From NCBI RefSeq assembly GCF_002000245.1, contig NZ_MTCM01000001.1, forward strand, positions 1,302,001-1,366,000: a stretch of 64,000 nt of DNA, in the 5' to 3' direction. Shown here in pieces: positions 1 to 64,000 of the stretch. The DNA is from Sphingobacterium sp. CZ-UAM (GTDB taxonomy: Bacteria; Bacteroidota; Bacteroidia; Sphingobacteriales; Sphingobacteriaceae). The translations under genes and the position numbers were made by a program. Under the pieces are notes generated by a model. That model was not told the DNA's origin. It worked only from the letters and a program-made list of their open reading frames with translations, and did not search any database. Every line of letters begins with the position of its first letter. Position 1 is the first letter of the stretch.

Positions 1-1105
1 TCCGGCTGTTTATCCGCTGTTAAAATCTAATTATGCCCTTAGTTTTACTCAAATTGGCATTATTACCTTAGTATTTCAACTGACAGCGTCCATTCTACAG
101 CCTTTTGTTGGACTTTACACCGATAAGAATCCTACGCCCCGGTCCTTAGCTATCGGTATGTTATTTTCACTTGCAGGCTTGCTTTGTATTGCCTTCGCTT
201 CGAGTTTTATTTATATTTTGCTTTCGGTGAGCCTAATTGGTATGGGTTCTTCTATTTTTCACCCCGAGGCCTCCCGTGTTGCGCATTTAGCTTCAGGTGG
301 CAAAAAGGGATTGGCGCAATCTATTTTTCAGGTCGGCGGAAATGCTGGTGGTGCCATAGGTCCCCTCCTAGCTGCGCTGATTGTTATCCCATTTGGCCAA
401 CAATACATCGGCGTTTTTGGTGTATTGGCAATTCTAGCCATCTTAATTCTTACCTATGTTGGAAATTGGTATCAATTGCATCTAAAACCAAAATCTACTG
501 CAGTAACACATAATACCGAGGTAAATTCGAGGTTTTCCAAATCTAAAGTCATCTTTGCCTTAGTGGTCTTGTTAATCCTTATATTTTCAAAGTATTTCTA
601 CATGGCATCGATGACCAGTTATTTTACATTTTATCTTATTGACAAGTTTGGCATTACTGTGCAAGAATCACAAATTTATCTTTTTGTTTTTCTCGCGTCA
701 GTGGCTATCGGAACAATACTCGGCGGTCCCCTAGGTGATCGTTATGGACGTAAACTCATCATTTGGGTTTCAATACTGGGTGTGGCTCCCTTTACTCTAC
801 TTTTGCCACATGTCGGGCTGACATTAACGATGATACTGTCTATCCTGATCGGACTGATTATTTCCTCTGCATTCTCAGCTATATTGGTTTACGCCACGGA
901 ATTGATTCCCGGCAAAGTAGGCATGATCGCAGGACTCTTCTTTGGACTCGCCTTTGGGATGGGTGGAATTGGCTCTGCCCTTTTGGGGTGGCTAGCCGAC
1001 AAAACGTCCATTGAACATGTCTTTGACATCTGCGCCTACCTCCCATTGATCGGTATTGCGACGGGATTATTACCTAACATTGAGCATCACAAAAAAGCCC
1101 GATAA
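1..1105 (+). CDS. MFS transporter, fosmidomycin-resistance (Fsr) type, 5'-truncated by window edge
   Basis: The frame is open at the left edge (first full codon at position 2) and stops with TAA at 1103-1105, leaving about 367 residues. Fsr proteins are around 400 residues, so only the first one or two membrane segments are missing. The visible part is a chain of hydrophobic helices with an MFS loop motif (GDRYGRK, near 740-760) between the two halves and a HPEASR-type segment near 262-280 that is typical of Fsr. Family members are inner-membrane proton-driven drug exporters; the substrate here is not readable from sequence. The gene converges on the SusD gene and shares a terminator with it. 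Other MFS subfamilies are possible but less likely. Confidence 0.85.
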   Translation, partial: PAVYPLLKSNYALSFTQIGIITLVFQLTASILQPFVGLYTDKNPTPRSLAIGMLFSLAGLLCIAFASSFIYILLSVSLIGMGSSIFHPEASRVAHLASGGKKGLAQSIFQVGGNAGGAIGPLLAALIVIPFGQQYIGVFGVLAILAILILTYVGNWYQLHLKPKSTAVTHNTEVNSRFSKSKVIFALVVLLILIFSKYFYMASMTSYFTFYLIDKFGITVQESQIYLFVFLASVAIGTILGGPLGDRYGRKLIIWVSILGVAPFTLLLPHVGLTLTMILSILIGLIISSAFSAILVYATELIPGKVGMIAGLFFGLAFGMGGIGSALLGWLADKTSIEHVFDICAYLPLIGIATGLLPNIEHHKKAR

Positions 1106-1143
1106 AAAAACATCTCACCGAAAATTATCGGTGAGATGTTTTT
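1106..1143. terminator. bidirectional intrinsic terminator
   Basis: A 16-bp inverted repeat (1106-1121 with 1128-1143; core ACATCTCACCGA / TCGGTGAGATGT) has A-runs on the left and T-runs on the right, so it works on both strands. It lies between the convergent MFS and SusD genes. Confidence 0.9.
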
Positions 1144-1150
1144 AAAAAGT

Positions 1151-3028
1151 TTAGTATCCAGGATTCTGGATGAGCTGGGTATTTCTATTGATTTCGTCAC
1201 GATGTAAAGAAGTAAAATACATCTTATCATCCCAGTTTCTATTTTCGATTCCCGGATCAATATTACTCACGACATATCTGTAAGTGTAACTAGTCGGATC
1301 GTATTTATACAAAGTTACTTTTTTATTATCTTTCAGCGTGCCCGTGATATTGATGATATTCGCTTTGCGCCCGATCGTTTCGGCTGCTATCATCCAACGT
1401 CTTGCGTCAAAAAAGCGATGCTCTTCATAAGCGAGTTCAATACGGCGCTCATTACGGTATCGGTTTTTAAGTGCTACTCCAGTCTCTTGAACAGCAATCG
1501 CGGGCATCCCTGCTCTGAACCGGATTCGGTTTAGCCAAGTTCTTGCCTCTGCCTCTTCACCTAGTTCGATACAAGCCTCCACATAGTTTAATACAGCTTC
1601 AGTATAGCGCAACATCGGCCAAGGGATACGCTGTCTAGTATTTTGATCTTCCTGCGCAGGATCTGGGTCGACAAACTTACGCATATAATATCCTGTTCTT
1701 GAACCATTCCAGTCTTCAACAGGGCTTTTTCTGGTATCCAAGCCGAAATGTGTGACTTTATTACCTTGGGCATTAACAATTTCGTACTGACCGGTTTGGA
1801 TCTGATTGCTGGGATCCCTTTTTGTTACATCTGCTGTCCTCGGTTTCCAGTCGGAGCCATCGTATAAAATTGTTGCCTTCATTCTCGGGTCACGATTTTG
1901 ATAAGGCGCCGCGGCCATCGTAGCATTTGACCAATCAAACTTTTGTCCTTTATCCGTTTCATAGTCATCAACGAGTAATTGGATCGGCGTATTCCCCGCC
2001 CAGTTATGATATCCATTCGGTCCATTGTCACGTCCAACCCATCCTCCGCGTTCGTCTTTTTCATTAATAAAAAAACGGCCCAAAATAATGTCTTTTGCTG
2101 CTGCGACGTCGGCAATTTTACTTCCTCCACCTAAGGACAAGGCCATATAGTTTGCAGTTCCTTCTGTTGCAGCTACGGGAGCGGACAGATCCAGCTTATA
2201 AGCAAAGCTTGCCCGGTCCAGGACTGCTTTTGCTGCTTCCTTCGCTTTTTTCCAACGTTCGGTCTGACTCCCACTCGTGTACATTAGGTATTCCGGTTTG
2301 GTATAAGCTTTTAAGAGTGCGGACTTCATACCAGCTTTATTCGCATCATGAAGATCGCTGGCAGCATATAACAGCACGCGGGATTTCAGCGCCAAAGCTG
2401 CCGTTTCACTTGCTCTCCCTTTGGCTGGCGTTACATCTTTTAAAAGTAGCGCTGCACTATCCAGATCTTTCACGATTGCATCGACACATTCGGCATAGCT
2501 ATTTCTCGGCTTCATAAAATCCTTATCATTTAAGGTATAGATCTTATTATCTATTGGTACACCTCCGTAGAAACGCAAGAGTTGTTGATAATAATATCCG
2601 CGCAAGAAATATGCTTCGCCTAGTATTTTATTCGCTTTTTCCTGATCAAACTTGGCCTGTCTCAAATTTGAAATAGCCATATTGCTTGCCCGGATACGTA
2701 CATACATACGTCCATATTCGTAGGTATCCATGATATAGCCTTGATCAGCCGGATTAGACCGTGATTCAGTTACCGTATTAATCCCCCGATTTGGGTGGGT
2801 AAATAGTGCTTCATCTGTCATTGAAGCCATTTCTTGCTCGTAGAAACCGCCAGCACCAAAACCGTTATATATTTCGATAACAAAAGCCTCCGACAATCCG
2901 GCATCGGACCAAACCAGCTCATTTGGCACCTCGCTGAGTGGCTTTGTATTTACAAAATCGTCATTACAAGACTGAAAACCAGCCGATAATGCAACTAATA
3001 ATAGGGATATATTTGCGATTTTTTTCAT
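1151..3028 (-). CDS. SusD/RagB-family nutrient-binding outer-membrane lipoprotein
   Basis: SusD-like lipoproteins sit on the cell surface as the lid of a SusC TonB-dependent transporter and bind glycans or other nutrients. The chosen start at 3028 gives 625 residues beginning with a lipoprotein signal (hydrophobic stretch, then AGFQSC with the lipobox Cys at residue 20). The frame is open back to an ATG at 3136, 12 nt after the SusC stop, but that would put 36 charged residues before the signal peptide, so the inner ATG is preferred. The C-terminal region has the usual RNERRIELAYEEHRFFD-type segment, where the family's conserved arginine-rich helix lies. It is translated downstream of SusC, probably in one transcript. 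No enzyme gene is nearby to suggest the ligand. Confidence 0.93.
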   Translation of the reverse strand: MKKIANISLLLVALSAGFQSCNDDFVNTKPLSEVPNELVWSDAGLSEAFVIEIYNGFGAGGFYEQEMASMTDEALFTHPNRGINTVTESRSNPADQGYIMDTYEYGRMYVRIRASNMAISNLRQAKFDQEKANKILGEAYFLRGYYYQQLLRFYGGVPIDNKIYTLNDKDFMKPRNSYAECVDAIVKDLDSAALLLKDVTPAKGRASETAALALKSRVLLYAASDLHDANKAGMKSALLKAYTKPEYLMYTSGSQTERWKKAKEAAKAVLDRASFAYKLDLSAPVAATEGTANYMALSLGGGSKIADVAAAKDIILGRFFINEKDERGGWVGRDNGPNGYHNWAGNTPIQLLVDDYETDKGQKFDWSNATMAAAPYQNRDPRMKATILYDGSDWKPRTADVTKRDPSNQIQTGQYEIVNAQGNKVTHFGLDTRKSPVEDWNGSRTGYYMRKFVDPDPAQEDQNTRQRIPWPMLRYTEAVLNYVEACIELGEEAEARTWLNRIRFRAGMPAIAVQETGVALKNRYRNERRIELAYEEHRFFDARRWMIAAETIGRKANIINITGTLKDNKKVTLYKYDPTSYTYRYVVSNIDPGIENRNWDDKMYFTSLHRDEINRNTQLIQNPGY

Positions 3029-3148
3029 TTTCTTATCTAATTTATATTTCTGAGAATAAGTTTTCATAGGCCTTTCATTCTCTTTGAAGCCTGCATATAC
3101 AGAAGCGATCCCCTTTAGCCCTTCATTTGTTTTCATATTCTTTAGTAT

Positions 3149-6100
3149 TTAAAAGGATAACAACACACCCGCATTAAGAAGTCTTGCCTGTGGATAATAT
3201 TGTCCCAGTGCATTTACAGCCTCTGGATCATACATCTTGATTTTGCTCCAAGTGATCAGATTCATCCCGTTTGCATATACACGCAATGAGCCGATACCAA
3301 TCTTATCACAGATTGCTGACGGAAGATTGTAACCCAACTCTACATTTTTTAGACGCAGATAGTCTGTACTCCGCATCCAATAGGTGTTGTTATATGAGTA
3401 ATATTGATTACTACGATCCGTTAATCGAGGGTATTCACTGCTCGGATTAGTTATACTCCAACGTTTATCGTAGAATTCTTCCAGAAAATTACCAATAGAA
3501 CCCGATTCATCGGTACCAACACGGATTTCTCCACCTGTCGCTCCCTGGAACAAAACGGACAAATCAAAATCCTTATAGCTCAAGCTGAAATTAAATCCTC
3601 CCTGGAATGTTGGGTCACTATTTTTATCTCTTCTTACTTTATCGTCTGGAGTAATTTTGTTATCGCCGTTATAGTCTTTATATTTCATATCACCGGGACG
3701 CAAAGTTTTGGTAATGGCGCTATAATCAAGTTTATTAGCGGCGATATCATCCATATCCCGGAACACACCATCATAAATATAGTAGATATCGGTCTTGATA
3801 GGTTTACCTGTACTTTGTTGCCAAGCAGGAGCTCCAGGAGCCTCATCCCAGAAAATAATCTTGTTCTTTGCATAACCGCCATTGACTCCGACAGTATATC
3901 CAAGTTCGCCGACTTTACCCTTATAGCCAAGATTAAATTCCCAACCTTTATTATCGACCTTACCGATGTTTTCAGCAGGTAGCGTCATACCCGTGCTTTG
4001 CGGAACAGAAGCATTTTTTCGCCATAGGATCGAATTCCGACGATTTTTAAAGATATCAAACTCAAAATTTAACTTGCCTTGTAGGAATTGGAAATCAAAA
4101 CCTAAATTATAATTATTGGCAACCTCCCAGGTAACCATTTCATTTGGCACCCGGCTCTCAAATAATGTTTTGGCCAGCTTGTCATCCACAATGTAGGTTC
4201 CAAATGAATAGGTAGAAAAATATTGATACTCTTGCAGTTTATCTTCCCAATAAATATTGTCATTACCCATTTGCCCATACGATGCGCGAATTTTAAAATA
4301 GTTGATAACTGGAATATTTTCCTTCCAGAAATTCTCTTCAGATACTACCCAACCAGCCATTGCACCTGGGAAAAATCCAAAACGTTCACTTTCAGGAAAC
4401 ATATAGGAGCCATCATAACGCCAAAGAAACTCTGCGATATATTTACTTTTATAGTTGTAACCAAAACGCCCAAAATAATTCAAGCGCGCCCTCTTCCAGG
4501 CTGCTCCGTCATTATTTTTCTCCTGTTCCCCACCTGCAAATAGATAATCTATACTATTTGACAGAAAATAACGTCGATAGGCGCTGAATTTGTCGTTATC
4601 TATCGTTTCTCTATTTACCCCTGCAATTGCATTCACTTGATGATCTCCAAATTTCCGGTCGAAGCTTAAAATTCCTCCTAATAGGATATTGAGCTGATCC
4701 TCATTACTTTGATTTAAGTTGGGGTCCGCTGGGCCACGTCGGCCAGCCTGCAATAAAGGTGTTTTACCGTCGGCTTCGTAGGCGCCCGGCCAGGAATACA
4801 AGGTCCAGGGAGTTACCCAGGTTTTCTGGTTGTTTACGTATTTATCTACGGATGCATTTAACGTCAATTTTAGTCCTTCAACCCATGGATTCGTGATATC
4901 TACCTGTCCATTTGTCTGGAAGTAATATCGCTTATCACGATCATAGCCGGTGGCATTCGTTGTAATGACAACAGGATTTTCGCCATTCTCAATATCAGGA
5001 CCAGGTTTTCCATTAGGCCAGATCGCTGGTTGCGTCGGATTTCCGCGCATCAACATCCTAAAAATAGTACCCGCACTTTTTGTAGGGAAATTACGGTTTT
5101 CCTGCCTTCCCAAAACCCCAAACTGTGTTTTGATATATTGACTTATATTCGCATCCAGGTTAATCCGTAAATCATATTGCTTGTAACCGGTTGCAGAATT
5201 TTTGTAATAAGCATCTTGATTTTGATAACCCAGGGACAACAGGTATTTTACATCTTCGGTACCACCATTGATCTGAAGGTTATGACGCTGTTGGGGCGAC
5301 CAATTTTTTAGGGTAGATTTATACCAATCCGTGTTCGGGTGTCCCCAGGGGTCTGAACCATCTTTAAATCTCTGAATATCATCAGGTTTAAAAGGTGCCC
5401 CTAATACGGTTCCGTCCTTTTTTGTATAAGATCCTGTCCCGTTTATAGCGGTCAATGCTGCTGACCATTCGTCCACAGGTAAATTGTAGATCTCGAGCTC
5501 GTTGCGAATTTCCGCAAACTGTGTGGCATCCGTCAACTTTGGAATTACTGTTGGTTGGGAATATCCTTGGTTGAAGGTATAAGAAAATTGTGGCTTACCT
5601 GTCTTTCCACGACGGGTTGTCACAAGGATAACACCATTCGCTGCCCTTGCACCATAGATCGCTGCTGACGCATCTTTTAGCACCGAGATGTTTTCTATAT
5701 CGCGAGGATTAAGCCGTTCGATTCCCCCTTCACGGGCTGGCACACCATCAATAACCACGAGCGGGCTACTATTTCCCAAGGTATTCGTACCACGGATCTT
5801 AATGGTAGAACCATCATATCCAGGCTCCGCGCTACCATTTGTCGCTATTACACCCGGGATTCTGCCTGTCATCGCATTGGAAACATTCAACGCTGGCGAT
5901 TGTGCTAGATCACTCCCTTTTACCGTAGCGACTGCACCAGTTACGGTTTCTTTCCGTTGTTTGCCATAACCAACCACAATGACTTCATCCAAGCTGGATT
6001 GGGAGTTTAGCAATGTCACATCTATGGCACGTCGACCATTGACTACTTCGTCCATGCTCTGTTTACCGACCATCCGGAAATTGACAGTACTATTAGAAGG

Positions 6101-6364
6101 AACTTTGTCTAATTTGTAACGACCTTCATTGTCTGTTTTTGTCACCAAATTAGTTCCATTAACCGAAACGGTTACTCCAGAAATTGGCATTCCTGTTTCA
6201 TCTCGGACAACACCGGTAACACTTAGTTCTTGTTGAAAGAGGTTTGCGTAATGCGCGAAACCGGCGGCATTCACGGACTGGGGACTTAATGCTACTAAAG
6301 AGCATATTGATCCGGTCCAAAATGCTCTCTTCCATTGATTTGAGAAATAATGGCAATTAATCAT
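3149..6364 (-). CDS. SusC/RagA-family TonB-linked outer-membrane transporter
   Basis: TonB-dependent importer of 1071 residues, the usual size for SusC. Order: signal peptide; a carboxypeptidase-regulatory-like Ig domain (about residues 48-115, with TGVVRDETG and the DEVIVVGYG linker characteristic of SusC); plug domain (about 125-255, with VLKDASAAIYGARAANGVI); then a 22-stranded barrel ending in Phe. There is no N-terminal STN domain, so it is not expected to signal to an anti-sigma factor. It pairs with the downstream SusD lipoprotein to import a nutrient. No glycoside hydrolase, peptidase or regulator gene adjoins the pair, so the substrate is unknown. Confidence 0.95.
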   Translation of the reverse strand: MINCHYFSNQWKRAFWTGSICSLVALSPQSVNAAGFAHYANLFQQELSVTGVVRDETGMPISGVTVSVNGTNLVTKTDNEGRYKLDKVPSNSTVNFRMVGKQSMDEVVNGRRAIDVTLLNSQSSLDEVIVVGYGKQRKETVTGAVATVKGSDLAQSPALNVSNAMTGRIPGVIATNGSAEPGYDGSTIKIRGTNTLGNSSPLVVIDGVPAREGGIERLNPRDIENISVLKDASAAIYGARAANGVILVTTRRGKTGKPQFSYTFNQGYSQPTVIPKLTDATQFAEIRNELEIYNLPVDEWSAALTAINGTGSYTKKDGTVLGAPFKPDDIQRFKDGSDPWGHPNTDWYKSTLKNWSPQQRHNLQINGGTEDVKYLLSLGYQNQDAYYKNSATGYKQYDLRINLDANISQYIKTQFGVLGRQENRNFPTKSAGTIFRMLMRGNPTQPAIWPNGKPGPDIENGENPVVITTNATGYDRDKRYYFQTNGQVDITNPWVEGLKLTLNASVDKYVNNQKTWVTPWTLYSWPGAYEADGKTPLLQAGRRGPADPNLNQSNEDQLNILLGGILSFDRKFGDHQVNAIAGVNRETIDNDKFSAYRRYFLSNSIDYLFAGGEQEKNNDGAAWKRARLNYFGRFGYNYKSKYIAEFLWRYDGSYMFPESERFGFFPGAMAGWVVSEENFWKENIPVINYFKIRASYGQMGNDNIYWEDKLQEYQYFSTYSFGTYIVDDKLAKTLFESRVPNEMVTWEVANNYNLGFDFQFLQGKLNFEFDIFKNRRNSILWRKNASVPQSTGMTLPAENIGKVDNKGWEFNLGYKGKVGELGYTVGVNGGYAKNKIIFWDEAPGAPAWQQSTGKPIKTDIYYIYDGVFRDMDDIAANKLDYSAITKTLRPGDMKYKDYNGDNKITPDDKVRRDKNSDPTFQGGFNFSLSYKDFDLSVLFQGATGGEIRVGTDESGSIGNFLEEFYDKRWSITNPSSEYPRLTDRSNQYYSYNNTYWMRSTDYLRLKNVELGYNLPSAICDKIGIGSLRVYANGMNLITWSKIKMYDPEAVNALGQYYPQARLLNAGVLLSF

Positions 6365-6888
6365 AAAAACTGCTTAATGGTTTAAAATTGTATGTTTATT
6401 AGTTATTTATTTGCTTCCACAAGATGCTCGGTTTAGGATCTTATCAAAGGCGGTTTATAATTGAATTTTGAATATATGAAAATACAAAAATAAATAAACA
6501 ATGCAAGTGTTATTTTAACACTATTTACAAACTACACATTAATCACCTTACTTACAATTAATTAACAATCATACCATAGCTAAAAATGTGCTAAAAGAAT
6601 CTTTCTAAATGTCATCGTGTCTAGGCCTCCTATCTTCAATATATAATATAAATCCTGCTATCTGAAAGTCATCGAAAATATCCGTTCAAATACATAATGT
6701 GTCATCATTTTACTTAAAAAAGAACAGTTGTATTATTAAAAAAACATATTATAAGTTTTAATTAGAATGGCGCAATAATTATATAAAAACACGTATTTTT
6801 ATTATCAACGTATTTATTTGTTAATTGCGAACCGCAACAACCACAGTAATTTGGAAAATATATTTTTCTCAAAAAAATCTGCTAAAAA
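6365..6888. promoter_or_regulatory. divergent intergenic region upstream of susC-like and GNAT genes
   Basis: A 524-bp AT-rich gap without a gene. For the minus-strand SusC gene there is one good -7-like element, TATTTTTG, on the minus strand at 6485-6492, about 120 nt before the start codon, but no matching -33 element at the right distance. I see no riboswitch or strong hairpin. No convincing consensus promoter is visible for the GNAT gene. Confidence 0.35.
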
Positions 6889-7428
6889 ATGAAAATACAT
6901 ATTAGACAAGAAAGTGCAGAAGATTATGAAACCGTTTTTGAACTTATACAGAAAGCATTCGAACATGCTGAGTATACGGATCATCAAGAACAGTTTCTCG
7001 TTCAAAAACTACGTCAATCGAGCGGGTTTATACCTGAGCTCGCACTGATCGCGGAGATCAATGGTAGACCTGTGGGCTATATATTAGTTACAAAGATCAA
7101 AATCGTCGATGAAGAAAATAAGAAGGCACATTCCTCCCTTGCTTTGGCCCCAATTGCAGTACTACCTGATTTTCAAGGAAAAGGGATTGGAAGCAAACTC
7201 ATTAAGGAAGCTCATCGGATTGCAAGACAACTCGGTTTCGGATCTATTATCTTATTGGGGCATGCAGATTATTATCCGAGATATGGCTATGTGCAAATGG
7301 TCAAATATGGTATTAAAATGCCATTTGACGTTCCGGATGAAAATTGTATGATTATCGAACTCCTTCCGGAGGCTCTCGTCGGAGTTAAGGGAATGGTGGT
7401 CTATCCAAAAGAGTTTGGTATAACTTAG
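6889..7428 (+). CDS. GNAT-family N-acetyltransferase (YhbS-like)
   Basis: Predicted acetyl-CoA-dependent acetyltransferase of 179 residues. The acetyl-CoA-binding motif A is clear near residues 90-105 (VLPDFQGKGIGSKL, the Q/RxxGxG/A signature), followed by GHADYYPRYGY, which is typical of the YhbS-like branch of small cytosolic acetyltransferases. The acceptor substrate is unknown. It stands alone between the SusC promoter region and a terminator that it shares with the convergent deacetylase gene. Confidence 0.85.
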   Translation: MKIHIRQESAEDYETVFELIQKAFEHAEYTDHQEQFLVQKLRQSSGFIPELALIAEINGRPVGYILVTKIKIVDEENKKAHSSLALAPIAVLPDFQGKGIGSKLIKEAHRIARQLGFGSIILLGHADYYPRYGYVQMVKYGIKMPFDVPDENCMIIELLPEALVGVKGMVVYPKEFGIT

Positions 7429-7459
7429 GGTTGGCCATATGTAGCAGCCAACCCTTTTC
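7427..7459 (+). terminator. intrinsic terminator after GNAT gene
   Basis: A 9-bp stem (AGGGTTGGC 7427-7435 with GCCAACCCT 7447-7455) runs into a T-rich tract and overlaps the GNAT stop codon. Confidence 0.85.
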
Positions 7460-7463
7460 TTAT

Positions 7464-8411
7464 TTAATATTTAATGGGATAATCCTGCATAAACTCGAAT
7501 TGATATCCATCACTTTTAAGTGCATCGATCAATGATGATAATTGTTGTTGCCCTTTTTTAGTCTGAAACATATCATCGTGCATTAAAAACACCACATTAT
7601 TGGGTACCATTGAACTTTTATTGTTCATAAAGTTGCGTATATGGGATAAAGTCGCTTCTTGGCTCACAATCGGGTTACCGGTAACGCTATTCAAACGCCA
7701 TTCCACATCCCAGCCAAAAATACGATAACCATTTTTATGAAGCATATCAGCTGTTGTAGAGCCATTTTTTAAATCTATCTTGCGGATATCATCATACACC
7801 CAGATATTTCTACCCGGAAGTCTAACAATTTTATGCTGAAGATTAAGATCCTTTTCATTCTTTTCAAAATCTGCAAAAGCTTTTTCCGGATTATTATAGA
7901 ATCGTGAATATTGGTTATTTGCATGCGTATAGCTATGATTATAGCAAGCAATTAATGGATTACTTTCATATTTCTGAAGATCCCGCTTTCTGCCCTTGCT
8001 CATGTTTGCATGCTTACCGATGAGAAAAACACTTACTTTTATATTTTTCTCCTTTGCCAATGAATCTATCGCCGCACTTCCGATCAAAGGCCCATCATCA
8101 AATGTCAAATAGATATGTTTGGGATGGGCATCAAAAGCTCTCCTCAAGGAGTCTTTCAAGTTGCGTTTTTGTTGTTTTACAGGAATAGGATGCAAACTAT
8201 CGACTGTAAAATGTAGCTGATTTTTTTGAAGAGAATCCCATTTATTCAAAAGAACAGGTACTTTTTCCATTTGGGTCAACTTTTCGTTTAAAGTGTCCCT
8301 ACCGGCCTCTTTACCACTACCCAATACTTTATTGGAGAAATCTTTGCACGACACATTACCCAAAATCACACCACATGTGAACATTGCAACCAATAACCTT
8401 CTACACTTCAT
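7464..8411 (-). CDS. polysaccharide deacetylase (NodB-fold) lipoprotein
   Basis: Carbohydrate esterase family 4-type deacetylase, 315 residues. It begins with a lipoprotein signal (Cys22 in GNVSC), so it is anchored in an envelope membrane. NodB motifs are present: TFDDGP at 103-108 (catalytic and metal-binding Asp), the metal-binding H159-x3-H163, RLPGR at 197-201, and a late MHDD with the catalytic-type His278. A charged, low-complexity linker separates the lipid anchor from the enzyme domain. Likely substrates are N- or O-acetyl groups on peptidoglycan or another envelope polysaccharide. A -7-like element (TATTTTTG, minus strand, 8447-8454) lies 36 nt upstream of the start. Confidence 0.88.
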   Translation of the reverse strand: MKCRRLLVAMFTCGVILGNVSCKDFSNKVLGSGKEAGRDTLNEKLTQMEKVPVLLNKWDSLQKNQLHFTVDSLHPIPVKQQKRNLKDSLRRAFDAHPKHIYLTFDDGPLIGSAAIDSLAKEKNIKVSVFLIGKHANMSKGRKRDLQKYESNPLIACYNHSYTHANNQYSRFYNNPEKAFADFEKNEKDLNLQHKIVRLPGRNIWVYDDIRKIDLKNGSTTADMLHKNGYRIFGWDVEWRLNSVTGNPIVSQEATLSHIRNFMNNKSSMVPNNVVFLMHDDMFQTKKGQQQLSSLIDALKSDGYQFEFMQDYPIKY

Positions 8412-8598
8412 ATCTATCCTAATAACTTAAGTGATTTTTTACTTTTCAAAAATACTATAAAAACCAACTTAAAAAGTATAATATTTTATAAATCCCTGTT
8501 TTCCGTGATAAACAGCTACAAAAGCAACCAAAATATTTATCTAAGAGATTTAATATCACATTTAATCATCGGAGAGATGGTCAACATGTTACAACAGT

Positions 8599-9348
8599 TT
8601 ATCTTTTTTTAAAAATCAAAGCTCTATTGTATTCAAAGTTCATCCTGGCAATATTTAGGACAGATATACCCTGTGGACATTCGACCTCGCAAGCTTCTGT
8701 ATTTGAGCAGTGTCCAAAAGACTCCGCATCCATTTGCTTAATCATGTTGAGTACACGTTGATTTCTTTCCTCCTTTCCTTGCGGCAGTAAGGCCATATGC
8801 GTAATCTTTGCTGAAGTAAATAACGCTGCACTCCCATTTTTACAGGTGGCAACACATGCACCGCATCCAATACAAGCAGCCGAATCAAATGCTTCTTCAG
8901 CGAGTTCATGTGAAATGGGAATAACTGTGGCATCTGGTGCCTGGCCAGTATTGATAGATACAAAGCCCCCTTGTGAAATAATTCGGTCAAAAGCAGATCT
9001 ATCCACTTTAAGATCTTTTTTCACCGGGAATGCAGACGAGCGGAACGGTTCTATCACAATGGTATCATTATCGTTGAACGAGCGTAGATGCAACTGACAA
9101 GTAGTCGTATGTTTTAACGGACCATGTGCTATACCGTTAATCATCACACCGCATTGTCCACAGATCCCTTCCCTACAATCATGGTCAAATTCAACGGGCT
9201 CCTCTCCGCTCACAATGAGCTTTTCATTCAAGGAATCCAACATTTCAAGAAAAGACATGTGTGGATTAAGGTCCTGTAGATCATAGGCTACCAGTTTCCC
9301 TGCTGTTTGATTATCTTTTTGCCGCCAGATTTTAAGATGTAGATTCAT
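8599..9348 (-). CDS. sdhB: succinate dehydrogenase/fumarate reductase iron-sulfur subunit
   Basis: Electron-transfer subunit of complex II, 249 residues. The [2Fe-2S] ligands are Cys58, Cys63, Cys66 and Cys84 (CREGICGQCG). The ferredoxin-like half carries Cys159, Cys162, Cys165, Cys169 and then Cys214, Cys220, Cys224 for the [4Fe-4S] and [3Fe-4S] clusters. It passes electrons between the flavoprotein and the membrane quinone site. It is the last gene of the porin-DASS-sdhC-sdhA-sdhB operon, 11 nt after sdhA. The sequence cannot say whether the complex runs as dehydrogenase or fumarate reductase in the cell. Confidence 0.95.
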   Translation of the reverse strand: MNLHLKIWRQKDNQTAGKLVAYDLQDLNPHMSFLEMLDSLNEKLIVSGEEPVEFDHDCREGICGQCGVMINGIAHGPLKHTTTCQLHLRSFNDNDTIVIEPFRSSAFPVKKDLKVDRSAFDRIISQGGFVSINTGQAPDATVIPISHELAEEAFDSAACIGCGACVATCKNGSAALFTSAKITHMALLPQGKEERNQRVLNMIKQMDAESFGHCSNTEACEVECPQGISVLNIARMNFEYNRALIFKKR

Positions 9349-9359
9349 AATTGTTCATT

Positions 9360-11276
9360 TTATTTGTAGCTTCTTACAGTAGGTTGTATTTCTTCAAAAG
9401 TTAATGGCTCTTTGATCAATTCTGGTTCTTCCCCTTCTCCTTTCCAGGCCCAAGCAGATATAAATTGAAATTCAGCATCATTCCGCAGCGCTTCTCCATC
9501 AGCTGTTTGATATTCCTCCCTAAAATGTGCGCCACAGGATTCTTCACGGGTCAACGCATCATAGCACATCAATTCACCGATTTCAAAATAGTCCGCAACA
9601 CGTCCAGCTTTCTCCAATTCGGTATTTAAAGAATTTGGTTGCCCGCTAACCATGACATTACGATAAAACTCTTGCTTAAGCTTCTTGATTTCCGCTATTG
9701 CATATTTAAGTCCCTGTTCATTCCGGGCTAGGCCACAATAATCATACAGCAGCTTCCCAAGTGTTTTATGAAAATAATCGACGGTTTTATTCCCCTTAAT
9801 CTGTAATAATTCATCAATTTGCTTTTTAACCGCTAACTCCGCCTTTTCAAACTCCAGATGATCTGTAGAAATCTTTCCAGTGTGAATTTCATTCGATAAA
9901 TAATTGGCGATGGTATAAGGCGCAATAAAATAACCGTCCACTGAGGCTTGAAGCAACGAATTTGCCCCTAAGCGATTAGCGCCATGATCTGCAAAATTAG
10001 CTTCACCAAGTGCAAATAGCCCAGGCAAAGTTGTCATCAGCTCGTAATCAACCCAAAGTCCACCCATCGAAAAATGGGCCGAAGGAGATATCATCATCGG
10101 TTCAGAATACGCATCATAGCCCGTTATTTTATGGTACATATCAAAGAGGTTACCATATTTCTCTTCAATTTTTTGCTTCCCTTGTTCCTTGATTGCTTTC
10201 GCAAAGTCAAGGTAGACGGCATTTTTTAAAGGACCTATACCAAAACCAGCGTCAATCCGCTCCTTGGCCGCTCTAGAAGATATATCCCGCGGTGCAAGAT
10301 TCCCGAATGCGGGGTATCGACGTTCGAGGTAATAATCTCGATCTTCTTCTGGGATATCATTGGCGGCTCTGTTTTCATCCTGTTTTAATGGAACCCAAAT
10401 GCGACCATCATTACGTAAGGATTCTGACATCAACGTCAGCTTGGATTGATAATCGCCTGATTGCGGTAAAGAGGTCGGATGAACCTGAATCCAACTTGGG
10501 GATGCCATCAATGCACCTTTTTTATGTGCCCGCCAAATTGCCGAGCCGTTGCAACCCATTGCTAAGGTAGATAGATAATAGATTTTGCCGTATCCACCTG
10601 TTGCAAGTATAACAGCATGCGCTGCATGTCGTTCAATCTCTCCAGTATCTAAATTGCGAACAATAATACCGCGCACTTTCCCGTCAATGACAACGACATC
10701 CAACATCTCATGGCGGGAAAAGAGCTGAACAGTTTTTTTACCAACCTGCCGCATCAGGGCTTGATAAGCTCCCAATAGCAGCTGCTGTCCGGTCTGCCCC
10801 CTTGCGTAGAATGTTCGGCTTACCTGCACCCCTCCAAAAGAACGGTTATTTAGATACCCTCCATATTCACGTCCAAAAGGGACACCTTGCGCCACCGCCT
10901 GATCTATCAAATTCAACGAACATTCAGCCATTCGATAGACATTCGCTTCACGCGCACGAAAATCACCCCCTTTTAAAGTATCCACAAACATACGATAGAC
11001 ACTATCGCCGTCATTCTTATAATTTTTCGCAGCATTGACACCACCTTGGGCTGCTACAGAATGAGCTCTTCGGGGACTGTCCTGAAAACAGAATGATTTG
11101 ACCTGATAGCCCATTTCGCCAAGAGATGCCGCTATTGAGCTTCCCGCTAGACCCGTCCCCACAACAATCACATCCAATTTTTTGCGATTGGCAGGGTTGA
11201 CAAGCTTTGCAGTTTTTTTATAGCGTGTCCACTTTTGCTCCAAAGGTCCCGCTGGTATTTTTGAGTTTAAAATCAT
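9360..11276 (-). CDS. sdhA: succinate dehydrogenase/fumarate reductase flavoprotein subunit
   Basis: Catalytic FAD subunit interconverting succinate and fumarate at the membrane surface, 638 residues. The dinucleotide-binding motif VGTGLAGSS is at 39-47. His72 in the AHSVAAQGG block is the residue that carries covalent FAD in this family. HPTSLP and the RDISSRAA segment with the catalytic Arg region follow. The length and the loop insertions fit the B-type enzymes of Bacteroidota, Bacillus and epsilonproteobacteria. The gene lies 10 nt after sdhC and 11 nt before sdhB. Confidence 0.95.
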
Positions 11277-11286
11277 ATCTTCGCCT

Positions 11287-11943
11287 TTAGTTAACAGTAA
11301 AAAATATATAAATTGGCATTAACGCAAACCCTATGCTGATGACAATGGAATAGGTTGTACCAATTACCTTAAACCAATGGACAAATTTTGGATGATACAG
11401 TCCGAGGGTTCTCACCGCACTATGAATCCCATGGATAAGATGATAACATAAGGCCACCATGGACAAGACATAAATAAGCACATACCACCATTGTTGAAAC
11501 ACTGCAATAACCAATACATAGAGATCCTTATTTCCTTTTGCATCCAGTGGTGGAGCTCCAAACTTATATACGTACCAAAAATTCTGAAAGTGGATGACCA
11601 AAAATATCAGAATAAGCGTGCCCAGAATTCCCATATTTCGGGAATACCACTTGCTCGCGCGTCCACGCTGGTCTGACTGATAATCCCCACCTGTTTTTTT
11701 ATTCTTTATAGTGATGACCAATCCATCAATAGCATGCAGTACAATACTCAGGTAAAGGACATAAGAAACAATTTTAATCAGGATATTTCCGGAGAGAAAG
11801 TGTGAATAGGCATTAAACTGTAGATGTGCCTGCTCCTGAGGTAAAAATAGCTGCAAATTTCCCAGAAAATGGATAAGCAGAAAGAAAGCGAGAAATAACC
11901 CCGTTAAGCACATAAGTATTTTCTTTGATAAGGTCGATAGCAT
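11287..11943 (-). CDS. sdhC: succinate dehydrogenase/fumarate reductase cytochrome b subunit
   Basis: Membrane anchor of complex II, 218 residues with five hydrophobic helices and histidines in LIHFLGN, VLHAIDG, IHFQNFW and HLIHGIHS, which fit the di-heme, single-anchor (type B) cytochrome b558 family. The start at 11943 is chosen because it begins directly with the first helix. A longer frame back to 12048 would overlap the transporter gene by about 90 nt and add a non-conserved charged tail, so it was rejected. Spacing is 11 nt from the DASS gene and 10 nt to sdhA. Confidence 0.92.
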
Positions 11944-11954
11944 AAGCCTTTTAT

Positions 11955-13385
11955 TTAATAATAACCAATAACTTTCATCCATAAACCACCTACACCCATA
12001 TAGATAATCAGCAGCACGATCCCGATTTCCAAACCACGCAACCACCATGACTTAAGGTCAACATAACCGCTACCAAAGAATACGGGTGCCGGACCATGAC
12101 CATAATGTGTTAACACGCCATATATGGAACCCAGAAACCCAAGCATCATAGCCAACAACATGGGCGGGATACCTAATGATACACCTACTCCCAATAATGC
12201 CGCATACATTGCGGCAACGTGGGCTGTCGCGCTCGCAAAGATGTAATGGCTAAAGAAATACACCAAAACAATTACGGGGAATGCAATCTGCCAACTCAGC
12301 CCGCCAATCTGTACCTTGATCAAATCACTAAACCAACCTATAAATCCAAGTTCATTCAGCGAACTGGCCATCATGACTAAAACGGCAAACCAAACAATGG
12401 TATCCCAAGCCCCTTTCTCTGCTTTTACATCCTCCCAGGTCAGTACCGATGTCAGCAAAAGCAAAGTCAAACCAATAAATGCAGTAGTCGTCGCATCAAT
12501 CGAAAGCGATCCTCCAAAAATCCAAAGTGCCAGAAGTATAAAAAATGCCAATAACATCAACCACTCATTCCTGGATATGGGTCCCATTTCTTTTAATTTC
12601 TCCGCAGCCATTTTGGGGGCATCGCCTGTCTTTTTTAATTCAGGTGGGTACAGTTTATAAAGTACAAGCGGAACAACAAAAAAAGCAACGATGCCCGGAA
12701 TAAATCCTGCAACGGCCCAAGACATCCACGTAATATCAATACCTAGATTAGCAGCAAACTTTTGACACATCGGGTTGCTCGCTGTCCCGGTTAAAAACAT
12801 GGAGGATGCAATCAAATTCATGTAGTAACTATTCAGTGTCAGATAGGATCCCAGCTTTCGATGCGTCTCTGGTTTGTCTGGAACAGAATCAAAACTGATG
12901 GCCATAGATTTCATGATCGGGTAAATGATACCGCCGCCTCTGGCCGTATTACTAGGTATCGCGGGTGCCAGACACACGTCAGCCAAGCCTAAACCATAAG
13001 CCAGCCCAAGCGAACTTTTTCCGAAAACCCGAATAAAAAGAAATGCAATACGATTGCCTAAGCCCGTTTTGATAAACCCGCGTGCTATAAAAAAAGATAT
13101 CCCGATCAGCCAGATCACCTTATCCCCAAAGCCGGTCAAGGCTTTCGTAATAGATTTACCCGCATCTCCTGGAGCTAGAACCTGTGTCAGCGCCGTAAAT
13201 CCAATCGCCATCATACACATCGTACCCATTGGCGCGGCCTTCAGAATGATCCCGAGTATGGTCGCAGCAAATATGGCAAACAAATGCCACGCTTCGGGAC
13301 TAACGCCCTTAGGAACTGGAATAAACCACAAAATGAGCGCAACAATAAAGGTGATGGCTACATTTTTGATACTAATTTCTTTCAT
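11955..13385 (-). CDS. DASS-family dicarboxylate transporter (CitT/TtdT-like)
   Basis: Inner-membrane anion carrier of the divalent anion:Na+ symporter family, 476 residues with a dozen or so hydrophobic segments. The first SNT substrate/Na+ motif is intact (S145-N146-T147 in AIPSNTARG). The matching C-terminal motif reads SAT (FASATAHVAAM), as in the CitT/TtdT exchanger branch, so antiport such as succinate against tartrate or citrate is plausible. Its place between a porin gene and the sdhCAB genes suggests that it supplies or exchanges C4-dicarboxylates for the respiratory enzyme. The substrate is inferred, not shown. Confidence 0.88.
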   Translation of the reverse strand: MKEISIKNVAITFIVALILWFIPVPKGVSPEAWHLFAIFAATILGIILKAAPMGTMCMMAIGFTALTQVLAPGDAGKSITKALTGFGDKVIWLIGISFFIARGFIKTGLGNRIAFLFIRVFGKSSLGLAYGLGLADVCLAPAIPSNTARGGGIIYPIMKSMAISFDSVPDKPETHRKLGSYLTLNSYYMNLIASSMFLTGTASNPMCQKFAANLGIDITWMSWAVAGFIPGIVAFFVVPLVLYKLYPPELKKTGDAPKMAAEKLKEMGPISRNEWLMLLAFFILLALWIFGGSLSIDATTTAFIGLTLLLLTSVLTWEDVKAEKGAWDTIVWFAVLVMMASSLNELGFIGWFSDLIKVQIGGLSWQIAFPVIVLVYFFSHYIFASATAHVAAMYAALLGVGVSLGIPPMLLAMMLGFLGSIYGVLTHYGHGPAPVFFGSGYVDLKSWWLRGLEIGIVLLIIYMGVGGLWMKVIGYY

Positions 13386-13405
13386 AATAATTGAGGTTTA
13401 AAAGA

Positions 13406-14572
13406 CTAGAATCTACTTTGTACTTGTACGATAAATAAGTTTTTATTGTATTCATTGGTATTCTGAGTCTGCTTCTTATAGCGATCGAGTTGAAGACCGA
13501 GCTGTATCCGGGCGCCATAATTTTTCAAAAACTCCAGACCAAACATAGGCGTAAAAGTTTGCCTTGCATTTGCATTTAACTTATAATTTGGGTCGATATA
13601 CTCATAACGACAGGAAAGCTCAAATGCACTGAGGTTATAATAGTTGACTTCATACCTTAAATTCGGCAGGAAATAGATACCCCGGACGAGATAGTCACTT
13701 AATTTTGAGGTACGCGAACTCTCGTCCAACGCATAATATAAGTTATGATTGATAGCCTGTTTTGCTTCCAGCTGCATATCCAGGTTCCAACGTTTCCCAA
13801 AATCTACATTTCCGCTCAGATCCACTCCCAGCGCATGTACTTGCTTTTTCATGACCTCACCCACACCGCCATTCAACCCAAGATTGACTCCATATTTTTT
13901 TGAAAGCCCAAATACCAAGCGTGTTGAATATTGCTTTCCGTTGTCATTGTCGACGATTTGGTTTTTACCATTTCCATTGACCACGGAAAAAGAATAACTG
14001 AACGGCATATCTCCTAAACTGACCTCCCCTGTTGCAGCCATTCCAATCTGGAAACTCGCCCAGCCTAATTTACCAAACTCAAGGTATTGATTTGACCAAT
14101 CCAACGATTTAATAATGTCTATTGGATAAGTTTCCTCAATGCCAAACCATGGTCGAAACTGACCAACTGTAATGGCCAGCTTAGGGCTAAACGTATATTT
14201 TAAATATGCATTTTCAAGTACCTTTGTTTTTGGGTCACTTTTAAAATCGGCTAAATTGGCCAGAACAGCTACTTCAGTTCGTTTACTGATCTGTGCGCGC
14301 ATCTGCACCCGCATATATTTCACCATAAAATTATTGTCGGTTCCAGAACCATCACTATGGTGAAGCCCATTCACGTCAACATCTTTAGTTGTGCTCACAA
14401 GGTATCGCGCCTGAAAAAGCCCCTTTATCTGCAGTTTGGGATAGGTGATTTCTTCTTTGATTTGCTGTACAGAATCTCTTTTTATCGGCTCAACTGGACC
14501 CGGTTCTTGTCCCTTTACAGCCGTGTATAACAATAAGTATAAGACAGAAATTGGAATGTAAAGTTTCCTCAT
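13406..14572 (-). CDS. OprO/OprP-family porin
   Basis: Outer-membrane channel of 388 residues: signal peptide ending near residue 21, a short Pro-rich linker, then alternating amphipathic strands and a C-terminal Phe, as expected for a barrel. The pattern (KGLFQARY near the start, YLKYTF, GQFRPWFGIE) matches the phosphate-selective porin O/P family, which in Bacteroidota is common and not restricted to phosphate. It is the first gene of the dicarboxylate/complex II operon, 20 nt before the DASS gene, so it probably lets anionic substrates through the outer membrane for that carrier. Confidence 0.82.
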   Translation of the reverse strand: MRKLYIPISVLYLLLYTAVKGQEPGPVEPIKRDSVQQIKEEITYPKLQIKGLFQARYLVSTTKDVDVNGLHHSDGSGTDNNFMVKYMRVQMRAQISKRTEVAVLANLADFKSDPKTKVLENAYLKYTFSPKLAITVGQFRPWFGIEETYPIDIIKSLDWSNQYLEFGKLGWASFQIGMAATGEVSLGDMPFSYSFSVVNGNGKNQIVDNDNGKQYSTRLVFGLSKKYGVNLGLNGGVGEVMKKQVHALGVDLSGNVDFGKRWNLDMQLEAKQAINHNLYYALDESSRTSKLSDYLVRGIYFLPNLRYEVNYYNLSAFELSCRYEYIDPNYKLNANARQTFTPMFGLEFLKNYGARIQLGLQLDRYKKQTQNTNEYNKNLFIVQVQSRF

Positions 14573-14882
14573 ATCTAAAATAATTAACTATTTGCTAGTA
14601 GCCCAGCACACTTTTCACCGTCAATAAATGATCTATTCAAAATTATTCTCGCTTTAATAACATATTAACTGATAGATGGTTTTATTTTTTTATAAATTTT
14701 GTAACTAAAAGAAAGTTTTCTCCAAAGAGAGCTCAAATTGATTAAATTCCACGTTTTTGTGTATTTTCACGGTTGGATATATCCAGGTTTCAATTTTTGA
14801 ATTAGTAAAAATTTCAAGATTGAAACAGATACCAAATATCCAAAGAACAGATTTTAGATAAATTTTAGAATCAATAAATCAT
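14573..14882. promoter_or_regulatory. divergent control region between porin operon and GHL10 gene
   Basis: A 310-bp gene-free region serving two divergent units. It holds a perfect 10-bp palindrome GGATATATCC at 14775-14784 and, next to it, an inverted repeat GTTTCAAT (14787-14794) / ATTGAAAC (14819-14826). These are candidate operators or leader hairpins for the GHL10 transcript. I found no full-consensus Bacteroidota promoter. Confidence 0.4.
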
Positions 14883-16271
14883 ATGAAAGAACAATTAATC
14901 AGAAAATGCTGTATTTGCCTTGTACTAATTATTTATGGGTTTTTCATCCCTGTTTCCAACGCGGCGGAACGGGAGAAGCCGGCAATGTTTTGGACTTGGC
15001 TTGATTATAATCCAACTACAAATTTTGATTCTATCTGCCGTGAGATGAATTACCTGGGTATTGACGGGGTTATGCTGAATGCAGCTAGTCCGGATGAATA
15101 TAGAGTCGCCATTCCTATTGCAAAGAAATATGGGATACAGGTAATTGCCTGGCTATGGACGATGAACCTGGAGCATGATCGGGATAAGATCCTAAAAGAG
15201 CATCCAGACTGGTTTAGTGTCAATAGAAATGGAAAAAGTCTGGCTGATACCACTGCGTATGTTGGCTACTACAAATTCCTATCACCCGTTGTACCAGGAG
15301 TAAAAGAATATATTAAACAAAAAATCCAGTCTTATTGCGAAGTTGAAGGTCTCGATGGTATATCAATAGACTACAACCGCTATGTAGATGTTGTATTACC
15401 AACCACTTTGTGGCCAAAGTATAATATCGTTCAAGATCGCGAATACCCCGCATGGGATTATGGATATCACCCCATTGCCATAGAGAAATTCAAAAAACAA
15501 TATGGTTATGATCCCAGGGCACAAAAAGACCCATCAAAAGATCTGAAATGGAGGCAGTTTCGCTGTGATCAGATCACTGACATCGCTAATATGATTGCTG
15601 ATGTTGTCCACAGCCATGGAAAGACTATGGCAGCCTCGCCTTTTCCTACACCAAAAATGGCTTCGAGAATGGTTCGTCAAGATTGGGGTAAATGGAAACT
15701 GGACGTTGTATTTCCTATGGTATACAGCAACTTTTACACCGAGGACCCAAGCTTTATAAAAGATTGTACGCTAGAAAATGTCAGAGATAAGGCTGCGAAT
15801 ACCACTTTATACTGTGGATTGATGGCTAAAAACAATGATGAAATGTTTGTCGATATGGATGAGGCTTTAAATAATGGTGCTCAAGGAATCTCTATTTTCA
15901 CCATTCACAGTCTCCGAGATCCAAAAATTAAAGAGCGCTTCAGAGCCTATACGACAGCAGCTAAATCCAAAAAAGAAAAAAATAATGGAACCTTACCTCG
16001 TATTTCAACCAATAAAGTAGAAAACGACCCTTTTAAGAAAGCTGGGATTATGAAATTGATCACCCAAAAAATTCAAGACATGGTAAAAGCTGAAAATCCG
16101 GCAGCAAATCCTGTGGTATTATCTAATTATAAGCAAGTTGATGCGTACGATGTCACAAAAAAATATCTTGTAAAGGATAAGGTCAGTAACAAAAACTTCT
16201 ATGTGACCTTCTTTTTCTATGGTGACATACTTTCGGGTTGGAATGTTGATCCTGCACCTTCGAACAGCTAA
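14883..16271 (+). CDS. exported GHL10-family glycosyl hydrolase-like protein
   Basis: 462 residues with a signal peptide (to about residue 27) and a TIM-barrel domain of the GHL10 (DUF187) type: FWTWLDYNP at the N-terminus, GIDGVMLNA, the DGISIDYNRY strand with acidic residues, and FPMVYSNFYTED late in the barrel. In E. coli the family includes DigH, which cleaves peptide-free peptidoglycan strands; other members are uncharacterised. A role on envelope glycans is therefore plausible but not proven. A short C-terminal domain rich in Lys and Asn follows from about residue 360. It lies 48 nt upstream of the glutaminase gene and may be co-transcribed with it. Confidence 0.78.
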   Translation: MKEQLIRKCCICLVLIIYGFFIPVSNAAEREKPAMFWTWLDYNPTTNFDSICREMNYLGIDGVMLNAASPDEYRVAIPIAKKYGIQVIAWLWTMNLEHDRDKILKEHPDWFSVNRNGKSLADTTAYVGYYKFLSPVVPGVKEYIKQKIQSYCEVEGLDGISIDYNRYVDVVLPTTLWPKYNIVQDREYPAWDYGYHPIAIEKFKKQYGYDPRAQKDPSKDLKWRQFRCDQITDIANMIADVVHSHGKTMAASPFPTPKMASRMVRQDWGKWKLDVVFPMVYSNFYTEDPSFIKDCTLENVRDKAANTTLYCGLMAKNNDEMFVDMDEALNNGAQGISIFTIHSLRDPKIKERFRAYTTAAKSKKEKNNGTLPRISTNKVENDPFKKAGIMKLITQKIQDMVKAENPAANPVVLSNYKQVDAYDVTKKYLVKDKVSNKNFYVTFFFYGDILSGWNVDPAPSNS

Positions 16272-16319
16272 AGTATCGGCACTTTCCTATCTTTGGGCTT
16301 TCATAAATAGATTGAAGAA

Positions 16320-17351
16320 ATGAATAGAACTTTTGGTTTGATAACAGCTTTACTTATCCTAAGCTATACAGGGGGGACAGACGTATGCCGGGCGCAGCAG
16401 ACGACAAGCACCGCAACGGTAAAGGATGCAAAAAAGATCGATCAAGCAACATTAAATAGCATTCTTGAAAAGAATAGTCAGCGCTTTAAACTGGGAAAAG
16501 TAGCAGATTACATTCCAGAACTGAGCAAAGCAAATGCACAATCCATTGCACTATCTGTTGTAAATAACGATGGTACGCTGGTAAGTGCCGGAGATATACA
16601 TCAAAAATTTACGATCCAAAGCATATCAAAAATAATTGCGTTGATGATTGCGGTACAGGAGAATGGTGAAAAAGCTGTTTTTGAGAAAATGGGATATTTT
16701 GGAACCGACAAACCTTTCAATCACTTTGGCAATTTAGAAACAATGGGTAAACCGCTTAACCCCATGATGAATGCAGGTGCTATATTGACCACCGCCCTTA
16801 TTAAAGGGAATGCTGAAGAACCCTTCGCTAAAATCCTCAAGATGATACGTTTCATTACAAACAATGAACTGATAGATTATAGCCATGCGGTATATAACTC
16901 AGAAAGAGAAACAGGTCATCGGAATCGCGGTATGTTCTACATTATGCGAAATAGTGGGTTAATTGATGGTGAAGGAGAAGAGAAGCTCAATAATTACTTC
17001 AAGCAATGTTCCATCGAAATCACAGTAGAGGATCTTGCCAAAATAGGTTATTTTTTTGCCAATCACTGTGTCCGATATGATGGAAACAAACAATTTCAAG
17101 ATGCTAATCTGTCACAGCTTATTCAGTCACAAATGCTGATTGCCGGCATGTACGAATTCAGTGGTGAATATGCCCGTACCGTTGGGCTCCCGAGTAAATC
17201 TGGTGTAGGTGGCGGAATCGTAGTCAGCGTTCCCCATAGTATGGGAATAGGCGCTTTTAGTCCGGCGTTGGACCAACACGGCAACTCACTTGCAGGTTAT
17301 CACATGATCCTAGATCTGGTGAAGGCCAACCATTTGAGCCTATTTGACTAA
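16320..17351 (+). CDS. glsA: exported serine-dependent glutaminase
   Basis: Glutaminase hydrolysing L-glutamine to glutamate and ammonia, 343 residues. The beta-lactamase-like fold shows the catalytic S101-x-x-K104 pair (QSISK), an NPMMNAGAI segment and a C-terminal SGVGGGI loop. An N-terminal signal peptide with a cleavage-like CRAQQ at about residues 23-27 indicates export, whereas the common E. coli YbaS and YneH enzymes are cytosolic. A -7-like element TATCTTTG (16288-16295) precedes it, so it may have its own promoter in addition to read-through from the GHL10 gene. Confidence 0.92.
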   Translation: MNRTFGLITALLILSYTGGTDVCRAQQTTSTATVKDAKKIDQATLNSILEKNSQRFKLGKVADYIPELSKANAQSIALSVVNNDGTLVSAGDIHQKFTIQSISKIIALMIAVQENGEKAVFEKMGYFGTDKPFNHFGNLETMGKPLNPMMNAGAILTTALIKGNAEEPFAKILKMIRFITNNELIDYSHAVYNSERETGHRNRGMFYIMRNSGLIDGEGEEKLNNYFKQCSIEITVEDLAKIGYFFANHCVRYDGNKQFQDANLSQLIQSQMLIAGMYEFSGEYARTVGLPSKSGVGGGIVVSVPHSMGIGAFSPALDQHGNSLAGYHMILDLVKANHLSLFD

Positions 17352-17380
17352 TAGATCAGATCCCTTAAATTAAATCGTTT

Positions 17381-17403
17381 GCAAAACCGAATTCCAGTTT
17401 TGC
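17381..17403 (+). terminator. terminator-like hairpin after glsA
   Basis: GCAAAAC (17381-17387) pairs with GTTTTGC (17397-17403), followed by a weak T-rich tract. It probably ends the glsA transcript. Confidence 0.55.
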
Positions 17404-17410
17404 TTGTTAA

Positions 17411-17446
17411 TTCCTAAGTCAGCATAGCTATATGCGGGCTTAGGAA
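17411..17446 (+). other. nested stem-loop in the leader of the VOC gene
   Basis: TTCCTAAG (17411-17418) pairs with CTTAGGAA (17439-17446) and encloses a second stem GCATA (17422-17426) / TATGC (17431-17435). No U-run follows, so it is not a normal terminator. It would sit 27 nt before the VOC-family start codon if transcribed. Confidence 0.55.
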
Positions 17447-17473
17447 AAATTAAAATACCAAAATAATAAACCA

Positions 17474-17839
17474 ATGGTGAGAACAGAAACAATAATCGCT
17501 GTAGAAAGTGTTTCTAAAAGTTCAACCTTTTACCAGGATTTGCTAGGTTGTACCAGCGAACATGGTGGCGAGACTTTTGAAATTCTAACAGTTGAAAATA
17601 ATGTAATTTTATGCCTTCACAAATGGGGTGAACACGCACATCCCACCATGCTCCAACCCAAAAATGCCGGGAATGGTCTAATCCTATTCTTTCGGGTAGA
17701 TAATCTCCAGGAAGTGTTTGAAAATGCCACCAAACTCGATGCCATGTTCGAAAAAGAAATTCACTACAATGAAAATTCATTAAGAAATCAGTTTATCCTC
17801 CGTGATCCTGACAATTATTACCTGATTATTTCAGAATAA
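17474..17839 (+). CDS. VOC-family (glyoxalase/bleomycin-resistance fold) protein
   Basis: A single small vicinal-oxygen-chelate domain of 121 residues. The N-terminal strand-helix SVSKSSTFYQDLLGC and the C-terminal LRDPDNYYLIISE are hallmark ends of the two beta-alpha-beta-beta-beta modules. Members bind a divalent metal and act as lyases, dioxygenases or drug-binding proteins; this one cannot be assigned a substrate. It lies in a row of unrelated single genes and has a structured leader. Confidence 0.78.
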   Translation: MVRTETIIAVESVSKSSTFYQDLLGCTSEHGGETFEILTVENNVILCLHKWGEHAHPTMLQPKNAGNGLILFFRVDNLQEVFENATKLDAMFEKEIHYNENSLRNQFILRDPDNYYLIISE

Positions 17840-17968
17840 GAAGTTTCGTCCGCAACAATATGCGTTGGTTAGATTTAACAGATATTAATTTGACGCGTGC
17901 TTTCTTAAACCAGTTTAAGTTTATTATTCAATCTTTCCTGCAACTTTGTCGTATCAAAATATAAAACA

Positions 17969-18409
17969 ATGACAGCACGATTAAATATTGCAAAATTAGA
18001 TGCAACAGCTTATAAAGCGATGATGGGTTTAGAAACCTACCTCACTGGTATCTTTCTTACCCCTATCCAGAAAGAACTTATTAAGATAAGAGCATCCCAA
18101 ATTAATGGATGTGCTTTTTGCCTTGACATGCACACCAAAGATGCATTAAAGTATGGTGAAACTCCACAGCGTATATTCTTGCTGAACGCCTGGCGTGAGA
18201 CTGAATTATTTAATGCCGAAGAACAGGTTTTATTGGAGATGACTGAAGAGATTACCCTAATTCATCAACAGGGCCTGACAGAGGAAACTTATCAAAAAGC
18301 GAAGAAACAATTTGACGAAAAACAGATTGCACAGATCATTATGGCTATTATTACAATCAATGCCTGGAATAGAATTGGTATAAGCACACATTTGGAATTA
18401 TTAAAGTAG
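17969..18409 (+). CDS. carboxymuconolactone decarboxylase-family (AhpD-like) protein
   Basis: 146 residues with the AhpD-like CxxC-x3-H active site (Cys48, Cys51 and His55 in GCAFCLDMH), which in relatives carries out peroxide reduction or thiol-disulfide exchange. The rest is all-helical, as in the CMD fold. It is probably a cytosolic antioxidant protein. It follows the VOC gene at 129 nt and is closed by a terminator at 18477-18516, so it may be a single-gene transcript. Confidence 0.85.
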   Translation: MTARLNIAKLDATAYKAMMGLETYLTGIFLTPIQKELIKIRASQINGCAFCLDMHTKDALKYGETPQRIFLLNAWRETELFNAEEQVLLEMTEEITLIHQQGLTEETYQKAKKQFDEKQIAQIIMAIITINAWNRIGISTHLELLK

Positions 18410-18476
18410 GTAAACCAGGGGCATATCCGCCAGGATGCGAATTCAATCGCTCCCGATAGGATGTAAATGAATCTAT

Positions 18477-18516
18477 AAAAATGGGGTCGGTCTAGCACGA
18501 ACGGCCCCATTTTCGT
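18477..18516 (+). terminator. intrinsic terminator after AhpD-like gene
   Basis: AAAATGGGG (18478-18486) pairs with CCCCATTTT (18505-18513), extended by a few more pairs towards the loop and followed by T residues. Confidence 0.8.
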
Positions 18517-18621
18517 TTAAAATAACCAGTCGATAAAATCTTAAATCCACCAGCCCACAAATCACAATAATCAGCTATCTTTAATCCGAAAAAGTTTATT
18601 AAACCAATTAAACGCAGAAAA

Positions 18622-19134
18622 ATGAAAATCATTAAAAAACTTTTAATTGTTTTGGTTATTCTCATTGCCATTCCCTTAATCGTGGCTCTTTTTGTTCCTA
18701 AAGATTTTGAAGCAAAAAGTGAGATTACCATTGACAAACCCAAGCAGGAGGTCTTCAACTATGTGAAAATGCTTCGAAATCAAGATCACTTTGGAGTATG
18801 GCAGCTTTCCGATCCACAAATGAAGAAATCCGAACAGGGTACCGATGGTCAGGTTGGATTTAAATACAGCTGGGATGGCGAGAAAGTTGGAAAAGGTTCG
18901 CAAACCATTACGCGCATCGTAGATGGAGAAACGATCGAAACATCACTTGACTTTGGATTCGGCGAACCGTCAAAAGGTTATTTTACGCTGAAGGAAATAT
19001 CACCGAACCAGACAGCGGTGACCTGGGGCATTACCGGTAAGTCACCTTACCCCTGGAATCTAATGAGCCTATTTATGAATATGGATAAAGATTTTGATCA
19101 GGGGCTCAAAAACTTAAAAGATGTCTTGAAATAG
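18622..19134 (+). CDS. membrane-anchored SRPBCC-family protein
   Basis: 170 residues: an N-terminal hydrophobic segment (about 5-28) followed by a START/polyketide-cyclase-type helix-grip domain (EITIDKPKQEVFNYV, then alternating strands and a long C-terminal helix DFDQGLKNLKDVL). Proteins of this layout bind hydrophobic ligands; the function here is unknown. The gene is monocistronic, with a strong terminator at 19151-19194 shared with the convergent Bax-inhibitor gene. Confidence 0.8.
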   Translation: MKIIKKLLIVLVILIAIPLIVALFVPKDFEAKSEITIDKPKQEVFNYVKMLRNQDHFGVWQLSDPQMKKSEQGTDGQVGFKYSWDGEKVGKGSQTITRIVDGETIETSLDFGFGEPSKGYFTLKEISPNQTAVTWGITGKSPYPWNLMSLFMNMDKDFDQGLKNLKDVLK

Positions 19135-19150
19135 TTTCATACATCATAAA

Positions 19151-19194
19151 AAAAGGTATTTAAAGCATAATCAAATGATCTTTAAATACCTTTT
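19151..19194. terminator. bidirectional intrinsic terminator
   Basis: A perfect 15-bp inverted repeat (19151-19165 with 19180-19194) has an A-rich left end and a T-rich right end. It serves the SRPBCC gene and the convergent BI-1 gene. Confidence 0.9.
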
Positions 19195-19213
19195 CTTCAA
19201 AAAACGGATTAAA

Positions 19214-19900
19214 TTAACGACGACTCATCAGAATACGTAAAATATACCAAAACAACAACATGATAGAAGAAAATAGCTGTAATGCAGCCCCTACATATTG
19301 TTCATTGCCGTAATTATATTTCAGATTTTGTGTTTGGTACAAAATGCTTCCTGAAGCAATCAACACCATGATGATAGAAAACCAAAGTCCCAATTGAAAT
19401 CCAAATAATGCGCCCGCGACAATGGCCCCCAATGCTAGGAAGCCACCAATAACAAGGATGTTTTTCAGAAAAGAGAAATCCTTGTTTGACATAAAAGCAA
19501 CAGCTGTAAGTGCTGTAAACAGGGCCAGCGTCATTATACTTGCCTGATATAGCATACCCGCACCATCAGTCATCGAAGCGGCAATAAAAATCATCGGTAG
19601 GAAAATAATAGCTTCCAATACAATGTAAAATGCCAGTCCAAGATACTGGGTCTGACGGCTCTGCGCTAATGTCCATCGAGAGGACAATGAAGCTCCCAAC
19701 CAGAAACATCCGAGAAGGAACAACCAAATAAACTTCCCACTGACCATCCATACAATAAGATCGTATGGAACTAATTTTATCAATAGGGTTTCCAAAACGA
19801 TAAATGCCAAAATAGAAAGAGCAACGTGTAGATACGTTTTTTTATAGAAAACGCCTCTTTCAGCCTCATCGTTGACAAGTAAATACTCTTGTGATTCCAT
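19214..19900 (-). CDS. Bax inhibitor-1/YccA-family membrane protein
   Basis: 228 residues with about seven hydrophobic helices in the BI-1 arrangement. Family members (YccA, YetJ) are inner-membrane proteins linked to pH-sensitive calcium leak and to protection from over-active FtsH. The N-terminus is a short acidic tail (ESQEYLLVNDEAE). Upstream lies an inverted repeat ATGTAT-TAAT-ATACAT (19916-19931) that could be an operator. No partner gene is adjacent. Confidence 0.85.
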   Translation of the reverse strand: MESQEYLLVNDEAERGVFYKKTYLHVALSILAFIVLETLLIKLVPYDLIVWMVSGKFIWLFLLGCFWLGASLSSRWTLAQSRQTQYLGLAFYIVLEAIIFLPMIFIAASMTDGAGMLYQASIMTLALFTALTAVAFMSNKDFSFLKNILVIGGFLALGAIVAGALFGFQLGLWFSIIMVLIASGSILYQTQNLKYNYGNEQYVGAALQLFSSIMLLFWYILRILMSRR

Positions 19901-20007
19901 AAACAGTTAAATAAAATGTATTAATATACATTAAAAATAAGCATTAATTCGATTTTCACAATAAATAATTTAAGCAGAGCCTGTCGAATTACATCGCATT
20001 GATACAA

Positions 20008-20037
20008 AAAAAGAGGACCCCGCCTAGCAGGGTCCAT
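20008..20037 (-). terminator. intrinsic terminator of the RND efflux operon
   Basis: GGACCC (20015-20020) pairs with GGGTCC (20030-20035). On the minus strand the stem is followed by CTCTTTTTTT, a clear U-tract. Confidence 0.85.
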
Positions 20038-20050
20038 TCAAACAAACAAC

Positions 20051-21490
20051 TTATTTCCAGCCTCCTCCCAAATCTTTGTAGATATTAACAACCGCATTAA
20101 GCTGTTGCTTCTTAGTTTCAATCAATTCAAGTTTTGAATCCAATACATCGCGCTGTGTCATCAGCACTTCCATATAATCGGCGCGTGCCGACTTAAACAG
20201 ATCGTCTGATACCGTCACCGAATTATTGAGCACTTCAACTTCCTTGGTTTTGAAATCATAACTCTTGCCAAGGTTTTCGATATTAGACAGTTGGGTAGAC
20301 ACTTCCAAATAGGCATTTAAAATTGCCTTCTCATAATTATAGACTGCCTGTATCTGCTTCGAATTTGCGGTATTCAATTCCGCTTTCAATCCATTTTTGT
20401 TTAACAGCGGAGCTGCCAACTCTCCTATTATGTTGTACAACATTGATTCGGGCATTTTAAACAAATAGGATGGCTTAAAAGCTTGCAGGCCCAGCGCAGC
20501 CGATATTTCCAAGGAAGGATAGAATTCCTTCCGCGCAATCTGTACATCCAATTTTGCAGCAGCAAGTTCATATTCAGCCTCACGGATATCAGGTCTATTG
20601 CTCAGGAGTTGACTCGGTATCCCCGTTTGTACTTTCGCAGGTACCATATCCACGAAGCTACTTTTATCGCGTTTGATTTCCTGTGGAAAACGTCCTAAAA
20701 GGAAATTAATTCGGTTTTCAGTTTCCTTAATCTGCTGGCGTGTCTCAAATTCCATTCCTTTGGTTTTTAACACTTCTGCCTGGAATTTTTGAACAGCAAG
20801 TTCTGTCACACGCGCCGCCTGCTTCTGTAGCTTTATGACCTCCAATGCATTGTCCTGCAACTCGATATTCTGTTTGATAATCGTTAGCTGGTTATCCAAA
20901 GCCAACAATTCGTAGTAAGATCGCGCAACCTCAGCGATAAGACTGCTCAGAACAAAGTTTTTACCTTCCACCGTAGCAAGATACCTGTTCAATGCCGCCT
21001 GTTCAGAATCTTTCAGTTTTTTCCAGACGTCGATTTCCCAGCTTGCATAGGCACCTATCTTTAGATCACCCAGTGGATCGGGCATTTCCTTCCCTGGTGC
21101 GATCTCTGTACTGGCATCCCCAGCTCCCTGACTTGTATAGCGTCCGACCTTCTCCACACCGCCACCGGCACGTAAACCCACACTCGGCTTCAATGCACCT
21201 TTTCGCAGTAATATATCATTCTTGGCAATAGCCAATTCTTGCAAGGTCACATTCAGCTCCTGATTATTTTTTAATGCCGTATCAATTAAAGCAACTAAAT
21301 TAGGATCACTAAAAAAATCACGCCACTTCATATTGGCCGAATTCGTTGTATCCTGTGCAAGTGCTTCAGCAAATTGCTGTGGCACTTGCTTGTTTTCCTG
21401 AATCTGAGTCGCTTTAGGAACCTTACAGCCTGTCATTGCTGCGGACAGCAAAACCCCTACTACCCAATATTTATTTGTTTGACTAGTCAT
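20051..21490 (-). CDS. outer-membrane efflux lipoprotein, TolC/OprM (NodT) family
   Basis: Outer-membrane exit duct of a tripartite drug pump, 479 residues. The lipoprotein signal has its Cys at residue 22 (SAAMTGC), and the mature part has the two long helical hairpin repeats of the OEP family (IAKNDILLRKG; LELIETKKQQLNAVVNIYKDLGGGW at the C-terminus). It overlaps the upstream RND pump gene by 8 nt, which implies translational coupling, and is the last gene before the terminator. The substrate range is unknown. Confidence 0.92.
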   Translation of the reverse strand: MTSQTNKYWVVGVLLSAAMTGCKVPKATQIQENKQVPQQFAEALAQDTTNSANMKWRDFFSDPNLVALIDTALKNNQELNVTLQELAIAKNDILLRKGALKPSVGLRAGGGVEKVGRYTSQGAGDASTEIAPGKEMPDPLGDLKIGAYASWEIDVWKKLKDSEQAALNRYLATVEGKNFVLSSLIAEVARSYYELLALDNQLTIIKQNIELQDNALEVIKLQKQAARVTELAVQKFQAEVLKTKGMEFETRQQIKETENRINFLLGRFPQEIKRDKSSFVDMVPAKVQTGIPSQLLSNRPDIREAEYELAAAKLDVQIARKEFYPSLEISAALGLQAFKPSYLFKMPESMLYNIIGELAAPLLNKNGLKAELNTANSKQIQAVYNYEKAILNAYLEVSTQLSNIENLGKSYDFKTKEVEVLNNSVTVSDDLFKSARADYMEVLMTQRDVLDSKLELIETKKQQLNAVVNIYKDLGGGWK

Positions 21491-24400
21491 TGTTATCGAT
21501 TTCTTCAGTTAATGGATTTTCATCTTCATGTTTGATAAGCTTACGTTTGGATGCGATTGTTCCAAAAATAAAGTAGAGCCCTGGGATGACAAGGATACCA
21601 AAGACAGTTCCAAACAGCATCCCTCCTGCCGCAGCGGTACCAATGGTCCGGTTGCCGATCGCTCCTGGCCCAGAAGCCATTACCAATGGAATCAAACCTG
21701 CAATAAACGCAAATGATGTCATTAGGATAGGTCTAAATCTCACCTTGGCTCCTTCCAAAGCTGCTTCGATGATACTGAGTCCCTGCGCATGTCGTTGTGT
21801 GGCAAACTCAACAATTAAAACCGCGTTCTTACCCAATAATCCAATGAGCATGACCAAGGCCACCTGTGCATAGATGTTGTTTTCCAGTCCCAAAACTTTG
21901 AGCAGGAAAAAGGCTCCAAAAATACCAATTGGCAATGATAACAGAACCGCAAATGGCATGATAAAGCTTTCGTATTGTGCTGAAAGAATAAGATAAACAA
22001 AGCCCAAACAGATCAAAAAGATATAGATCGCTTGATTACCACGTCCCACCTGATCTTTGGAGATACCAGCCCAATCAATACCATAGCCCTGTGGTAAGGT
22101 TTTCGCAGCTACGGCATTGATCACTTCAATAGCCTCACCGCTACTATATCCAGGAGCGGCAGAACCTGAAATTTCAGAAGCCATGTACATATTGTGCCGC
22201 GTGATCTCGGAGAGCCCATATACCTTTTCCATATGCATAAAAGCCGAAAAAGGCACCATCTCATCCTTATCGTTTTTCACATATAATTTCAAGATATCCT
22301 CAGGAAGAGCCCGATACTGCGGTAATGCCTGTACCATGACTTTATATTGCCGGTCATACTTAATAAAATTGGTTTCGTAGTTACTCCCCACCAACGTAGA
22401 AAGCGTATTCAGTGCATTGTCAATAGTCACCCCTTTTAACTGAGCCATATCATTGTCGATATGGAGCATATACTGCGGAAAACTAGCACTATAAAATGTA
22501 AAAACTGAGGACAACTCCGGCTGTTTATTCAATTCACGGACAAAATCCTTACTTACGGTCTCCATTTTTTTATAGTCACCAGAGCCCGCTTTATCCAAAA
22601 GCCGCAACTCAAATCCCCCTGCGGCACCATATCCCGGTACTGCTGGTGGCTGGAAAAACTCGATGGAAGCTCCGGGAATATTTTTCGCTGCATTTTCCAG
22701 CTGTTCGATAATTTCCTGCGAGGATTCCTTACGCTCTTCCCAACTTTTTAAATTGATCAGACAGGTTCCGGTATTCGCACCGGTTCCCTCAGTCAATATT
22801 TCGTAACCGGCCAATGAAGAAACGGATTGTACACCATCGATGTCCTCTGCTTCCTTTTGCAAGGTTTGAGCGGCCAGATTTGTCCGTTCTAAGGTCGATC
22901 CCGGTGGCGTTTGGATAATAGCATAAATCATCCCCTGATCCTCGTTCGGAATAAAGCCTGCTGGTACGGAATTATTTAAAAAGTAGGCGCCAATACAGAA
23001 TCCGATCAATACCACAAAAGTAAAAAGACGCTTATCAACGATACCTTTCAGTAAGAAAACATATTTGTTGGACATCTTATCAAACAATCTATTGAACGCA
23101 TCCAAAAATTTGTCCACGATGGATTTCTTACGAGGTTTGCCATGATTGTTCTTCAGCATAATCGCACACAACGCTGGTGTCAACGTCAATGCAACTACAC
23201 CGGAAAGGATAATAGATGTCGCCATCGTAATGGAGAACTGGCGATAAAAAATTCCGACAGGCCCCGACATAAAGGCAACAGGAATAAATACGGCCGCCAT
23301 CAGAAATGTAATAGCGATAATAGCACCGCTGATTTCATGCATCGCTTTCTTCGTTGCCTTATAGGCTGAAATATGCAGTTCCTCCATCTTGGCGTGTACG
23401 GCTTCGATGACGACAATGGCATCATCCACAACGACACCTATCGCCAATACCAGGGCAAACAGTGTGATCAGGTTGATTGTGATACCAAAAAATTGCATAA
23501 ACAGGAATGATCCCACTAAGGAAACCGGTACGGCAATGGTTGGAATTAAGGTAGACCGCCAGTCCCCAAGGAATAAAAAGACAACAATCGCCACCAGTAT
23601 AAAGGCTTCAATTAAGGTATGGATCACTTTTTCCATGGAAGCATCCAAAAATTTAGAAACATCATAACTGATTTCGTAATCCAGTCCTTTCGGAAAAGAA
23701 GACTTTAGTTCCTTCATTTTATTTTTAACATCCTGGATTACCTGAGAAGCATTGCTACCATAGGATTGTTTCAGGACAATAGCGGCAGAGGGCTTCCCAT
23801 TCAAGGTAGAATAAATATCATACATGGCGGATCCAAATTTAATATCGGCAACATCGCGCAAGCGCAACATTTCACCGTTTGCATTTGTTCGTAATACGAT
23901 ATTTCCATAGCCTTCGGTTGTTGTGAAACGTCCCGGATATTTCAGGACATATTCAAAAGACTGTGAAGTAATCCCGGAAGACTCGCCGGCCTTGCCCGGA
24001 GATGCTTCCAAACTTTGTTCTGACAGAGCTTTCATCACCTCCTCAGCGGATATTTTATAGGCTGTCATGCGATCAGGTTTTAACCAGATCCGCATTGCCA
24101 ACTCCCGTGTTCCAAGAATATTTGCCACACCAACCCCGTCCACACGTCGTAACTCCGAAACAATATTCATATCGGCAAAGTTGTACATAAAGTTTCCATC
24201 AAGGTCTTTATCCTTGCTATATAGGTTGATATACATCAACATATTGGATTCTTCCCTTGTAATTTTCACCCCCTCGCGTACAACGATCGGTGGAAGCTTA
24301 TTAACAACAGAAGCCACACGGTTCTGTACGTTCAATGAAGCTTGGTTCGGGTCTGTACCCAAATTGAATACCACCTGTATGCTGGCTTCACCATCGTTAC

Positions 24401-24647
24401 CGGCATCTGAAGCCATATATTTCATTCCCGGAACCCCATTGATGGCGCGCTCAAGTGGAATGATAACAGATTTTATCATGAGTTCCCCATTCGCACCCGG
24501 GTATTCTGCTGTAATGTTTACTTTAGGTGGCGATATGGATGGAAATTGAGTTACTGGAAGTTGTACCATCGAAAGAACCCCCAGAAACACGATGATCAAT
24601 GAAATGACAATCGAAAGTACAGGTCTATTTATAAAACGACTAAACAT
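21483..24647 (-). CDS. RND-family (HAE1) multidrug efflux pump
   Basis: Inner-membrane proton-driven exporter of 1054 residues, the normal size for AcrB/MexB homologues. It begins with the first helix (MFSRFINRPVLSIV), has the proton-relay Asp pair in TM4 (GVVVDDAIVV) and two large periplasmic loops, and ends in the usual Arg/Lys-rich cytoplasmic tail. It forms a tripartite pump with the periplasmic adaptor (22 nt upstream) and the outer-membrane duct (8-nt overlap downstream). HAE1 members export hydrophobic and amphiphilic drugs. No local regulator gene of TetR or AraC type adjoins the operon. Confidence 0.95.
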   Translation of the reverse strand: MFSRFINRPVLSIVISLIIVFLGVLSMVQLPVTQFPSISPPKVNITAEYPGANGELMIKSVIIPLERAINGVPGMKYMASDAGNDGEASIQVVFNLGTDPNQASLNVQNRVASVVNKLPPIVVREGVKITREESNMLMYINLYSKDKDLDGNFMYNFADMNIVSELRRVDGVGVANILGTRELAMRIWLKPDRMTAYKISAEEVMKALSEQSLEASPGKAGESSGITSQSFEYVLKYPGRFTTTEGYGNIVLRTNANGEMLRLRDVADIKFGSAMYDIYSTLNGKPSAAIVLKQSYGSNASQVIQDVKNKMKELKSSFPKGLDYEISYDVSKFLDASMEKVIHTLIEAFILVAIVVFLFLGDWRSTLIPTIAVPVSLVGSFLFMQFFGITINLITLFALVLAIGVVVDDAIVVIEAVHAKMEELHISAYKATKKAMHEISGAIIAITFLMAAVFIPVAFMSGPVGIFYRQFSITMATSIILSGVVALTLTPALCAIMLKNNHGKPRKKSIVDKFLDAFNRLFDKMSNKYVFLLKGIVDKRLFTFVVLIGFCIGAYFLNNSVPAGFIPNEDQGMIYAIIQTPPGSTLERTNLAAQTLQKEAEDIDGVQSVSSLAGYEILTEGTGANTGTCLINLKSWEERKESSQEIIEQLENAAKNIPGASIEFFQPPAVPGYGAAGGFELRLLDKAGSGDYKKMETVSKDFVRELNKQPELSSVFTFYSASFPQYMLHIDNDMAQLKGVTIDNALNTLSTLVGSNYETNFIKYDRQYKVMVQALPQYRALPEDILKLYVKNDKDEMVPFSAFMHMEKVYGLSEITRHNMYMASEISGSAAPGYSSGEAIEVINAVAAKTLPQGYGIDWAGISKDQVGRGNQAIYIFLICLGFVYLILSAQYESFIMPFAVLLSLPIGIFGAFFLLKVLGLENNIYAQVALVMLIGLLGKNAVLIVEFATQRHAQGLSIIEAALEGAKVRFRPILMTSFAFIAGLIPLVMASGPGAIGNRTIGTAAAGGMLFGTVFGILVIPGLYFIFGTIASKRKLIKHEDENPLTEEIDNND

Positions 24648-24669
24648 AGTAATTTAAGAGTATGGGAAT

Positions 24670-25752
24670 TTATTCTGTTTTTAACTTCAAATTAGAAATG
24701 GCCTCTTTGGGCTGAACGAAACTATAGCTGATTTTTTCATCCTCTTTCACTTTCTGTATACCGTCCAATAGGAATTTATCATCTTTTTGAAGTCCACTGC
24801 TGACCACATAAAGATCAGGAAGGGAATTGCTGATTGTGATATAACGCGCTTTTAACTTGCCCGCTTTATCCACGACATAAACATATTTCCGGTCCTGTAA
24901 CTCGTAGGTTGCCTTTTGTGGAATAATCAATGCCTGCTTCAATGGAAAATTCATTACGACTTTACCACTTTCACCATGTTTCAATAATCGATTGGGATTT
25001 GGAAATCTCGCCCTAAAAGCAATGTTACCAGTTTCGCTGTCAAATTCACTCTCTATGGTTTCAACCACACCATGTTCTTGGAACAATTCGTTATTGGCAA
25101 GCAATAATCCAACATGGGTATCGCCGCGTTTACTCACGTTTGTCTGATAATTGAGGTACTCCGGTTCTGACACATTGAAGTATACCAGCATCTGACTATT
25201 GTCGGAGAGGCTAGTCAGTAACTCGCCCTCATCCACCAAACTTCCTAGTTTTAGCGGGATACGGTCAATTGTACCATCAAATGGTGCTCTTATTTCCGTA
25301 AAAGAAAGGTGCAGTTTGGCAATTGCGGAAGCCGCTTTGGCTTGCTCCAGTTTGGCTTTCGCCATAGCAAGTTCGTTGGGGGATACCACATTTTTATCGG
25401 CTAAGCTCTTGGTGTTCTGCACTTCAATCTCGGCGACACTCACTTCCGCCATAGATTTCTTAAACTCTGCTTCATACATTTTGGGCATAATGCGAAACAG
25501 TAGCTGTCCTTTGTGTACAAATTGTCCCTCATCCACAAAAATCTGCTCCAGGTATCCTTTCTCCTGAGCACGTAATTCGATATTGCGAAATGATTTAATC
25601 TGAGAAACAAAATCCTTACGGATTGTAGTATCCACCTGTACGGGAGAGGTAACATTGAATTTTTCCTTTTCTTCTTTCTCTTCCTTTTTGGAAGTACACC
25701 CAATTTGGCATAATACCATAGCCAAATTAACGAGCATAAATACTCTTTTCAT
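24670..25752 (-). CDS. RND efflux periplasmic adaptor (membrane fusion protein) lipoprotein
   Basis: AcrA-like adaptor of 360 residues, anchored as a lipoprotein (Cys19 in CQIGC). The order is typical: a charged linker, first half of the lipoyl domain (AQEKGYLEQIFVDEGQFVHKG), helical hairpin, second lipoyl half (FTEIRAPFDGTIDRIP), beta-barrel and membrane-proximal domain. It is the first gene of the efflux operon and links the RND pump to the outer-membrane duct. The 174-bp region upstream shows no perfect consensus promoter. Confidence 0.93.
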   Translation of the reverse strand: MKRVFMLVNLAMVLCQIGCTSKKEEKEEKEKFNVTSPVQVDTTIRKDFVSQIKSFRNIELRAQEKGYLEQIFVDEGQFVHKGQLLFRIMPKMYEAEFKKSMAEVSVAEIEVQNTKSLADKNVVSPNELAMAKAKLEQAKAASAIAKLHLSFTEIRAPFDGTIDRIPLKLGSLVDEGELLTSLSDNSQMLVYFNVSEPEYLNYQTNVSKRGDTHVGLLLANNELFQEHGVVETIESEFDSETGNIAFRARFPNPNRLLKHGESGKVVMNFPLKQALIIPQKATYELQDRKYVYVVDKAGKLKARYITISNSLPDLYVVSSGLQKDDKFLLDGIQKVKEDEKISYSFVQPKEAISNLKLKTE

Positions 25753-25926
25753 TTGTAAGCGTCTAATTAAAAATAAGTTTGATTGTTTGTTGATATGGTA
25801 GTTGAAATAAACTAACTCTTAGATCGTTGTAATGCACGTAAAAACACAGGATTATTCATCTCTCGATGAAAGTGAATTATTCGGAATACAACGAAAATAA
25901 AGTTGGGTTATTTCGGGGATTGGCTA

Positions 25927-26328
25927 TTAAATCCTCCAGTTTTGTTGAAGAATATACCTTTGGGGGTGTAAATAAGCGACAAAATTGCAAAAAGGAATCT
26001 TTTTTGCAAAACGAAATACAAAGATAAAAAGTACAACCGCACAGAACAATAAAGCAACAAAATTGGAAGCTGCTTCGAGGTCTTTGGTCAACTGGAAATT
26101 CTCACTGTTAAACTCTTCGATAACGGGATTCTCATCATGTACGCTTCCAGCTTTTAAAGGATCGATGTGAGCACTTAGCGTATTAATCCTGTCCTTCAGG
26201 TTGGCATCATTGTGCTGGTACATAAAACTGACCGTAGGGCGATCAGATTCGTTTAGCACAGCATGGCTATTACCGCTCCTTATCAATAGGAACACTATAA
26301 AACATAGAATTGTAATAACCACTTTCAT
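25927..26328 (-). CDS. hypothetical small membrane protein
   Basis: 133 residues that I do not recognise. Visible parts are an N-terminal signal peptide (to about residue 23, NSHA), a soluble stretch of about 60 residues with many Asp, Asn and Glu, a hydrophobic helix (about 88-106) and a short basic tail. It is probably anchored in the inner membrane with the soluble part outside. A well-formed promoter sits directly against the start codon, which argues that the gene is real and nearly leaderless. No functional link to the efflux operon upstream can be shown. Confidence 0.6.
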   Translation of the reverse strand: MKVVITILCFIVFLLIRSGNSHAVLNESDRPTVSFMYQHNDANLKDRINTLSAHIDPLKAGSVHDENPVIEEFNSENFQLTKDLEAASNFVALLFCAVVLFIFVFRFAKKIPFCNFVAYLHPQRYILQQNWRI

Positions 26329-26335
26329 TTGAGGG

Positions 26336-26364
26336 CAAATATACTAGCGTATAAACAATTTCAA
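26336..26364 (-). promoter_or_regulatory. Bacteroidota-type promoter, near-leaderless
   Basis: On the minus strand TTG (26364-26362), an 18-nt spacer, then TATATTTG (26343-26336). The -7 element ends 7 nt before the ATG at 26328, so the mRNA would start at or next to the start codon. Confidence 0.6.
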
Positions 26365-26412
26365 TAGGGTTTAACACAATTTAACAAAATGATTACAATC
26401 CAACAATAATGT

Positions 26413-27627
26413 TTAGAAAAGCGACAACTGTTGCCCTATGTCGCCATCCTTCAGAGCTTTTGCCTGACCAAATACGGTTCGACCATTGTACTTCCAGGAG
26501 TCTCTACGTTCTTCCGCTATGACCTGTTGAATATCAAACTGGGGTGTGAAATTACGCTCAGCGTCCAATATGATCTGATGGAGTTTATGCATGGATTTTA
26601 ATTTATCGCTATTCCCCAGTTTTGACCTTTCGATACCCTTTTGTAAGATTTGAATGCTTTGGTCGTAAATATCCAAAGGGACAGGAAAAGGATGCCCATC
26701 CTTTCCACCATGGGCAAAAGAAAAACGCGCGGGATCTTTAAATCGCGCCGGAGCACCATGGATCACCTCACTGACTAGTGCCAAGGATTGTAATGTACGC
26801 GGCCCCATCCCCTTTAACAGCAAAAGCCCTTCAAAATCCGGAGGCTGATTTTCCCGTGCCACATATAACATCGCTCCTAACCTTTTGAGATCGACATCTG
26901 CAGCACGTACATCGTGATGGGAAGGCATGACCAATTTTTTAAAGTCCAATAATGCACGGGAAGAGTCTTCGTTAACGATAGTCATAATGCCTGTCCTGTT
27001 AGGAGCTGCAGCAGAAGCTGTCAAATTCAAAATAAGGCCCTGCGAACGCCCTTCAATACCAGCATGAGGTTCGTCAATGAAAGAGCGAACTTTCTCTGAA
27101 TGCCAATGATAGCGGCGGGCAGTTCCATCATGATGATGCATACCCTGTTGTACTACAGCCCAATGACCGTCTTTGCTGACAATAAAATTGTGGAGGTATA
27201 ACTGATAACCATCTTGTATCGCCGTATTATCCACCTTGGCCACTAACTTACTTGTTCGAACCAATTTATTCCCGTCCAAACCGGTTTTATCTGCCAGATA
27301 AAGTAGCTCCTGTGGTGTGTTTTTAGAAAATTTACCCTTACCGCCACATATATAGAGACCGAAGGCATCCGCACAGGGATTGATCGCGCGTTTTAAAGCA
27401 CCCATAACCGATGTTGTAATACCTGATGAATGCCAGTCCATGCCAAGTACAGCGCCAAAGCTTTGGAACCAAAATGGATCTGCCAATCTCCGGAGCACCT
27501 CATCTTGTCCATAATCCATCAGAATGACCTCCACAATGGATTTGCCCAGTGAACTCATCCGTTCATACAGCCAAGCCGGTACCTTTCCATAGTGTAGCGG
27601 CAAATCTGCCGTTCCTGAATGCCTCAT
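26413..27627 (-). CDS. DUF763 protein with helix-hairpin-helix-like segment and C-terminal clamp-binding-type peptide
   Basis: 404 residues matching DUF763 (COG1415), an uncharacterised family best known from archaea and thermophiles. The start MRHSGTADLPLHYGKVP and the internal QGMHHHDGTARRYHWHS and SFAHGGKDGHPFPVP blocks are family hallmarks. Two features point to DNA: LLLLKGMGPRTLQSL at 268-282 looks like a helix-hairpin-helix of the DNA-glycosylase kind, and the last five residues, Q400-L-S-L-F404, equal the consensus beta-sliding-clamp-binding pentapeptide. I infer a DNA repair or replication-associated role; no activity has been assigned to the family that I know of. It has its own well-formed promoter and no operon partner. 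Confidence 0.85.
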   Translation of the reverse strand: MRHSGTADLPLHYGKVPAWLYERMSSLGKSIVEVILMDYGQDEVLRRLADPFWFQSFGAVLGMDWHSSGITTSVMGALKRAINPCADAFGLYICGGKGKFSKNTPQELLYLADKTGLDGNKLVRTSKLVAKVDNTAIQDGYQLYLHNFIVSKDGHWAVVQQGMHHHDGTARRYHWHSEKVRSFIDEPHAGIEGRSQGLILNLTASAAAPNRTGIMTIVNEDSSRALLDFKKLVMPSHHDVRAADVDLKRLGAMLYVARENQPPDFEGLLLLKGMGPRTLQSLALVSEVIHGAPARFKDPARFSFAHGGKDGHPFPVPLDIYDQSIQILQKGIERSKLGNSDKLKSMHKLHQIILDAERNFTPQFDIQQVIAEERRDSWKYNGRTVFGQAKALKDGDIGQQLSLF

Positions 27628-27650
27628 AAATAAAACTAAATATATTAGTA

Positions 27651-27680
27651 CAAATGTAGCGCTTTTTATTTGTTAAACAA
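27651..27680 (-). promoter_or_regulatory. Bacteroidota-type promoter of the DUF763 gene
   Basis: On the minus strand TTG (27680-27678), a 19-nt spacer and TACATTTG (27658-27651) match the consensus. The -7 element ends 23 nt before the ATG. Confidence 0.65.
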
Positions 27681-27790
27681 GAGATCCAGCACATTGGGAT
27701 TGATCACTTACAACACCAAAACCCTATACATACCTAAGGAAATCAGTAGCATGTAAAACCAGGAAATCAGACCAATAAAAGACCCAATAT

Positions 27791-27829
27791 AAAAAAAGGC
27801 TGTATACATCGTGTGATTATACAGCCTTC
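27791..27829 (-). terminator. intrinsic terminator after the 27.9-kb lipoprotein gene
   Basis: AAGGCTGTATA (27796-27806) pairs with TATACAGCCTT (27818-27828), with a T-run on the minus strand after the stem. Confidence 0.85.
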
Positions 27830-27891
27830 TCGCTATTTCAATATATTACCGGTCAAAGCCGGTTACTTAATCTCTTTCAACAGTTAAAGAT

Positions 27892-28542
27892 TTACTTTCC
27901 AGTCAAAGCCGATATAAATCCAGCACGGAACGATGGATCTTTTTCGGAAAATTCAATCGAGTGTTTATAGGTATCCACATTAAAAAATAACTCCGCAGGT
28001 TCCGCCTTTTTATTCTCTAAAAATAGTTTGAAACTATAGGCAGTTTTCTTTGATAGATCAACATTCACTTTATTGGATGAAAATACATTGGGCAGAACTA
28101 CTTCTTTCGTAAAACCATCAGTAGTTGGCATTTGAAACAATTCACCTAAAGCTTTAACCAAGTTATCAGATTGTGTTCCTAAGGTAGTAATTTTAATTTT
28201 CCCTTTCGTAAAGCCCACATCATCACTCGGCTGACCATCAATAATACCTGCTGGGATAAAATCAACAACTTCAATTTTAGCACCTACTGTATCCTTATTG
28301 TAAATTGATTTCGTTGTATAAATGCGACTCGAATCGGTTTTAACTTCATCGGTAATACGCAGAAAAAAACTCTTTTTTTCAGGCCCGGGAGTACCGTTCG
28401 TTAGTTTTTCGATGCGTACCCGCTCAATTGTGCTAGCGGTCGCAGTATCGCTTCCATCAGTTTTCTTCTGATTGGAATTTCCACAAGCAGCCACCATCAT
28501 CGTAGCTGTTGCAAGAAGGGCTATAGATTGAATTTTGTACAT
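27892..28542 (-). CDS. hypothetical lipoprotein
   Basis: 216 residues from the chosen start. The lipoprotein signal ends in VAAC with Cys20, followed by an Asn/Lys/Thr-rich linker. A start at 28569 would add nine residues before the signal and is less likely. The mature part is mostly beta-strand-like with no motif I recognise. The gene is expressed alone, with a strong terminator downstream, and lies between the DUF763 gene and the dehydrogenase gene. Function unknown; envelope location is inferred from the signal. Confidence 0.75.
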   Translation of the reverse strand: MYKIQSIALLATATMMVAACGNSNQKKTDGSDTATASTIERVRIEKLTNGTPGPEKKSFFLRITDEVKTDSSRIYTTKSIYNKDTVGAKIEVVDFIPAGIIDGQPSDDVGFTKGKIKITTLGTQSDNLVKALGELFQMPTTDGFTKEVVLPNVFSSNKVNVDLSKKTAYSFKLFLENKKAEPAELFFNVDTYKHSIEFSEKDPSFRAGFISALTGK

Positions 28543-28636
28543 GGTGAATTGTTTATTATCAGTAATCATTGAAATATTGTTCCTATAATATTACTACTAT
28601 TACTGATAACAAACAACTATTCGCAATGTTTTTATT

Positions 28637-31558
28637 TTATTTCAATAAAGCGTCGTATAAAATTTCAATGGGGTGAAAAGATTTTCTTCCGGTACCATCT
28701 TTGATCTGATGCCGGCACGAGGTACCCGCAGCAGCTATTAGAGTCGTTGTATCTGTGTTACGTACAGCCGGCAACAAAACCAGTTCGGCGACTTTCATCG
28801 AGACATCATAATGTTCAACTTCGTATCCAAATGACCCCGCCATACCACAGCAGCCCGACGGAATCACTTCAACGGAATAATTGGACGGGAACGCTAAGAC
28901 TTGCTGGGTAATACTTACCAGATGAAAAGCTTTTTGATAGCAATGCCCATGCAGTTTGATTTTTCTTTCTGCGGCTGTAAACTGCTCCTGATGAATTCGC
29001 CCCGCTTCGATTTCCGCCAACAGAAATTCGTCAATCATAAGTGCATTTTTAGCCACCTGCTGCGCATCAATACGCAGATTTTCATCAACCAGACTTAAAT
29101 ATTCATCTCTAAATGTAATGATACCAGATGGCTCAATACCCAATAACGGTGTTTCGTCGGTAATCAGGCCTTTTAGGAAATTGATGTTTTGATTGGCAAT
29201 CTTTTTTGCTTCTTTGACAAATCCTTTGGAGAGGTAAGTCCGTCCGCTTTGTACATGTTTTGGAATAATCACTTCATAGCCCAATGCCGTTAACAGCTTG
29301 TAAGCTGTAATACCTATCTCAGCGTCGTTATATTCCGTAAACTCATCTGCGAATAGATAGACCTTGCGTTTGGTCTGCGGCACTGTCGTTTGCTTCCTGA
29401 CCCATTGGCTCAACGTCGTTCCATTCACCGTAGGAAGAGAGCGTTTTGGCGCAAACCCTACGGTTTTCTTTACCAACCCGGATAAAAAGTCATTTTTCAC
29501 AACAAAATTATAGATTGGAGCGACGAGCGATCCCAGTTTCTGGGAATCCGTAAAATTCGCGATCAATTTGGTCCTGAACCCAGCCCCATGTTCATCGTAA
29601 TAATGCTGTAAAAACTCGGCTTTCATCTTGGCAACGTCCACACTCGACGGACATTCCGTTTTACAGCCTTTGCAGCTCAAACATAGATCCATCACTTCCT
29701 TGATTTCCTCATGGTCAAAGCGATTCTTTTTCGTGGAGTTGGTCAAAAATTGACGTAACATATTCGCCCGTGCTCGTGTTGTATCCTTCTCATCCCTTGT
29801 CGCCATAAAAGATGGACACATCGTGCCACCGGTAATTTCTGTTTTACGGCAATCACCCGAGCCCGAACATTTTTCAGCCAAACGGAGAATGGATTCATCT
29901 TTGGAAAAATCAAAATAGGTTTTTATGTCCGTTCTATTTTTTTCATTGTCATAACGCAAATGGGCATCCATTGGTGGAGTGTTTACAATCTTATTTGCAT
30001 TAAAAACTCCTAGGGGATCGAAGATTAACTTTACTTCCTCCAAAAGTTTATAAACTTTTTCTCCGAGTACTTTACCAATAAATTCGCCCCTCAAACGTCC
30101 GTCACCATGCTCCCCACTCAAGGACCCGTTATACTTTAACACAAGGTCACTTGTCTTTTCCAATATGGAGCGGAAAGTGCGCTTACCTTCTGCTGTTTTC
30201 AGATTGACAAAAGGCTCGATATGTAGCTCACCCGCTCCGGCATGTGCATAGTAAGAGGCATGCACCCCCTCTTCAATCAAAAGTTTCTGGATGTCACTGA
30301 CGTAGGCTGGGAGATCCTCTGGAGAAACCGCACAGTCTTCGATTAAATTGACCGGCTGGCTGTCTCCGGGAAGATTACGAATAAGCCCTAGTCCAGCTTT
30401 TCGAACATCCCAGACAAGATTAGTCTGCTCCACTCCGGTAATATAAGGATAGGCATAGCCCAAACCTTTCTCAATCAGTTCAGCCTTTAAAGCCATGGCC
30501 TTGGCCTCAGTTTCCGCAGCAGTATGAGCTCTAAATTCTACGATCAACAGTGCCTGAGGATCACCCTCAATAAAAAAGCGGTTGTATCTATAAGTCGGAT
30601 GCCCGACCGTGAAATCCATGATATATTTATCAACCAGCTCAGATGCCGCAGGTTGATGATTCAACGCGATGACATTTCCATGCATGCATTCCACCATATC
30701 AGCAAAATGAACACATAATAGTCCAAGTTCCTGTGGCGGTAAATCCATCAAGCGAAGCTTTGCCTCCGTTACAATCGCCAAAGTCCCCTCCGAACCCGCC
30801 AAAAGGTTACACATATTAAACGGTTGTGCGCGATCGCTCAAAATATCCAAGGCATAGCCCGTATTTCGTCGGGTAATCGAACGTTTGGGGTAACCAGTTT
30901 CAATCGCCGCTAAATTTTGAGGATCTGTCAACAGATCATTCATGTGACGGTAGATATCCCCTTCACGATCTGCCTGTAAAAGTTTTTTGAAATAACTTGC
31001 CTCATCCAGTGCAACAAAACTTACCTCAGATTTATCATCTAAAAGTACATTTGCCGCGATGAGGTTATGACGGGTATCACCCCAAACAATGGAATGGAGA
31101 CCTGAGGAATTATTTCCAATCATTCCACCCACCATAGCCCGGCTTGCCGTGGATGTCTCCGGGCCAAACATCAGTCCAAAAGGCTTCAGATAACTATTCA
31201 GATCATCACGAATCACTCCAGGTTGCACACGCACCCATTTCTCCTCCACATTCAATTCCAGGATTCGGTTAAAATGGCGCGATATATCCATGATGATACC
31301 ATTTCCGACAACCTGACCAGCTAGGGATGTACCTGCTGTACGGGGAATTAAGGTTGTTTGCTCTGTCCGGGCAAAATCAATCAGCTTCTTGATGTCATTT
31401 ATATCTGCTGGAATAGCGACAGCCAACGGCTTCTCTTGGTATACCGAAGCATCCGTCGAATAAGCAAACAACATCGTTTGGTGTGACGCTTCATCTGTAT
31501 AATACAACTCTCCTTTTAGTTGAGTTGCCAATAGGGCTAATTGACTCTGATCTTTCAC
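28637..31558 (-). CDS. FAD- and Fe-S-dependent D-2-hydroxyacid dehydrogenase (YdiJ/GlcD-GlpC-type fusion)
   Basis: 973 residues combining an FAD-binding PCMH domain (about 45-230, RTAGTSLAGQVVGNG), an FAD-oxidase C-terminal domain (to about 530), a ferredoxin-like segment with cysteines (CSGSGDC, then CLSCKGCKTEC) and a C-terminal CCG module (PSGCCGMAGSFG) of the heterodisulfide-reductase or glycolate-oxidase type. The family oxidises D-lactate, D-2-hydroxyglutarate or glycolate and passes electrons to the respiratory chain. E. coli YdiJ, of similar size, is the closest named relative. A -7-like TAGATTTG lies on the minus strand at 31585-31592. Exact substrate unresolved. Confidence 0.88.
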   Translation of the reverse strand: MKDQSQLALLATQLKGELYYTDEASHQTMLFAYSTDASVYQEKPLAVAIPADINDIKKLIDFARTEQTTLIPRTAGTSLAGQVVGNGIIMDISRHFNRILELNVEEKWVRVQPGVIRDDLNSYLKPFGLMFGPETSTASRAMVGGMIGNNSSGLHSIVWGDTRHNLIAANVLLDDKSEVSFVALDEASYFKKLLQADREGDIYRHMNDLLTDPQNLAAIETGYPKRSITRRNTGYALDILSDRAQPFNMCNLLAGSEGTLAIVTEAKLRLMDLPPQELGLLCVHFADMVECMHGNVIALNHQPAASELVDKYIMDFTVGHPTYRYNRFFIEGDPQALLIVEFRAHTAAETEAKAMALKAELIEKGLGYAYPYITGVEQTNLVWDVRKAGLGLIRNLPGDSQPVNLIEDCAVSPEDLPAYVSDIQKLLIEEGVHASYYAHAGAGELHIEPFVNLKTAEGKRTFRSILEKTSDLVLKYNGSLSGEHGDGRLRGEFIGKVLGEKVYKLLEEVKLIFDPLGVFNANKIVNTPPMDAHLRYDNEKNRTDIKTYFDFSKDESILRLAEKCSGSGDCRKTEITGGTMCPSFMATRDEKDTTRARANMLRQFLTNSTKKNRFDHEEIKEVMDLCLSCKGCKTECPSSVDVAKMKAEFLQHYYDEHGAGFRTKLIANFTDSQKLGSLVAPIYNFVVKNDFLSGLVKKTVGFAPKRSLPTVNGTTLSQWVRKQTTVPQTKRKVYLFADEFTEYNDAEIGITAYKLLTALGYEVIIPKHVQSGRTYLSKGFVKEAKKIANQNINFLKGLITDETPLLGIEPSGIITFRDEYLSLVDENLRIDAQQVAKNALMIDEFLLAEIEAGRIHQEQFTAAERKIKLHGHCYQKAFHLVSITQQVLAFPSNYSVEVIPSGCCGMAGSFGYEVEHYDVSMKVAELVLLPAVRNTDTTTLIAAAGTSCRHQIKDGTGRKSFHPIEILYDALLK

Positions 31559-31647
31559 TGGATATAATTTTTAAATGTAGAAAACAAATCTAGTGAAATT
31601 TCTTCTTTGGGAAAAGGCTTAATTGCAAGAAACGCACAACTTCCTAA

Positions 31648-31681
31648 TGCAAAACGCATAAAAACGCAAATGCAAAATGCA
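31648..31681. promoter_or_regulatory. paired direct repeats TGCAAAAYGCA, candidate operator
   Basis: TGCAAAACGCA (31648-31658) and TGCAAAATGCA (31671-31681) differ at one base and lie 23 bp apart, about two helical turns, in the divergent gap between the dehydrogenase and FUSC genes. The rest of this 214-bp gap shows nothing clear. Confidence 0.4.
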
Positions 31682-31772
31682 ACAAACTTGAATTTTATTT
31701 CGCATCTTCCTCATTTGCTCGTATTTTTGCTACAGCAACACTGTTTTAACGAATTAACATCTTCTCCGTTAT

Positions 31773-32276
31773 ATGCGTAATCTTATCCTCCGATACACAT
31801 TACATTCAGATTTTATTATATATGCAATAAGGGTATTACTGGGATTTCTGCCCGGCTATATGCTATTTGTTAGCTTTCCACAATACTCCGTATCCTGGAC
31901 ACTCATTTCAATTATCCTGGTCATATCCCCGCAGGAAAATGAGTCAAAAAAAATTGCCATTGACCGTGCAAAATCAAATTTTATTGGCTCCGCCATCGGC
32001 CTTAGTCTATATTTCGTGCCAATTCCACAACTTTACGCTATGATTATTGGCATACTCGCATCTTTGGTTATCTGTAAGGCTTTAAATATTATGGCTGTGG
32101 CCCGCACATCTATGGTGGCGTTAATTATTGTCTACTTACATGAGCAGGAAAGTCGCTCCTATTTTGCCGCTCTTGACCGTTTCGGTTGTGTTTGTGTAGG
32201 ATGTTTGATCGGTTTAGGTGTCATCCTATCCACCCGAAATATCATTATTAAATTGAGAAATCGGTATAATTGTTGA
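31773..32276 (+). CDS. FUSC-like small membrane protein
   Basis: 167 residues with four to five hydrophobic helices. The pattern (RVLLGFLPGYMLF, then SISWTLISIILVISP-like, RAKSNFIGSAIG, and a late RFGCVCVGCLIGLGV) resembles the membrane half of FUSC/aromatic-acid-exporter proteins, without the cytoplasmic half seen in the large members. It may act as a homo-oligomeric exporter; the substrate is unknown. It is transcribed away from the dehydrogenase gene, and the repeats between them might control either. Confidence 0.65.
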   Translation: MRNLILRYTLHSDFIIYAIRVLLGFLPGYMLFVSFPQYSVSWTLISIILVISPQENESKKIAIDRAKSNFIGSAIGLSLYFVPIPQLYAMIIGILASLVICKALNIMAVARTSMVALIIVYLHEQESRSYFAALDRFGCVCVGCLIGLGVILSTRNIIIKLRNRYNC

Positions 32277-32419
32277 GTTGCATAAACCAGAGCACATATG
32301 TAACTTCTTTTCAACCAATAAATTAAAGCGAACCCAGCGAATTAGCAATGCTATCTATCGAATAAAATTCGTAACGAAAACCAATTGTTCAGAATAATAT
32401 TCATTATTAACACCAATAT

Positions 32420-32450
32420 TTTGAATATTCTACTTTTTTCCTTACCTTTG
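32420..32450 (+). promoter_or_regulatory. consensus Bacteroidota promoter of the Lrp-family gene
   Basis: TTTG (32420-32423), a 19-nt spacer and TACCTTTG (32443-32450) are an exact match to the TTTG / TAnnTTTG consensus. Only 8 nt separate the -7 element from the ATG at 32459, so the transcript has almost no leader. Confidence 0.75.
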
Positions 32451-32458
32451 CAGTCGAA

Positions 32459-32932
32459 ATGACAAAAGTAGAATATAATTTAGATCAGGTAGATTACAAA
32501 ATCCTTCGTTTAATGCAGGATAACGGGCGTATCAACAATGCTGATATTGCCAGAGAATTAGGCATGGCTCCTTCAGCAATACTGGAGCGGGTCAAGAAGC
32601 TCGAACAGAAAGATGTGATCTTAAAGTACAGCGCCAAGATCAATCCTGCGGCTGTTGATCAAAAACTTTTATCATTTATTTTCATCAAAGCCAATGATAT
32701 CATTGGTGAACAACGCGTGGGCCTTGCGCTTGCGGAAATTCCGGAAGTACAAGAAGTTCACGACATAGCTGGAGATGACGGTTATCTTATCAAAGTAAGA
32801 ACGGCAGATTCAACAGCTTTGGTCGATTTAATGCGGAATACACTGGGTAAAATAGAAGGTATAATTTCTACACGTACCACAATCGTACTTCAGACGGTAA
32901 AAGAAGATCAACAGGTTGTCATACCTGAATAA
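32459..32932 (+). CDS. Lrp/AsnC-family transcriptional regulator
   Basis: 157 residues: an N-terminal winged helix-turn-helix (about 8-60; YKILRLMQDNGRINNADIARELG) and a C-terminal RAM ligand-binding domain (about 70-145). These feast/famine regulators bind amino acids and form octamers. The gene directly precedes an EamA-type exporter, so it probably regulates amino-acid or metabolite export in response to an effector, as LysG- or BrnF-type pairs do elsewhere. Its promoter leaves virtually no 5' leader. Confidence 0.92.
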   Translation: MTKVEYNLDQVDYKILRLMQDNGRINNADIARELGMAPSAILERVKKLEQKDVILKYSAKINPAAVDQKLLSFIFIKANDIIGEQRVGLALAEIPEVQEVHDIAGDDGYLIKVRTADSTALVDLMRNTLGKIEGIISTRTTIVLQTVKEDQQVVIPE

Positions 32933-32933
32933 C

Positions 32934-32943
32934 AGAAAGGAGG
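32934..32943 (+). promoter_or_regulatory. strong Shine-Dalgarno site that fixes the EamA start
   Basis: AGAAAGGAGG lies 8 nt before the ATG at 32952. Such a full anti-SD match is uncommon in Bacteroidota. It decides for this start over an in-frame GTG or other upstream codon that would overlap the regulator gene. Confidence 0.75.
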
Positions 32944-32951
32944 CTTTAATT

Positions 32952-34019
32952 ATGTTGCAAGGAAACAAAAAAGCTGCAAACCCTCTAATGGTTGTAGTTG
33001 CTTATTTTATTATTTATGTGGTATGGGGCTCCACCTTTTTCTTTATAGAAAAAGCGTTGCATAGCTTTCCACCATTTATATTAGGTTCGTTTCGTTTTGT
33101 TACCGCAAGTGCCATACTGATGAGTTATTGTGCCATAAAAGGTTATAAACTTTTTAATAAACGTTCCATATTGGAAGCTGCCTTCGTAGGATTCTTACTT
33201 CTATTTGTGGATATGGCCGGCGTCATCTGGGCCGAACAATATGTTTCGGGAGGAGTAGCCGCGATTATAGCTGCAGCAGCCGCAATCTGGTTTATTTTAC
33301 TTGACAAACCCAAATGGAAAGAAAATTTTAGCAGTGTCACCACAGTAGCCGGTGTTGTGCTCGGATTCATTGGGGTTGTTATGTTATTTGCAGAACAGAT
33401 CATGGCTTCCAACGACAATGCCAATGGAAATTTGAAAATCATTGCGCTATGTATTTTGGTATTGGGCTCCATTGCCTGGACAGTAGGTTCCTTGGCATCT
33501 AAATACTTCAAAAAATCAGAAGTACAAGAAAAAGAAGATTTGCACGTTATGGTCAAAACAGCCTGGCAAATGGTCACTGCAGGTATTCTTTTTAATATTA
33601 CCGCCCTTTTCACAGGCGAATATGCATCATTTGATTTAAGTAGTGTTGCCCCTGTTGATTGGTTTAATTTGGGTTACTTGATCACATTTGGCTCTATCCT
33701 AGCATTTAGTTCCTATATCTGGCTCTTACAGGTGCGCCCAGCGATGGAAGTAAGCACATACGCCTACGTAAATCCCATCATTGCGTTAATATTAAGTCAT
33801 TTTTTCACTTCACATGCCGTGACTTCCTTACAGATTGTAGGTTTGGCCGTTATTTTGTTCTCTGTTTTACTGATGAACTGGAAAGCTTACCGCACCAAAT
33901 TGTCAGCTAAAAATAAAAACAAAAAGATCCTGCAAGGCAATACATTGGACGCTTTGCCAAAGCATGGTGATCGTCAATCCACTATAGATGATCTTCCCGA
34001 AGCAGAATTAGTTCACTAG
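32952..34019 (+). CDS. EamA/DMT-family exporter
   Basis: 355 residues with ten hydrophobic helices arranged as two EamA repeats (VVWGSTFFFIEKALHSFPP in the first; SILAFSSYIWLLQ and VNPIIALILS in the second), an inner-membrane drug/metabolite transporter. A charged C-terminal tail of about 45 residues follows. It is 19 nt downstream of the Lrp-family gene, so the two form a regulator-exporter pair. The substrate is unknown; relatives export amino acids, purines or cofactors. Confidence 0.88.
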   Translation: MLQGNKKAANPLMVVVAYFIIYVVWGSTFFFIEKALHSFPPFILGSFRFVTASAILMSYCAIKGYKLFNKRSILEAAFVGFLLLFVDMAGVIWAEQYVSGGVAAIIAAAAAIWFILLDKPKWKENFSSVTTVAGVVLGFIGVVMLFAEQIMASNDNANGNLKIIALCILVLGSIAWTVGSLASKYFKKSEVQEKEDLHVMVKTAWQMVTAGILFNITALFTGEYASFDLSSVAPVDWFNLGYLITFGSILAFSSYIWLLQVRPAMEVSTYAYVNPIIALILSHFFTSHAVTSLQIVGLAVILFSVLLMNWKAYRTKLSAKNKNKKILQGNTLDALPKHGDRQSTIDDLPEAELVH

Positions 34020-34043
34020 GTTGTTATTTTTCTAATTATATGA

Positions 34044-34077
34044 TAAAGCTTAACGTAGATCTATGTTAAGCTTTTAT
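34044..34077 (+). terminator. palindromic intrinsic terminator
   Basis: An extended hairpin (AAAGCTTAAC 34045-34054 with GTTAAGCTTT 34065-34074, plus further pairs round a central AGATCT) followed by a short T-tract closes the Lrp-EamA unit. Confidence 0.8.
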
Positions 34078-34174
34078 TGTTTTTATCTTTTTAGCAAAAT
34101 TAGACGAGCAGGAATGAGATTACTTCCTATTTAATTGGCTAACTTTGCCCTAGTATTTGGCTAAACTAACTAGA

Positions 34175-34936
34175 ATGAATATATCAAAGCAAATTGCCTT
34201 TATGGGTAGTTTTGGAGTAGCTGCGCTTTTGATGGTTACGGGTTGTTCAAAGCAACTCCACCCTACACAAAAGGACTTCAAACAATACCATATCAACAAG
34301 GACGTACAAGCAGATCCTACTGTCGTTTCCATCTATGAACCATTCAAGCAAAAAATGGAAACTGAAATGAACCGCGTTATCGGACATGCCGATAAGGCGC
34401 TGACGAAAGAGAAGACCCCTGAAACACTAATGGGTAATTTCTTTTGTGAAGCATTGTTATGGATGAGTGACCATTATGCCCACAATCCAGCCGACCTTGC
34501 CTTTGCAACAAAAGGCGGAATTCGCAATGATCTGAAAGCCGGAAATATCACGGTAGGACTTATCTTTGAAGTCATGCCCTTTGAAAATACATTGACGATT
34601 ATTGAACTAAAAGGCAGCCAAATACGCCAGCTTGCTGACTATATCGCGACAACCCATGGCCAGCCTATTGCGGGCATGACCTTAACGATAACAGGTAATA
34701 AGGTACAGGATATCAAAATCAAAGGACAGCCAATAGATGACAATAAAACGTACAAACTCGTCACCTATGATTATCTGGCCAATGGAGGTGATAACCTCCC
34801 CCTATTGACACAGTCGATCGCCAGAACCAACTATCCCCAACGGATGCGTGAAGGTCTCATAGAATATGTAAGTGAATTAACAAAAGCAGGTAAACAAGTA
34901 AATGCGGAATTAGATGGAAGAATTAAAATCAATTAA
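34175..34936 (+). CDS. 5'-nucleotidase C-terminal-domain lipoprotein
   Basis: 253 residues comprising only the substrate-binding C-terminal domain of UshA-type 5'-nucleotidases, with GNFFCEALLW, FATKGGIRNDLKAG and a late YDYLANGGD segment that carries the nucleotide-stacking region. The lipoprotein signal ends in VTGC (Cys24). The ATG at 34175 is preferred over an upstream TTG at 34157, which has no advantage. It overlaps the following gene, which encodes the metal-binding N-terminal domain, by 23 nt. The two together should form one split enzyme that releases phosphate from nucleotides outside the cytoplasm. Confidence 0.85.
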   Translation: MNISKQIAFMGSFGVAALLMVTGCSKQLHPTQKDFKQYHINKDVQADPTVVSIYEPFKQKMETEMNRVIGHADKALTKEKTPETLMGNFFCEALLWMSDHYAHNPADLAFATKGGIRNDLKAGNITVGLIFEVMPFENTLTIIELKGSQIRQLADYIATTHGQPIAGMTLTITGNKVQDIKIKGQPIDDNKTYKLVTYDYLANGGDNLPLLTQSIARTNYPQRMREGLIEYVSELTKAGKQVNAELDGRIKIN

Positions 34937-35873
34937 TCGGAGAACCTTTATCAAGCAGGCCGGTGGATTTTCTGCAGCACTTGCACTGGGTTCCTTACCT
35001 TTTCAGGCAGCGGCAAAAAGTAAAAAGATCAAATTGACCATTTTACATACCAATGATGTGCATAGTCGCATTGAGCCATTTCCAATGGATGGTGGTAAGT
35101 ATCAGGGACTGGGTGGTGTAGCTCGCCGTAGCACACTGATCAATAAGATCCGTAGCGAGGAAAATAATCTACTATTATTGGATGCAGGTGATATGTTTCA
35201 GGGAACGCCCTATTTCAACCTCTTTGGCGGCAAATTAGAGCTCGATCTGATGACCAAATTGCGGTACGACGCAGGGACATTTGGCAACCATGAATTCGAT
35301 AATGGCCTGGATGGACTCGTGAAATATCTAGATCACGCCAAATTTCCATTTCTGACTGCCAACTATGATTTTAAAGGTACCGTACTTGAAGGAAAGACCC
35401 AGGACTATGCGATATTTCATAAAGGCGGTATCAAGGTGGGTGTGTTTGGGCTGGGGGTTGATATCGAAGGTTTGGTAGATCCCAATAATTACAAAGGGAT
35501 GAAATACCTGGATCCGATTGAAATATCCAACAAAATCGTTAAAATCCTGAAAGAAAAACATAAGTGCGACCTTGTTATCTGTCTTTCACACCTCGGTTAT
35601 CAATATGAGAATGATAAAGTTTCAGATCTGGTTCTGGCAGCCAAAACATCAGATATCGATCTGATCATTGGCGGACACACCCATACTTTTTTAAATGAAC
35701 CGACCTTGGTCACAAATTTAAAAGGAACACAGACCGTGGTCAACCAAGTTGGTTTTGCAGGCATCAATCTTGGTCGCATTGATTTTATTATGGAACCGGG
35801 ATCAGGCAAAAAGCAGATGATTGCAAGCACCTATCAGGTAAACCCGTCAATAGCAGAATCGCAACTGGCATAA
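34914..35873 (+). CDS. 5'-nucleotidase N-terminal (metallophosphatase) domain protein with Tat signal
   Basis: 319 residues. A twin-arginine signal (INRRTFIKQAGG, RR at 9-10) sends it out in folded form. The calcineurin-like metallophosphatase motifs are all present: ILHTNDVHS (Asp48, His50), DAGDMFQGT, GNHEFDNG and GGHTHT. This is the catalytic half of a UshA-type 5'-nucleotidase; the substrate-binding half is the preceding gene. The start overlaps that gene by 23 nt, so the two are probably translationally coupled and act as a heterodimer. Confidence 0.88.
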   Translation: MEELKSINRRTFIKQAGGFSAALALGSLPFQAAAKSKKIKLTILHTNDVHSRIEPFPMDGGKYQGLGGVARRSTLINKIRSEENNLLLLDAGDMFQGTPYFNLFGGKLELDLMTKLRYDAGTFGNHEFDNGLDGLVKYLDHAKFPFLTANYDFKGTVLEGKTQDYAIFHKGGIKVGVFGLGVDIEGLVDPNNYKGMKYLDPIEISNKIVKILKEKHKCDLVICLSHLGYQYENDKVSDLVLAAKTSDIDLIIGGHTHTFLNEPTLVTNLKGTQTVVNQVGFAGINLGRIDFIMEPGSGKKQMIASTYQVNPSIAESQLA

Positions 35874-36028
35874 TATTATCCATTTATAATAGATGCCAAA
35901 TTGACCAAATCAATTTGGCATTTTTTTGACAGAATCCGTTGAAGTTTTTGTGAGCCGAAACCAGCCCATACCGGAAAGATGGAAACGCTCATAATAAATG
36001 ACAAGCTTTTAAAAAGCAAATTATTTGC

Positions 36029-37246
36029 ATGAAAAAAATCATATCCATATACTTGGATTCCTTCAAAGGCCTTTCACAGGCCGCATGGCTCTTGGCAGTT
36101 GTTATGTTGATCAACAGAATGGGAAGTATGGTCATCCCCTTCCTTGGACTCTATATGACACAGGTCCTTCATTTTGATATTAAACAAGTTGGGATCGTAC
36201 TAATGAGCTATGGTATAGGCTCCGTTTGCGGCTCCTACATCGGTGGATGGTTGACAGATCGGATTGGTAGCTTTAAGGTGCAATTCGGTAGTTTAGTATT
36301 GGCTTCGCCGCTATTTCTATTGATCCCTTTATTTAAAGAGGTTCAATCCCTGTCTGTCATGATCTTTACACTAAGTCTAATTTTTGATGCATTTAGACCT
36401 GCGAATTCTGTTTCTGTTGCCAGTTACGCTAAACCGGAGAACATTACCCGAGCCTTTTCACTCAATCGTTTAGCGATTAATCTGGGTTTTTCAATCGGTC
36501 CCGCTGTCGCAGGTTTTCTGGCGACGATCTCGTTTAACTGGATATTCTATGGAAATTCCTTTGCAGTGATGTGTGCCGCTGTGATTTTCTTTATCTTCTT
36601 TAATAAGAGGCAAAAAAGAACAGATGTAAAAGCAAAAAAAGAAGCATTGGTAGACGGCAATCTAACCGTAAAACAAAGTCGTAATCCATACACCGACGTT
36701 CCCTTTATATTATTTAATATATTCTGCTGCATTTTCTCGTTCTGCTTTTTCCAGCTCATTACGACCTTACCTATATTTTATCGCGAAGTACACCACTTGG
36801 ACGATCATCAGATCGGATTTCTACTAGGTTGGAGTGGTTTTGTGATCGTTCTATTGGAGATGTTTGTCGTCCATGTTGCCGAAAAGAGGTTTTCGCTGAT
36901 CAGCACATTGGTGTTTGGCACCATTTTATGCGCACTTTCTTACGCCATGTTAAATTACTTGGGTGGACTTGGCTGGCTATATTTCACATTTTTCATCTTC
37001 GGTCTTGGCGAAATGCTGACACTTCCCTTTATGGCAACCGTATCGGTCAATCGTTCTACGCCCAAAACTCAGGGAGCATACATGGGATTCAACTCACTCG
37101 CTTTCTCTGCAGCAAATATCTTTTCACCGCTGCTTGGAACTTCTATTGTCGACTCCTTTGGCTTTACAACATTGTGGTGGGCCACAGCACTGACCCTCTC
37201 CCTTACAGGACTCGGTTTTTACCTTGTGCTGAAATGGATGAGATAA
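36029..37246 (+). CDS. MFS transporter (DHA1-like, MdtH-type)
   Basis: 405 residues, twelve predicted helices in two six-helix halves with a Lys-rich central loop (RQKRTDVKAKKEA). Motif A between helices 2 and 3 is clear (GGWLTDRIGSFK). It resembles DHA1 drug exporters such as MdtH; sugars or other metabolites cannot be excluded. The gene stands alone and ends at a bidirectional terminator shared with the M13 peptidase gene. Confidence 0.85.
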   Translation: MKKIISIYLDSFKGLSQAAWLLAVVMLINRMGSMVIPFLGLYMTQVLHFDIKQVGIVLMSYGIGSVCGSYIGGWLTDRIGSFKVQFGSLVLASPLFLLIPLFKEVQSLSVMIFTLSLIFDAFRPANSVSVASYAKPENITRAFSLNRLAINLGFSIGPAVAGFLATISFNWIFYGNSFAVMCAAVIFFIFFNKRQKRTDVKAKKEALVDGNLTVKQSRNPYTDVPFILFNIFCCIFSFCFFQLITTLPIFYREVHHLDDHQIGFLLGWSGFVIVLLEMFVVHVAEKRFSLISTLVFGTILCALSYAMLNYLGGLGWLYFTFFIFGLGEMLTLPFMATVSVNRSTPKTQGAYMGFNSLAFSAANIFSPLLGTSIVDSFGFTTLWWATALTLSLTGLGFYLVLKWMR

Positions 37247-37249
37247 AAA

Positions 37250-37286
37250 ATAAAAGGGATATTTCAAATGAAATGTCCCTTTTATC
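37250..37286. terminator. bidirectional intrinsic terminator
   Basis: An inverted repeat (AAAAGGGATATTTCA at 37252-37266 pairing, with one G-U, to the facing GAAATGTCCCTTTT) with A- and T-runs at the ends, between convergent MFS and M13 peptidase genes. Confidence 0.85.
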
Positions 37287-37311
37287 TTTTAAATAAGATC
37301 GGTGGATTTCC

Positions 37312-39315
37312 CTACCAGATTTTAATACGTTTATCCGTAGGGATAAACATTTTATCACCATCTTTCGTTTCCCAAGCAGCATGGAATGCATCCAAATTGA
37401 TGATTGGCGCGAAAGCACGATATTGCGCCGGAGAATGTGGATCTGTTTTCACCTGATTCACAACAAATTCATCTGTTGTCTTGGTTCTCCAAATGGTAGC
37501 CCAGGAAAGGAAGAAACGCTGATTCTGTGTAAAACCATCGATTAATCCAGGATTTCCTTTGTCTTTTAAATACAGTTGTAGTGCATCGAAAGCGACAGAA
37601 GAACCACCCAAATCACCAATATTCTCACCTAAAGTGAAACGACCATTTACAAAAACTCCAGGAACTGGTTCATAAGCCTCAAATTGTTTGACCAACGCGT
37701 CCGCTGCAGCTTCAAATTTAGCCTTATCACCATCAGTCCACCAGTTGTTCAAATTTCCATTACCATCATACTTTGCACCCTGATCATCAAAACCATGAGA
37801 TAACTCATGTCCTATGACTGCGCCGATGCCACCAAAATTCACGGCCGCATCTGCTTTATAATCATAGAATGGCGGCTGTAGAATTGCTGCTGGAAATACA
37901 ATTTCGTTAAACAGTGGACTATAATAAGCATTGACGGTCTGTGGTGTCATTCCCCATTCAGATTTATCAACTGGCTTACCCTGTTTTGCAAGGTTCTCAT
38001 AAAAGGCCCATCTGCTGGATGATAAAACATTCGCGTAAAGTGATGTTCCAATATCAAGTTTGCTATAATCCTTCCATTTGTCCGGATAACCAATTTTCAC
38101 TTTAAACTTCGACAACTTTTCCAGCGCCTTCACTTTTGTATCTGCAGACATCCATGTTAGACCATTGATGTGCTGTCCAAATGCCTTTACAAGGTAACTT
38201 ACTAACTCCTCCGCATCGGCTTTGGCTTTTGGCGGAAAATTCTCTTTTACATATAGTTTGCCCAAAAGTTCTCCAGCGATAGAATTAACAAATTCTACTC
38301 CTCTTTTGTCCAATGCGCGTTGTTCCTTCTGCCCTTTTAACTTACGGCCCCAGAAATCAAACGAAAGGTCATTTAATTCCTGAGTTGTATACGATGCAGC
38401 GGTATTTAATAAATGAAATGTCAAGATATCTTTAATAATCGGAAGGTTCGCCGGATTGAAGATCTTATCTAAATTTTCATAGTATTTTAGTTCGGGTACA
38501 ATAACAGTATCCGCTTTGAATCCTACATCGCTTAGATATTTAGCAATGTCGACGTTTTTTACCATCTTTTTCAAATCAGCAACCGCCACCGGATTATAGC
38601 GGCCATTCGCGTCACGCGACTGTTCTACAGTTTTTAGATTAGCAGCCAATTCTTTTTCAAATGAAACAATTTTAGGACCTTTAAGATCTCTTGTACGTTG
38701 CCCGGATTTGACATAAAGCGCGGAAATATATTCCGAATAATCCTTTAATGTCTGTTCATTTTTTTGATCCTTAACCTGATAATAAGAACGGCCTAAGCCT
38801 AGACTCCCACCGCCCAAATAAACCGTGTTGACATTAGAATTTTTGAGATGCGCATATACATATCCACCAAAGAAAGGGTTTCCTCCGATAGGTGCCACCT
38901 CGACCAGGTATTTATAAAGATCGTCAAAATTCTTGATCGCAGTAATTTTTGTCAAATAGGGCTGAACAGGTTCTAATCCCAATTTATCACGCGTCTTCAT
39001 ATCTACAAAAGAACGGTAAAGATCCCCTATTTTTTGGTTATCAGTTCCTTTTGTAAATTGTCCCGATAATGATTCCTGCAACACTTTCAATGTAGCGATG
39101 TCTGTATTTTCACGCAGCTCATCAAAAGAACCCCAACGTGCCTTATCAGACGGAATTTTAACCGTTTTCATCCATTGACCATTCACAAAATTGTAGAAAT
39201 CATCCTGTGGACGAACACTTTTATCCATGTAATTTACATTGATTGCATTATTTTGCGCATGGCCGGCCAAAGAACCACATGCCAACAAAGCAGCCAAAAG
39301 TATATTTCTCTTCAT
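37312..39315 (-). CDS. M13-family (PepO/neprilysin-like) zinc metallopeptidase
   Basis: 667 residues with a signal peptide (to about residue 20). The zinc site is complete: H503-E504-x-x-H507 (GHELSHGFDDQG) and the third ligand E564 with D568 (GENIGDLGG). The substrate-positioning NAYYSP motif is at 462-467. M13 enzymes are gluzincin oligopeptidases that cut short peptides; this one would act in the periplasm or be secreted. A -7-like element TAAGTTTG (minus strand, 39344-39351) precedes it. No partner gene is nearby. Confidence 0.95.
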   Translation of the reverse strand: MKRNILLAALLACGSLAGHAQNNAINVNYMDKSVRPQDDFYNFVNGQWMKTVKIPSDKARWGSFDELRENTDIATLKVLQESLSGQFTKGTDNQKIGDLYRSFVDMKTRDKLGLEPVQPYLTKITAIKNFDDLYKYLVEVAPIGGNPFFGGYVYAHLKNSNVNTVYLGGGSLGLGRSYYQVKDQKNEQTLKDYSEYISALYVKSGQRTRDLKGPKIVSFEKELAANLKTVEQSRDANGRYNPVAVADLKKMVKNVDIAKYLSDVGFKADTVIVPELKYYENLDKIFNPANLPIIKDILTFHLLNTAASYTTQELNDLSFDFWGRKLKGQKEQRALDKRGVEFVNSIAGELLGKLYVKENFPPKAKADAEELVSYLVKAFGQHINGLTWMSADTKVKALEKLSKFKVKIGYPDKWKDYSKLDIGTSLYANVLSSSRWAFYENLAKQGKPVDKSEWGMTPQTVNAYYSPLFNEIVFPAAILQPPFYDYKADAAVNFGGIGAVIGHELSHGFDDQGAKYDGNGNLNNWWTDGDKAKFEAAADALVKQFEAYEPVPGVFVNGRFTLGENIGDLGGSSVAFDALQLYLKDKGNPGLIDGFTQNQRFFLSWATIWRTKTTDEFVVNQVKTDPHSPAQYRAFAPIINLDAFHAAWETKDGDKMFIPTDKRIKIW

Positions 39316-39420
39316 ATAAATTTTAGTTTGTTATGTATCTAAACAAACTTAAGAAAAGTTTTGCTATTGTTCCTAATACAAAACATAGTTTTGCAGACAA
39401 TTGAAGTAATATATATTAAC

Positions 39421-39630
39421 CTATGTCTGTGTTTTGTTTTGTGTTGATTTACGGAGCAAAAGAAGGAAAATCACTAGGAAAAGTGCCACTCCACCCAGCC
39501 AAATCCAGGGGTTGGCATACCACAACGTGCCGTTTGCCTCCTTGAGCTTTTGATTTTCTTCAATCGGCACCTCTGCATGAAGTTTAATAATGGAAAATAG
39601 CAAACAAAACAGTAAAAACATTCTTTTCAT
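39421..39630 (-). CDS. small hypothetical membrane protein
   Basis: 69 residues: a cleavable signal peptide (MKRMFLLFCLLFSIIKLHA), about 24 polar residues, and one C-terminal membrane helix (WIWLGGVALFLVIFLLLL) with a basic end. I do not recognise it. The signal-anchor layout and the start codon spacing support a real gene, but its small size keeps confidence moderate. It lies between metA and the M13 peptidase gene on the same strand; no function can be inferred. Confidence 0.55.
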   Translation of the reverse strand: MKRMFLLFCLLFSIIKLHAEVPIEENQKLKEANGTLWYANPWIWLGGVALFLVIFLLLLRKSTQNKTQT

Positions 39631-39697
39631 ATGATCTACTTTATATAGATAGAATGCTCCGCCAGCCTATTTTGTTTGCTTAAGATAAAATTTGTAT

Positions 39698-40642
39698 TCA
39701 GTCTTTTTGTCTGATCTCACCCAGATGAACGACATCTTTTAAATCAAAAGGCGTTTCCTGGTACACAAAATAGTTGAGCCAATTATTAAATAACAAGTTA
39801 GCATGGCTCGTCCAACGCACCAAAGGTTGATTTTCCGGATTATCATCTCTATAGTAGTTCGCTGGCATACGAATAGTCTGACCTTTCTCCAAATCCCTTT
39901 TATATTCTTCATCCAAAGTAAATGGTGCGTACTCAGAATGACCAGTCAGGTAAAATTCACGACCACCACGGGAGGATGCGATGGCAATACCCGCTTCAGG
40001 AGACTCCGAAAGAATTTCTACCTCATTTTTGGCAAGTAGATCGTCTTTCTCAATGGTTGTATGCCGGCTATGGGGAATAAAAAACTCATCGTCAAATCCA
40101 CGAAACAACGGATGTCTTTTGTCGAGAGCCGTATGTTTGAATACACCAAAAAGCTTCTCATCCAACGGTTTTTTCTCCACATCATAAAAATGATATAATG
40201 CGGCTTGTGACGCCCAGCAGATATACAAACTTGAAGTTACATGCGTTCTTGCCCAGTCAAATATCGTCTGAATTTCATTCCAATAGGTTACCTCTTCAAA
40301 TCTGACCATTTCAACCGGAGCTCCTGTGATGATCATACCATCATAAAAGTTTTCCTTCACTTCACTTAGGCTTTTATAAAACATCTCTAAGTGTTCCTCG
40401 GGTGTGTTTTTTGAAACGTGAGTTTCCAATCGAAGGAACTCCATCTCAACTTGCAAAGGATTATTGGAAAGTAAGCGGATAAAATCGGTCTCTGTTGTGA
40501 TCTTAAGCGGCATCAGATTGAGGACCAACACACGTAATGGTCGAATATCCTGCTCATTTGCCCTTAGATCACTCATGACAAAGATATTCTCCTTTTTTAA
40601 AAGCTCGATCGCAGGAAGGTTATTAGGAAGTTTGACTGGCAT
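39698..40642 (-). CDS. metA: MetA, homoserine O-acetyltransferase type
   Basis: First committed step of methionine synthesis, O-acylation of homoserine; 314 residues. The catalytic Cys142 (ICWASQ), His235 and Glu237 (GHSEYAP) are in place. The residue that sets acyl donor choice is Glu111 (TGAPVEMV). In MetA proteins Glu at this place favours acetyl-CoA and Gly favours succinyl-CoA, so the product is predicted to be O-acetylhomoserine despite the usual succinyltransferase label. The start at 40642 follows a good SD (AAGGAG); a longer frame to 40684 adds a non-conserved tail. Confidence 0.93.
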   Translation of the reverse strand: MPVKLPNNLPAIELLKKENIFVMSDLRANEQDIRPLRVLVLNLMPLKITTETDFIRLLSNNPLQVEMEFLRLETHVSKNTPEEHLEMFYKSLSEVKENFYDGMIITGAPVEMVRFEEVTYWNEIQTIFDWARTHVTSSLYICWASQAALYHFYDVEKKPLDEKLFGVFKHTALDKRHPLFRGFDDEFFIPHSRHTTIEKDDLLAKNEVEILSESPEAGIAIASSRGGREFYLTGHSEYAPFTLDEEYKRDLEKGQTIRMPANYYRDDNPENQPLVRWTSHANLLFNNWLNYFVYQETPFDLKDVVHLGEIRQKD

Positions 40643-40672
40643 ATATAAATTTCTCCTTATACAATTAGCATG

Positions 40673-40704
40673 CAAAATTAACAAGAAAATGGCAGAATAC
40701 TAAA
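40673..40704 (-). promoter_or_regulatory. promoter of metA
   Basis: On the minus strand TAATTTTG (40680-40673) matches the -7 consensus. A weak -33 (TTTAG, 40704-40700) stands 19 nt upstream. The leader would be about 25 nt. I see no SAM riboswitch. Confidence 0.55.
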
Positions 40705-40756
40705 TGAAACCGCAAATTTAAGTTTGCACCAAATCATAGCTTTTTTCCCGTTCAGA

Positions 40757-41290
40757 TCATTCTTCGGTTAATTGTCGCAGGGCCTTTTGAAACTTCGTCG
40801 AGCCAAAATTCATCCCACCCACGTGCTTATTTACCAATTTGCCCGATTTATCTATAATGATGGTTGTGGGAATACTGGTCGTACGAAGATCTTTTGGTAA
40901 TGCAGAGTTTAATTGATAGACCGGAAGACTATATTTTCTTTTCTTTAAAAACTTCTCCGAAGACTTCAGGTTACCGTCAACGTCCACTGACAGAAATATT
41001 ATTCGGCTATTCCCTTGAAAATCTTTATATAGTTTATCCAGAGAGGGCATTTCTGCTAAACAAGGTGGACACCACGTCGCCCAAAAATTGATCAAAACAA
41101 CTTTACCCTTGAGCTGGTTTAACGAAATCACCCTGCCCCTACTATCTTTGAAACTGACTTCCTCATACTTAAGGCGCAAGCTAGGATGTGTTGTCGGATC
41201 ATTTCCATACGCATAACAAGATGTGTAGGCAGATGCCAACAACAATAAGATGCTGATCGTAACAGATCCAATTCTATTTTTTCTTTGCAT
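40757..41290 (-). CDS. TlpA-like exported thioredoxin-fold protein
   Basis: 177 residues: an N-terminal signal or anchor (about 8-28), then an AhpC/TSA-thioredoxin domain with WCPPC (Cys74, Cys77) and a cis-Pro loop (TSIPTTIIID). TlpA/ResA-like proteins reduce or oxidise disulfides in the periplasm, often for cytochrome c maturation or redox stress. The ATG at 41290 is chosen over 41317 because it leads straight into the signal. No cytochrome-maturation genes are adjacent. Confidence 0.87.
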   Translation of the reverse strand: MQRKNRIGSVTISILLLLASAYTSCYAYGNDPTTHPSLRLKYEEVSFKDSRGRVISLNQLKGKVVLINFWATWCPPCLAEMPSLDKLYKDFQGNSRIIFLSVDVDGNLKSSEKFLKKRKYSLPVYQLNSALPKDLRTTSIPTTIIIDKSGKLVNKHVGGMNFGSTKFQKALRQLTEE

Positions 41291-41665
41291 ATTGTTTCTT
41301 TCATGAAGGACACACAATCAACGTTTATTGTATAAACTGATTGTGTTCATCAGGCCAAACTACAATAAAATTTAATTTATCCTAGCATTTTAACTAAAAC
41401 TCCATGCCAACAAAAGGCTAAACTTGAAGATTTAAATACATCAAGCTCATTTTAAACTGTCTTTTAACAAAAGCAAACAGCTGTAAAATAAAGACATAAT
41501 AAGTTGTCCAACTGGGATCTAAACCCAACAAAACCAAATGGCGATTTATTCACAATCCCATTTTTTTTGGTGAAACGACCGATCGATTGCCGTGATCTGT
41601 CTAAAAGTTATTACAAACAAATTGGCAGATATGATTATTATATACTATATAATAAGTAAATCAAT

Positions 41666-44434
41666 ATGAGCAAGGAAAAATCAATCCAGGAAATCGAGAT
41701 CAATGGAAAAGTTTATCAGTATAGTTCGCTAAGAAATCTGCCTGAGGGTGAGATCGGGCACCTGCCCTTCAGTATTCGGATTCTCCTGGAGAATGTGCTA
41801 CGTAATTATGATGGATTTAGTATCACGGATGAGCATGTCAGCACATTAATCAACTGGACACCTCAGCCTGTCGATAAAGATATCCCATTCAAGCCAGCGC
41901 GCATTCTCATGCAGGACTTTACCGGTGTCCCTGCGGTGGTAGATATGGCCTCTTTACGGGCAGAATTTGTTCGGCATGGCAAGGATGGTCAAAAAATTAA
42001 TCCAGCGATTCCAGTAGACCTGGTTATTGACCATTCCGTACAGGTTGATTATTTCGGCACCGAGTATTCCTACGACAAAAATGTAACATTGGAATATGAA
42101 CGCAACCGTGAGCGGTATGAGCTTCTGAAATGGGCCCAAAAAGGCTTAAAAAATTTCACTGTTGTTCCTCCGGGGATGGGAATTTGCCATCAGGTAAATC
42201 TAGAATATCTCGCCAAAGGTGTTATTTCCCGTGATAATTGGTTATTTCCGGATACCTTAGTCGGTACAGACTCCCATACGCCCATGGTTAATGGTATCGG
42301 TGTCCTGGGTTGGGGTGTTGGCGGTATCGAAGCCGAAGCAGCAATGTTGGGACAACCCATTTTCTTCACCTGTCCGGAGGTTATCGGACTTAAGCTGACG
42401 GGTAGTATTCCCGATATCTGTACAGCTACGGATATGGTTCTTTCCATCACCAAAATTCTACGGGATAAAGGTGTTGTCGGAAAATTTGTCGAAGTCTTTG
42501 GGGAAGGATTAGATACCCTTTCTGTAACAGACCGGGCCACCATCTCCAACATGTCACCCGAATTTGGCTGTACGGTCACCTATTTTCCGATAGATGACCG
42601 CACATTGGAATATATGCATAGCACCAATAGAACCGAGCAGGAAATCAAGATTGTGGAAGAGTACTGCAAACAAAATCTGCTTTGGCGCACAGGAAAAGAA
42701 CAGATCTTATACTCTGCCGTTGTCGAATTCGATCTAAGTACGCTCGAACCCACAGTTTCAGGCCCCAAACGTCCACAGGACAAAATTTTGGTCAAGGATT
42801 TAAACAATAAGTTTTCACAGCTTCTTGATAGCGAACACCATAGACAATACGTACCGATGCCACAACGTTCCGAATCAGCCTGGTTGGCAGATGGCGGATC
42901 GGGTACCGAATTTACTTTTGGGAAAGTACCTGTTGAACATGATTCACCACATCAAGTCATTTCGGAGTCCATACATGCTGTACGCATCAAACACAATCAC
43001 AAGGAATATATTGTTAGTGACGGTAGTATCGCTATTGCTGCGATTACAAGCTGTACGAATACCTCTAATCCAACAGTCATGATCGGCGCTGGGCTATTGG
43101 CCAGAAATGCTATTGAGCGTGGGTTACGGACAAAATCCTGGGTAAAGACCTCCTTGGCACCAGGATCGAAAGTAGTCACACAGTACCTGGAACGATCGGG
43201 GCTCAATGCAGATCTTGACGCACTCAGATTCCACACTGTAGGCTACGGATGTACTTCCTGTATCGGTAATTCAGGTCCACTCCCACCACAAATTGCAGAA
43301 GCAGTGGAGAAAGGGGAATTGATCGTTGCCTCAGTATTGTCAGGGAATAGAAACTTTGAAGCAAGGGTCCACCCACAGGTAAAAATGAATTTCCTAATGT
43401 CTCCGATGCTGGTTGTTGCCTATGCCCTTGTTGGCCGCGTGGATATCAATTTGATGGAAGACCCGCTGGATTATGACCCGAATGGACAACCCGTTTATTT
43501 GAAAGATATCTGGCCAAGTCGTGAAGAAATTATGAAAACAGTCAACGAGTGCGTCAAACAATCAGATTTCCAAGAGGTCTACGACGTCATCTTTGACGGT
43601 TCTACGGATTGGCAGGATCTGGAAGTCAATCTTGATCAGAATTATCAATGGGATGACACATCGACATACATCAAAGAATCTCCATTTTTTGAAAACTTGC
43701 AGGCAGTTCCGGCACCTATTCAGGACATCCAGCATGCGAGAGTCTTACTTTATTTGGGCGACTCAGTCACAACGGACCATATTTCTCCCGCCGGATCTTT
43801 TAAAGAAGATACTGCCGCCGGAAAATACCTCAAGTTGCACCAGGTCAACAAAGAAGACTTCAACTCCTATGGCTCCAGACGAGGCAATCATGAAGTCATG
43901 ATGCGTGGCACCTTCGCCAATGTGCGGATTAAAAATAAAATTACAGACCGGGAAGGTGGCTATAGCAGATATTTCCCAACGAATGAGGTAAAAACAGTAT
44001 ACGATACGGCAATGGAGTATCGCAAAACAGATACACCTTTGATTGTCTTAGCGGGAAAAGAATATGGATCGGGCTCGTCGCGTGACTGGGCAGCCAAAGG
44101 GACTTTTCTCCTTGGTGTACGGGCCGTAATTGCCGAAAGTTTTGAACGTATACATCGAAGTAATCTTGTCGGTATGGGTGTCGCTCCATTAGTCTTTATC
44201 AATGGAGAAAATGCAGAAACACTTGGACTTGATGGCACTGAAGTCTATTCCATCACCGGCTTAGCAAAAGAACTAATACCACATAAACTGCTAGACGTAA
44301 AAGCTGTACATGATAACGGAAACACGACAACATTTCAGGTCAAAGCAAGATTAGATTCTGCCATCGAAATTGAATATTTCAAGAATGATGGTATATTACA
44401 ATATGTGCTAAGACAATATTTGAAGAACAATTAA
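41666..44434 (+). CDS. acnA: aconitate hydratase (AcnA/IRP type)
   Basis: TCA-cycle enzyme converting citrate to isocitrate through cis-aconitate, 922 residues. The [4Fe-4S] cluster ligands are in ITSCTNTSNP and YGCTSCIGNSG. The swivel domain with GKEYGSGSSRDWAAKG is at the C-terminus after the HQVN linker region. Length and order fit the AcnA/IRP1 class rather than AcnB. It is followed by a terminator and stands alone. Loss of the cluster in this class can give an RNA-binding apo-form, which is family knowledge and not seen here. Confidence 0.96.
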   Translation: MSKEKSIQEIEINGKVYQYSSLRNLPEGEIGHLPFSIRILLENVLRNYDGFSITDEHVSTLINWTPQPVDKDIPFKPARILMQDFTGVPAVVDMASLRAEFVRHGKDGQKINPAIPVDLVIDHSVQVDYFGTEYSYDKNVTLEYERNRERYELLKWAQKGLKNFTVVPPGMGICHQVNLEYLAKGVISRDNWLFPDTLVGTDSHTPMVNGIGVLGWGVGGIEAEAAMLGQPIFFTCPEVIGLKLTGSIPDICTATDMVLSITKILRDKGVVGKFVEVFGEGLDTLSVTDRATISNMSPEFGCTVTYFPIDDRTLEYMHSTNRTEQEIKIVEEYCKQNLLWRTGKEQILYSAVVEFDLSTLEPTVSGPKRPQDKILVKDLNNKFSQLLDSEHHRQYVPMPQRSESAWLADGGSGTEFTFGKVPVEHDSPHQVISESIHAVRIKHNHKEYIVSDGSIAIAAITSCTNTSNPTVMIGAGLLARNAIERGLRTKSWVKTSLAPGSKVVTQYLERSGLNADLDALRFHTVGYGCTSCIGNSGPLPPQIAEAVEKGELIVASVLSGNRNFEARVHPQVKMNFLMSPMLVVAYALVGRVDINLMEDPLDYDPNGQPVYLKDIWPSREEIMKTVNECVKQSDFQEVYDVIFDGSTDWQDLEVNLDQNYQWDDTSTYIKESPFFENLQAVPAPIQDIQHARVLLYLGDSVTTDHISPAGSFKEDTAAGKYLKLHQVNKEDFNSYGSRRGNHEVMMRGTFANVRIKNKITDREGGYSRYFPTNEVKTVYDTAMEYRKTDTPLIVLAGKEYGSGSSRDWAAKGTFLLGVRAVIAESFERIHRSNLVGMGVAPLVFINGENAETLGLDGTEVYSITGLAKELIPHKLLDVKAVHDNGNTTTFQVKARLDSAIEIEYFKNDGILQYVLRQYLKNN

Positions 44435-44471
44435 TAATAAATCCAACTGACTAACAGCACATTTTACAGAT

Positions 44472-44503
44472 AAAAAGGGGCAAGATAAAAACTATGCCCC
44501 TTT
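44472..44503 (+). terminator. intrinsic terminator after acnA
   Basis: AAAGGGGCA (44474-44482) pairs with TGCCCCTTT (44495-44503). A second terminator-like hairpin (CCTG-AAGT-CAGG, 44616-44627) followed by eight T residues lies further down this 303-bp gap, which otherwise holds nothing. Confidence 0.85.
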
Positions 44504-44737
44504 CCACAACCTATATAAAACCTACCAGAGTTTCAATGGAAAATATTTCCGGCCAACATGCAATATTGTTCGGCAACTGCTCCAAAGTTACATCCCATAA
44601 CAATCGTTTTTACTCCCTGAAGTCAGGTATTTTTTTTCGGCAAAATAAGCAATTATGTCAGCTATGCTTCCATTATCGAGCCTAAAAATGTATTTTCGCA
44701 GGCTATCGATCACAATATTTAAATAGAAGGATAAATC

Positions 44738-45304
44738 ATGGATGAACTGGTAAAACAGACGATTTCTAAAGTAAGCTTCAATAGTGAATTGCAGCAAATT
44801 AAAGAATTTTATAAATGCACATTTGAATATTGCGATTTCCAAAATGCCGCATTGGTAGACATGATCTTTACAGATTGTCAATTTAAATCCTGTAATTTAT
44901 CCAACATTAAGCTCCAGGGAACCCAATTGGATCATATCGTTTTTCAGGACTGTAAGATGTTGGGCATACAGTTCAACGAATGTAGCTCATTCGCTTTCCA
45001 TATCGAAGTGAAAAATAGCACGCTCGACTATGCTTCTTTTTTCGAACGGAATATGAAAAAATTCAAATTTGACCAGTGTTCACTACAGCATGTCGATTTT
45101 GAAAAAGCAAACCTTCAACAGGTGATCTTTAAAGATTGCGACTTTCTCCGTGCCCGATTTGAACAATGCAATCTGGAAGGCTGTGATTTTCGTACCTCAG
45201 TTAATATCCAGCTGGATCCAGAAAACAATCGTATGAAAAAGAGCAAATTTGAATCAGAACAACTGCCCGGCTTGCTAAGCAAATATCAATTGCTGATCGA
45301 TTGA
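44738..45304 (+). CDS. pentapeptide-repeat protein, Qnr-like
   Basis: 188 residues made almost wholly of pentapeptide repeats (A/C-x-[L/F]-x-x pattern; blocks such as FDQCSLQHVDFEKANLQQVI), predicted to fold as a right-handed quadrilateral beta-helix. The central non-repeat stretch and the C-terminal DPENNRMKKSKF-LLSKY segment match the Qnr/MfpA-like group, whose members mimic DNA and protect gyrase from quinolones or toxins. Many chromosomal relatives have no known role, so the function is uncertain. It is single, with no gyrase or toxin gene next to it. Confidence 0.8.
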   Translation: MDELVKQTISKVSFNSELQQIKEFYKCTFEYCDFQNAALVDMIFTDCQFKSCNLSNIKLQGTQLDHIVFQDCKMLGIQFNECSSFAFHIEVKNSTLDYASFFERNMKKFKFDQCSLQHVDFEKANLQQVIFKDCDFLRARFEQCNLEGCDFRTSVNIQLDPENNRMKKSKFESEQLPGLLSKYQLLID

Positions 45305-45502
45305 TGGAGAGCATTCCAGAAGAAATCTCTAGCGATAAATTACGAAATAACGGATTTCAGGGATAAAAGAGCCTGCTCTAAATCATCATATTTGCTTATC
45401 AATTTTAGGTAGATGAAAGGATAATGACCTTATTATAGTGAATATTCCTATGTATATGGGTTCATGATCGCTTCTTCACCACTAAAAAGCAAATTTATAT
45501 AG

Positions 45503-46888
45503 ATGAAAAAAACATTCTTATCATTCGCAATTTTATTGGCTACTAGTACAATATCCTTCGGGCAGGTCAATAAAGCGTTTAAAATTAATTACGCCATCGT
45601 ATTCGCAAACAACAGTGAAGCTTCGGAACAAGAATCCCCTGTGTCGCTGTATGAAGCCTATGTCAGTAACGACAAGATAAAAGTCATTTCTTCGACGGAG
45701 GGACAAGAGTCCATTTTTCTTGCGAAAAAGAATGAAGATAAATCAACCATCCTTTATCCGTCTTTATCGAAATACATCGTGCACGAAGATGAAGCAACTT
45801 CCTTCTCTATAAAATTGGTTCCCGGTCAAACTAAAACCATTGCGGGTTATGCTTGCAAACTGGCACAGATTGAGCTCCCGAATATCGAAGATATCGAAGG
45901 TAATACCAACTTGTCCATCTGGTACAGCGAGAAGCTACCTGTTATCTATTGGGAAGGATTTGATATCTTCAAAAAAATTCCTGGGGCTGTGCTTCAGGTA
46001 ACCACACCTCTGGGTGTGGATATTGTAGCACAAAGTGTAGCAAACAGTCAGTTAAATGATAATGACTTTATTGTTCCCGAAGACTATGATCAAGTGGAAT
46101 CGATCTACGAAGAAGACCAGGAAGGTGAGGAAAGCAATCAAATGGCCGAAAATTTATACCTATTTGAAGATAGCACCTCTGGTCTTATGGGATTGCAAGA
46201 TAATGCGCAGCAAATCGTCGTACCGGCTCAATATCATTACATTAGTCCATTTGTAGGTGAAATCAGTGTGGTGCAATTTAAAGATGAGAAATATGGCGCA
46301 ATCAATCTTGCAGGAAAAGCCATTATCCCCTTTCGATACGAGTATTTAAGCTACGATGATAATTCGGGACAATTTCTATTCGGCCTTAATGAAAAATATG
46401 GCCTACTTGACAAGGCAGGAAACGTCCTGATTCCAGCAAATTACGATATGATCTCCTTTATCAATGGCGGTTATGCCGTTTTTCAGCAAAATGAAAAATA
46501 TGGTATTTTAAATCAAGCTGGGAAAATCATTGTACCGGCTAGCTATAGTTTCATTTCTGAAAATAACGGTACACATTTCATTAGTGTCGAAAATGACAAA
46601 TATAGTCTCATTGATATTAAAACAAACAAAGCATTAGCCCCCGCTTACGATTTTATTTCAGTAACCGAAGAACCCAATCTTTTTCTTGCGAGTAAAGATA
46701 GCAAATACGGCTATTTGAATGGCCAGGGGAAAATTGCCATTCCGTTTAACTACAGTGGTGCTACAGCATTTAGCGACGGCATAGCATCCGTTACAAAAGA
46801 AGGTTCAGATGATGTAATTTTAATCAATACAAAAGGGGAACAGGTTGAATTGGATGCAGCTGCTGAAGCGGTAGCCGAAGAAATCTAA
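45503..46888 (+). CDS. exported GLPGLI-like plus WG-repeat protein
   Basis: 461 residues with a signal peptide (to about residue 20). Residues about 25-195 resemble a GLPGLI-type beta domain of Bacteroidota surface proteins (IAGYACKLAQIELPN, IWYSEKLPVIYWEGF). From about 215 on there are five or six WG beta repeats (NEKYGLLDKAGNVLIPANYD and variants), which form a propeller-like binding surface. It ends in an acidic tail. Probably periplasmic or surface-exposed and involved in binding. It has its own terminator and no related neighbour. Confidence 0.78.
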   Translation: MKKTFLSFAILLATSTISFGQVNKAFKINYAIVFANNSEASEQESPVSLYEAYVSNDKIKVISSTEGQESIFLAKKNEDKSTILYPSLSKYIVHEDEATSFSIKLVPGQTKTIAGYACKLAQIELPNIEDIEGNTNLSIWYSEKLPVIYWEGFDIFKKIPGAVLQVTTPLGVDIVAQSVANSQLNDNDFIVPEDYDQVESIYEEDQEGEESNQMAENLYLFEDSTSGLMGLQDNAQQIVVPAQYHYISPFVGEISVVQFKDEKYGAINLAGKAIIPFRYEYLSYDDNSGQFLFGLNEKYGLLDKAGNVLIPANYDMISFINGGYAVFQQNEKYGILNQAGKIIVPASYSFISENNGTHFISVENDKYSLIDIKTNKALAPAYDFISVTEEPNLFLASKDSKYGYLNGQGKIAIPFNYSGATAFSDGIASVTKEGSDDVILINTKGEQVELDAAAEAVAEEI

Positions 46889-46904
46889 GTCATAACGGGC
46901 TATT

Positions 46905-46945
46905 CAAAAAAATAGGGCTGGTAAAGATTACCAGCCCTATTTTGT
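46905..46945. terminator. bidirectional intrinsic terminator
   Basis: A perfect 14-bp stem (46911-46924 with 46928-46941; core AGGGCTGGTAA / TTACCAGCCCT) has an A-run before and a T-run after, between the convergent WG-repeat and DUF808 genes. Confidence 0.92.
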
Positions 46946-46961
46946 TTATTTATTTACGCTA

Positions 46962-47846
46962 TTAGTTCGCGCTTACCGCTTTCTTCTTGCCGAAAATTTT
47001 CTTACCTACCGTAAAAAGTAACACAGCGATAATACCGCCTCCCAAACCGAACAAGAGCTCTTTAACCATACCTGGGAAATTAGGCAAGGCATGATGTAGG
47101 AAATCTATATAATGGGAAAAGATACCTCCCGAAACCAAAATCAAGGCAATCGTACCTACCACAGCCAACAATTTGATAATAAAAGGCAGAGCGCGAACCA
47201 GTAATCTACCTAAACTGGCCAACGGACCTTTTTCTTTCCCGCTTTTAATCAACTTATATCCAGCATCATCCATTCTAACGATCAATGCCACAATGCCGTA
47301 TACACCAACTGTCGCAAGTAAAGCAACCACACAGACTGTAATGATTTGCAAACTAAGACTTTTATCAAGTACCGTCCCCAATGCAATAATCACAATTTCT
47401 ACAGAAAGAATAAAATCAGTCGTAATAGCTGCCTTGATCTTTGACTTTTCAGCCTCCATATCATTCTCCTCAATAACCTCCTCAACCTTAGATTCGCCCT
47501 CCTGATGTTTACGATGAAACAAATACTCAATAATCTTTTCTACCCCTTCGAAGGCCAGATAAAATCCACCCAAGATCAAGATATATTTGATGGCGATCGG
47601 AAAAAAGACATTCAATAACAATGCGATCGGGACAATAATCAATTTATTGATAAGTGAACCTTTTGTAATCGCCCACAGAACGGGCAATTCCCGAGATGCC
47701 AAGAACCCGGTCGCTTTTTCCGCATTCACGGCCAAATCATCACCCAAAATTCCAGCTGTTTTTTTGGTTGCTATCTTACTAGCAACTGCAACATCATCCA
47801 TTAAAGCCGCAATATCATCTAATATTGCAAATATTCCTGAAGCCAT
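46962..47846 (-). CDS. DUF808 (YedI-like) membrane protein
   Basis: 294 residues with about seven hydrophobic helices. The N-terminus MASGIFAILDDIAALMDDVA is the DUF808 hallmark and matches E. coli YedI. A charged loop rich in Glu (about 115-140) separates helices 3 and 4. Inner-membrane location is clear; no biochemical function is known for the family. Single gene. Confidence 0.88.
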   Translation of the reverse strand: MASGIFAILDDIAALMDDVAVASKIATKKTAGILGDDLAVNAEKATGFLASRELPVLWAITKGSLINKLIIVPIALLLNVFFPIAIKYILILGGFYLAFEGVEKIIEYLFHRKHQEGESKVEEVIEENDMEAEKSKIKAAITTDFILSVEIVIIALGTVLDKSLSLQIITVCVVALLATVGVYGIVALIVRMDDAGYKLIKSGKEKGPLASLGRLLVRALPFIIKLLAVVGTIALILVSGGIFSHYIDFLHHALPNFPGMVKELLFGLGGGIIAVLLFTVGKKIFGKKKAVSAN

Positions 47847-47978
47847 ATTTTATTAAAAATTTGAACGTAAAAATATAAATTTAATTCAATTCCCAAATAA
47901 GTAATTTAATTGGATTACAATAATCCCTATAAACAGATTTATTTTAATTGTGTATTTTAGATTCAAATTATACCAAAT

Positions 47979-48536
47979 ATGAAAAAATCACTTTCAGCTA
48001 CGGATCAGGCAGCATTATACAAAGTGCTGAAGCAGCGGTTTGATACGAATATGAACAGACATCAGGATCTTGTATGGGAACAGATACAACATAAACTGGA
48101 AGAAAACCCGACCAAGATCTGGAGCCTACATCAAATGGAACAGAGTGGTGGCGAACCTGATGTGATTGGAATGGATCCGGTTAATGCTGCTTATTTGTTT
48201 GTTGACTGTGCCGAGGAAACCCCAAAAGGAAGAAGAAGTCTATGTTTCGACCAAGCTGCATTGGACTCCAGAAAAGAAAATAAACCTGTAGGCAGCGCTT
48301 TGGAAATGGCTAAACAGATGGGAGTCGAATTGCTGACAGAAGAACAATATCGACAGTTACAAACACTGGGGCAGTTTGACCTGAAAACATCAAGCTGGAT
48401 ACAGACACCGGCCGATATCCGTAAACTCGGAGGCGCCCTATTCTGTGACCGACGTTATGATCATGTTTTCACCTATCACAATGGTGCTATCTCCTACTAT
48501 GCCGCGCGTGGCTTTCGGGCGGTATTATACGTTTAA
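47979..48536 (+). CDS. DUF4256 family protein
   Basis: 185 residues, soluble, without signal or membrane helix. Conserved-looking blocks (MEQSGGEPDVIG, FVDCAEETPKGRRSLCFDQ, GALFCDRRYDHVFTYHNGA) match the DUF4256 family, which occurs widely in bacteria as a single-domain protein with no known role. It lies 44 nt upstream of the exported two-domain protein and may share its transcript. Confidence 0.82.
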   Translation: MKKSLSATDQAALYKVLKQRFDTNMNRHQDLVWEQIQHKLEENPTKIWSLHQMEQSGGEPDVIGMDPVNAAYLFVDCAEETPKGRRSLCFDQAALDSRKENKPVGSALEMAKQMGVELLTEEQYRQLQTLGQFDLKTSSWIQTPADIRKLGGALFCDRRYDHVFTYHNGAISYYAARGFRAVLYV

Positions 48537-48580
48537 CCAAAAAAGAATAACAAGCTAATTTAAAATAGATTACATCAAAA

Positions 48581-49441
48581 ATGAAACAGTCTATAATCTT
48601 ATGGCTTAGCCTCATCTGTATCTTGTTTTCGCGATCAGTATTCGCGCAAGCCCCCTTTCCCGCATTTCTCCAGGGCACCTGGAAAGTAGCCGATAAAGAA
48701 CGCTATGAACACTGGGACCGCATTAGTGATATGGAATTAAAGGGTGTTTCTTACAGCATTAAAAATGACCAAAAAATCGTCAGTGAGTATCTGAAAATCA
48801 AAAAACTCGGTGACAAAGTTATTTACACCGCTTTGGTAATCGGTCAAAATAACGGAAAAGAAATAGACTTTGAATTGACTTTTAAGGATAGCACTTATTC
48901 GTTTATCAACGAGCGCCACGATTTTCCCAACCGAATACGTTATAAACAGCTTGTCGGAGACCGTATTCATATTTCAGTTGAAGGAAAATCCGGAAAAGCA
49001 CATACTTTTTATGTCCACAAAATAAAAAATGACAGTCTGAGTGACAACCCTAATTATGACCGCGACTTAGCCGCCAAGTTGAGCGCTGACGATTATGGAA
49101 TGAAAAGTTATATTTTCGTGCTGCTAAAAACTGGCCAAAATAAAACCACAGATAAACAACTGATCAGCGAAAGCTTTAAAGGACATATGGAAAATATTGG
49201 CCGTTTGGTCAAGAATGGGCAGTTGATTGTAGCGGGCCCATTTGGAAAAAATGACAGTGGCTTTCGAGGTCTTTTTATTCTGAATAATATCGCTACAATA
49301 GAACAGGCCAAAGAAATACTTCAGACAGATCCGGCTATTAAAAATGGCCTTTTGGAAGCTTTATACTATTCTTGGTACGGCTCAGCAGCATTACCCGAAT
49401 ACCTACCTTTTTCTGAAAAAATATGGAAAAAAGCACATTGA
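48581..49441 (+). CDS. exported fusion of a DUF6265-like beta domain and a YCII domain
   Basis: 286 residues with a signal peptide ending at VFAQA (about residue 24). Residues about 26-147 look like a DUF6265-type lipocalin-like barrel (FLQGTWKVADKERYEHWDRIS). Residues about 172-275 look like a YCII domain (SYIFVLLKTGQ, GHMENIGRLVKNGQLIVAGPF, with His202 and Asp251 at the positions of the family's conserved His and Asp). YCII domains are normally small cytosolic proteins, so an exported fusion is unusual. Function unknown. Confidence 0.72.
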   Translation: MKQSIILWLSLICILFSRSVFAQAPFPAFLQGTWKVADKERYEHWDRISDMELKGVSYSIKNDQKIVSEYLKIKKLGDKVIYTALVIGQNNGKEIDFELTFKDSTYSFINERHDFPNRIRYKQLVGDRIHISVEGKSGKAHTFYVHKIKNDSLSDNPNYDRDLAAKLSADDYGMKSYIFVLLKTGQNKTTDKQLISESFKGHMENIGRLVKNGQLIVAGPFGKNDSGFRGLFILNNIATIEQAKEILQTDPAIKNGLLEALYYSWYGSAALPEYLPFSEKIWKKAH

Positions 49442-49562
49442 TACTAGCCTGCATAAGATTTTGAGTCCATTGGGAAGAAACAATTTTTTTTCGATCCAGC
49501 ATTTACTAATGACAAACTGCTGTCAGCTGTCAGATCTATTTTTGAGAAAAATATAAAAACGC

Positions 49563-50021
49563 ATGGAAAATAGATCTATCCCTTCTTTTAATATTATTGG
49601 AATTGCTATACGTACAAGCAATCAGAACAATCAAGCCGCCAAAGATATTCCTGAACTATGGGCCAGATTTTTTGAAAACGATATCATGAGCAGGATTCCG
49701 AATAAAGTTTCCAATGAGCTCTATTGTGTTTACACAGAATATGAAAGGGATCACACCTTACCCTACACAACCTTATTGGGTTGTAAGGTTGCCCATCTTG
49801 ATGATCTCCCCGAAGATATGGATGGCCTACGCATCGAAGAAAGCCGGTATCATCATGTTGAGGCAGAAGGCAACCTGGCGGCAGGTATCGTTTATGATGC
49901 CTGGTTAAACATCTGGGAAGCCGATCTTCCAAGAGCATTTTCAGCAGATTTTGAAATATACGGTGAGAAAGCACAAAACCCAGAGCAGGCAAAGGTCGAT
50001 ATTTTCATTGCGCTTCAATAG
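49563..50021 (+). CDS. GyrI-like effector-binding domain protein
   Basis: 152 residues forming one GyrI-like/AraC-type effector-binding domain with no DNA-binding part (SFNIIGIAIRTSN at the start, CVYTEYERD, and a C-terminal FEIYGEKAQNPEQAKVDIFIALQ). Stand-alone members bind or hydrolyse small molecules or inhibit gyrase; YdeE-like relatives are the closest. No ligand can be inferred. It is followed by a strong terminator. Confidence 0.82.
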   Translation: MENRSIPSFNIIGIAIRTSNQNNQAAKDIPELWARFFENDIMSRIPNKVSNELYCVYTEYERDHTLPYTTLLGCKVAHLDDLPEDMDGLRIEESRYHHVEAEGNLAAGIVYDAWLNIWEADLPRAFSADFEIYGEKAQNPEQAKVDIFIALQ

Positions 50022-50044
50022 TCCAAAATTCTGTTACACTATTC

Positions 50045-50090
50045 GTCAGGGCAACAACATTCAAACCTGTTGAAGCCCTGACAATTTTTA
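50045..50090 (+). terminator. intrinsic terminator after GyrI-like gene
   Basis: GTCAGGGC (50045-50052) pairs with GCCCTGAC (50075-50082), extended inside by ACA / TGT pairs, and is followed by a T-rich tract. Confidence 0.8.
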
Positions 50091-50190
50091 TTTACTTTCC
50101 TGTGAATGTAACAAAACGTATGTCGGACCTCTCTTGCATTTATTTTAGCCAAAATATCTTTTACCTTTGTGCCGATTTAATTAAACTAAA

Positions 50191-51477
50191 ATGCAGGACA
50201 CCACAGCCCACCGTAAGAAAATCGTACGATACAGCTACATAAAATTAATCGGAAGTTCAGTTTTGGTAAGCCTGATCTGTTGCCTACTCGCTTACAGCCT
50301 GAAACATATGACCGGATATGTGCAGGAAAAAATAGCTGAAGGCGTTTTAAACTGGGATCCTAGACTATTTATCCTCTTACCAAGTGTGGGTATTACAGCG
50401 ATCTATTTTTTACGAAAATATGCTTTTCAAAACCGGAAAAACAAAGGAATCAAGGAAATTTACACAACGTTGGAAACCCGGAAGGATCATTTGCCTTTTT
50501 TCAAAATACCTTCCCATTATATCAACGGCTTTTTGACCGTTATTTTTGGTGGATCAACCGGGATTGAAGTTTCTACTGTAGTAGCCACAGCCACCGTGGG
50601 AAACCAGGCCTATAAGCGTCTTCACCCTGCTTGGGCCTATAAAACAGAACTGATCTGCGCGGGCGTTATTGCCGGTGTAACACTATTATTCGGCAGTGCG
50701 CTTGGAGGCTTGTTATTTGCCTTTGAAGTCATCGCCAGAAAATACAACAAAACACTATTGATCAGTGGCATCAGTTCCATGTTGGTCGCCGCGCTATTCG
50801 TACACTATATGGATAACAGTCCTTTGTTCAACTTTGCAGCGAAGCAATGGCAATGGCAGGCTGTCCCTTTTATCGTGGTACTAGGCTTAATCGCTGGTCT
50901 ATTAGCCTTGTATTTTACTAAAATTGTGATCTACGCAAAATCTTTCTTTGCCGGAATAAAGAATAATTTTATCCGGGTCAATTTGGGAGCCGTTACAGTG
51001 GGAATCCTGATCTTCTTTTTGCCTGCCCTATATGGCGACAGCTATCACGGTCTCGGAGAGATCCTGGAAAGCAGTTTACATGGATCTATCAATTGGCTCT
51101 ACTTTCTGCCGTTACTGCTATTAGTCCTGTTAAAACCGCTTGCAGCAGCACTTACCTTAGGGGCTGGTGGTGATGGTGGTGTCTTCGCCCCCAGTATTGT
51201 CACAGGCGCACTTTTAGGTGTACTTTTTGCGCAACTTTGCAATCACTATCTGGGCACCCATCTTATTGTCATTAATTTTGCGCTATTTGGTGCCGCAGCG
51301 ATGCTTTCTGCTGCCATCCATGCGCCATTTACTGCAATTTTCATTATTGCCAGCATCGTCCCTTCAGGTTATCTACTATTTGCACCCTTATTGGTGGTCT
51401 GTGTCATCGCTAAAATACTTGCCCAAAGGATCTATCCTTATAATGTATATACCTACAAGGAAGTCGCCCATAACTAG
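50191..51477 (+). CDS. ClC-family chloride channel/transporter with altered gate
   Basis: 428 residues with the helix pattern of ClC proteins and the C-terminal anion-coordinating GVFAP motif (GGDGGVFAPSI). The other filter motifs are divergent. Where E. coli ClC-ec1 has GREGP this protein has GSTGIE, putting Thr at the position of the gating glutamate, and the GSGIP region reads NKGIK. It may therefore be an ungated channel or select another anion. There is no CBS domain. A -7-like TACCTTTG (50162-50169) lies 21 nt before the ATG. It converges on rtcB, with a shared terminator. Confidence 0.85.
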   Translation: MQDTTAHRKKIVRYSYIKLIGSSVLVSLICCLLAYSLKHMTGYVQEKIAEGVLNWDPRLFILLPSVGITAIYFLRKYAFQNRKNKGIKEIYTTLETRKDHLPFFKIPSHYINGFLTVIFGGSTGIEVSTVVATATVGNQAYKRLHPAWAYKTELICAGVIAGVTLLFGSALGGLLFAFEVIARKYNKTLLISGISSMLVAALFVHYMDNSPLFNFAAKQWQWQAVPFIVVLGLIAGLLALYFTKIVIYAKSFFAGIKNNFIRVNLGAVTVGILIFFLPALYGDSYHGLGEILESSLHGSINWLYFLPLLLLVLLKPLAAALTLGAGGDGGVFAPSIVTGALLGVLFAQLCNHYLGTHLIVINFALFGAAAMLSAAIHAPFTAIFIIASIVPSGYLLFAPLLVVCVIAKILAQRIYPYNVYTYKEVAHN

Positions 51478-51576
51478 CAGCCAGCATTGGCTTCAAGGGG
51501 CTGTCTCCAAATTGAAAATTGTAAATGTAAACCAAAATTAAATTTGGACAACAGCTTTGAAAATACTAACAAACAA

Positions 51577-51616
51577 GAAAAAGGATCAAAATTCACTAAG
51601 AATTTGATCCTTTTTT
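51577..51616. terminator. bidirectional terminator between ClC and rtcB genes
   Basis: A hairpin with an AAAAGGATCAAA-type left arm (about 51577-51590) and TTTGATCCTTTT right arm (about 51603-51614), with A- and T-runs outside. It closes both convergent units. Confidence 0.85.
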
Positions 51617-51645
51617 ATTTGATTTAATGAAGCTTCAAAATACGA

Positions 51646-53067
51646 CTAATCCTCGCGGCTACCATCATCAGCCATACGGACAATTTTTGGTGAGAACTTT
51701 GCGACGACGTCCACCAACTCCTCTTGCGAGGCCATGACGGTATGGATGTCTTTGTAGGCCATGGGTGCTTCATCCATCCCGGCTCCCAAAAGCGTAATCC
51801 CCCGATCAGCAAGCATATCTTTCAACTCAGTAGCAGCGAGCGTCTTGATTGCTTGTGTACGGCTCATCAATCGTCCTGCACCATGAGATGCCGATTGGAT
51901 AGCAGCCATCTCCCCTTTTCCGCGCACCAGAAATCCAGGAGTAGCCATGGAACCTGGGATAATTCCCATCACGCCTTTTGCCGCAGGAGTAGCCCCTTTT
52001 CGGTGTACCACAACCTCCCGGTCATTCCAGGTCTCCTTCCACGCAAAATTATGATGGTTTTCAATTTTCGCTAGCAATTCCGCCCCCAAAGCATCTTTGA
52101 TCTTGTCATGAATAACTTCATGGCAGGCTGATGCATAATCACCAGCCAGATTCATTGCCAACCAATATTCTTGTCCTTCCATTGTATTTAAGTCCAGATA
52201 AGCCAGATTTTGAGCTTGATAGGGCAACTTACATAAAGTCTTCGCCAATTTGGTATAGTGAGCAGCCACAGTTGCGCCTAGACCCCGGGATCCCGAATGT
52301 GTCAACAAACCCAGGTAAAGTCCTTTCTCAATGTTCAGCTCCGCATCCTTTTCAACAAACTCCACAATCCCAAATTCCACAAAGTGATTCCCTCCACCGG
52401 AAGAACCTAACTGTGTCCATGCCTTATCTTTTAAGGATCTAAGCAGATCATTTTCTGCAAACAATTTATTGTCCAGGACGGCATGATCCACACGTTCATG
52501 CTTCAGATAGCCATTGCCGGCACCAAATCGCGTATGTTTCAGAATAGTCTCTTTTAATGTCGCCGTATCTGTATCCAATAAGGATGCTGGCAGATCAAAG
52601 ATGGACAAAACCATTCGGCAACCAATATCAACGCCAACTCCGTAAGGAATTACAGCATTATCGGTGGCCAATACACCACCGATCGGCAGTCCGTATCCTT
52701 GATGGGCATCGGGCATCAAAGCGCCAGCAACCGTAACCGGCAGCTTCATGGCTACTTTCATCTGTTCTTTAGCTCCTGCTTCTATTCCGGACGCGCCATA
52801 AATTGTATATTCCACAGGATCTTCATTCAAAGCAATTAATGTGGCATCAACAACATCCTGTCCTAGTATGGACTCTGCCAACACACTGAAAATAGTATCT
52901 TCAGTATACGCTGTTGGATTTTCCAGCACAGATTTAAATTTGGCTAACATTTCTGCTCGCGTAAAACCATGTCGCTTGCTGTTGATTTTCAACGCAGCAC
53001 CCAATGTATGGTTCTCTTTATATCCTAATGCAATCAGATCATTGCCATTAATTCTTTTATTTTCCAT
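51646..53067 (-). CDS. rtcB: RtcB-family RNA ligase
   Basis: GTP- and Mn-dependent ligase that joins RNA 3'-phosphate or 2',3'-cyclic phosphate ends to 5'-hydroxyl ends; 473 residues. Family blocks are intact: GVDIGCRM with metal-binding Asp147 and Cys150, NHFVEFG, THSGSRGLG and the HGAGR block near the end, which lies at the guanylylation site. The start at 53067 gives the family's usual N-terminus; a frame to 53106 only adds an unconserved stretch. It follows the slipin gene by 113 nt, on the same strand as an upstream array of tRNA-like RNAs, so the natural inference is repair of cleaved tRNA or of the array RNA itself. No RtcA cyclase, RtcR activator or Ro60 gene is in the window. Confidence 0.95.
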   Translation of the reverse strand: MENKRINGNDLIALGYKENHTLGAALKINSKRHGFTRAEMLAKFKSVLENPTAYTEDTIFSVLAESILGQDVVDATLIALNEDPVEYTIYGASGIEAGAKEQMKVAMKLPVTVAGALMPDAHQGYGLPIGGVLATDNAVIPYGVGVDIGCRMVLSIFDLPASLLDTDTATLKETILKHTRFGAGNGYLKHERVDHAVLDNKLFAENDLLRSLKDKAWTQLGSSGGGNHFVEFGIVEFVEKDAELNIEKGLYLGLLTHSGSRGLGATVAAHYTKLAKTLCKLPYQAQNLAYLDLNTMEGQEYWLAMNLAGDYASACHEVIHDKIKDALGAELLAKIENHHNFAWKETWNDREVVVHRKGATPAAKGVMGIIPGSMATPGFLVRGKGEMAAIQSASHGAGRLMSRTQAIKTLAATELKDMLADRGITLLGAGMDEAPMAYKDIHTVMASQEELVDVVAKFSPKIVRMADDGSRED

Positions 53068-53087
53068 TTTTATCTTTTTTAACAAGG

Positions 53088-53138
53088 GGGATCTTTCCAG
53101 TCCCAAGCAGGTAGCAACACATCTTTACAATTGCTACC
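53088..53138 (-). other. two stem-loops between slipin and rtcB
   Basis: In the 113-nt gap the minus strand folds GGTAGCAA / TTGCTACC (53110-53117 with 53131-53138, 8 bp, 13-nt loop) and GGGA / TCCC (53088-53091 with 53101-53104). No U-run follows the first, so it is more likely a processing or binding element than a terminator. Confidence 0.6.
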
Positions 53139-53180
53139 CGCACCTCTTTTGTCCTCAATTTTATTAACTTCCCTTTGTCG

Positions 53181-54278
53181 CTACTTTACAAACAACTGCT
53201 TTAATTGATCTACAATCTGCCCATTGCCCGAAATAGAAATGTTATTGATCCTTTCGGCAATTTTCTCCACATACTCCATTTCCTTCAATTTAAACAACAT
53301 CGCATTCTCCTCCATAAGTTTTGCCGTATTCAGCAAACTTCTAGTCGAAGCAGTTTCTTCACGGCGCATAATAATATTTGCCTGAGCGCGCTTTTCAGCG
53401 ATCAACACCTGGTTCATGATATCACGGACATCCCCTGGCAGAATAATATCTTTGACTCCGCAAGTTAATAGACGTAAGCCTAATCCAGCAATATACTCCA
53501 TCGTATTTTGCAAAATATAAGTGCTTATCTCCGTCTTCTTGTCCATCAGTTCATCCAGCGTCATTTGACCGATATAGGTCCGGAGATTTAACTGCATCAC
53601 GGCATACAATTGCTTTTCATATTCCTTATTATCCAACAGCGCTTTGACGATATCAACGATTTGATATTGTAAAGTGAAATTGATCCGTATTTGTGCTTTG
53701 TCCCGCGATAGAATCTCCTGACCCACCACATCCAAAGTTAACACACGCATATCTGCCTTTGACACCGCAATTGTCTTTGCGTTCTTCCACCAGCAATACG
53801 TCCCTGAATCCAAAATTTCTGTAAACACGCCATCAACAAAAAGTAATCCTTTCTCATTTGGTTCAACTTTGTATTGACGGATATAATAAGCCAACGTTTG
53901 CTTTTCAAACAATTGACGGTTGACAGAAACTGGTATTTCGATCTCCGAAATATCCTCCAGCTGAAATTTGCGTGATTGCAACCCTTTCCAGAACACATGT
54001 CTACCTGCCGCTAAGGTCTTTTCAAAATTATTGCTTAAGAAAACCAACGCAATTTCCGTATCCGCCACTTCAACAATATCCACCAGTTCACGAAAGCCCT
54101 CCACCTGCAAGAGCACATCAATGTTATGGTTAGACGGAAACGAATTTGCCCTATTGTATGTCTCCAGTTTCTCACCAAAACCCAACCAGTACTTACCGGC
54201 TTCCAATACACGGATAACTTGGTTATTTTTAACCACCAATCCAATCTCATTGACATTTACTTGTACTCTTTTCATCAT
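53181..54278 (-). CDS. slipin (SPFH/band 7) protein of the RtcB operon, no membrane anchor
   Basis: 365 residues. The SPFH domain core is recognisable around residues 175-300 (LTLDVVGQEILSRDKAQIRINFTLQYQIVD; LRTYIGQMTLDELM; then GLRLLTCGVKDIILP), followed by a helical, probably coiled-coil tail (AEKRAQANIIMRREE to LMEENAMLFKLKEME). Unlike stomatin and most slipins it has no N-terminal hydrophobic hairpin; instead there are about 170 residues of beta-rich sequence. So it should be cytosolic or only peripherally bound and may form a ring or cage. Slipins recur in RtcB repair operons, and this one lies between the tRNA-like array and rtcB. Confidence 0.9.
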   Translation of the reverse strand: MMKRVQVNVNEIGLVVKNNQVIRVLEAGKYWLGFGEKLETYNRANSFPSNHNIDVLLQVEGFRELVDIVEVADTEIALVFLSNNFEKTLAAGRHVFWKGLQSRKFQLEDISEIEIPVSVNRQLFEKQTLAYYIRQYKVEPNEKGLLFVDGVFTEILDSGTYCWWKNAKTIAVSKADMRVLTLDVVGQEILSRDKAQIRINFTLQYQIVDIVKALLDNKEYEKQLYAVMQLNLRTYIGQMTLDELMDKKTEISTYILQNTMEYIAGLGLRLLTCGVKDIILPGDVRDIMNQVLIAEKRAQANIIMRREETASTRSLLNTAKLMEENAMLFKLKEMEYVEKIAERINNISISGNGQIVDQLKQLFVK

Positions 54279-54292
54279 ATTTATTGTTTATA

Positions 54293-54510
54293 CTATTTTC
54301 TAATGACAAAACTTGCTATGAGCTGCCCATCGATGCCGAGCGGGATCAAAAAGAGCCCATACGGAGCTTTACCGTAGAAGCGTTCGAAATGACCGCCTGA
54401 GCGATCCACGACAACGCTCTTCCTGTATCGTCTCTGTATGAGATGTTCCCGATCACGGGCTCACCACCGACTGCGATGAAGAAAAACGAAGTTCTCCTCC
54501 CTGCCGGACA
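54293..54510 (-). other. GC-rich structured island between tRNA-like array and slipin gene
   Basis: About 54% GC by hand count over 54311-54510, against roughly 40% around it. On the minus strand it is full of short hairpins: CCCG-TGAT-CGGG, TCTC-ATACA-GAGA, GAGCG/CGCTC and TACGG-TAAAGCT-CCGTA (5-bp stem, 7-nt loop). One frame has 55 sense codons between a TGA (54463-54461) and a TAG (54295-54293) with a protein-like end (FERFYGKAPYGLFLIPLGID), and the same frame is open for more than 20 codons before the TGA. It has no start codon with a ribosome site. It is either structured RNA or a decayed or recoded small gene. Confidence 0.5.
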
Positions 54511-54583
54511 GACTATAGCAAGCTTTATTTAAATCACCTTTTTAAAGAAGGTATAACTTTCAAAACCAGAACCTAAATTCTGT

Positions 54584-54635
54584 GCAATACCCTTATGCTA
54601 TTCCATCCGAAAATGGAAGTGGGATTCGAACCCAC
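54584..54635 (-). ncRNA. permuted tRNA-like module 3 (UUCG-capped)
   Basis: T-arm GTGGG-TTCGAAT-CCCAC (54635-54619). It is followed directly by a 7-bp acceptor-like stem TTCCATT / GATGGAA capped by a TTCG tetraloop (54618-54601), then TA, then D-arm GCAT-AAGGGTA-TTGC (54598-54584, three pairs). The 7-bp stem equals a normal acceptor stem in length but has no free end. Confidence 0.8.
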
Positions 54636-54649
54636 ACGATTGAGTTGTT

Positions 54650-54702
54650 GTTCTAACCAAGCTGAACTATCCTGATTGCTCAGGAGCAGGAGTCGAACCT
54701 GC
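54650..54702 (-). ncRNA. permuted tRNA-like module 2 (GCAA-capped)
   Basis: T-arm GCAGG-TTCGACT-CCTGC (54702-54686). Then comes a perfect 6-bp stem TCCTGA / TCAGGA capped by the GNRA tetraloop GCAA (54685-54670), TA, and D-arm GTTC-AGCTTGGTTA-GAAC (54667-54650). Only 14 nt with no stable stem join it to the T-arm of module 3, where a tRNA would have a 17-nt anticodon arm plus variable loop. Confidence 0.85.
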
Positions 54703-54723
54703 GACCTACAACGGAACTGCCGT

Positions 54724-54769
54724 GCTCTACCCTTGAGCTACCTCTTTCGAGGGAAGGATTCGAACCTTC
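54724..54769 (-). ncRNA. permuted tRNA-like module 1 (GAAA-capped)
   Basis: T-arm GAAGG-TTCGAAT-CCTTC (54769-54753), a 4-bp stem CCTC / GAGG capped by the GNRA tetraloop GAAA (54752-54741), TA, and D-arm GCTC-AAGGGTA-GAGC (54738-54724). The 21-nt linker to module 2 can form ACGG-CAGTT-CCGT, a reduced anticodon-arm-like hairpin. Confidence 0.85.
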
Positions 54770-55005
54770 AACCCTGGTGGCAACCTTCTCTCATTCTCCT
54801 TTTCTTATCAGTATATTGAGTCCCATCGGGAACAATACTATCCTGCTATACAGAAACAGGAGACTAGGATGCAAATCAAAGAATAAGAGTCTTTTTATAC
54901 TTCTCCTAAAAAGAAGTACATATCTTAAAAGCATTTTGCTAGTTTTCATCAAAGAACGTTTATCATTGCTGACATTACAAAGATCGCTCTGTTAACGTGC
55001 AGACC

Positions 55006-55137
55006 ATTTGCGCAATGAAATAAAACACAAAGAAAATAATAAAAATAAATGCAACACACTGATAATAAACTACAAAAAGTTAAAAACAAACGTTAGCATT
55101 AAAAATTAGAAGCCTAACTACGCAATTATATTGCGCA
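55006..55137. promoter_or_regulatory. TTGCGCA motifs and palindrome in the array/lipoprotein divergent region
   Basis: A perfect inverted repeat CGCAAT-TAT-ATTGCG at 55121-55135 and a near-palindrome CATTTGCGCAATG at 55005-55017 share TTGCGCA. They lie between the minus-strand array and the plus-strand lipoprotein gene and are candidate operator sites. No consensus -33/-7 promoter with correct spacing was found for the array; the best -7 is the one-mismatch GATCTTTG (minus, 54985-54978). Confidence 0.4.
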
Positions 55138-55269
55138 TATTAACAGGAGCGGGACGTGAGATTTGTTTAGATGATCATGGAATAACAATAAATATCACTG
55201 ATTTCCATGAGAAAGCTATCTGAAAGAAGTGCTATTTTTACACAGTCATAAATAACAAGAATTTATTAA

Positions 55270-55866
55270 ATGAGAGCAAAAACATTATTGGTTCTACTGG
55301 CTATCTATTTTGTCGCTACAGGTTGCACGGGTTCAAATCCTAAAAATAATGCTGTAAAGCCCGCTGGCGACAGCCTAACAACAAAAAGTAGCGCTGATAC
55401 TGCAAAAGCCAGTGATCAGGTAAAGTCAACAACAGATCTTGATCCGGCCAAAGTATGGCTGGAGCAAATTTTTCACTGCGATGATGATAAATCAGGGAAG
55501 TATTGTTATTATCTGGACAAGGAAGAAGCCCTCTGCACGGCACGTTTTATGGAATTCTTAGCAGATGCCAATGAAATCTATGGCCCCTCCAATCTAACAG
55601 ACGCAGAATTACCGGTGGTGGAAGCGCGATACAAAGCGAAGTGGGGAAAAATTTACCCGCTCTACACGCAGGAAATGTGGTTATTCGGCCGAGGTAACGA
55701 TGATGCCCTGGCCATTAATACCGTCGAGATCAAAAAGCTAAGCACAGACAAGTACAGCGTATTTATAGATTATGGTAACAATATAAAAACGCAAAATGAG
55801 GTTCAGCTGGTTCTTGAAAACAGCAACTATAAAATTGATTATTGCAAGACAAGCTTTGTACAATAA
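55270..55866 (+). CDS. hypothetical lipoprotein
   Basis: 198 residues with a lipoprotein signal (Cys19 in VATGC) and a Ser/Thr/Lys-rich linker to about residue 55. The mature domain contains four cysteines (FHCDDDKSGKYCYYLDKEEALC and a late DYCKT), which may form disulfides in the periplasm. I do not recognise the family. It is transcribed away from the tRNA-like array, sharing the divergent region with the TTGCGCA motifs, so co-regulation with the RtcB operon is conceivable but unsupported. Confidence 0.75.
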   Translation: MRAKTLLVLLAIYFVATGCTGSNPKNNAVKPAGDSLTTKSSADTAKASDQVKSTTDLDPAKVWLEQIFHCDDDKSGKYCYYLDKEEALCTARFMEFLADANEIYGPSNLTDAELPVVEARYKAKWGKIYPLYTQEMWLFGRGNDDALAINTVEIKKLSTDKYSVFIDYGNNIKTQNEVQLVLENSNYKIDYCKTSFVQ

Positions 55867-55956
55867 AAATCTTCGTCCTTTCCGCAGCACAGCCAGGATA
55901 ATCAATGGAAGGTTCTTTCTGACCAATATACCGAGTAAGTAAGCTGACAGAAAATT

Positions 55957-55996
55957 CAAAAAAAACCACTTTTTATCACTAACGGATAAAAAGTGG
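55957..55996 (-). terminator. intrinsic terminator of the amidohydrolase gene
   Basis: A perfect 12-bp stem, CCACTTTTTATC (55966-55977) with GATAAAAAGTGG (55985-55996). On the minus strand it is followed by eight T residues. Confidence 0.85.
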
Positions 55997-56033
55997 CCAT
56001 ATAATAAAACAATAAATGGGGCGTGTAAGCCGA

Positions 56034-57287
56034 TTAAATTGGAGACGAATTGCTCCACTTGACGATATTCCCTTTGTGCAATAGGCCATCGACAGCTGAG
56101 ATACGTGAAACAGCTTCAGCTGAACAGCTGGCATCCACCAATGTGAAACTTGCTTCATCTCCTACCTTTGGCCATACTTGTTGACCACTATCGTCCAAAG
56201 GTAATTTTCCATTTGTCGCATAGTGTAGGCAACGGGACAGATCAAATTCCGTCTCATAACCATAGAGCTGTGCAGCAAGATTCGCTTTTTGCAACATATT
56301 TCCACTGCCAAACGTCCCCCAGTGATCCTGCACATTATCATTTCCGGTAAGTACCTCCACTCCTGCTTTCCGCAGTTGAGGCAATGGCATTAGCATATTG
56401 CGAAAAGGTACTGAACTCGCAATACCGACCTTGGCGGAAGCCAAGCGTTCAGCTGTATATTGAAGATCTTTTTGAGACATATAGCCCAATGCAAAAGCAT
56501 GACTGATAAATGTCCGTCCCTGGAGCGCGGGATTCTCAAGTACTTTGTCTACTAAATAATGGATCGTTTTGACACCAGATTCACCCCCCTCATGCAGATG
56601 GATATCGATTCCCTTTTTGTTATCCAAAGCTAACTGAATAGTCAAGTCCATGGGTTTTTCGATACTTCCGTCGATACTAAAGGGATCTAAACCGCCAATA
56701 AAATCAACCTTATCCCAAGCAGCAATTTCCTTCATCAGCCCGACAGAGTCCGTATAATATAAGCCATGTTGTGGGAAAGCAACCAATTCTGCATCAAAGG
56801 AATCTTTCACATGTTCCAATGCCCGCAATAGATTTGCCAATGATTTGGTGCCAGAGGTTGGATCGACATTAAAATGTGTTCTTGCAAAATTAGTCCCATA
56901 CCCCTGTAGCAACATGATTAGCTTTTCAGCCCTTTCCACCGAGGTTTTAAGCAGTTCCGGAATAATTTCCTGCTCGCGGGCAATCATATCCTTCACGGTT
57001 CTATTTTTAGGAAATACAGCCTTCCAAGGTAGACCATAAAGGGTTTTATCCAAATGGATGTGCATATCCCGAAAGGCGGGTAATGCCAATTTTCCCTTCG
57101 CATCAAATCCACCAGAGCCAACTGTAGTCTGACCCGGCCGAATTTCCTTTATCTTACCGCCCGCTATTGTTACCGTAAAGAGTGCCGTATCGGTTCCAAC
57201 AATTTTCCCTTCGCTATAGAGAAAACCTGTTTCCAATCGTACATTTTCTAACGTATACTGTTCGTTGTGCTGATTGAGTTCATTCAT
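56034..57287 (-). CDS. amidohydrolase, cytosine-deaminase-like
   Basis: 417 residues of the metal-dependent amidohydrolase superfamily: a split beta-sandwich at both ends and a TIM barrel with H76-x-H78 (FRDMHIHLDK), the DIHLHEGGE strand, SHAFALG and GNDNVQDHWG carrying the metal-binding Asp. Sequence layout is nearest to CodA-like cytosine deaminases and related N-heterocycle deaminases, cytosolic enzymes. The true substrate is not certain. There is no permease or pyrimidine gene beside it, and it is a single-gene unit with its own terminator. Confidence 0.83.
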   Translation of the reverse strand: MNELNQHNEQYTLENVRLETGFLYSEGKIVGTDTALFTVTIAGGKIKEIRPGQTTVGSGGFDAKGKLALPAFRDMHIHLDKTLYGLPWKAVFPKNRTVKDMIAREQEIIPELLKTSVERAEKLIMLLQGYGTNFARTHFNVDPTSGTKSLANLLRALEHVKDSFDAELVAFPQHGLYYTDSVGLMKEIAAWDKVDFIGGLDPFSIDGSIEKPMDLTIQLALDNKKGIDIHLHEGGESGVKTIHYLVDKVLENPALQGRTFISHAFALGYMSQKDLQYTAERLASAKVGIASSVPFRNMLMPLPQLRKAGVEVLTGNDNVQDHWGTFGSGNMLQKANLAAQLYGYETEFDLSRCLHYATNGKLPLDDSGQQVWPKVGDEASFTLVDASCSAEAVSRISAVDGLLHKGNIVKWSNSSPI

Positions 57288-57474
57288 GAAAATATCATTT
57301 TTTTCAAAGCTAAGCTATTTAGCCCCTTTTGATTTGTAGATATTATCACAACATTTGTAAATATTATGGCTGCGGCATAAAATATGAACTCGGCATGAAT
57401 TTTCTCTTAATCCTGTTTTTAATACAAAAATATAGTTACTTTGAACTTGTTTTATAAAACACCACTTCCTTCAT

Positions 57475-58095
57475 ATGCAGATTGAAATTGATCACAATTA
57501 TTATGAAATAGTCAGTTGGGACAAAGATTATATCCAAATCCAAGGTACATGTTCCCCCTTTCGGGTGTATGCACCACCTTTTTATGATGTTGCCTCCCTC
57601 AAGCAATATATCATGCTCAATCCACCAGCATCTTCCGGACATGATCAGTCCTATTCCTACTTGGAAGACCCCTATTATTTATTTGCAAAACCCTACCTGG
57701 TTAAGGTTTTTCAAACCTCAACAGCAGCAATTATTGAACTTAAATCAAGCAGTATCTGCGTTCATCAACGAAAGGCTGTAAATACACTCAAGTTGCTGAA
57801 AGCCTGGAGTCATGAACTGTTGTACAATGAACTGATCAAAAGGATAGGCTATTGGGAAGAACAGCTGGACAACTACGCCATTTCAGCTATCCGTATAGGC
57901 AAGCTATCTACCAGGAATTATAAAATCAAGGGCAATGAAATCTATTTTTCATCCCGATTGATTGATTTTGATAAAGAACAGATTAATCTGGTTGTTTTAG
58001 CAGCATTTTGTAAATTTTCCAAAAAAAATAGGAAAGAGTCAGAAGCGATCTATAACTTGTACATCCCCAACTGGAGAACATTTAATGTATATTAA
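57475..58095 (+). CDS. YgjP/DUF45-like zincin fold lacking all zinc ligands
   Basis: 206 residues. The C-terminal half lines up residue by residue with YgjP-type (DUF45, SprT-like) metallopeptidases: W127-E, IGKLSTR (141-147), GNEIYFSSRLI (153-163), the helix INLVVLAAFCKF (170-181) and YIPNWR (196-201). In active relatives that helix reads VVVHELCHL with a later NH. Here HELCH is AAFCK (176-180) and NH is N185-R186, so all three metal ligands are gone. The N-terminal half is beta-rich and unrecognised. It is the first gene of a three-gene cassette, 3 nt before the next gene. A binding or scaffolding role is inferred. Confidence 0.68.
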   Translation: MQIEIDHNYYEIVSWDKDYIQIQGTCSPFRVYAPPFYDVASLKQYIMLNPPASSGHDQSYSYLEDPYYLFAKPYLVKVFQTSTAAIIELKSSSICVHQRKAVNTLKLLKAWSHELLYNELIKRIGYWEEQLDNYAISAIRIGKLSTRNYKIKGNEIYFSSRLIDFDKEQINLVVLAAFCKFSKKNRKESEAIYNLYIPNWRTFNVY

Positions 58096-58098
58096 GAC

Positions 58099-58461
58099 AT
58101 GGCAGAAATCAGCATACAATTAACAATACCAGGAGACAGCAACTTTGAATCTTTGCAAAATGATCCAATACAATTCTTAAAATTATTAAGCACCGAGCAG
58201 CAGCGACTGATTGATGATCATGTTGTCGGTCAGCTCGATGATAAAGACGGCGCTCCGACACTGACAGATTTTAGTATCAGCAATATTATCTTTGATCCCG
58301 TTACACTAAAGGGTTCATTTCGGCTGCATTTCAAAATTTCCCGACAATTCTGCTGTAGCGATATATCCTCCTGTCAGGCAGATTACATAGACTTTAACTT
58401 TAGAAAAGAATGTGAAAAAATCTATACTACAGGAAGTTATACCATATGGTCAATTCAATGA
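58099..58461 (+). CDS. hypothetical protein of the YgjP-like cassette
   Basis: 120 residues, acidic, no signal peptide or membrane helix, no family recognised. It has a predicted alternating-strand core (FSISNIIFDPVTLKGSFRLHFKISRQF) and a Cys cluster (CCSDISSCQ, plus a later Cys) that might bind a metal. It starts 3 nt after the preceding stop codon, so the two are very likely co-translated. The following oxygenase-family gene begins 62 nt downstream on the same strand. Confidence 0.7.
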   Translation: MAEISIQLTIPGDSNFESLQNDPIQFLKLLSTEQQRLIDDHVVGQLDDKDGAPTLTDFSISNIIFDPVTLKGSFRLHFKISRQFCCSDISSCQADYIDFNFRKECEKIYTTGSYTIWSIQ

Positions 58462-58523
58462 AATTAGCCATTCAAGATCGACAATAGATCAATTGATTTC
58501 AAGTTAGACATTCCCTATTTAAA

Positions 58524-59708
58524 ATGAAAATCCCCGAGCGCTATAAAATTAACACAAGCTCCTTTTCCTATTATTGGACCAATGGTATCGGTGCTAAGTT
58601 GTTAGATAAGTTACCCAATAAACCAAACCTGGCTGATGCGGATCAATATATTCCATTGTTATATCAGTACGATGAGGCCTGCGACCGATTGGTTGAACAT
58701 TTACATCTAAAAATCGGCTTTGCAAAAGGGCAACAATTGATTCGGGATTATCTCCAGGGCAAAGCCATCGAAAGCGTTTACGATAAACTGATCTCGGATT
58801 TTATGAACACCTTGCCTATAGCGCCCCAGTGGCTCGATTGGAAAAAGATACAACAGGGAATTGCGCTCAGTCAGCGTTCAGGATTGACTGGGCTCATTGT
58901 ATTACGCGATTATTGCCTCATGGGTGGTTATGAATCCAGCGCGATCAATAAACCCTTGATTTTTACCGGAGCGCTTAAAAAAGGCGCAGTCAAACGCTTA
59001 ACCGAGACGGTAACATTCTGGGTCGACATCACTGCTGACCAGGCATTACAAAAAGGGGGGATTGGCTTTGAGGCCATTCTATTGACGCGCTGCATCCATT
59101 CCTTCGCACGCTTGAATATATTGAAACATGGCGACTGGAGAACTGACAAATGGGGTACCCCCTTAAATACCTGGGATATGTTGGCGACCAACTTAGGTTT
59201 TTCATTAGTTTACTTAATCGGCCTCAAACAAATGAAATTCAATTTATTAGAAATAGAAATAAATGGAATCATGCACCTTTGGAAATATATCGGAAGCCTA
59301 TTGGGTATCCCATTGGATCTGCTTCCAGACACTGAGGAAGAAGCCATCAAAGCCCTATATTATTGGACCATGACCCAAAAAGAAGGAGATCAGGATAGCA
59401 TTGCATTAGCCCAGGCCCTCATGGAAGAACCCATACATGCAGCTTATCCAAGAAACAAGTTTGGCAGAAAATTAATGCGGGAAGTACATTTGTACTATAA
59501 CCATTATCTACTGGGCAATCACTCCTGTAATCTATTGGGACTGGAAAAGACGAACATCGGTAAGATCGCCTACTTCAACATTCTTAAAAACAAAAAAGAA
59601 AACAGCCGGATCTTAAAGGATGAGGTTCGACAGCAACAAATACGGGAAGGCCGAAAAGTCCACGAGGGAGTCAAACAGATCTATTTGACATACAACTACC
59701 CAACATGA
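58524..59708 (+). CDS. oxygenase MpaB/Lcp-family (DUF2236) protein
   Basis: 394 residues matching the DUF2236 fold shared by latex-clearing protein (Lcp) and the fungal oxygenase MpaB: GGYESSAINKPLIFTGALKKGAVKRL, GGIGFEAILLTRCIHSFAR with the likely heme-binding His region, and TPLNTWDMLATNLGF. Lcp is a heme-b dioxygenase that cleaves polyisoprene; bacterial relatives are mostly uncharacterised. There is no export signal, so it should be cytosolic. Its 3' end overlaps the convergent recR gene by 13 nt, with no terminator between them. Confidence 0.8.
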   Translation: MKIPERYKINTSSFSYYWTNGIGAKLLDKLPNKPNLADADQYIPLLYQYDEACDRLVEHLHLKIGFAKGQQLIRDYLQGKAIESVYDKLISDFMNTLPIAPQWLDWKKIQQGIALSQRSGLTGLIVLRDYCLMGGYESSAINKPLIFTGALKKGAVKRLTETVTFWVDITADQALQKGGIGFEAILLTRCIHSFARLNILKHGDWRTDKWGTPLNTWDMLATNLGFSLVYLIGLKQMKFNLLEIEINGIMHLWKYIGSLLGIPLDLLPDTEEEAIKALYYWTMTQKEGDQDSIALAQALMEEPIHAAYPRNKFGRKLMREVHLYYNHYLLGNHSCNLLGLEKTNIGKIAYFNILKNKKENSRILKDEVRQQQIREGRKVHEGVKQIYLTYNYPT

Positions 59709-60310
59709 CGCTCATACGGCACCCTGGTAGCGATTGACCGGCCCAAGGTGAGCTCATCCACGTATTCCAGTTCACCGCCAAATGCGATACCACGCGCGAT
59801 TGTTGTAATCTTGACATTAAACTCACGCAATTTTCGGTACAGATAAAAGATGGTTGTGTCCCCTTCCATCGTCGCTGAAAGGGCTAAAATAACCTCCTCA
59901 ACACCACCACGTTGAATACGGTTAAGCAATCCTTCAATTTTAAGGTCAGCGGGTCCTATACCGTCCATTGGCGAAATCAGTCCTCCCAGTACATGGTACA
60001 CACCCTGATAGGAATTTGTATTTTCGATGGCCATCACATCACGCGTATCTTCCACTACACAGATTAAACTCTTTTCGCGTTTAAATGATCCACATATTTC
60101 GCAGGTCGCCTGATCCGAAATATTAAAGCATTCCTGACAATATTGAATATCTTCTTTCAAACGGTCAATAGACGCCGTAAAACGCGCCACCTCGGAATCA
60201 GATTGCTTCAATAAATGTAAAACCAGCCTTAATGCTGTCTTTTGTCCCACACCTGGTAATTTACCAAATTCCGCAACCGCGTTCTCAAGAAGTTTAGAAG
60301 AAAAATTCAT
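59696..60310 (-). CDS. recR: recombination mediator RecR
   Basis: 204 residues, the family's usual length. Order: N-terminal helix-hairpin-helix (FGKLPGVGQKTALRL), zinc finger (CQECFNISDQATCEICG), Toprim domain (CVVEDTRDVMAIE) and the C-terminal Walker-B-like end. RecR with RecO loads RecA at single-strand gaps in RecF-pathway repair. Its stop lies inside the end of the convergent DUF2236 gene (13-nt overlap). No dnaX or other recF-pathway gene is adjacent. Confidence 0.96.
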   Translation of the reverse strand: MNFSSKLLENAVAEFGKLPGVGQKTALRLVLHLLKQSDSEVARFTASIDRLKEDIQYCQECFNISDQATCEICGSFKREKSLICVVEDTRDVMAIENTNSYQGVYHVLGGLISPMDGIGPADLKIEGLLNRIQRGGVEEVILALSATMEGDTTIFYLYRKLREFNVKITTIARGIAFGGELEYVDELTLGRSIATRVPYERHVG

Positions 60311-60421
60311 AATGCAAATGTAAGAATAATCGTAAAAAGTAGCTAGTATTAAAAAAATAGCTATATTGTATTCCTTTTTGAAAAAAAATGGGTTTTAGAA
60401 ATTAAATGTATAACGTTATAT

Positions 60422-61132
60422 ATGGACATTACAAAAGAAGATAAAATTATCCGCGCTTTTGAGAACAAAACATGGCAGGAAATTAAGGTTAAAGATTCAT
60501 GGCAGATTTTTAAAGTCATGTCAGAATTTGTGGACGGGTTCGAGAAGTTGGCTAAAATTGGTCCCTGCGTATCCATATTTGGCTCGGCACGCACACCACG
60601 TGAACACAAATATTATCAAATGGCTGTAGATATCGCCGCACTACTAACGGAACGTGGCTACGGTATTATATCCGGAGGTGGCCCGGGGATTATGGAAGCA
60701 GCAAATAAAGGTGCTTATGAGTCTGGCGGAAAATCCGTGGGTTTGAATATCGAACTTCCATTTGAACAATTTCACAACAAATATATTGATCGCGATAAAC
60801 TGCTTGAGTTCAAATACTTTTTTGTACGAAAAGTAATGTTTATGAAATACTCCCAAGGTTATATCGTTATGCCTGGTGGTTTCGGAACAATGGATGAACT
60901 CTTTGAAGCGATTACTTTAATTCAAACAGGTAAGATTGCCCGCTTCCCAATTGTATTGGTTGGTTCAGCGTACTGGAAGGGTCTTATAGACTGGGTGCAA
61001 GACACCATGCTTTCAAACAAATATATCAGTGAAGAAGATCTGAAACTTTTCCGTATTGTCGATACTGCTCAAGAAGCAGCAGATCATATCTTCCGTTTCT
61101 ATGATAAGTATCTGTTAAAACCGAACTTCTAA
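60422..61132 (+). CDS. LOG-family (TIGR00730) nucleotide phosphoribohydrolase-like protein
   Basis: 236 residues with the Rossmann-like LOG fold: SIFGSAR near the start, SGGGPGIMEAANKGA, and the catalytic PGGFGTMDE motif. Proteins with both motifs hydrolyse purine nucleoside monophosphates to base plus ribose phosphate, including cytokinin-type nucleotides. The N-terminal extension of about 55 residues is helical. Single gene, divergent from recR, with a terminator after it. Confidence 0.9.
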   Translation: MDITKEDKIIRAFENKTWQEIKVKDSWQIFKVMSEFVDGFEKLAKIGPCVSIFGSARTPREHKYYQMAVDIAALLTERGYGIISGGGPGIMEAANKGAYESGGKSVGLNIELPFEQFHNKYIDRDKLLEFKYFFVRKVMFMKYSQGYIVMPGGFGTMDELFEAITLIQTGKIARFPIVLVGSAYWKGLIDWVQDTMLSNKYISEEDLKLFRIVDTAQEAADHIFRFYDKYLLKPNF

Positions 61133-61160
61133 TCGCTATAACATTAAATAATACAAAAAA

Positions 61161-61194
61161 AAGAGAGTATCTAAGCAATTGGATACTCTTTTTT
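61161..61194 (+). terminator. intrinsic terminator after LOG-family gene
   Basis: AGAGTATC (61164-61171) pairs with GATACTCT (61182-61189), followed by six T residues. Confidence 0.88.
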
Positions 61195-61430
61195 GTGTAT
61201 TCGTGCACTCGCCATCTATCCACAACCTTCCATCCTAATGAAAATCAGGGCTGCCCCGACATTGTTACTTTTTTTGTGCATTCATACGACTACTTCACTT
61301 CGTGTTTGTTTAACATAAGTAAGCGGCATTTTAGCCTTAAGCATAAAGAAATATTCTAAATACAAAAGTTAAAAAAGTACACTTTATCTATTCGTTCAAT
61401 GCGGCTAAACGGAGGTCCCACTTCCCCCCT

Positions 61431-61516
61431 ACAGATATAGCACCTCTTAAGTACAGATAAAGCACAGATAAAGTACCATTTTGTTACAAAACGATATGTA
61501 CTTTAGCAGTACTTTA
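61431..61516. repeat. helically phased 11-bp direct repeats (ACAGATAAAG and GTACTTTA sets)
   Basis: ACAGATATAG at 61431, then ACAGATAAAG at 61453 and 61464, all in phase with an 11-bp step. Just downstream GTACTTTA occurs at 61498 and 61509, again 11 bp apart. Direct repeats on one face of the helix suggest protein-binding sites. Confidence 0.6.
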
Positions 61517-61716
61517 AACGAGGTATTGAACTCCTGAAAACGGAGAAAATAGAAAAAAAGACACTTTTATTCATTTTAACTACTAGATAAGCACACACCC
61601 GACACAATTAAGCCTAGATAGCTGTACAAAAAAGTAGCATCAAATCTTCTAATGAAGCGCAACAGCAGGTTGATTTATTGGAGAACAAAGGAGCGGGCTC
61701 CAGCAGTATGCCACAA

Positions 61717-61738
61717 AAAAAGGGCCTAAGCCCTTTTT
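61717..61738 (+). terminator. orphan intrinsic terminator
   Basis: AAAAAGGGC (61717-61725), loop CTAA, GCCCTTTTT (61730-61738): a perfect 9-bp stem with built-in A and T runs. No gene precedes it within 500 bp on the plus strand, which hints at a small RNA or a lost gene. Confidence 0.7.
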
Positions 61739-61868
61739 ATATATAAAGATATGGATAAGATATACCGTAGCTACTTTTAGAAAACGCCCCATATTTGTTT
61801 ACTAATTCCGCTATTACAGTACGCATGTACTAAAGTAAGTCAAATTAACCCTTTAGAGAAAAAAACAA

Positions 61869-61890
61869 GGGGGACAAAAGGGGGACAAAT
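61869..61890. repeat. tandem repeat GGGGGACAAA x2
   Basis: Two copies of an 11-bp unit, GGGGGACAAAA (61869-61879) and GGGGGACAAAT (61880-61890), stand out as G-rich in AT-rich DNA. Confidence 0.75.
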
Positions 61891-62038
61891 TACAATAAAT
61901 TGATATACAAACTATTACTGTTACACGATAAAATCACAAATAGTATGTTTTTAATAAAAATAACAGGATTCCATTTTAAATCAGAAGCGCTTTGCATCTA
62001 CGAGATCAAAAACAGACGTGTCTTAGCATATAAAAAAG

Positions 62039-62182
62039 AAGACCTGAGGTTGGGAGCCCCAGGTCTTAACTAACCAATTATTAACCTAAATTATGAAAAG
62101 TCTTTTTTTATTATTCTACACAAGGAATATTTCAACTATTAGACCAAAAAGAGTGTCGATTTTATATTTCACATTTTTTTAA
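62039..62182 (+). other. TonB-receptor-style leader with a 29-codon remnant reading frame
   Basis: A stem AAGACCTG / CAGGTCTT (62039-62046 with 62060-62067) is followed by AACTAACCAATTATTAACC and an ATG at 62093 in a typical Bacteroidota leader context. The frame starts MKSLFLLF, like a signal peptide, but ends at TAA 62180-62182 after 29 codons. It looks like the 5' end of a lost exported-protein gene, or a leader peptide. Confidence 0.4.
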
Positions 62183-62246
62183 CACATTGCTGAGATTGAT
62201 ATGACGGATCTCCTCTTTCGGGCACTACAAACTATGATATTTAATA

Positions 62247-63698
62247 TTATTGGAAGAGCTTTTCTGTGGTAATTTTGTCATAATCCATGTCAGCTTCAGC
62301 CGCGACAAGTCCAGCCGGATTTTGCGTCAGAAAATGCACCTTATTTGGATAGCGTTCAGCCATTTGCCTGACCAGCTCCATCATATAATGATTACTTGGA
62401 TAAACTTTTACTTGGGTTTTGATATCTTCAAAATCTACATACTGGCCATATAGCTCAATATATCCCATACCGTAAAATTGGCCATTTTCAATGACAATAC
62501 AGCTCTTTTCTTCTATACTCCGCCCCTTATCGACAAATACAAAAGATGGTCTTTGTTTCAACCATTCATCAATACAACGCTCGACACGTGTGTTATGCAA
62601 TGCTTTGTCAGGCAAATCAGCTCGACTGACAGATTTAGCTGCCAAACTAGCAGTGCCAAAATGACAAAATTGAGCGCTAATCTCTCCTTCTTTCATAAAG
62701 GACTGTAATAATTGAATGGCATCGTATTCGCGTTGAAATAGCTGAATGCAATCTTGGATCCGATTCATTTTACCTATTGCCAAATGGAGATACCCGCTTT
62801 GATCCTCATAGCAAAACAAACCAAATTTTGGTTCATACCGTTTTAGTGCGCGATTATATTTGGGCCAAAGTCGTTTAATCTCCGCACATTCCAGTAGCAG
62901 GGACATCAGTTCTGTGCCACAGGACTCATAACTAATGTGATAGATCTCTTTTAAAAAATTTTGTCGCTGCGCCTGAATATTGTTACCTGTAAAGTGGGAT
63001 AACACCCTTTTCTTGATATTGACCGCCTTCCCCACATAGACCACCTTTCCATCTTTATCATGAAAATAGTAAACACCGGCAGTATCGGGCAATTGCTCGA
63101 ATTCCTTCCGATCTAGATGCGGCGGAAACCGCTGATCAATAGCCTTATGTTTGATCATTTCCTGAAACACCTGTGCTGTATCAAGCGCACGAAGATAAGC
63201 GAACAGAATCGCTGTTGCGTCGGCATCACCGCCTGCCCGGTGCCGATTTTCGATGGGTATATCGAGGTAATCGCACAAACGGCCCAAACTATAGGATAAA
63301 AGCCCTGGTTTGATCTTACGGGCATAGCGTACGGTACACAATTTAATGGAAGACCAGTCTATTCCAGCCTCCTGAAGCTGAAAGCGAACGAAGGAATAAT
63401 CAAAATTGACGTTATGTGCAACAAAAACCCGATCTTTCAATAATGCATAAATTTCTGCTGCAACGTCCTCGAATAAAGGTGCATCCGCAACCATGTCATT
63501 ATCGATACCGGTAAGCGCAAAAATAGAATTTGGAATTTCAACCCCTGGATTTACCAAAGTCTCCCAACGATGCAACACGCGATTACCGTCGTGTATAACG
63601 ATTGCGATTTCAGTAATCCGACTGGATTTTGCATTACCCCCTGTGGTTTCTATATCCACAATGGCAAATTCTTGTTTTTTGCTCCGATTCATAGTCAT
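62247..63698 (-). CDS. DEDDh exonuclease fused to GIY-YIG nuclease domain (DnaQ-UvrC/Cho-like)
   Basis: 483 residues. Residues about 10-170 form a DnaQ-type 3'-5' exonuclease (AIVDIETTG, HNVNFDYSF, then HRAGGDADAT with the catalytic His and Asp). Residues about 205-290 form a GIY-YIG domain like the N-terminus of UvrC or Cho (TAGVYYFHDKDGKVVYVGKA, with GVY and YVG variants). The remaining 190 residues resemble the uncharacterised tail of such fusions. A role in repair of damaged or branched DNA is inferred from the domains. An ATG six nt further in (63692) is an equally possible start. Confidence 0.9.
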   Translation of the reverse strand: MTMNRSKKQEFAIVDIETTGGNAKSSRITEIAIVIHDGNRVLHRWETLVNPGVEIPNSIFALTGIDNDMVADAPLFEDVAAEIYALLKDRVFVAHNVNFDYSFVRFQLQEAGIDWSSIKLCTVRYARKIKPGLLSYSLGRLCDYLDIPIENRHRAGGDADATAILFAYLRALDTAQVFQEMIKHKAIDQRFPPHLDRKEFEQLPDTAGVYYFHDKDGKVVYVGKAVNIKKRVLSHFTGNNIQAQRQNFLKEIYHISYESCGTELMSLLLECAEIKRLWPKYNRALKRYEPKFGLFCYEDQSGYLHLAIGKMNRIQDCIQLFQREYDAIQLLQSFMKEGEISAQFCHFGTASLAAKSVSRADLPDKALHNTRVERCIDEWLKQRPSFVFVDKGRSIEEKSCIVIENGQFYGMGYIELYGQYVDFEDIKTQVKVYPSNHYMMELVRQMAERYPNKVHFLTQNPAGLVAAEADMDYDKITTEKLFQ

Positions 63699-63921
63699 TC
63701 CTAAAACAAATATACTAACATATTTAGTATATCTATGTATTTTAGCATTTATTTAACGAAAGAGCTTAAAGTAATGTTATATCGCAGAATAACTAAGATC
63801 AGCCTACTATCATTTGGTCAATTTTCAGCCATATTTAATAGGATAAGCAGTTTAAAAATAATGTTGATAAGATTTTGCTTATTTTGGATATACTTTTATA
63901 TAACATATCAAATTATCATCA

Positions 63922-64000
63922 ATGGAAATAGTACATAAAAACGACGAAAAACATGGCAGTTTTGAGGCAGTAGACGAAGGAAAATCAGCTGCACAAATGA
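63922..64000 (+). CDS. small GNAT-like (YjdJ-type) acetyltransferase, 3'-truncated by window edge
   Basis: Only the first 26 codons are in the window, starting with ATG at 63922. The short N-terminus (MEIVHKND, then HGSFEAVDEGKSAAQM) resembles the small COG2388/YjdJ-type N-acetyltransferases, whose first strands read EGxxxAxM. The call rests on this fragment alone, so it is tentative. The AT-rich 220 nt upstream contain an unlikely overlapping frame that I leave out. Confidence 0.5.
   Translation, partial: MEIVHKNDEKHGSFEAVDEGKSAAQM

What the first reader, a model, noticed from the sequence alone, without database searches (positions are those of the whole stretch)
51646..54918. Slipin-RtcB operon headed by a tandem tRNA-mimic RNA array
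The minus strand carries, in order, a 380-nt array of tRNA-like modules, a GC-rich island, a slipin without membrane anchor, and the RNA ligase RtcB. RtcB rejoins RNAs cut by ribonucleases, including tRNAs. Known RtcB operons of enterobacteria carry YrlA-type RNAs with a tRNA-like domain and Ro60, and slipins are recurrent partners. A multi-module array next to slipin and rtcB without Ro60, RtcA or RtcR suggests a distinct RNA-repair or sensing system in which the array acts as decoy, substrate, scaffold or sensor for tRNA-cutting toxins or phage enzymes. The link between parts is inferred from order and strand.
Basis: partly seen in the sequence, partly recalled or inferred. Interest (0 to 1): 0.95.

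Follow-up and report, generated by a model that had tools for sequence, protein, structure and literature searches.

The report
Slipin-linked tandem tRNA-mimic repair RNA
In many Bacteroidota bacteria the gene for a slipin protein, usually beside the gene for the RNA-sealing enzyme RtcB, is preceded by a stretch that folds as repeated, rearranged tRNA look-alikes; as RNA it likely acts with the slipin as a scaffold for mending broken tRNAs, in the place that the Ro60 protein and its Y RNA hold in related bacteria.

Summary
In this Sphingobacterium-like window the minus strand carries one structured leader in front of slipin and rtcB: a new 'head' element, three tandem permuted tRNA-like modules (T arm, loop-capped acceptor stem, D arm, no anticodon arm) and a long-range-paired tail (the 'GC island'). 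All three parts covary. The modules have the YrlA (bacterial Y RNA) topology, but the window genome has no Ro60 and the leader lacks the Y-stem motif. In 300 genomes of the order the module occurs in 92: 78 also have the slipin; 13 of the other 14 have Ro60 just upstream of the module. The head occurs in 81 genomes, all with slipin. A divergent WYL regulator often flanks the operon; in the window genome its operator-like palindrome occurs three times: before the WYL gene, this operon, and a pair of RlaP RNA-repair enzymes. In some other Bacteroidota real tRNA genes precede slipin. Best reading: a slipin-based RNA-repair ribonucleoprotein in which slipin and the head replace Ro60 and the Y stem. 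Transcription, binding and function are untested. New variant of a known kind (Ro60/Y-RNA/RtcB repair), with a partner that resembles vault protein.

The parts
55119..55137 (.). WYL operator-like palindrome TRCGCA-N7-TGCGYA
   Evidence: Only hit of the looser pattern in the 64 kb; one of three sites in the 5.84 Mb genome. Binding not tested.
54950..54981 (-). Conserved Bacteroidota-type promoter (-33 TTTG, -7 TTCTTTG) with an inner palindrome TGTCR-N4-YGACA in most relatives
   Evidence: Alignment of 15 loci; the promoter consensus is recalled, not from a call; a start of transcription near 54943 is inferred.
54807..54862 (-). Head element of the leader (not tRNA-like), candidate slipin-binding part
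   Evidence: R2 68.5 bits; covariation score 0.546 vs 0.165 shuffled; in the order sample seen only in slipin genomes.
54723..54769 (-). Permuted tRNA-like module 1 (4-bp capped acceptor stem, GAAA loop)
   Evidence: R1 61.1 bits.
54649..54702 (-). Permuted tRNA-like module 2 (6-bp capped acceptor stem, GCAA loop)
   Evidence: R1 60.9 bits; overlaps the Rfam YrlA match 54645-54710, 37.9 bits.
54583..54635 (-). Permuted tRNA-like module 3 (7-bp capped acceptor stem, TTCG loop)
   Evidence: R1 62.5 bits.
54535..54553 (-). Short conserved hairpin between modules and tail
   Evidence: Columns 82-100 of A3, 4 of 6 pairs with two-sided changes.
54309..54525 (-).
   Evidence: 18 of 20 pairs with two-sided changes, 96.9% paired.
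53181..54278 (-). Slipin (SPFH/Band_7), 365 aa, no membrane anchor, three N-terminal tandem beta repeats in the predicted model
   Evidence: Pfam PF01145 87.3 bits; model and fold searches.
51646..53067 (-). RtcB RNA ligase, 473 aa from its ATG, conserved motifs present
   Evidence: Pfam PF01139 286.2 bits; motifs found (their meaning is recalled).

Best explanation
The window carries, in front of slipin and rtcB, a leader with a head element, three tandem permuted tRNA-like modules and a tail, whose folds covary across relatives, and this leader likely works as the RNA half of a slipin-based RNA-repair particle in which slipin would bind the head as Ro60 binds the Y stem. Proposed steps: (1) RNA damage, most likely cut tRNAs, is sensed by a WYL regulator (inferred). 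(2) The WYL regulator switches three promoters: its own, this operon and the RlaP pair (the three palindromes are shown, binding is inferred). (3) The leader RNA is made and folds (fold supported by covariation; expression not tested). (4) Slipin, expected by family to form rings or cages, holds the RNA by its head (inferred from co-occurrence). (5) The modules, which keep the elbow and acceptor side of tRNA but have no anticodon arm, dock tRNA-handling proteins (inferred), so that RlaP restores lost nucleotides and RtcB seals the break (from the roles known or predicted for these families).
For: Module fold covaries, head covaries, tail covaries; leader z -5.18. Same draw of 300 genomes of the order: module R1 in 92, slipin in 84, Ro60 in 49, head R2 in 81. 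R1 and slipin together in 78; of the 14 R1 genomes without slipin 13 have Ro60; all 81 head genomes have slipin; none of the 14 has the head. In all 13 a module lies within about 510 nt downstream of Ro60 on the same strand. The Y-stem motif is found at 9 of these 13 loci and in no slipin-only leader of 22 genus and 80 named loci. At Pedobacter-like loci the WYL gene, the RNA, RtcB and often RlaP stay while Ro60 or slipin is swapped; L178 has both, with a stemmed Y RNA behind Ro60 and a weak head plus two modules before slipin. Three palindromes in 5.84 Mb, at WYL, this operon and RlaP-RlaP. 73 of the 78 R1-plus-slipin genomes have no Ro60 match.
Against: No expression or binding data. R2 was built only from slipin loci and R1 only from slipin leaders of the genus, and the 300 genomes include source genomes of both, so presence counts lean towards slipin; far relatives score weakly (phylum sample: 16 of 18 loci at E up to 0.05, many of them partial). 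Three slipin genomes lack R2 at the cut-off. The strict Y-stem motif is missing at 4 of the 13 Ro60 loci (L186, L187, L189, L190; a variant is visible in L186). Seven of the 40 distinct genus modules do not fit the canonical form and were left out of the covariation count. The leader lies 5' of slipin, so a cis-regulatory role is not excluded. Two genomes with slipin and modules (G331, G336) have no RtcB match. L107 and L167 have a weak or no module.
Confidence: 0.6

Rival explanations
1. The leader is a cis-acting control element: the tRNA-like modules and tail sense tRNA processing or damage and adjust expression of slipin and rtcB from the same transcript.
For: It lies between the conserved promoter and the slipin start, and the tail helix ends about 30 nt from the ATG.
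Against: At Ro60 loci the same module occurs behind Ro60 in stemmed units rather than as the leader of Ro60, so the module is not tied to being a leader. I did not search for terminators or for a second, alternative fold.
Confidence: 0.22
2. The modules are decoys that soak up tRNA-cutting or tRNA-modifying toxins or phage enzymes.
For: Elbow and acceptor side of tRNA are mimicked, in at least two copies in 70 of 80 named loci; real tRNA genes sit beside slipin in some relatives.
Against: No anticodon arm, so anticodon nucleases have no site; in Salmonella no YrlA fragments were detected when tRNAs were cut, though the authors leave competitive inhibition open (PMC7790460, passages). Does not explain the head or its tie to slipin.
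Confidence: 0.1
3. It is an ordinary Y RNA for Ro60 acting in trans, or a remnant of one.
For: Same permuted tRNA-like domain; YrlA sub-threshold match; second loci with R1 at 53.7-56.9 bits in three genomes of the genus lie behind a Ro60-like gene (TROVE by Pfam in one, and in two).
Against: No Ro60 match in the window genome nor in 73 of 78 R1-plus-slipin genomes; Y-stem motif absent; covariation shows that the fold is kept.
Confidence: 0.04
4. The modules are decayed tRNA genes of a lost tRNA operon with no present role.
For: In some relatives true tRNA genes lie just upstream, and R1 also matches junctions of tandem tRNA genes, for example in L158.
Against: Compensatory changes in all three helices, and 70 of 80 loci keep at least two modules (a second module counted from 17 bits).
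Confidence: 0.03

Closest known systems
YrlA bacterial Y RNA with Ro60 (Rsr) in rsr-yrlBA-rtcBA operons (Salmonella; PMC7790460 and PMC8394870, passages)
   Same: T arm, loop-capped acceptor stem, D arm in circularly permuted order; beside an rtcB operon; Ro60 loci of the same bacteria carry the same module.
   Different: Two to three modules in tandem, no Y-stem motif, a new head and tail, slipin instead of Ro60, a WYL regulator rather than RtcR beside it, RlaP under the same palindrome.
Anabaena TrcR regulon (PMC10272220: abstract and passages)
   Same: One repressor controls a spare 26-gene tRNA operon, rtcB and a slipin-family gene (alr0740).
   Different: RHH repressor, not WYL; genes at separate places; no permuted tRNA-like RNA in the passages seen.
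Vault particle (major vault protein, TEP1 with TROVE domain, vault RNA; PMC13174449 abstract and passages)
   Same: SPFH-type protein with N-terminal tandem beta repeats and a C-terminal helix; TROVE protein and small RNA occur in the same operon family.
   Different: 365 residues and three repeats; the likeness rests on a predicted model; stomatin scores higher over its domain; no particle shown.
Stomatin/slipin SPFH proteins
   Same: Band_7 domain; best sequence and fold matches are stomatins.
   Different: No membrane anchor; extra N-terminal repeats; tied to an RNA element.

Membership tests
YrlA RNA (Rfam RF02553) | Permuted tRNA-like domain: T arm, capped acceptor-like stem, D arm | tested here: met
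   Y RNA as circularly permuted tRNA from PMC11472068 passages.
YrlA RNA (Rfam RF02553) | Score at or above the family's gathering cut-off | tested here: not met
   37.9 bits against 69; no gathering hit in the window. The Ro60-linked Y RNA of L059 is also below it (39.9 bits).
YrlA RNA (Rfam RF02553) | Basal stem that binds Ro60 | tested here: not met
   Tested as a sequence motif: present at 9 of 13 Ro60-only R1 loci and L059-L061, L178, L159; absent from slipin-only leaders. That this motif is the Ro60-binding stem is recalled and from its position.
YrlA RNA (Rfam RF02553) | Ro60 (TROVE) protein in the genome | tested here: not met
   0 TROVE matches in G000 at E 1e-5.
YrlA RNA (Rfam RF02553) | Binds PNPase; modified by DusA and TruB | not testable with these tools
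   Stated for YrlA in PMC8394870 (passages).
tRNA gene | Anticodon arm between D and T arms | tested here: not met
   ARAGORN 0; linkers between a D arm and the next T arm are 20 and 13 nt in the window (coordinates).
Rtc RNA-repair operon | RtcB ligase with conserved motifs | tested here: met
Rtc RNA-repair operon | RtcA cyclase and sigma-54 regulator RtcR | not tested
   None among the seven neighbours scanned; genome not searched for them.
Slipin/stomatin (SPFH) | SPFH/Band_7 domain | tested here: met
Slipin/stomatin (SPFH) | N-terminal membrane anchor | tested here: not met
   Max 19-residue hydropathy 1.36, at residue 262.
Vault (MVP-type) protein | Tandem beta repeats, SPFH-like shoulder and cap helix in one chain | tested here: inconclusive
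Vault (MVP-type) protein | Forms a large barrel with RNA | not testable with these tools
   Needs electron microscopy.

The most novel reading that the evidence does not exclude
Slipin and its head-bearing, tandem tRNA-mimic RNA form a bacterial vault-like ribonucleoprotein, a non-homologous replacement for Ro60-Y RNA, which gathers cut tRNAs, RlaP and RtcB (or, in relatives, comes with a spare tRNA set) when a WYL sensor detects damaged RNA.
Probability: 0.3. Interest if true: 0.95.

Novelty: new variant of a known kind. Interest (0 to 1): 0.86.

Why it matters
It shows a structured RNA family with a partner swap that can be tested directly: the tRNA-like part is shared, while one element goes with Ro60 (Y stem) and another with slipin (head). 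That makes the open question of what the tRNA-like domain of bacterial Y RNAs does approachable without Ro60, offers a role for slipins that sit beside RtcB, supplies a candidate three-promoter WYL regulon for RNA damage in Bacteroidota, and hints at a common logic with vaults, where an SPFH-type cage, a TROVE protein and a small RNA also meet.
Full report
What is there. The window lies in a 5.84 Mb genome, contig C1 1302001-1366000; the nearest named slipin loci are Sphingobacterium. On the minus strand a conserved promoter is followed by a leader of about 650 nt, then slipin (54278-53181) and rtcB (53067-51646). The leader has three covarying parts: a head (54862-54807), three tRNA-like modules (54769-54723, 54702-54649, 54635-54583) and a tail (54525-54309). 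The promoter consensus is recalled and the start near 54943 is inferred; no transcript was seen.

The modules. Each is a T arm of 5 bp with a TTCRANT-type loop, then a 4-7-bp stem closed by a small loop, then TA and a D arm of 4 bp with GG in its loop in most. [quoted passage not shown] PMC8394870). The Rfam YrlA model agrees at 37.9 bits, E 1.6e-6, below its cut-off of 69. Over 30 chosen modules of the genus 94.3% of cells pair, 13 of 15 pairs change on both sides, and the score is 0.656 against 0.281 for shuffles and at most 0.178 for slid partners; the number of further pair types (27) is not above the shuffles (26.0). Seven of the 40 distinct modules depart from the form and were left out. 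No anticodon arm fits: the linkers between a D arm and the next T arm are 20 and 13 nt in the window, and ARAGORN finds no tRNA.

Head and tail. The head is a hairpin with a much-conserved loop (TTTCTGTATAG in many Sphingobacterium) plus a second stem; over 50 loci 94.5% of cells pair, score 0.546 against 0.165 shuffled and at most 0.161 slid; the count of pairs with two-sided change (7) equals the shuffles (6.9), the weak point of this test. The tail is closed by a 20-bp helix of which 18 pairs change on both sides; for tail plus small hairpin the score is 0.699 against 0.329 shuffled and at most 0.180 slid. The tail structure was predicted on the same alignment, so it leans towards itself. 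The leader from head to slipin folds better than 100 shuffles (z -5.18).

Conservation with slipin. A genome-contig scan with the slipin gave 80 named loci from Sphingobacterium, Pedobacter, Taibaiella, Emticicia, Lacihabitans, Saprospiraceae, Flavobacteriaceae and others (the best 80 of 566). A module of at least 30 bits lies 150-750 nt upstream of slipin in 78 of 80 (not L107, L167), and at least two modules (the second from 17 bits) in 70 of 80. In the fetched flanks 71 of 80 have an RtcB match, 57 a WYL match (some cut by the flank) and 23 RlaP; in L151, L154, L164 and L166 rtcB lies upstream of slipin. Starting from the RNA, the 26 newly fetched best-scoring loci all have slipin and 25 a divergent WYL. 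In a phylum sample slipin occurs in 20 of 395 genomes; of 18 loci fetched there for the first time (overlap with the named loci under other handles was not checked) 17 have a full-length module match of 36.5 bits or more and 16 a head match at E up to 0.05, many of the latter partial.

Ro60 and slipin swap around the same module. In one draw of 300 genomes of the order (which includes source genomes of the models), module R1 (E 1e-10) occurs in 92, slipin (E 1e-40) in 84, Ro60/TROVE (E 1e-5) in 49 and head R2 (E 1e-5) in 81. R1 and slipin coincide in 78. Of the 14 R1 genomes without slipin 13 have Ro60; the other, G008, keeps modules and rtcB but has no slipin at the locus. In all 13 a module lies within about 510 nt downstream of Ro60 on the same strand. 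All 81 head genomes have slipin and none of the 14 has the head. Slipin genomes without R2 at the cut-off are G192, G241 and G263; the last two have weak heads (32.5 and 29.1 bits in L178 and L192). Only 5 genomes have both slipin and Ro60. Conversely a stem motif GTGYCGTA..GAGTTACTTCG, which I take for the Ro60-binding stem, is seen at 9 of the 13 Ro60 loci and at L059-L061, L178 and L159, not at L186, L187, L189 and L190 (a variant is visible in L186), and in no slipin-only leader; the two upstream hits in the 80 loci are L136, the named record that matches L178 and has Ro60, and L100, inside the WYL gene. L178 carries both sets: Ro60 with a stemmed Y RNA, then a weak head, two modules and slipin. 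R1 was built from slipin leaders only, yet finds Ro60-linked Y RNAs of three genomes of the genus at 53.7-56.9 bits. So the tRNA-like part is shared and one element goes with each protein. That slipin binds the head is inferred.

Regulation. WYL regulators (PF13280 with WCX) face the array at many loci. In the window clade the WYL gene is elsewhere: its ortholog (64% identity) lies at C1:103181-104194. A palindrome read off these promoters occurs, in a loose form, upstream of slipin in 22 of 22 genus loci and 67 of 80 named loci. In its strict form TRCGCA-N7-TGCGYA it occurs three times in the whole window genome (reversed-pattern control: one; about 0.8 expected at an assumed 40% G+C): 48 nt before WYL, at window 55119-55137, and 160-180 nt before a pair of RlaP genes (PF10127). 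In 23 of 80 named loci RlaP genes lie in the slipin operon region itself, and with Ro60 in several Pedobacter-like loci. This points to a scattered three-part RNA-repair regulon. RlaP is predicted to restore nucleotides lost at RNA breaks (PMC7824862 passages), and WYL domains are predicted ligand sensors (PMC4012209 passages); that this WYL senses cut tRNA is inferred.

Spare tRNAs. In some other Bacteroidota true tRNA genes lie beside slipin: 8 of 27 named loci scanned and 8 of 18 phylum loci. UBA2475 has 19 tRNAs for 17 amino acids around slipin; Gaetbulibacter has nine before it, each with a same-anticodon tRNA elsewhere that is only 52-69% identical. Neither genome shows an RtcB match, but the UBA genome is a metagenome draft. 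This resembles the spare trn operon of Anabaena, which shares a repressor with rtcB and a slipin-family gene (PMC10272220). It suggests two answers to tRNA damage at one operon, mending or replacing; this is inferred.

Judgement. The observation and its conservation are firm. That this is a Y-RNA-type RNA freed from Ro60 and tied to slipin is well supported by co-occurrence. The repair-particle mechanism is the best current reading (0.6), with a cis-regulatory leader as main rival (0.22). It does not pass as YrlA: Ro60 stem motif and Ro60 were tested and not met, and it misses the Rfam cut-off (as the Ro60-linked Y RNAs of these bacteria also do).

Noticed in passing
L193 (G331:C18:66000-85000), slipin 9894-11069: 19 tRNA genes for 17 amino acids flank a slipin with head and two modules; the genome (a metagenome draft) shows no RtcB match.
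   Followed up: partly
L198 (G336:C3:574000-589000), 6045-6744: Nine tRNA genes before slipin, each a divergent duplicate (52-69% identical) of a same-anticodon tRNA elsewhere in Gaetbulibacter; no RtcB match in the genome.
   Followed up: yes
L194, L195, L196: RNA-repair islands: T4-type RNA ligase (PF09414) in L194 and L195, Thg1 and an RtcB followed by an RF-1-domain protein in L195, Ro60, tRNA genes and slipin in L194 and L196, S24 peptidase and RNase T-like exonuclease after slipin in L196.
   Followed up: partly
L200: In Taibaiella the slipin/RlaP region is followed by a polynucleotide kinase-phosphatase (HAD_PNKP), with a Ro60-like gene and WYL upstream.
   Followed up: no
L158 5382-5436: R1 also matches the junction of two tandem tRNA genes (Glu and Gly here), which hints that Y-RNA-type domains could have arisen from such junctions by loss of anticodon arms.
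   Followed up: no
L062 1985-2077 minus: A Flavo-1 RNA (RF01705, 60 bits, above cut-off) lies in the WYL-array intergenic region; a weaker match at 2109-2191 plus.
   Followed up: no
L058 (G008:C34): Slipin is gone from the locus but rtcB and two modules remain; the last module carries changes in loop and stem and may be decaying.
   Followed up: partly
window 53138-53110 minus: A GGTAGCAA/TTGCTACC inverted repeat lies between slipin and rtcB, without a T run (read by eye).
   Followed up: no
L038 4162-5583; G145, G084, G237 slipin: Some relatives have an rtcB split over two frames or a slipin with an in-frame stop.
   Followed up: no
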